Below, piece by piece: positions 1 to 15,337 of a stretch of DNA of 15,337 bases. The first letter of the stretch is position 1. Every line of letters begins with the position of its first letter. The notes beneath the pieces were generated by a model. That model did no database searches. It saw only the letters and a list, made by a program, of their open reading frames with translations, and was not told the DNA's origin. A program made the translations under genes and the position numbers. The stretch lies in the NCBI GenBank assembly GCA_017984655.1, contig JAGNZB010000024.1:1-15337 (forward strand). The letters run 5' to 3'. The stretch is from Candidatus Altimarinota bacterium (GTDB lineage Bacteria > Patescibacteriota > Gracilibacteria > RBG-16-42-10).

Positions 1-1947
1 GACAATCTCAGTCCGAATCATTTCTCGAATCTCACTACGCAGATCAGTAGACTGGAGCACATCACGACGACGAGCATAGATCAGATCACGGTGAAAGTTC
101 ATCACATTATCATACTGAAGCACATGCTTACGGATATCAAAGTTGCGTCCCTCGACACGCTTCTGGGCATTCTCAATTGAGTATGCCATCACTCTATTTT
201 CGATCTCCTGATCCTCAGGGATATTGAGACGATCCATCAAACCCTTGATCCTATCACCAGCAAACAAACGCATCAGATCATCCTCCATTGAGACATAGAA
301 CTGACTCTCACCACGATCTCCCTGACGACCAGAGCGACCACGGAGCTGATTATCAATACGACGGGACTCATGACGCTCAGTACCCAAAACATGGAGACCA
401 CCCAGCTCATCCACACCATCACCAAGCTGAATATCGGTACCACGACCAGCCATATTGGTAGCGATCGTCACGGCACCGACCCGACCAGCAAGAGCGATAA
501 TTTCAGCTTCTTTCTCATGAAACTTCGCATTGAGCACCTGATGAGGCACATTCTCTGCATGCAGCAGCTTGCTCAGATATTCAGATTTCTCAATCGAAAT
601 CGTACCAACCAATACTGGTTGCCCTTTCTCATAGCGAGCTTTGATTTCTCGCACTGCAGCTTTGAACTTGCCGCGTTCATTCTTGTAAACACGATCTGGT
701 GAATCAATACGTTGGATCGGACGATGGGTAGGCACCGTCACCACAGCTAGATTATAAATAGATTCAAATTCTTCAGCTTCAGTAAGAGCCGTACCGGTCA
801 TACCAGCCAATTTTTCATACAGACGGAAGTAATTTTGGAACGTAATCGTCGCCAAAGTCTTGCTTTCCTGCTTCACCTCTACATTTTCCTTCGCTTCCAA
901 GGCCTGATGCAATCCCTCAGAGAATCGACGCCCTGGCATCATACGGCCAGTAAATTCATCAACAATTACCACTTCCCCATCTTTGACTACATAGTCGCGA
1001 TCCAGAGTAAACAAAGCCTGAGCCTTGAGTGCTTGCTCAATATGATGGACCTCCTGAAAACCAGCATCGGTATAAATATTCTTAATACCCAGCATCGTCT
1101 CCATGGAAGCAATACCCTTCTCGGTCAAAGTAGTGGCCTTCATCTTCTCATCAACAATATAGTCCACATCTTTTACCAAACGTGGAATCAATCTACTGTA
1201 CTGAACATATTTGGAAGTAGATTCCTGTGCTGGTGCTGAAATAATCAATGGTGTACGAGCTTCGTCAATCAGGATCGAATCCACCTCATCGACAATGGCA
1301 TAGTACAAATCACGCTGCACCAGCTGACTGGGATCCTGCACCATATTGTCACGCAGATAATCAAAACCAAACTCATTATTGGTACCGTAGGTAATATCAC
1401 TACGATAGGCAGCCCGACGTTCAGCTGGCTCGACACCATGCACCACAACACCCACAGTCATATCCAAGTAGCGATAGAGAATGCCCATCCACTCAGCATC
1501 ACGTTTTGCCAAGTAATCATTGGCAGTCACCACATGCACACCTTTGCCCAGAAGGGCATTGAGGTAAATCGCCATCGTCGACACCAGCGTCTTACCCTCA
1601 CCCGTTTTCATCTCAGCAATACGACCATTGTGCATCGCAATCGCCCCCATCAACTGCACGTCAAAAGGAATCATATTCCATTCTTTCTCGATCCCAGAAA
1701 GTACATACTTGCTACCAACCAGACGACGACAAGCATTCTTCACCACAGCAAAAGCTTCGGGAAGCAAAGCATCAAGTGACTCACCACCTTTGATACGATC
1801 ACGAAACTCTTCAGTCTTCCGCTTCAGCTGTTCTTCAGTAAGAGTCTGATATTCTTGTTCGAGATGATTGATCTTGGCGACGAGCGGTTTTGCTTTGCGT
1901 AGCTCCTTAATCGTTGCGTCAGGAAATATCCACTGCCAGAGTTTCAT
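1..1947 (-). CDS. secA: Preprotein translocase ATPase SecA (3' end beyond window)
   Basis: SecA is the cytoplasmic motor that uses ATP to push unfolded preproteins through SecYEG. The reading frame is open from ATG at 1947 to the left edge, giving 649 codons of a protein usually 800-900 residues or longer, so the C-terminal part is missing. Visible motifs in order: Walker A MKTGEGKT at residues 113-120, a [16 protein letters not shown] stretch at about 186-201, Walker B-type [15 protein letters not shown] at 218-232, then [17 protein letters not shown] and the helicase motif [11 protein letters not shown]. About 15 extra residues lie before FDVQLMGA (95-102), as in SecAs I associate with Bacteroidetes and some candidate phyla. 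In-frame stops just upstream fix the ATG start. No clear Shine-Dalgarno is present. It lies 58 nt after the unknown ~700-aa gene, on the same strand, and is probably its downstream operon partner. Confidence 0.98.
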
Positions 1948-2005
1948 AATCCATTACATTTAAGCCCAGGGAGATTACCACAGCACCCCACAGCTGCCAA
2001 TGTAC

Positions 2006-4096
2006 TTACATAGAGACTACCGTATTCTTCCTTCTAGCTTTGACATCCACCTTCCTCAGATCAAGTCGTCCCAATACATAGGTCAATTCATACAAGTCTC
2101 CGCCCGCTACTTGAAACTGAATGCTCATCATATTGGGCCGCCCCTCGATAAACCCGACGGTTCCTTCATCAGGGGCAGCATAGACATGATCTGGATACAG
2201 CTTTGGCAATGGAGGCACCGTAGTCAAAGGAGCAAAGATAGAGAAAAACTGACGCTCAAGTTCGTCGGCAGTAATGGAAGGATTGGAGGTTACTGCAACT
2301 TCAATCACCTGACGCCACTTTGCCCAACGGCGCTCATTCTCATCGTCCAATCCAAATCGCACAAACAAATGGTTAGCATCAGCAGTCTCAGGGTCCAAGA
2401 CAGTATCCAAACAATCAGCCAAAGCTCCACGTACCGGAACCCAGTTTCCCGCCAAATGAGAAAGCTGGTCCTTTTTAGCAGTCACAATACTACCCAAAGC
2501 ATGTAATGGTCGTCCCACTCTTTCTAGATAGTCTGCCAATAACATATGTTGGTCCATTCGAAACAAATTCAGCGAATTCAAAGAGCTGAGCACACCATCG
2601 ACTGCCTGCAGCTTCAACTTTTCTGCTTCAAAACAAGGTAAAGCAATCAACTTTGGCAGCTTATCACGCAAAACCTCCAAGTGAGTTGCCATCTCGGTAA
2701 GGTGCGAAAATGCCGTCAATGCAGCAGCCCAGTGCAAAGCATCACCACAAGCAGCTCTACGATCTCGACGCCAAGCATCGACATCATCTTTTGGCTGCAA
2801 AAATAAACCAGAGAGAATTGCTCCCATGTTTTTTCGAAGCTCATCAGGAAGTATCTGCCGTGTACGATCCCCAAGCACAGCCAATAATCGTAGTGGTGTT
2901 ACTTTTGGCTCAGCTGAACTGACTGCAGTAGTCACCTCTGTCAGCAATCTACCCACTCTATTTGCAGCAGTCACCACGACATTGATATCTGCACACCACT
3001 TCTCTATATCCTGATAATAAGCGTCAAGCATTTCCGGTAGTTGCTTGGCTCTCGTCCTTTGAGCGGCTAACACAATTTCATTTTGCACAGCAATGCGTCT
3101 TGTTCTCCACAAGCTTTTGAATTGATCAAAAACAGGCAATGGTACTACCAATACACCATTATTCATCTGACCAGAACTCATCAATACCCCTTGTAAAGTA
3201 GTATACGTTTGATGCGCCACAGCCTCTACTTTTGGAAACCGTAATACAACCTGCAATCCATTCGAATACAGCACAACAGGCATGCCATTTCCTGCCATAT
3301 AAGCATTGATATCTTGAAAATCTTCCATTGGTCCAGTAGGGATGACGTCTCGGGATCGAGCTAGGTCCCCAGCAACAATCGCCTGCATCTCTGCCAGTGA
3401 CTGACCATCACGCAAAGACTGAGTCACTACCACCATTTCCTGGGTGAGACTGCGCACAGTTCTCTTACGTCGAGAGGCTTGAGGCAACATACTATTACGA
3501 TCATCCAATAGGGATCGAATATCTTGACGCAAATGAGCAACTTGCGCATGAGAGAAAAACAGCCAAGCTAAAAAGGCCTGCATTTTAGGCATCATGAATT
3601 GCTTCAAGGCTGGATAGCCCCCAGTCTCCGGTGTCATTGGACCGGAGTAGCCAAAAGTTTTGAATATTGTAAAATCAAATACTGGCTTACCAGCATTTGG
3701 TCCACTAGAAGCAACATTTTTTTCTAACAACTGCGAAGCGTAAAGATGATGGAACCCAGAGGCTTCAGTAGCCGCAAATGCAAACCATTCATCATACGTG
3801 ATATTGACCAATTCCTTACCAAACTGCTGATGACCAGCAGCACAACACTCCAAGACATAGTCAGCATTGCCCACTTTCGCACCATCAGGCTTTTTTGAGA
3901 ACCAAAAGTTATCAATCGCATTAGCAAAAACCTGAGTCATCTCAGATCCCGGGACAGCGACACGGTCCCGGCTTGCCTTTGCAGAAGTTTGAGACAATGT
4001 CTCCATCAGCTTCGCCACCTCATCAGGACGCAATGGCCTGGTACCATCTCGCAAAAAAAGCGACAAAGAGAAATCAAAAGCCCTCACGGATGCCAT
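2006..4096 (-). CDS. Unknown ~696-aa protein between nurA and secA
   Basis: I do not recognise this protein. It is long, probably soluble and mostly helical: there is no signal peptide, no clear membrane segment, and no convincing Walker A, nuclease or transferase motif. A GPNAGKP stretch in the N-terminal third lacks the hydrophobic strand expected before a P-loop. The C-terminal ~120 residues are richer in strand-like sequence and end in a basic KARRKNTVVSM tail. Start choice: ATG at 4096 has GTGAGGAA about 5 nt upstream, the best ribosome site seen in the window. Alternatives in the same frame are ATG at 4144 and TTG at 4159, the latter giving 717 aa. It follows nurA by ~47 nt (to the TTG) or ~109 nt and precedes secA by 58 nt. 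A candidate promoter lies in the nurA gap. The function is unknown, and a DNA-repair role would rest only on the nurA neighbour. Confidence 0.85.
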   Translation of the reverse strand: MASVRAFDFSLSLFLRDGTRPLRPDEVAKLMETLSQTSAKASRDRVAVPGSEMTQVFANAIDNFWFSKKPDGAKVGNADYVLECCAAGHQQFGKELVNITYDEWFAFAATEASGFHHLYASQLLEKNVASSGPNAGKPVFDFTIFKTFGYSGPMTPETGGYPALKQFMMPKMQAFLAWLFFSHAQVAHLRQDIRSLLDDRNSMLPQASRRKRTVRSLTQEMVVVTQSLRDGQSLAEMQAIVAGDLARSRDVIPTGPMEDFQDINAYMAGNGMPVVLYSNGLQVVLRFPKVEAVAHQTYTTLQGVLMSSGQMNNGVLVVPLPVFDQFKSLWRTRRIAVQNEIVLAAQRTRAKQLPEMLDAYYQDIEKWCADINVVVTAANRVGRLLTEVTTAVSSAEPKVTPLRLLAVLGDRTRQILPDELRKNMGAILSGLFLQPKDDVDAWRRDRRAACGDALHWAAALTAFSHLTEMATHLEVLRDKLPKLIALPCFEAEKLKLQAVDGVLSSLNSLNLFRMDQHMLLADYLERVGRPLHALGSIVTAKKDQLSHLAGNWVPVRGALADCLDTVLDPETADANHLFVRFGLDDENERRWAKWRQVIEVAVTSNPSITADELERQFFSIFAPLTTVPPLPKLYPDHVYAAPDEGTVGFIEGRPNMMSIQFQVAGGDLYELTYVLGRLDLRKVDVKARRKNTVVSM

Positions 4097-4165
4097 GTAT
4101 TCCTCACGTTCGATAATTGGCTCATGTCTAGGTGTATTCCCCATATGGTTGATAATCAAGACAAG

Positions 4166-4194
4166 ATCAAACCACTTTCAACCAAGTCAGTCAA
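4166..4194 (-). promoter_or_regulatory. Candidate sigma70-type promoter upstream of the unknown ~700-aa gene
   Basis: Reading the minus strand, TTGACT (4194-4189, 5/6 match to TTGACA) is followed after exactly 17 nt by TTTGAT (4171-4166, 4/6 match to TATAAT). It sits in the short gap after nurA. Predicted transcription would start near 4159, leaving a ~60-nt leader before the favoured ATG at 4096. A match of this quality can arise by chance, and nurA readthrough could serve the gene equally well. Confidence 0.35.
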
Positions 4195-4205
4195 GAGTCA
4201 CATCC

Positions 4206-5168
4206 CTACCGATTCACCTCCTTCCACCACTCCTTGCGTGAGAGGCCACTATCATCGACCAAAAATGTCTCCAGAAGCTGCCGATCACGCTCTCTGATCA
4301 CACAAAGCTCATGCGCTCTCGCAATACTCCAAGGAAAACCACGCCCCTTTTCAATCTGATCAATGAGCATAGACCACACCTGGGGTTGCAATAGTTGACC
4401 AAGTAAGTACTCAATTCTCAGCACACCAGAACCACTACGATAATAACAATAACCAATCTGATAACGCTCATCGAGCTTGGTAATCGGTGAATGGGTTTGA
4501 AATACGGGAGAAAACTCCCCTTCAGCCAAAACAGCACCAAATAAATCAATATCAGTAAAACTAGCAAATTTCTTCTGACTCTCCACCTCCAGCACTTGCA
4601 AAATATCTCTGCTTGCTGAGCGGTCGATCACCGCAATCACCGGCATTTGTTGCTGATAACAACGCTCCAGCAAATCAACATAGTGCTTCACAGCTACCAA
4701 CCGTTTTTCCTCTTGCCACTCATACCACTGCCAGCGAATCAAACTACCATCGAGAAGTAGCAGATCAGCTGATTGCTCGATACTGACACCATATTCCAGC
4801 TCTAGTGATGGATAAGCCAAAGAAGAGAGATCATCCTGGTCACTCAGGTCACGAATATCAGCGATCACGGTTTCCTTGCCAATATGATAATCAGTAAGGA
4901 CCGCTGCCAAAGAAAAAGCCTTCACTGCCAAGCCTCGATGACGTGACAGATCAAATGGCGAACCATCCACACCGAGCACCCGGTAGGGCTGCCATGGGAC
5001 AAATGGAGCTAGTTCTGGCTGCACTGAGGCCAAGGGCATCGCTATGCCACTGCGAAGTGCCCAGAGCTGTTGGAGCTCGGTCAATTGTATACTGACATTT
5101 TGTTTGTGTCGTAAGTACCGTTGCTTGATCTGATCAGCGTACCGAAATAAAAGACTATGATCCGGCAT
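4206..5168 (-). CDS. nurA: NurA-domain nuclease
   Basis: NurA is a Mn-dependent nuclease (5'-3' exonuclease plus endonuclease activity) that, with the HerA helicase, resects DNA ends for homologous repair in archaea; bacterial homologues exist. The 320-aa length fits the family. Family features visible: VLGVDGS at 64-70 (first catalytic Asp, D68), SLELEYG at 121-127 (acidic residue candidates), LLLLDGSL at 136-143 (D140), AVIDRSASR at 179-187 where many NurAs have a Lys-containing motif, DIDLF at 206-210, QIGYCYYR at 237-244, and the C-terminal FPWSIARAHELCVI with H286. The first ~60 residues are helical. The ATG lies 1 nt after the stop of the 63-aa gene, suggesting translational coupling. 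No herA is visible nearby. The family call rests on motif recognition, not an alignment. Confidence 0.82.
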   Translation of the reverse strand: MPDHSLLFRYADQIKQRYLRHKQNVSIQLTELQQLWALRSGIAMPLASVQPELAPFVPWQPYRVLGVDGSPFDLSRHRGLAVKAFSLAAVLTDYHIGKETVIADIRDLSDQDDLSSLAYPSLELEYGVSIEQSADLLLLDGSLIRWQWYEWQEEKRLVAVKHYVDLLERCYQQQMPVIAVIDRSASRDILQVLEVESQKKFASFTDIDLFGAVLAEGEFSPVFQTHSPITKLDERYQIGYCYYRSGSGVLRIEYLLGQLLQPQVWSMLIDQIEKGRGFPWSIARAHELCVIRERDRQLLETFLVDDSGLSRKEWWKEVNR

Positions 5169-5169
5169 G

Positions 5170-5361
5170 CTACAAACGACACTGTTCCAAAGTCCGAAGC
5201 AACATCTCAGCAGCTATCGGTGGATGGAAGGTCATGCATGTAGCTTCATCGTTTGTACTGACTACCACACGCTGCTTATGCACAAGCGCAGCACCAGAGG
5301 TCTGAAGACTACCATTAATACATTGCTGTAGGGCCTGAATATGTTGTGATTGAAATGGCAT
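5170..5361 (-). CDS. Small unknown protein (63 aa) immediately upstream of nurA
   Basis: This 63-residue ORF ends in TAG one nucleotide before the nurA ATG. That tight junction, and a TATAAT box about 22 nt before its own ATG, are the main reasons to regard it as real. The sequence is soluble, with a helical start (SQHIQALQQCI), a central strand-rich part (GAALVHKQRVVVST) and a helical end (AAEMLLRTLEQC). It has two Cys but no metal-binding pattern or membrane segment. I do not recognise a family. It does not look like the HAS-barrel of HerA. It may be a NurA accessory subunit or simply the first gene of the operon. Confidence 0.6.
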   Translation of the reverse strand: MPFQSQHIQALQQCINGSLQTSGAALVHKQRVVVSTNDEATCMTFHPPIAAEMLLRTLEQCRL

Positions 5362-5383
5362 AGACTTGGATTACACGATCTTC

Positions 5384-5389
5384 ATTATA
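5384..5389 (-). promoter_or_regulatory. -10 box (TATAAT) for the leftward nurA-secA operon
   Basis: The minus strand reads a perfect TATAAT about 22 nt before the ATG of the 63-aa gene at 5361, so the leader would be only ~16 nt. No good -35 is present at 16-18 nt spacing. It lies in the 225-nt divergent gap and pairs with the rightward promoter at 5551-5559. Confidence 0.45.
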
Positions 5390-5550
5390 AGGTATCTAAA
5401 AAAAGTCGAGAGGTGAGCATAGTCACTTCGTCTTGCCAAGTTACAGAAACACTCAGAAGCTTGCGCAATTGATCAAAAAACGTCTTCAACACCATCTAGA
5501 ACTCCCTCAAACAAGAATTCTCTCTACCAGTATCGGGGCAAACTGAAGCT

Positions 5551-5559
5551 TGCTATAGT
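5551..5559 (+). promoter_or_regulatory. Extended -10 promoter for the rightward glycan operon
   Basis: TGCTATAGT matches the extended -10 consensus TGnTATAAT at all but one position. The predicted start is near 5566, giving a ~20-nt leader to the ATG at 5587. There is no recognisable -35 at normal spacing, as is usual for extended -10 promoters. Nothing else in the 5362-5586 gap stands out apart from a 9-nt direct repeat, GAAGCTTGC, at 5456-5464 and 5545-5553; the second copy overlaps this promoter. Confidence 0.5.
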
Positions 5560-5586
5560 ACACTCAAACCAGCATTGATCCACAGC

Positions 5587-6492
5587 ATGAGTCAGACTCC
5601 GCCAATCCCACCTACACTATTTGCTATCCCACTCAGCCCAGTCACGCAAGCACAAGTACTGCACACTATTGCTGAGCGTGTCAGTCAGAACCAGCAAACT
5701 AGAATTGTCACCGTCAACCCTGAGTTTATTTTGACCAGTCTTCACAATAGCGAATTCCGAAAGACTTTACAGACAGCAGACCTACAATTAGCAGATGGGA
5801 TTGGGCTGATCTGGGCTACCCACCTACTCCAGCTAACACCGCGATTTCCCAGATGGTGTCAACGCTTACCAAGACTATATAGCGCATGGCAATGCTTCTA
5901 CACGCTAGCTTCAATCCCCTTCAGCAAAGCAATATATAGCCAGCTTCCAGAACGAGTCACCGGTAGTGACTTATTTCTGCCACTATTGCGTCAGCTAGCA
6001 GCCAACAACCAATCAGTCTTCCTTCTCGGCGGCGCCCCAGGAGTAGCCGAGGCAACAGCAAAAAAAGTAACTGAGAGCATCCCCAATCTGACTATCGCAG
6101 GCACCTATGTCGGATCCCCCACACCCGAAGAATCAAAACAGATCATCAGCACCATCAAAAACAGCGGCGCCCAAGCACTATTTGTGGCCTTCCAGTTCCC
6201 CAAACAAGACATCTGGATTCATGACCATCTCCCCCAGCTACCACAAGTCAAAGTCGCCATTGGTGTCGGAGGCACCTTTGACTTCATCGCCGGCACCGCC
6301 CACCTCCACCATCAGCACGCCAAAGCAAAACGAGCACCGAAGCTCATTCAAAAGCTTCAATTAGAATGGTTATGGCGACTCTTCACCCAACCCCATCGTT
6401 GGAAAAGAATTTGGAACGCCACAGGGGTATTTATTGGAAAGGTATGGCAAGAAAAGACTGCGACCAACAAATCAGATTGCCATTCAGGCTGA
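5587..6492 (+). CDS. WecG/TagA/CpsF-family (GT26) glycosyltransferase
   Basis: Members of this family transfer a sugar, often N-acetylmannosamine(uronate), from a UDP-sugar onto an undecaprenyl-PP-linked GlcNAc at the inner membrane face. This starts teichoic acid linkers, enterobacterial common antigen or capsule units. Family signatures: TVNPEF near residue 42, ADGIGLIWA (catalytic Asp) near 70, ERVTGSDL, FLLGG, a PKQ motif, GVGGTFDFIAG, and the C-terminal KRAPKLIQ...LEWLWRL...QPHRWKR membrane-association region. The ~301-aa length is slightly over the usual ~240-260. The extra residues lie after the catalytic motif in a segment rich in aromatics. The PKQ motif reads AFQFPKQD rather than the common GAPKQE. 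I chose ATG 5587; an in-frame TTG at 5575 is the alternative. Neither has a clear Shine-Dalgarno. It is the first gene of a four-gene rightward operon. Confidence 0.93.
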   Translation: MSQTPPIPPTLFAIPLSPVTQAQVLHTIAERVSQNQQTRIVTVNPEFILTSLHNSEFRKTLQTADLQLADGIGLIWATHLLQLTPRFPRWCQRLPRLYSAWQCFYTLASIPFSKAIYSQLPERVTGSDLFLPLLRQLAANNQSVFLLGGAPGVAEATAKKVTESIPNLTIAGTYVGSPTPEESKQIISTIKNSGAQALFVAFQFPKQDIWIHDHLPQLPQVKVAIGVGGTFDFIAGTAHLHHQHAKAKRAPKLIQKLQLEWLWRLFTQPHRWKRIWNATGVFIGKVWQEKTATNKSDCHSG

Positions 6493-6528
6493 AGTCTGTT
6501 ACAAGAGAAGGGATTATCATATTCCCCC

Positions 6529-6705
6529 ATGTTTAATTTCGTGATTGTTGCCTTGTTGGTCGGTTTTCCTCTTACGGCGCATGCATATATTGATCCAGGA
6601 GCAGGAAGCAGCATCATTCAAGTAGCTATTGCTAGTATTGTAGCAGGCATGTTTGGCTTGAAAGTGCTTTGGCAAAAATTCCTGATCAGAGCCAAGAGAA
6701 AATAA
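6529..6705 (+). CDS. Small membrane protein with YIDPGAGS motif (58 aa)
   Basis: This 58-residue ORF fills the gap between the glycosyltransferase and the next gene. It starts with a hydrophobic signal-like segment (residues 2-16) ending in TAHA, a plausible signal-peptidase site after residue 19. YIDPGAGSS follows at 20-28, then a second hydrophobic stretch (29-49) and a basic tail QKFLIRAKRK. From memory, small proteins with a YIDPGTGS motif straight after a signal peptide recur in bacteria beside methyltransferase and sulfatase-like genes of surface-polysaccharide loci, but no function is established that I know of. The layout here matches exactly: the kinase-like/methyltransferase gene begins 11 nt after the stop. 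The topology suggests the DPGAGS motif faces the periplasm or outer side. An AGAAGGG lies ~17 nt before the ATG, farther than ideal. Confidence 0.82.
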   Translation: MFNFVIVALLVGFPLTAHAYIDPGAGSSIIQVAIASIVAGMFGLKVLWQKFLIRAKRK

Positions 6706-6716
6706 CTTGCACCCAC

Positions 6717-8090
6717 ATGTCTTTAGCAAAAGCCCAATCTCCGGCTTCTTTTCGTGATACTGCCGGTTTTATTTTCACCAGTGAAGGCCAACTATTTCGT
6801 CAAGTAAATCACGTCGGACAGGAAGGATATGATCAGCTCATCAGCTCCGGTCTTTATGAGGCCCTCACCAAACAAGGACAGTTAGTCCCCCACCAAGAAG
6901 TAGCCAACACTGAAGACACCAGAGCTTACAAGACTATCCAACCAGAAAAGATCCCATTCATCTCCTACCCCTATGAATGGTGTTTTAGCCAACTCAAAGA
7001 CGCTGCTTTACTGACACTAGACATTCAAAAAACAGCAATCGAACACAGCATGACTCTCAAAGATGCTAGTGCTTACAATATCCAATTCTGCAAAGGAAAA
7101 CCACTACTGATCGACACCCTTTCTTTCGAGAAGTATGTAGAGGGGCAGCTCTGGCAAGCATATCGTCAATTCTGCCAACACTTTCTCGCACCATTGGCAC
7201 TGATGCACTACACCGACATTCACACCGGTCGCTTAAGCCAGCTTTGGCTAGATGGTATTCCGCTCGAGATCGCCTCTCATTTGCTTCCCTGGACCACCAA
7301 ATGGCGCTTCTCCACCCTGATGCATATTCACATGCATGCCAAGAGTCAGAAGCATTATGAACGCAAGAGCACCAAAGCCAGCGCTCGACACATCAGCAAA
7401 TTCCAAATCCTCAGTTTGTTGGACAACCTGACCACCACGATCAAAAAACTGCATCCCCACAGACAAAAAACTGAATGGAGTGACTACTACAACCGCACCA
7501 ATTACAGCGACACCAGTCTCTTGGACAAAAAATCTATTGTCGAGAAATATCTCCACCAGACCACTCCAACCACCGTTTGGGATCTCGGTGGCAATGACGG
7601 ATTCTTCAGTAGAACAGCCAGTGACCAAGGCATCGAGACAATCTCCTTTGACATCGATCCCTTTGCTGTAGAACAAAACTACCAACAGACCAAGGCAAAA
7701 CAAGAAGCTAGTATCCTCCCTCTAGTACTAGACCTGACCAATCCCAGTCCAGCGATCGGTTGGGGCAACGAAGAGCGCGACTCCCTGACAAACCGAGGCC
7801 CAGCCCATACACTATTAGCATTGGCGATCATCCATCATTTAGCGATCTCCAACAATCTCCCTTTCGAAAAAATAGCGCACTACTTTAGTCAGCTCGGCAG
7901 CAACCTGATTATCGAATTCGTCCCCAAGACCGACTCCAAGGTGCAGTACCTCTTGAGCAGCCGCGAAGATATCTTTGATAATTATACAGAACAAGACTTT
8001 GAGAAAAGTTTCAGTCAGTATTTCTCAATTGTAGAGAAACAGAAAGTGCTTAATGCAGAGAGAACAGTGTATTTGATGAAAAAACTATGA
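6717..8090 (+). CDS. Kinase-like/SAM-methyltransferase two-domain protein
   Basis: This 457-aa protein has two parts. The C-terminal part (about 255-457) is a class I SAM-dependent methyltransferase: VWDLGGNDGFFS at 287-298 is motif I, FDID at 311-314 is the acidic end of strand 2, and DLTNPSPAIGW (339-349) plus RGPAHTLLALAIIHHL (360-375) fit the family often labelled nodulation-type (NoeA-like) methyltransferase. The N-terminal part (1-250) contains LKDASAYNIQF (114-124) followed by LLIDTLSF (130-137). D116, N121 and D133 have the spacing of a kinase catalytic loop (D-x4-N) and metal-binding Asp, so a kinase-like fold is possible (inference). The substrate is unknown, probably an envelope glycan or glycolipid. 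I chose ATG 6717; an upstream in-frame TTG at 6669 would overlap the small membrane-protein gene. Its stop overlaps the next start (ATGA). Confidence 0.88.
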   Translation: MSLAKAQSPASFRDTAGFIFTSEGQLFRQVNHVGQEGYDQLISSGLYEALTKQGQLVPHQEVANTEDTRAYKTIQPEKIPFISYPYEWCFSQLKDAALLTLDIQKTAIEHSMTLKDASAYNIQFCKGKPLLIDTLSFEKYVEGQLWQAYRQFCQHFLAPLALMHYTDIHTGRLSQLWLDGIPLEIASHLLPWTTKWRFSTLMHIHMHAKSQKHYERKSTKASARHISKFQILSLLDNLTTTIKKLHPHRQKTEWSDYYNRTNYSDTSLLDKKSIVEKYLHQTTPTTVWDLGGNDGFFSRTASDQGIETISFDIDPFAVEQNYQQTKAKQEASILPLVLDLTNPSPAIGWGNEERDSLTNRGPAHTLLALAIIHHLAISNNLPFEKIAHYFSQLGSNLIIEFVPKTDSKVQYLLSSREDIFDNYTEQDFEKSFSQYFSIVEKQKVLNAERTVYLMKKL

Positions 8091-10195
8091 AAAAAAGCCT
8101 ACTATCGGCACTACTCACCAATGTCTTATTTTGGACAACAACAACATTCTTCATTCCACTAAATCTGTTTCTTGCTAATCGTTTAGAAATGACAGCAACT
8201 CTCACAACGATGATAGTTGAGATGATGATTATAACTTTAGTAGGAATAGCAGCTGGAACTCTTATTACATTTTTCCTCCCCCAAAAAGCATTTTCACCAA
8301 TACTAGCTCTACTCAGTGTATTAGGCGTGCTTGTGTGGTTCAAAAGCAACATACTAGTCATAAACTATGGAGTGCTTGATGGTCAAAGCATTAATTGGAA
8401 CGATTATAAGCTCCATGGAATAGCTGATATCATATTGTGGATAACAGTCATAATACTTGCAATTAAATTCCACAAAATAGTTGTCAAACATATAAAACTA
8501 ACAGCTGCATCACTAATACTGATCCAGGCCATCAGCTTTGGCATCAGTATATATAATTCCCCCACCACCATTCCAGTTAAAGGTCTAGACTTCGATTACA
8601 AGTCACAATTTGCTCTATCTACCCAGAGCAATGTTGTTTTAATTATTCTGGACACCTTTCAAACAAATTACTTTGATTACATTCTCAAAGAATACCCAGA
8701 ATACAAGAACGACTTACCAGGATTTACATATTTCCCAAATGCTACCGGTGGATTTACCACCACAGCACCATCAGTCCCACTTATTTTAACTGGACAGTAT
8801 TATGACAACTCGCAAGAGATTCTCAAATTCGCCGAAAGCGCATTCAACAGTAACTCACTCCCAAAGTTTCTCAAAGAAAACAACTATGAAACAAACATCT
8901 TTCCCCTTGCTGAGGGTTCAATAAAAAATGAAATTCTAACGATATCACCAACAATTGCTGACAATATCAAGCTAGAAACCGCACCAGCAATATTCTCAAC
9001 AGACAATAAAACACTGGAACTATTATATCTCACATGGTTCAGAGCGGCACCACAATTCTTAAAACCTGACACCGACTTTTTAGTACAAATATTGGCACCA
9101 CAAGAACACCCCACAGACACACTTGGCTTCGTTAAACAATTCAAACACACTATTAAAGCAGATAATATTGCCCCACAATTCAAGTTCTATCACCTATGGG
9201 GCCTGCATTCTCCATTAACAACAAACGAGGAACTCTCCTATGAAGAAATGAGTTATAATCCCCTAAATTATACTAGGGCAGCAAAAGGACATCTGGAAAT
9301 GATAAAAGAGTTTATTACAGCATTAAAAAACGAACATATATATGATCAAACCATGATAGTTATTGTTGGTGATCATGGCGCCGGTTTTCCAATCGGCACC
9401 GGCTCAGAAAATCAAGATATCGCTGAAACTATTAGAGCGAGAGCATTACCATTATTTCTAGTAAAACCGTTTTATAGTGACGCCCCCCTTCTTACAAAAT
9501 CAACCCCAGTTAGTTTAGAAGATGTATATAAAACAATTGCGAGCCAAATCGCTCCAGAAAAAACTAAAGACATACCAGGCTTAGATGTGTTGGATAATAA
9601 CTTTCCTATAGACAGGGAAAGAAAATATTTCTATTATCATGGGTCACTCGGCGTTTGGGTAAAACGCCATAACTCTCTGCCCGAAATGAGACGGTACCTT
9701 ATCAATGGCCATAGTTGGGACCCGAATGCATGGAAAGACACCAGAGAGATTTATGCTCCAGAAGGCCACAAAAAAACAGTCAACACAGACTATGTTTTGG
9801 CAGAAATAATTAATTTTTCTGAAGTTTCGTCACAAAAATATCTAGATGGTGGTTGGAGTCATACAGAACCAGAAGGGATATGGTCTCTTGGTAGCGAAGC
9901 CAGTATTGAATTGAATAAACTACCACCAAACCAAAACTTAATGTTAACCATTAACTTTTCAGCTTTCACAAAACAAAATATTGAAATCATCCTTAACAAC
10001 AATCCAATAAAACAAGTGAAGGTAGGCAGCAGAATGAGCCACAGTGTTAAATTACCATCACAGTTTATCAAAGGTAAAAATGATACAATCAAGTTCAGAA
10101 TATCATCGCCGAAATCCCCCATTGAATTAGGACTCAGCAAGGATGACCGCCAACTAGGTATATTACTAAAGACACTAACAGTCTCTGGAATATAG
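8087..10195 (+). CDS. Membrane-anchored alkaline-phosphatase-superfamily (sulfatase-like) transferase
   Basis: This 702-aa protein begins with four or five hydrophobic segments (about 5-28, 36-64, 70-92, 112-127, 138-155). An extracytoplasmic catalytic domain follows, of the sulfatase/phosphoglycerol-/phosphoethanolamine-transferase type. Visible catalytic elements: VVLIILDTF (183-191, metal-binding D189), GGFTTTAPSVPLILTG (221-236, nucleophile probably one of T224-T226, with no Cys for formylglycine), WGLHSP (371-376) and VGDHGAG (427-433, D429/H430). Lack of a CxPxR motif argues for transfer or hydrolysis of a phospho-group rather than a classical sulfatase. Residues ~585-702 form a strand-rich extra domain (GGWSHTEPEGIWSLG, then KDDRQLGILLKTL), possibly a carbohydrate-binding beta-sandwich. 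The start overlaps the preceding stop by 4 nt. The gene is more AT-rich than its upstream neighbours. The donor and acceptor are unknown. Confidence 0.88.
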   Translation: MKKSLLSALLTNVLFWTTTTFFIPLNLFLANRLEMTATLTTMIVEMMIITLVGIAAGTLITFFLPQKAFSPILALLSVLGVLVWFKSNILVINYGVLDGQSINWNDYKLHGIADIILWITVIILAIKFHKIVVKHIKLTAASLILIQAISFGISIYNSPTTIPVKGLDFDYKSQFALSTQSNVVLIILDTFQTNYFDYILKEYPEYKNDLPGFTYFPNATGGFTTTAPSVPLILTGQYYDNSQEILKFAESAFNSNSLPKFLKENNYETNIFPLAEGSIKNEILTISPTIADNIKLETAPAIFSTDNKTLELLYLTWFRAAPQFLKPDTDFLVQILAPQEHPTDTLGFVKQFKHTIKADNIAPQFKFYHLWGLHSPLTTNEELSYEEMSYNPLNYTRAAKGHLEMIKEFITALKNEHIYDQTMIVIVGDHGAGFPIGTGSENQDIAETIRARALPLFLVKPFYSDAPLLTKSTPVSLEDVYKTIASQIAPEKTKDIPGLDVLDNNFPIDRERKYFYYHGSLGVWVKRHNSLPEMRRYLINGHSWDPNAWKDTREIYAPEGHKKTVNTDYVLAEIINFSEVSSQKYLDGGWSHTEPEGIWSLGSEASIELNKLPPNQNLMLTINFSAFTKQNIEIILNNNPIKQVKVGSRMSHSVKLPSQFIKGKNDTIKFRISSPKSPIELGLSKDDRQLGILLKTLTVSGI

Positions 10196-10619
10196 CAAAC
10201 TGCCTCTGGAATAAATGAAAGTGCTTTTATTGGATTGCTGGCTTAATCCTTGAAGCTCTCATAACTATCTCTCAAAAAAGCAGCTAATTATTCATTGTTT
10301 ATCAGCTGCCAGCAAAAGGTGCTCCTCCCAACAACATATTTGTATCACAGTCAAAGACAGGTGATCTCCACGAATTTGAGCTGTTGTCAAAGGCAAGTAC
10401 ATGACAGAGATATCGTAATTCATCTAGCTACCAAAGTAGACAGTATCAGTTTCAATACTTACACCATCCAGGCACACTGTTTTACAACAACCCTATTTAG
10501 GATACACAGCATTAGCCTTTTGCTATTTTGCTCAAAACGAGTAAAAACTTAAGTTGTCATTACAGATATGAAGCCATGAGCTATTCAGCTACGAAAGACT
10601 CAAAAGCCCTTATTTCTTA
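10196..10619. other. Gene-free convergent region with degenerate sequence
   Basis: No intact gene is visible. CTCTGGAATA occurs twice, 21 nt apart, at 10183-10192 (inside the end of the previous gene) and 10204-10213. A weak hairpin, GGATT/AATCC (10232-10249), has no T-run after it. On the minus strand, one frame is open from 10492 to 10292 except for a single TAG at 10426-10424, with strand-like text such as DGVSIETDTVYFGS and MNYDISVMYLPL. This could be a remnant of a further gene, but I cannot name it. The plus-strand frame across the same stretch looks like a shadow. Confidence 0.5.
10274..10309 (-). terminator. Intrinsic terminator for the leftward polysaccharide operon
   Basis: On the minus strand, GCAGCTGAT (10309-10301) pairs with ATTAGCTGC (10288-10280) in a 9-bp stem with one G-T pair and a 12-nt loop. 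Six T follow at 10279-10274. This is a standard Rho-independent layout and marks the 3' end of the leftward transcription unit. It lies about 700 nt past the last intact gene, which suggests that the sequence in between was once coding. Confidence 0.72.
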
Positions 10620-10997
10620 TCAAAATAAAAACCAATCATGCTTTTTGTAAGTCTCTATAAAATCTACAGCTCTTTTGACGTCGAGTGCTTTGACCCAGGT
10701 TCCACAAACACAGCTCTTCCACCAGGAACAAGGACTCTAAACAGCTCCCTAAAAGTGCGCTCAAAGTCGTACATGTGGTGCGAACTATCAAAACAGACAA
10801 TATTACTAAAGAAATTGTCTTCTACTGAATCCATAGCATGACCATCTGATACAAATGTTCTCTTGTTCGAAGCATTCTTTTTTAACACATGAAAACAATA
10901 AAGCAAAATCAAAAAACATTCTTGCAGACCTTCTACCTGCAGTAAAAGGTTCATTAACTGTCGGGTTATTATTAAAAAAATAATGATTGATAAAGAG
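10620..10997 (-). pseudogene. Decayed SAM-dependent methyltransferase
   Basis: Two pieces of one methyltransferase lie in different frames. The first (frame open from 10997) reads NPTVNEPFTAGRRSARMFFD and resembles the N-terminal lead-in of a class I methyltransferase family. The second reads FVSDGHAMD, then VCFDSSHHMYDF, RVLVPGGRAVFVEPGS and KHSTSKE, the classic second half of a Methyltransf_11 domain. The glycine-rich SAM-binding motif I expected between them is absent, so an internal deletion has joined them out of frame near 10885-10900. After SKE the frame stops at a TAG, but shifting the frame recovers VDFIETYKKHDWF, as if one G were lost from GAG-GCT (E-A). A stop follows at 10622-10620. 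No start codon follows the last in-frame stop upstream. The remnant abuts the stop of the GT4 gene and was probably the next gene of that operon. Confidence 0.72.
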
Positions 10998-12120
10998 CTA
11001 ACGTTTTCTGAGCACAATCTTCCCATGAAAACTTATTTGCTTGCAACAACGCCTTTTCACGTAGAGATGCTGCAAGCTTAGGATCAGTGAGAAGTCTTTT
11101 AATAGCTGCAGTAATTGTTGTGATATCCGTTGAGTCGACCAGTAACACGGCATCCCCCGCTACTTCAAAAAGTGACGAATTACCGGCAGCAACTGCAGGA
11201 CATCCACAAGCCATAGCCTGGAGTAGTGGCAAGCCAAATCCCTCATAATGACTAGGAAACACAAAGCACGTCGCTCCACTATAAAGATACTTCAAATCTT
11301 CTTCTTCCACATAACCAATAAACTTCACCCGACTCTCAAGATCTCTTTCCTTCAATAACTGAAATATTTTATCATCCAACCATCCCTTTCCTCCACCAAC
11401 TATCAGCTGATATCGCTGCTTCAAATCACGAGGCAATGCATCATAAGCACTGATGAGGCCATCAATATTTTTACGAGGCTCTACTGTTCCTAGTGCAAAT
11501 ATATACGGTGTAGTAAGGCCATATTTTCGAAGCACGTCCCCAACAGCCACCTCATCAGATACTGGAAAGTAAAATTCTCGATCATAGCCCAATGGTGTCA
11601 CCACTATCTTTTCTTCAGGACAGTGAAAGTGCTTGATCAAATCAGTCTTGGTATGCTCCGAAATAGCAATAATCTTGTCAGCATGCCGAACGGCATCCAC
11701 TGTCCCCTTCATACAATGGTCAATATTCGCTTTCTGATGATATTGCGGATGCGTATAGAAGCTTACATCATGAATAGTGGAGACTAGCTTCCCCTTGAAG
11801 TCTAATGGTGTACAGAAAGTGGTAGAATGAAGGATATCCAAATCACCCAACAGCTTTGTTTTCGAAATACAAGAATCATTCCACAAATAATCAATCCAGT
11901 TCTTGGGAAGGTTTTTGTACTTATAACTAAACTGTTCACTCTTCTCTAAAGAGATGGTAGCATTCTTAAATTCAGGATGATAAATATAATAAAAAAATGG
12001 GAACAAAATATACTCGTATGGCGAGTCTAACTTTGCCAAATACTTCACCAGATTATAAGAATAAGTCCCAACACCTGCCCTGCTCCCAGGTACAAGACTA
12101 ATATCTATTCCGATAGTCAT
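10972..12120 (-). CDS. GT4-family glycosyltransferase
   Basis: This 382-aa GT-B enzyme probably moves a sugar from a nucleotide sugar (GDP-mannose or GDP-6-deoxyhexose would fit the gmd gene upstream) onto a growing glycan in the cytoplasm. N-terminal domain: MTIGIDISL...GVGTYSYNL (acceptor-side loop) and STIHDVSFYTHP at 114-125. C-terminal domain: FALGTVEPRKNIDGLISAY (208-226), VKFIGYV (265-271), and FPSHYEGFGLPLLQAMACG (288-306). The family's EX7E motif is E293 with Q at 301, a departure from the usual second Glu. The ATG overlaps the previous stop (ATGA, 12117-12120). The gene ends in TAA followed directly by two more TAA triplets. Downstream lies a decayed methyltransferase. Confidence 0.94.
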   Translation of the reverse strand: MTIGIDISLVPGSRAGVGTYSYNLVKYLAKLDSPYEYILFPFFYYIYHPEFKNATISLEKSEQFSYKYKNLPKNWIDYLWNDSCISKTKLLGDLDILHSTTFCTPLDFKGKLVSTIHDVSFYTHPQYHQKANIDHCMKGTVDAVRHADKIIAISEHTKTDLIKHFHCPEEKIVVTPLGYDREFYFPVSDEVAVGDVLRKYGLTTPYIFALGTVEPRKNIDGLISAYDALPRDLKQRYQLIVGGGKGWLDDKIFQLLKERDLESRVKFIGYVEEEDLKYLYSGATCFVFPSHYEGFGLPLLQAMACGCPAVAAGNSSLFEVAGDAVLLVDSTDITTITAAIKRLLTDPKLAASLREKALLQANKFSWEDCAQKTLALYQSLFF

Positions 12121-14177
12121 CGCTTCTTATTAGGAAATAGTGCGCCTGTGAGCCATCCCAAGAAAAGACGCATACTACTAAACGGTATACGATGATTATA
12201 ACGCAAGAAAGCAAGTGCTGAGTACCAAATAAGCACCAGCGAAAACCACACATTTTTCACAAAACCTTTGCGGTCATTTTTTACCACCAAAGGATAGGTA
12301 TGAGCATATGCATAAATCCAGTTTGCATGAACACTGCCATAGTGCTCTTTCACAATCTCCAAAATCTCCTTATGAACCTTATGACGCTGACCTAAGGTTT
12401 TAGTCTCCTCATACAAACGTGTGCTCGCAATGTGATCAGCGATGAAACCTAAAGGATATTGCTTGCTCACTCGAATCCAATATTCATAATCCATCGCAAA
12501 ATTCAGACCATCATCTAAGTATCCTACTGTATTTAAAACTTCCCTTCGCCAAAATGTAGTCGGCTGACAGATAGGACAAGTAGTATGGAGAACCTGGAAG
12601 TCACAGGGGCGTGAAGGATAGTTTTCTATAAACTCTCCACTCTTTGTCACATGATGGCCTTGCCCATGAACAAAAGCGGTATCAGGATTTTTTTTAAAGA
12701 AGGCAACAACCCTCTCCACTGCCTGTAAGTTATAAATATCATCTGAATTTAACCAAGCAACAATATCACCACGGGCCCGACGAAGACCTTTATTAATTGC
12801 GTCTGTTTGCCCACGGTCCCTCTCAGAAATCCACTGGATTCGTTGCGGATACAGGCTCGCATATTTCTGAATAATCTGAACTGAATTATCTTTAGAGCCA
12901 CCATCTACAATGATATACTCAATATTTTTATATGTTTGTTCTAGAACACTTTTAATAGTGTCTTCAATAAACTCACCCTGATTGTAAGAAGGGGTGACTA
13001 TACTTACTAAAGGCTGCTCTGCTGAAGAAACTAAACTCTCAGCACAAGTACCATGCCAATGATTTGTTGCCATCTTTTCTAAATTGCTAATTATTAGTTG
13101 GGCTGACCTCGCATAAGAGAACTTATGCGCCAACTTTTTACCCTTAGCCACTAAACCCTGTGCTAATGCTTTATCATCTAACAACTGGCTAATCTTAGAT
13201 GCAATATCTAGAGGATTTTTCGGATCAATATAGAGCGCCGCATCACCTGCTACTTCCGGGATACTAGTTACTTGTGAGGCCACTATTGGACACCCTGAGC
13301 GCATCGCTTCGACCAGAGGTATGCCAAAACCTTCAAATAATGAGGGGAAAACCAACATTTTCGCATTGGCATATATATATGGCATATCACTGCGATCAAT
13401 ATGTCCTAAGTAATGAACCTTTTGTATCAGGTTTGCCTTCTCAATGAAGGTAGTAATATCATTATGCGCATTACTTGCAGCCCCAGTAAAAACCACACTT
13501 AGATGAGGGTAAACCTTTTTCAGTATATTAAGAGCCTTCAGAAGGCCTATGTGATTCTTATGGGGCCAAGTATTAGCTGGATAAAATATAAACTCCTTTG
13601 GCAAACCATACTTTTTGCTTATTAAAGAGCGTCTACTAAGCTTGTAGTTAAGCATGAACCATGGAGAGGAATCATGAAACGCCACCTTCACTTTACTTTC
13701 AGGCAAATGCAAATACTCAATAACGTCCCGTTTCGTATATTCTGAATTTACGATCACAACATCTGCTTTCTTAACAGATAAAGCGATTTGCTTTTTACGC
13801 CACTCAAGTTCTTGTGGGGTAAAAAACTCCGGATAGTGTTCATGTTGTAAGTCAGCCAGAACCAGCATCGATGGGATACTGATATTTAATGGATCTAATA
13901 CCATTAATGGGCACCACCAGACGTCAATTGCATGTAAAGGAATCGCATCCTCAAGAAATGCAGTAATGGCAGGCAAGTTATCTAAGGCATAAGGCACCAC
14001 TACAGTTTCATATTGTTCAATATTATCAATTGATTTTAATACGTTTTCATTAGCAAATATTACATATCTATGAGCAGGATTAACTAAAGGAAAAAAATAC
14101 ACACACGCTCGAATAACGTGTTCAACTCCACCATTATAGCCGGGATTAATATGACTAAGATTAAGGCCAATACGCAT
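12117..14177 (-). CDS. GT4-GT2 bifunctional glycosyltransferase fusion
   Basis: This 686-aa protein carries two glycosyltransferases in one chain. Residues 1-370 are a GT4 (GT-B) domain: GGVEHVIRA near the start, VNSEYTKRDV at 143-152, FYPANTWPHKNH at 198-209, and FEGFGIPLVEAM at 281-292 with a canonical EX7E (E282, E290). After a ~20-residue linker, residues 390-640 are a GT2 (GT-A) domain: VSIVTPSYNQG at 391-401, IIVDGGSKDNS at 422-432, ERDRGQTDAINKG at 452-464, WLNSDD (DXD-like) at 475-480, and MDYEYW at 562-567. A hydrophobic stretch near 643-658, plus a second near 671-681, may attach the C-terminus to the membrane. One polypeptide could add two successive sugars to a repeat unit. It starts 1 nt after the methyltransferase stop and overlaps the next gene by 4 nt. 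Confidence 0.94.
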   Translation of the reverse strand: MRIGLNLSHINPGYNGGVEHVIRACVYFFPLVNPAHRYVIFANENVLKSIDNIEQYETVVVPYALDNLPAITAFLEDAIPLHAIDVWWCPLMVLDPLNISIPSMLVLADLQHEHYPEFFTPQELEWRKKQIALSVKKADVVIVNSEYTKRDVIEYLHLPESKVKVAFHDSSPWFMLNYKLSRRSLISKKYGLPKEFIFYPANTWPHKNHIGLLKALNILKKVYPHLSVVFTGAASNAHNDITTFIEKANLIQKVHYLGHIDRSDMPYIYANAKMLVFPSLFEGFGIPLVEAMRSGCPIVASQVTSIPEVAGDAALYIDPKNPLDIASKISQLLDDKALAQGLVAKGKKLAHKFSYARSAQLIISNLEKMATNHWHGTCAESLVSSAEQPLVSIVTPSYNQGEFIEDTIKSVLEQTYKNIEYIIVDGGSKDNSVQIIQKYASLYPQRIQWISERDRGQTDAINKGLRRARGDIVAWLNSDDIYNLQAVERVVAFFKKNPDTAFVHGQGHHVTKSGEFIENYPSRPCDFQVLHTTCPICQPTTFWRREVLNTVGYLDDGLNFAMDYEYWIRVSKQYPLGFIADHIASTRLYEETKTLGQRHKVHKEILEIVKEHYGSVHANWIYAYAHTYPLVVKNDRKGFVKNVWFSLVLIWYSALAFLRYNHRIPFSSMRLFLGWLTGALFPNKKR

Positions 14178-14178
14178 A

Positions 14179-15060
14179 TTATTTCTTAAGCACTAAAGCA
14201 TAATCGCCATACAGATGTGCCTGTGTCTCGTCAGTCTCAACACTGTTTATATTTGGCACTACAGGCGTCCTAAAGAGCAGCTTATGCTTCTGTAATCCCA
14301 TTTGTTGGGCAAAGAAGCTGACCACATTTGGAAACAAGGGCTTAACATGAGTGAGGTCCATGTAAAAGTATTGTTGACCTTGCGGACAAATAGGATTGAT
14401 GGTTTCAAGCACAACAAATGCGCCAGGAGCACTTTTCCTATAAAGCAAATACAATAACTTTTGTAACTTTTCCACATCAATATGTTCGATTACTTGAGCA
14501 GAAAAGATACCATCAAAGCTGTTATCGGGAACTTCAATTAAAAAACTGAATAAATCAACATTCCTCACCGATAATTGTTTACTTTGACAATAAGTAACCA
14601 TATCGAGATCTATATCAATACCATCAGCTTTAATATTATTATCTTTCAACAGAGATAAGAACTCGCCTCTTCCACAACCAATATCAAGTACATTTTTACA
14701 ACCTAGGAAATAATCAAGATATGGCGTTTGTCTTTCCCGAATAAGATCCTCATCGCCCCGAAAAGTATTTTCGAAATCTAAATAATTAACCTCAGGAAAT
14801 TGTAGCAGTACATTCTTAACATCCAACTTTGATTGTGAAAAACTGACAAACTGCTCCAATTGGCGCAATTTGTGCTGAAGAAGAAAAATTTCAGACTCAT
14901 TGTGATCTAGACGTTCCACTGAAGCATTAACAAGATCACTAACAATAATGTGGAACTTCTCAATATTTCTTAGTCGTCTCTTATGAGTTGAAAAAGGGAA
15001 TTTCAGACGAGCATAACATCTCGCCAAAAGGCTGTGAATAGTGCCAAGTAGATTTCTCAT
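14179..15060 (-). CDS. WbdD-like SAM-dependent methyltransferase with N-terminal coiled coil
   Basis: In the 293-aa protein, residues ~35-85 look like an amphipathic or coiled-coil helix (NESEIFLLQHKLRQLEQF). A class I methyltransferase domain follows: YLDFENTFRG at 93-102, VLDIGCGRGEF at 124-134 (motif I), GIDID at 147-151, and SAQVIEH at 187-193. It continues with ETINP at 219-223 and MDLTHVKPLFP at 234-244. This arrangement resembles the methyltransferase part of WbdD, which caps O-antigen chains and ends their growth, but there is no kinase domain here. A role in methylating the non-reducing end of the polymer is an inference. The ATG overlaps the gmd stop by 4 nt, and the next gene starts 1 nt after its TAA, so it is tightly coupled within the operon. 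It is AT-rich like its neighbours. Confidence 0.88.
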   Translation of the reverse strand: MRNLLGTIHSLLARCYARLKFPFSTHKRRLRNIEKFHIIVSDLVNASVERLDHNESEIFLLQHKLRQLEQFVSFSQSKLDVKNVLLQFPEVNYLDFENTFRGDEDLIRERQTPYLDYFLGCKNVLDIGCGRGEFLSLLKDNNIKADGIDIDLDMVTYCQSKQLSVRNVDLFSFLIEVPDNSFDGIFSAQVIEHIDVEKLQKLLYLLYRKSAPGAFVVLETINPICPQGQQYFYMDLTHVKPLFPNVVSFFAQQMGLQKHKLLFRTPVVPNINSVETDETQAHLYGDYALVLKK

Positions 15061-15337
15061 AATTTTAGACCTACTAATTCCAAGTCATTCTTAATCATTC
15101 GTCGCACTAAAGTCTGAAAATCAGTGCTCGGCTTCCAGCCAAGCACTGTCTTTGCTTTTGTATAATCGCCCACCAGCAAATCCACTTCCGCAGGTCTAAA
15201 ATACCTAGCATCAATCTCAATAATCACCTCGCCGGTATTACGATCAATCCCTTTCTCCTCAATATCTTTGCCCTCCCACACCAAATCCATCCCTAGTAAT
15301 TTAGCTGACGCTTCTACAAATTCACGTACTGTATGAG
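15057..15337 (-). CDS. gmd: GDP-mannose 4,6-dehydratase, C-terminal part (5' end beyond window)
   Basis: Gmd is an NADP-dependent short-chain dehydrogenase/reductase that converts GDP-D-mannose to GDP-4-keto-6-deoxy-D-mannose, the precursor of GDP-fucose, GDP-rhamnose and GDP-perosamine. The frame is open to the right edge, and only about the last 93 residues are present. Typical C-terminal text is visible: HTVREFVE, LVWEGKDIEEKG, ARYFRPAEVDLLVGDYTKAK, LGWKPSTDF and a final MIKNDLELV. The TYK catalytic region and the Rossmann fold lie outside the window. An internal ATG at 15290 is not the true start, since recognisable Gmd sequence continues upstream of it. It overlaps the methyltransferase start by ATGA and so heads the visible part of the leftward cluster, supplying its nucleotide sugar. 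Confidence 0.94.
   Translation of the reverse strand, partial: HTVREFVEASAKLLGMDLVWEGKDIEEKGIDRNTGEVIIEIDARYFRPAEVDLLVGDYTKAKTVLGWKPSTDFQTLVRRMIKNDLELVGLKL

Follow-up and report, generated by a model that had tools for sequence, protein, structure and literature searches.

A conserved NoeA/NoeB-type module and its membrane microprotein, a possible subunit of an envelope phospho-modifying machine

What joins a 58-residue membrane protein, a kinase-like/methyltransferase protein and a membrane enzyme of the AlkP superfamily, and does the smallest of the three belong with the other two? The question is raised by the 15,337-nt stretch of Candidatus Altimarinota DNA analysed here (the window), in which ORF calling places the three genes head to tail and exactly over positions 6529-10195 (Table 1). 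The calls bear out the preliminary description of this locus as to gene order, the ATGA overlap and the 11-nt gap between the small ORF and the ATG of the 457-residue ORF. The YIDPGAGS motif and the membrane topology described for the small protein are likewise recovered: a likely signal peptide (6529-6585, ending AHA) is followed by the motif (6586-6609), one helix and a basic C-terminus. Simple hydropathy gives two hydrophobic segments in the small protein (1-21 and 25-48), none in the 457-residue protein and four, between residues 35 and 156, in the 702-residue protein.

Table 1. Features of the three-gene cassette and its upstream neighbour (window coordinates)
Feature	Position	Strand	Evidence
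Small membrane protein, YxDPGxGS family, 58 aa	6529..6705	+	ORF call; profile match, E 5.1e-16 (window itself among the profile seeds)
NoeA-type kinase-like/methyltransferase, 457 aa	6717..8090	+	Identity to homologues; invariant residues; methyltransferase Pfam family in relatives
NoeB-type AlkP-superfamily membrane enzyme, 702 aa	8087..10195	+	PF00884, 9.1e-18; AlkP profile; conserved residues
ATGA start/stop overlap of the NoeA-type and NoeB-type genes	8087..8090	+	ORF coordinates
WecG/TagA gene, upstream of the cassette	5575-6492		PF03808, 1.3e-49

The middle gene encodes a homologue of the rhizobial host-range nodulation protein NoeA. Identity to S. meliloti NoeA is 33%, the rhizobial alignments running full length (97-99%) with tblastn E values of 1e-50 to 1e-60 among the matches listed, and identity to three plasmid homologues is 51, 49 and 46%. 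The methyltransferase half of the kinase-like/methyltransferase label given earlier stands: within this part (about 7545-8024) the SAM-site motif D289/G291/N293/G295/D312/D314 is invariant among NoeA-type relatives, and PF13489 is matched by 32 of 41 relatives at a cut-off of 0.01, the window protein itself having no Pfam match. The kinase-like half (about 6717-7436) found no PDB or Pfam match by sequence search, yet R28, D116, N121 and D133 are invariant in all 41 relatives and a kinase fold is reported for the NoeA family in PMC9758233, which names an Arg in place of Lys72, together with Asp166, Asn171 and Asp184. We take our four invariant residues for the putative counterparts of these, a pairing that is our own.

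The third gene product is a NoeB homologue, since a single AlkP profile grown from the window enzyme also finds the NoeB of locus L014, as it does the AlkP enzymes encoded beside NoeA at most loci. Thr226 (8762-8764) lies at the nucleophile position, which is occupied by Thr in 44 and Ser in two of 46 relatives and by Cys in none, while Asp189, at a metal-site position, is kept in 45 and Asp429 in all 46. With the PF00884 match, this agrees with the AlkP-superfamily transferase label proposed before. A formylglycine sulfatase was considered and excluded, as Cys or Ser is required where the window has Thr; a Thr nucleophile is what a phosphatase or phosphotransferase would have, and is the nucleophile of LtaS and EptA. 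The preliminary description had not named the second and third genes as NoeA and NoeB homologues.

For the first gene we defined a YxDPGxGS microprotein family by a signal peptide or short N-terminus, the motif, one helix, a Gln at +11 and a basic C-side. The window protein has each of these, its Q31 aligning with the Gln. All 84 members have the Tyr and the Gln, Asp and Ser are each kept in 83, and a signal-peptidase-like -3/-1 pattern occurs in 54 of the 64 forms having at least 16 residues ahead of the motif. The predicted topology, with the motif on the outside, fits the earlier idea of a membrane subunit, and the small protein may be such a subunit of an envelope machine. The rhizobial small ORF has a dN of 0.066 against a dS of 0.248 over 63 codons (dN/dS about 0.27). 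No NCBIfam model matched any of 50 family members, Pfam returned a single stray match (0.009), and we found no published description of the motif. The 58-residue ORF is a member of a genuinely conserved family, with relatives at 83 of the 86 NoeA-type loci outside the window.

Counted with the window, the small gene is present at 84 of 87 NoeA-type loci, and at 84 of 85 testable ones, two of the three loci without it being cut by the contig end; L054 has NoeA but no small gene. It lies directly upstream of NoeA at 76 loci, the orders small-AlkP-NoeA and AlkP-NoeA-small accounting for two and six; since several orders keep all three genes, the trio survives rearrangement. The AlkP gene is adjacent and on the same strand at 60 of the 87 loci, and is absent from the sampled DNA at nine of the 51 that have 2 kb or more of flank on either side. 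Elsewhere in those nine genomes, the best AlkP matches range from 1e-91 to 3e-35 in four, weaker than the 1e-119 to 1e-138 of the other five. The reverse test, made with small-protein profile matches at E<=1e-6 outside the profile's own and the centre genomes (n=23), places 19 within one gene of NoeA, 16 of them beside NoeA and three in the order small-AlkP-NoeA; of the other four, two have AlkP only and two have neither. Among the 16, L139 and the profile seed L028 are identical. Three loci taken at first for AlkP-only pairs (L133, L134 and L136) were rejected as such, because NoeA follows AlkP in all three, 1.5-kb flanks having hidden it, and the argument for a microprotein-AlkP tie that we had built on them was dropped. 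Few pairs with AlkP alone, of the kind that would link the microprotein to that enzyme, are left: L108, with both genes on one strand, and L137, with the two on opposite strands, lie on contigs of 9.8 and 12.8 kb that carry no NoeA.

Presence and absence across 251 Chloroflexota genomes, with at most five AlkP candidates scored per genome, points the same way. AlkP occurs in 29 of 32 NoeA-bearing genomes, falling below threshold in the other three, and in 0 of 219 NoeA-less ones (Fisher 6e-35, or 3e-32 without three genomes previously in the sample, both figures being for related genomes and uncorrected for kinship). In ten of the 29 the AlkP gene is more than 5 kb off or on another contig, the latter being no proof of distance. 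By linkage, and by presence and absence in this one phylum, the three families are found together far more often than by chance, in line with the earlier expectation. The module ranges over symbiotic rhizobia, bacteria of many phyla and one archaeon, in agreement with the earlier remark that small YIDPGTGS proteins recur next to such genes in unrelated bacteria, and three NoeA loci on viral contigs, which may be bacterial, have the small gene and AlkP in all three cases. The NoeA/NoeB module plus its own microprotein is a real conserved unit. In the window genome no second cassette copy was found. A NoeA match at 1e-3 occurs in none of 59 other genomes of close relatives, in which the small-protein search gave 11 chance-like matches (E 0.04-0.7). 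In a tree of 101 NoeA proteins the window groups with three Bacteroidota rows at a support of only 81, so that transfer is suggested but not shown.

As to function, we lean, tentatively, to the microprotein being a subunit of an envelope phospho-modifying machine built on the NoeA/NoeB module. Its signal peptide would be cut just ahead of the Tyr, or be replaced by a very short N-terminus, and the motif would then sit at the outer face. The microprotein may hold the machine together in the membrane and serve the AlkP enzyme on the outer face, a role proposed because the motif would lie in the compartment of that enzyme. Cytoplasmic NoeA would phosphorylate and/or methylate a membrane-linked substrate, which the AlkP enzyme would use outside as phospho-group donor or acceptor, and the outcome would be decoration of an envelope glycan or lipid.

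The neighbouring genes do not name the substrate. Among 88 of 97 chosen flanking frames scanned (the nine left out being from plasmid loci) no constant fourth partner was found; the 88 proteins gave matches to 75 families, of which GT2 is the commonest (seven proteins), with topoisomerase in five, YidC in four and GT1 in two. The window cassette lies in a glycosyltransferase-rich stretch. A lipid-linked glycan begun by the WecG/TagA-type enzyme, as first suggested, is not supported: a phmmer search with the window WecG as query gave no match at the other 86 loci (up to about 6 kb each side, often less), and WecG/TagA is for this reason rejected as part of the unit. The lack of a constant sugar-pathway neighbour, with topoisomerase and YidC about as common as the glycosyltransferases, also speaks for a trio that acts on a membrane lipid and not on a glycan; the head group of a phospholipid would be made or remodelled by NoeA and transferred or removed by the AlkP enzyme. 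We consider this unlikely in view of the glycosyltransferases around the window cassette and of the rhizobial operon, which starts with the Nod-factor acetylase gene nodL.

Could the motif itself take part in the chemistry? An invariant Tyr in a short motif predicted to lie outside, on a one-helix microprotein whose gene accompanies that of an external transferase-like enzyme, recalls the Dlt pathway, where an invariant DltX Tyr carries D-Ala to DltD and where, in related systems, the motif is fused to the enzyme (both from excerpts of PMC12148441). By analogy the Tyr (or a Thr/Ser) would be a covalent carrier of a phospho- or methylphospho-group between the membrane side and the AlkP active site. 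However, DltX carries an acyl group, and at its own C-terminus, and here Asp, Gly, Ser and Gln are almost as strict as Tyr, suggesting a structural motif over a single nucleophile; we regard such a carrier as improbable. L111, which loosely resembles the fusions, matches a different AlkP family, and weakly. As strong proof it was set aside and kept only as a hint, because the full L111 protein matches only one of 78 genomes, and there in the AlkP part (72-144), not the motif.

The bond between the small gene and NoeA, the tightest of the module from either side, would also follow if the microprotein were the substrate, its motif modified by NoeA before export and the product a small surface peptide trimmed or tethered by the AlkP enzyme. 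The constraint on the conserved octapeptide would be explained if it were the single target of a chain that holds both a kinase and a methyltransferase. Against this, the motif is nearly fixed, where modified products usually vary in their core, and it runs straight into the membrane helix, while L108 and L137 pair the small gene with AlkP on contigs without NoeA; we doubt that the microprotein is a substrate. That the small ORF does no more than act as a leader or translation-coupling peptide for noeA, as its position usually a few nt upstream of NoeA and sometimes overlapping might suggest, is barely credible for a protein motif conserved across phyla, encoded downstream of NoeA at six loci and with AlkP between at five, and with the rhizobial dN/dS given above.

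NoeA and NoeB have reportedly figured among the host-range nodulation genes since 1995. The rhizobial operon, as we find, contains one more conserved gene, and the trio is spread widely, over bacteria of many phyla and an archaeon, so that its chemistry is likely a general one on which symbiosis has drawn. A small membrane protein family with neither a name nor a Pfam or NCBIfam model would thereby gain a context, and a short motif is supplied for mutagenesis. A bolder and rather unlikely possibility is that the outer-face YxDPG[TS]GS peptide on a one-helix protein is a covalent shuttle or indispensable co-catalyst for a phosphotransferase of the AlkP type, which the kinase-methyltransferase feeds from inside, the whole machine having been recruited by rhizobia for host choice, with the unnamed 71-codon gene as a fourth member hitherto missing from the nodL-noeA-noeB operon. 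A passage of PMC9048898 still has NoeA and NoeB as only hypothesised to modify Nod factors.

Returning to the subunit reading, several known systems resemble the cassette in part. WbdD, the E. coli O9a O-antigen terminator, is described in excerpt as phosphorylating the glycan end and then methylating the phosphate, and like the NoeA-type protein has kinase and methyltransferase on one chain. The domain order is reversed, WbdD having the methyltransferase first, then the kinase and a C-terminal coiled coil, whereas the methyltransferase region is C-terminal in the window protein and the matching WbdD stretch is N-terminal (53-103), and no profile match was significant (E 0.45-0.65). DltX of the MBOAT acyl-shuttle shares the one-helix microprotein with an invariant Tyr in an outward motif beside an extracytoplasmic transferase, and differs, going by the same excerpts of PMC12148441, in its C-terminal FXYXXF motif, which the window C-terminus FLIRAKRK does not have, its acyl chemistry and its DltB/DltD partners. 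LtaS-type and other AlkP membrane transferases have, as here, PF00884 after N-terminal hydrophobic segments (about four in the window enzyme) and a Thr nucleophile, whereas the score of the window enzyme, 18.3 bits, is far under the 970 cut-off of the NCBIfam equivalog for lipoteichoic acid synthase. The pairing and breadth of NoeA/NoeB were published in 2022 (PMC9758233): Lani_1194 and Lani_1195 of Legionella are a NoeA-family kinase-methyltransferase and its AlkP-fold neighbour, NoeB is reported as an AlkP fold, homologues are counted for 1201 non-Legionella species and for 12 of Archaea, and Lani_1193 and Lani_1195 are neighbours in 65% and 38% of 816 neighbourhoods. Lani_1193, to which the main text of that paper gives no identity, may be the small protein. 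The closest parallel is S. meliloti pSymA, laid out as nodL, an unnamed YLDPGTGS ORF, noeA and noeB. In strain ml46 this ORF, between nodL and noeA, is annotated as a hypothetical protein; in strain 1021 it is present in the DNA, at a place where the PLSDB table lists no gene. The window differs in its upstream WecG/TagA gene and in having no nodL, either among its ORFs (by eye) or among the Pfam families found, and with a genome of 1.05 Mb its host is unlikely to be a legume symbiont; what it has in common with the nodL-noeA-noeB operon is the order of small ORF, NoeA and NoeB and the homologous proteins that they encode.

The preliminary description placed the three ORFs of the cassette, with their 11-nt spacing and ATGA overlap, as we find them. 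In a hydropathy plot the small protein has two hydrophobic segments; the middle protein has none and the last has four, at its start. The middle and small ORFs match no Pfam or NCBIfam family with a meaningful score, and the small gene has no second copy in the 1.05-Mb window genome, its sole match being itself.

Features of the window
Feature	Coordinates	Strand	Remarks
Small protein, 58 aa	6529–6705		ORF; 11-nt gap before the 457-aa ORF
Middle ORF, 457 aa	6717–8090		ATGA overlap with the 702-aa ORF
Last ORF, 702 aa	8087–10195		PF00884, 9.1e-18
717-aa protein	2009–4159	−	no Pfam family; flanked by NurA (PF09376) and by an ORF judged SecA-like by eye alone
Convergent glycosyltransferase run plus a methyltransferase	10975–15060	−	one member, of 686 aa, combines GT1/GT4-type and GT2 domains

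A tblastn search of plasmids with the window middle protein gives 65 records, 57 of them Sinorhizobium, and the gene is named noeA in 5 of the 20 matches listed. The gene order in S. meliloti ml46 is nodL, a 216-nt hypothetical gene, noeA, noeB, and in Rhizobium T136 a similar hypothetical gene separates nodL from the methyltransferase gene; translated, the rhizobial gene has a signal-peptide-like start followed by YLDPGTGSMLVQ. The window cassette is thus a NoeA/NoeB pair with the small gene at the same place as in these rhizobia. Small-gene matches number 61 plasmid records, every one Sinorhizobium, Rhizobium or Ensifer, and equal the NoeA matches of these genera (totals compared, not record by record). 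When S. meliloti 1021 is compared with Rhizobium T136, the small gene has a dN of 0.066 and a dS of 0.248 over its first 63 codons.

To avoid circularity, profile A2, made from 50 small proteins, was searched in genomes chosen irrespective of NoeA. These were 286 from the phylum of the window and, from the phyla to which the L042, L034 and L047 genomes belong, 198, 249 and 199 respectively (centres counted). At E ≤ 1e-6, and with own and centre genomes excluded, this gave 23 hits, 16 of which adjoin a NoeA-type gene (L101–L107, L129–L132, L135, L138–L141); L139 is identical to profile seed L028, leaving 15 new. Where NoeA was absent from the first 1.5 kb, 7 to 19 kb of surrounding DNA was read. 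L133, L134 and L136 then showed the order small–AlkP–NoeA; L108 and L137 carry AlkP, on the same and the opposite strand respectively, with no NoeA on their 9.8-kb and 12.8-kb contigs. Neither gene was found in 17 kb at L109, and neither at L115, which lies at one end of its 7.3-kb contig. By neighbour count, then, NoeA lies within one gene of 19/23 hits (18/22 without the seed), in line with the recurrence of such small proteins beside these genes that the preliminary description mentions. Of five lower-scoring hits in the same phylum as the window (L110–L114; E above 1e-6 and up to 1e-3), none has a NoeA/NoeB-type neighbour in the surrounding DNA examined. The family is sparse: counting the window's genome and these weak hits, 15/286 genomes of that phylum reach E ≤ 1e-3. 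Variant motifs were also met: small–AlkP–NoeA trios with YIDPISGS or YIDPINGS and divergent AlkP (L149, L150, L151; profile E 1e-10 to 1e-18), and two YIEPG small genes in one genome (G123; L153, L155), one preceding an AlkP gene, with NoeA on neither contig.

Counting from NoeA, an alignment of seven NoeA proteins was searched against 84,980 species, one genome each, confirming at least 576 relatives. The best 80, which span Chloroflexota, Bacteroidota, Zixibacteria, Krumholzibacteriota, Planctomycetota, Bacillota and further groups and include an Altiarchaeales archaeon, make up 87 NoeA-type loci together with six from plasmids and the window itself; the small family is present at 84, by a profile trained on motif-bearing ORFs of those same loci. 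L022 and L025 lack it, with only 2 and 73 nt of sequence upstream of NoeA, and none was found within 6 kb upstream at L054. The small gene lies directly upstream of NoeA at 76 loci (its last sense codon and the start of the NoeA match being −26 to 144 nt apart), the order being small–AlkP–NoeA at two of the 87 (L030, L033) and AlkP–NoeA–small at six (L017, L050, L060, L066, L067, L080). Starting from the window protein, an AlkP profile was grown on the 87 loci; it finds an adjacent same-strand gene at 60 and a nearby one at 8 further, L016 being scored as near because its frame overlaps NoeA. Among the 51 loci flanked on each side by 2 kb or more, AlkP is adjacent at 37, near at 5 and not found in the surrounding sequence at 9. 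Since these profiles were trained on the loci they count, the 23-hit test and the 251-genome test below are the more independent. Genes flanking the NoeA-type loci give no pointer to the modified substrate, and the WecG/TagA gene (PF03808, 1.3e-49) 36 nt upstream of the window small gene, to which the cassette had been tied, has no homologue in the sequence read around the other 86 loci (at most about 6 kb each side). A second small gene in the Altiarchaeales genome (L128) adjoins a 31-codon frame matching the NoeA start, looking like decay.

NoeA and AlkP also keep company at genome level. The AlkP profile, built from NoeA neighbours, defines a subfamily, and the genome search itself ignored neighbourhood (at most five candidates per genome). 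Among 251 genomes of the Chloroflexota, NoeA (E ≤ 1e-30) occurs in 32. At the same cut-off this AlkP type occurs in 29 of those 32 and in 0/219 others (Fisher 6e-35; 3e-32 without G988, G990 and G1210, genomes already sampled before; a guide only, because the genomes are related). AlkP lies more than 5 kb from NoeA or on another contig in 10/29, although different contigs may still be close. Of the genomes behind nine loci where AlkP was not found in the DNA around NoeA, five, from Chloroflexota (L072, L073, L076, L082, L084), carry it elsewhere at 1e-119 to 1e-138 and four (L031, L083, L064, L096) have weaker AlkP only (1e-91 to 3e-35); three genomes with AlkP adjoining NoeA score 1e-158 to 1e-170.

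Across the 84 small proteins Tyr and the Gln 11 residues after it are invariant, followed by Asp (83), Ser (83), Gly at +6 (82), Pro (79) and Gly at +4 (76), with K/R at +25 in 73 and Trp at +28 in 69. With start codons chosen by script, at least 16 residues precede the motif in 64, of which 54 have signal-peptidase-like −3/−1 residues; the other 20 begin nearer Tyr, many in Chloroflexota and some, such as L048 and L053, cut by a contig end. By the positive-inside rule, long and short forms alike would have the motif facing outward and the basic side facing inward. NoeA residues R28, D116, N121 and D133 are kept in 41/41, NoeA also has a SAM motif, and AlkP T226 is Thr in 44/46 and Ser in 2/46.

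The best reading, plausible if not quite probable, is a machine at the membrane. The microprotein would be one of its subunits and display the motif at the outer face, the AlkP domain would work on that same side, and NoeA would phosphorylate and/or methylate the substrate from inside. The boldest reading, by analogy with DltX, would make the microprotein a shuttle. The argument from AlkP-only pairs that it serves AlkP mostly fell when longer DNA showed NoeA at L133, L134 and L136, and for this reason the membrane-machine reading names no single enzyme as the microprotein's partner. At L111 (1528–3168), YIDPGSG and a hydrophobic helix are fused to an AlkP domain of the phosphodiesterase type (PF01663, 1.4e-34), a hint only of a microprotein–AlkP tie, because the profile score is weak (4.8e-5), the AlkP family differs and the fusion was not met again. 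Separately, L147 (MT836947.1, 1123–8138), on a contig from human faeces whose 'phage' label is unverified, has a YVDPATLT small protein. It is flanked on one side by a fusion of YidC with CDP-glycerol glycerophosphotransferase and on the other by a 2-aminoethylphosphonate operon encoding a transaminase, a PEP mutase with cytidylyltransferase and a phosphonopyruvate decarboxylase, a further phospho-decoration setting for a variant small protein. YVGPGAG (L110, 32–1884) and YIDPNAG (L137) small proteins adjoin sulfotransferase-like genes (PF13469 and by eye, respectively), and membrane peptides of this kind may form a wider class.

In the open-licence literature we found no paper on the small-protein motif, its topology, the small-side neighbour test or the unlinked co-occurrence. 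NoeA and NoeB are named as host-specific nodulation proteins (PMC10945364), and a truncated noeA is mentioned in a nodulation-deficient strain (PMC4053727). The pairing and its breadth are already known, since PMC9758233 describes the NoeA family, kinase plus methyltransferase in 94% of about two thousand members and present beyond Legionella in 1201 species and 12 of Archaea, and gives it AlkP genes of the NoeB-like type as neighbours. Of 816 neighbourhoods in that paper, 65% hold a homologue of Lani_1193 and 38% one of Lani_1195, the Legionella genes adjoining the NoeA-family Lani_1194. Lani_1193, which carries no description in the main text of that paper, may be this small protein.
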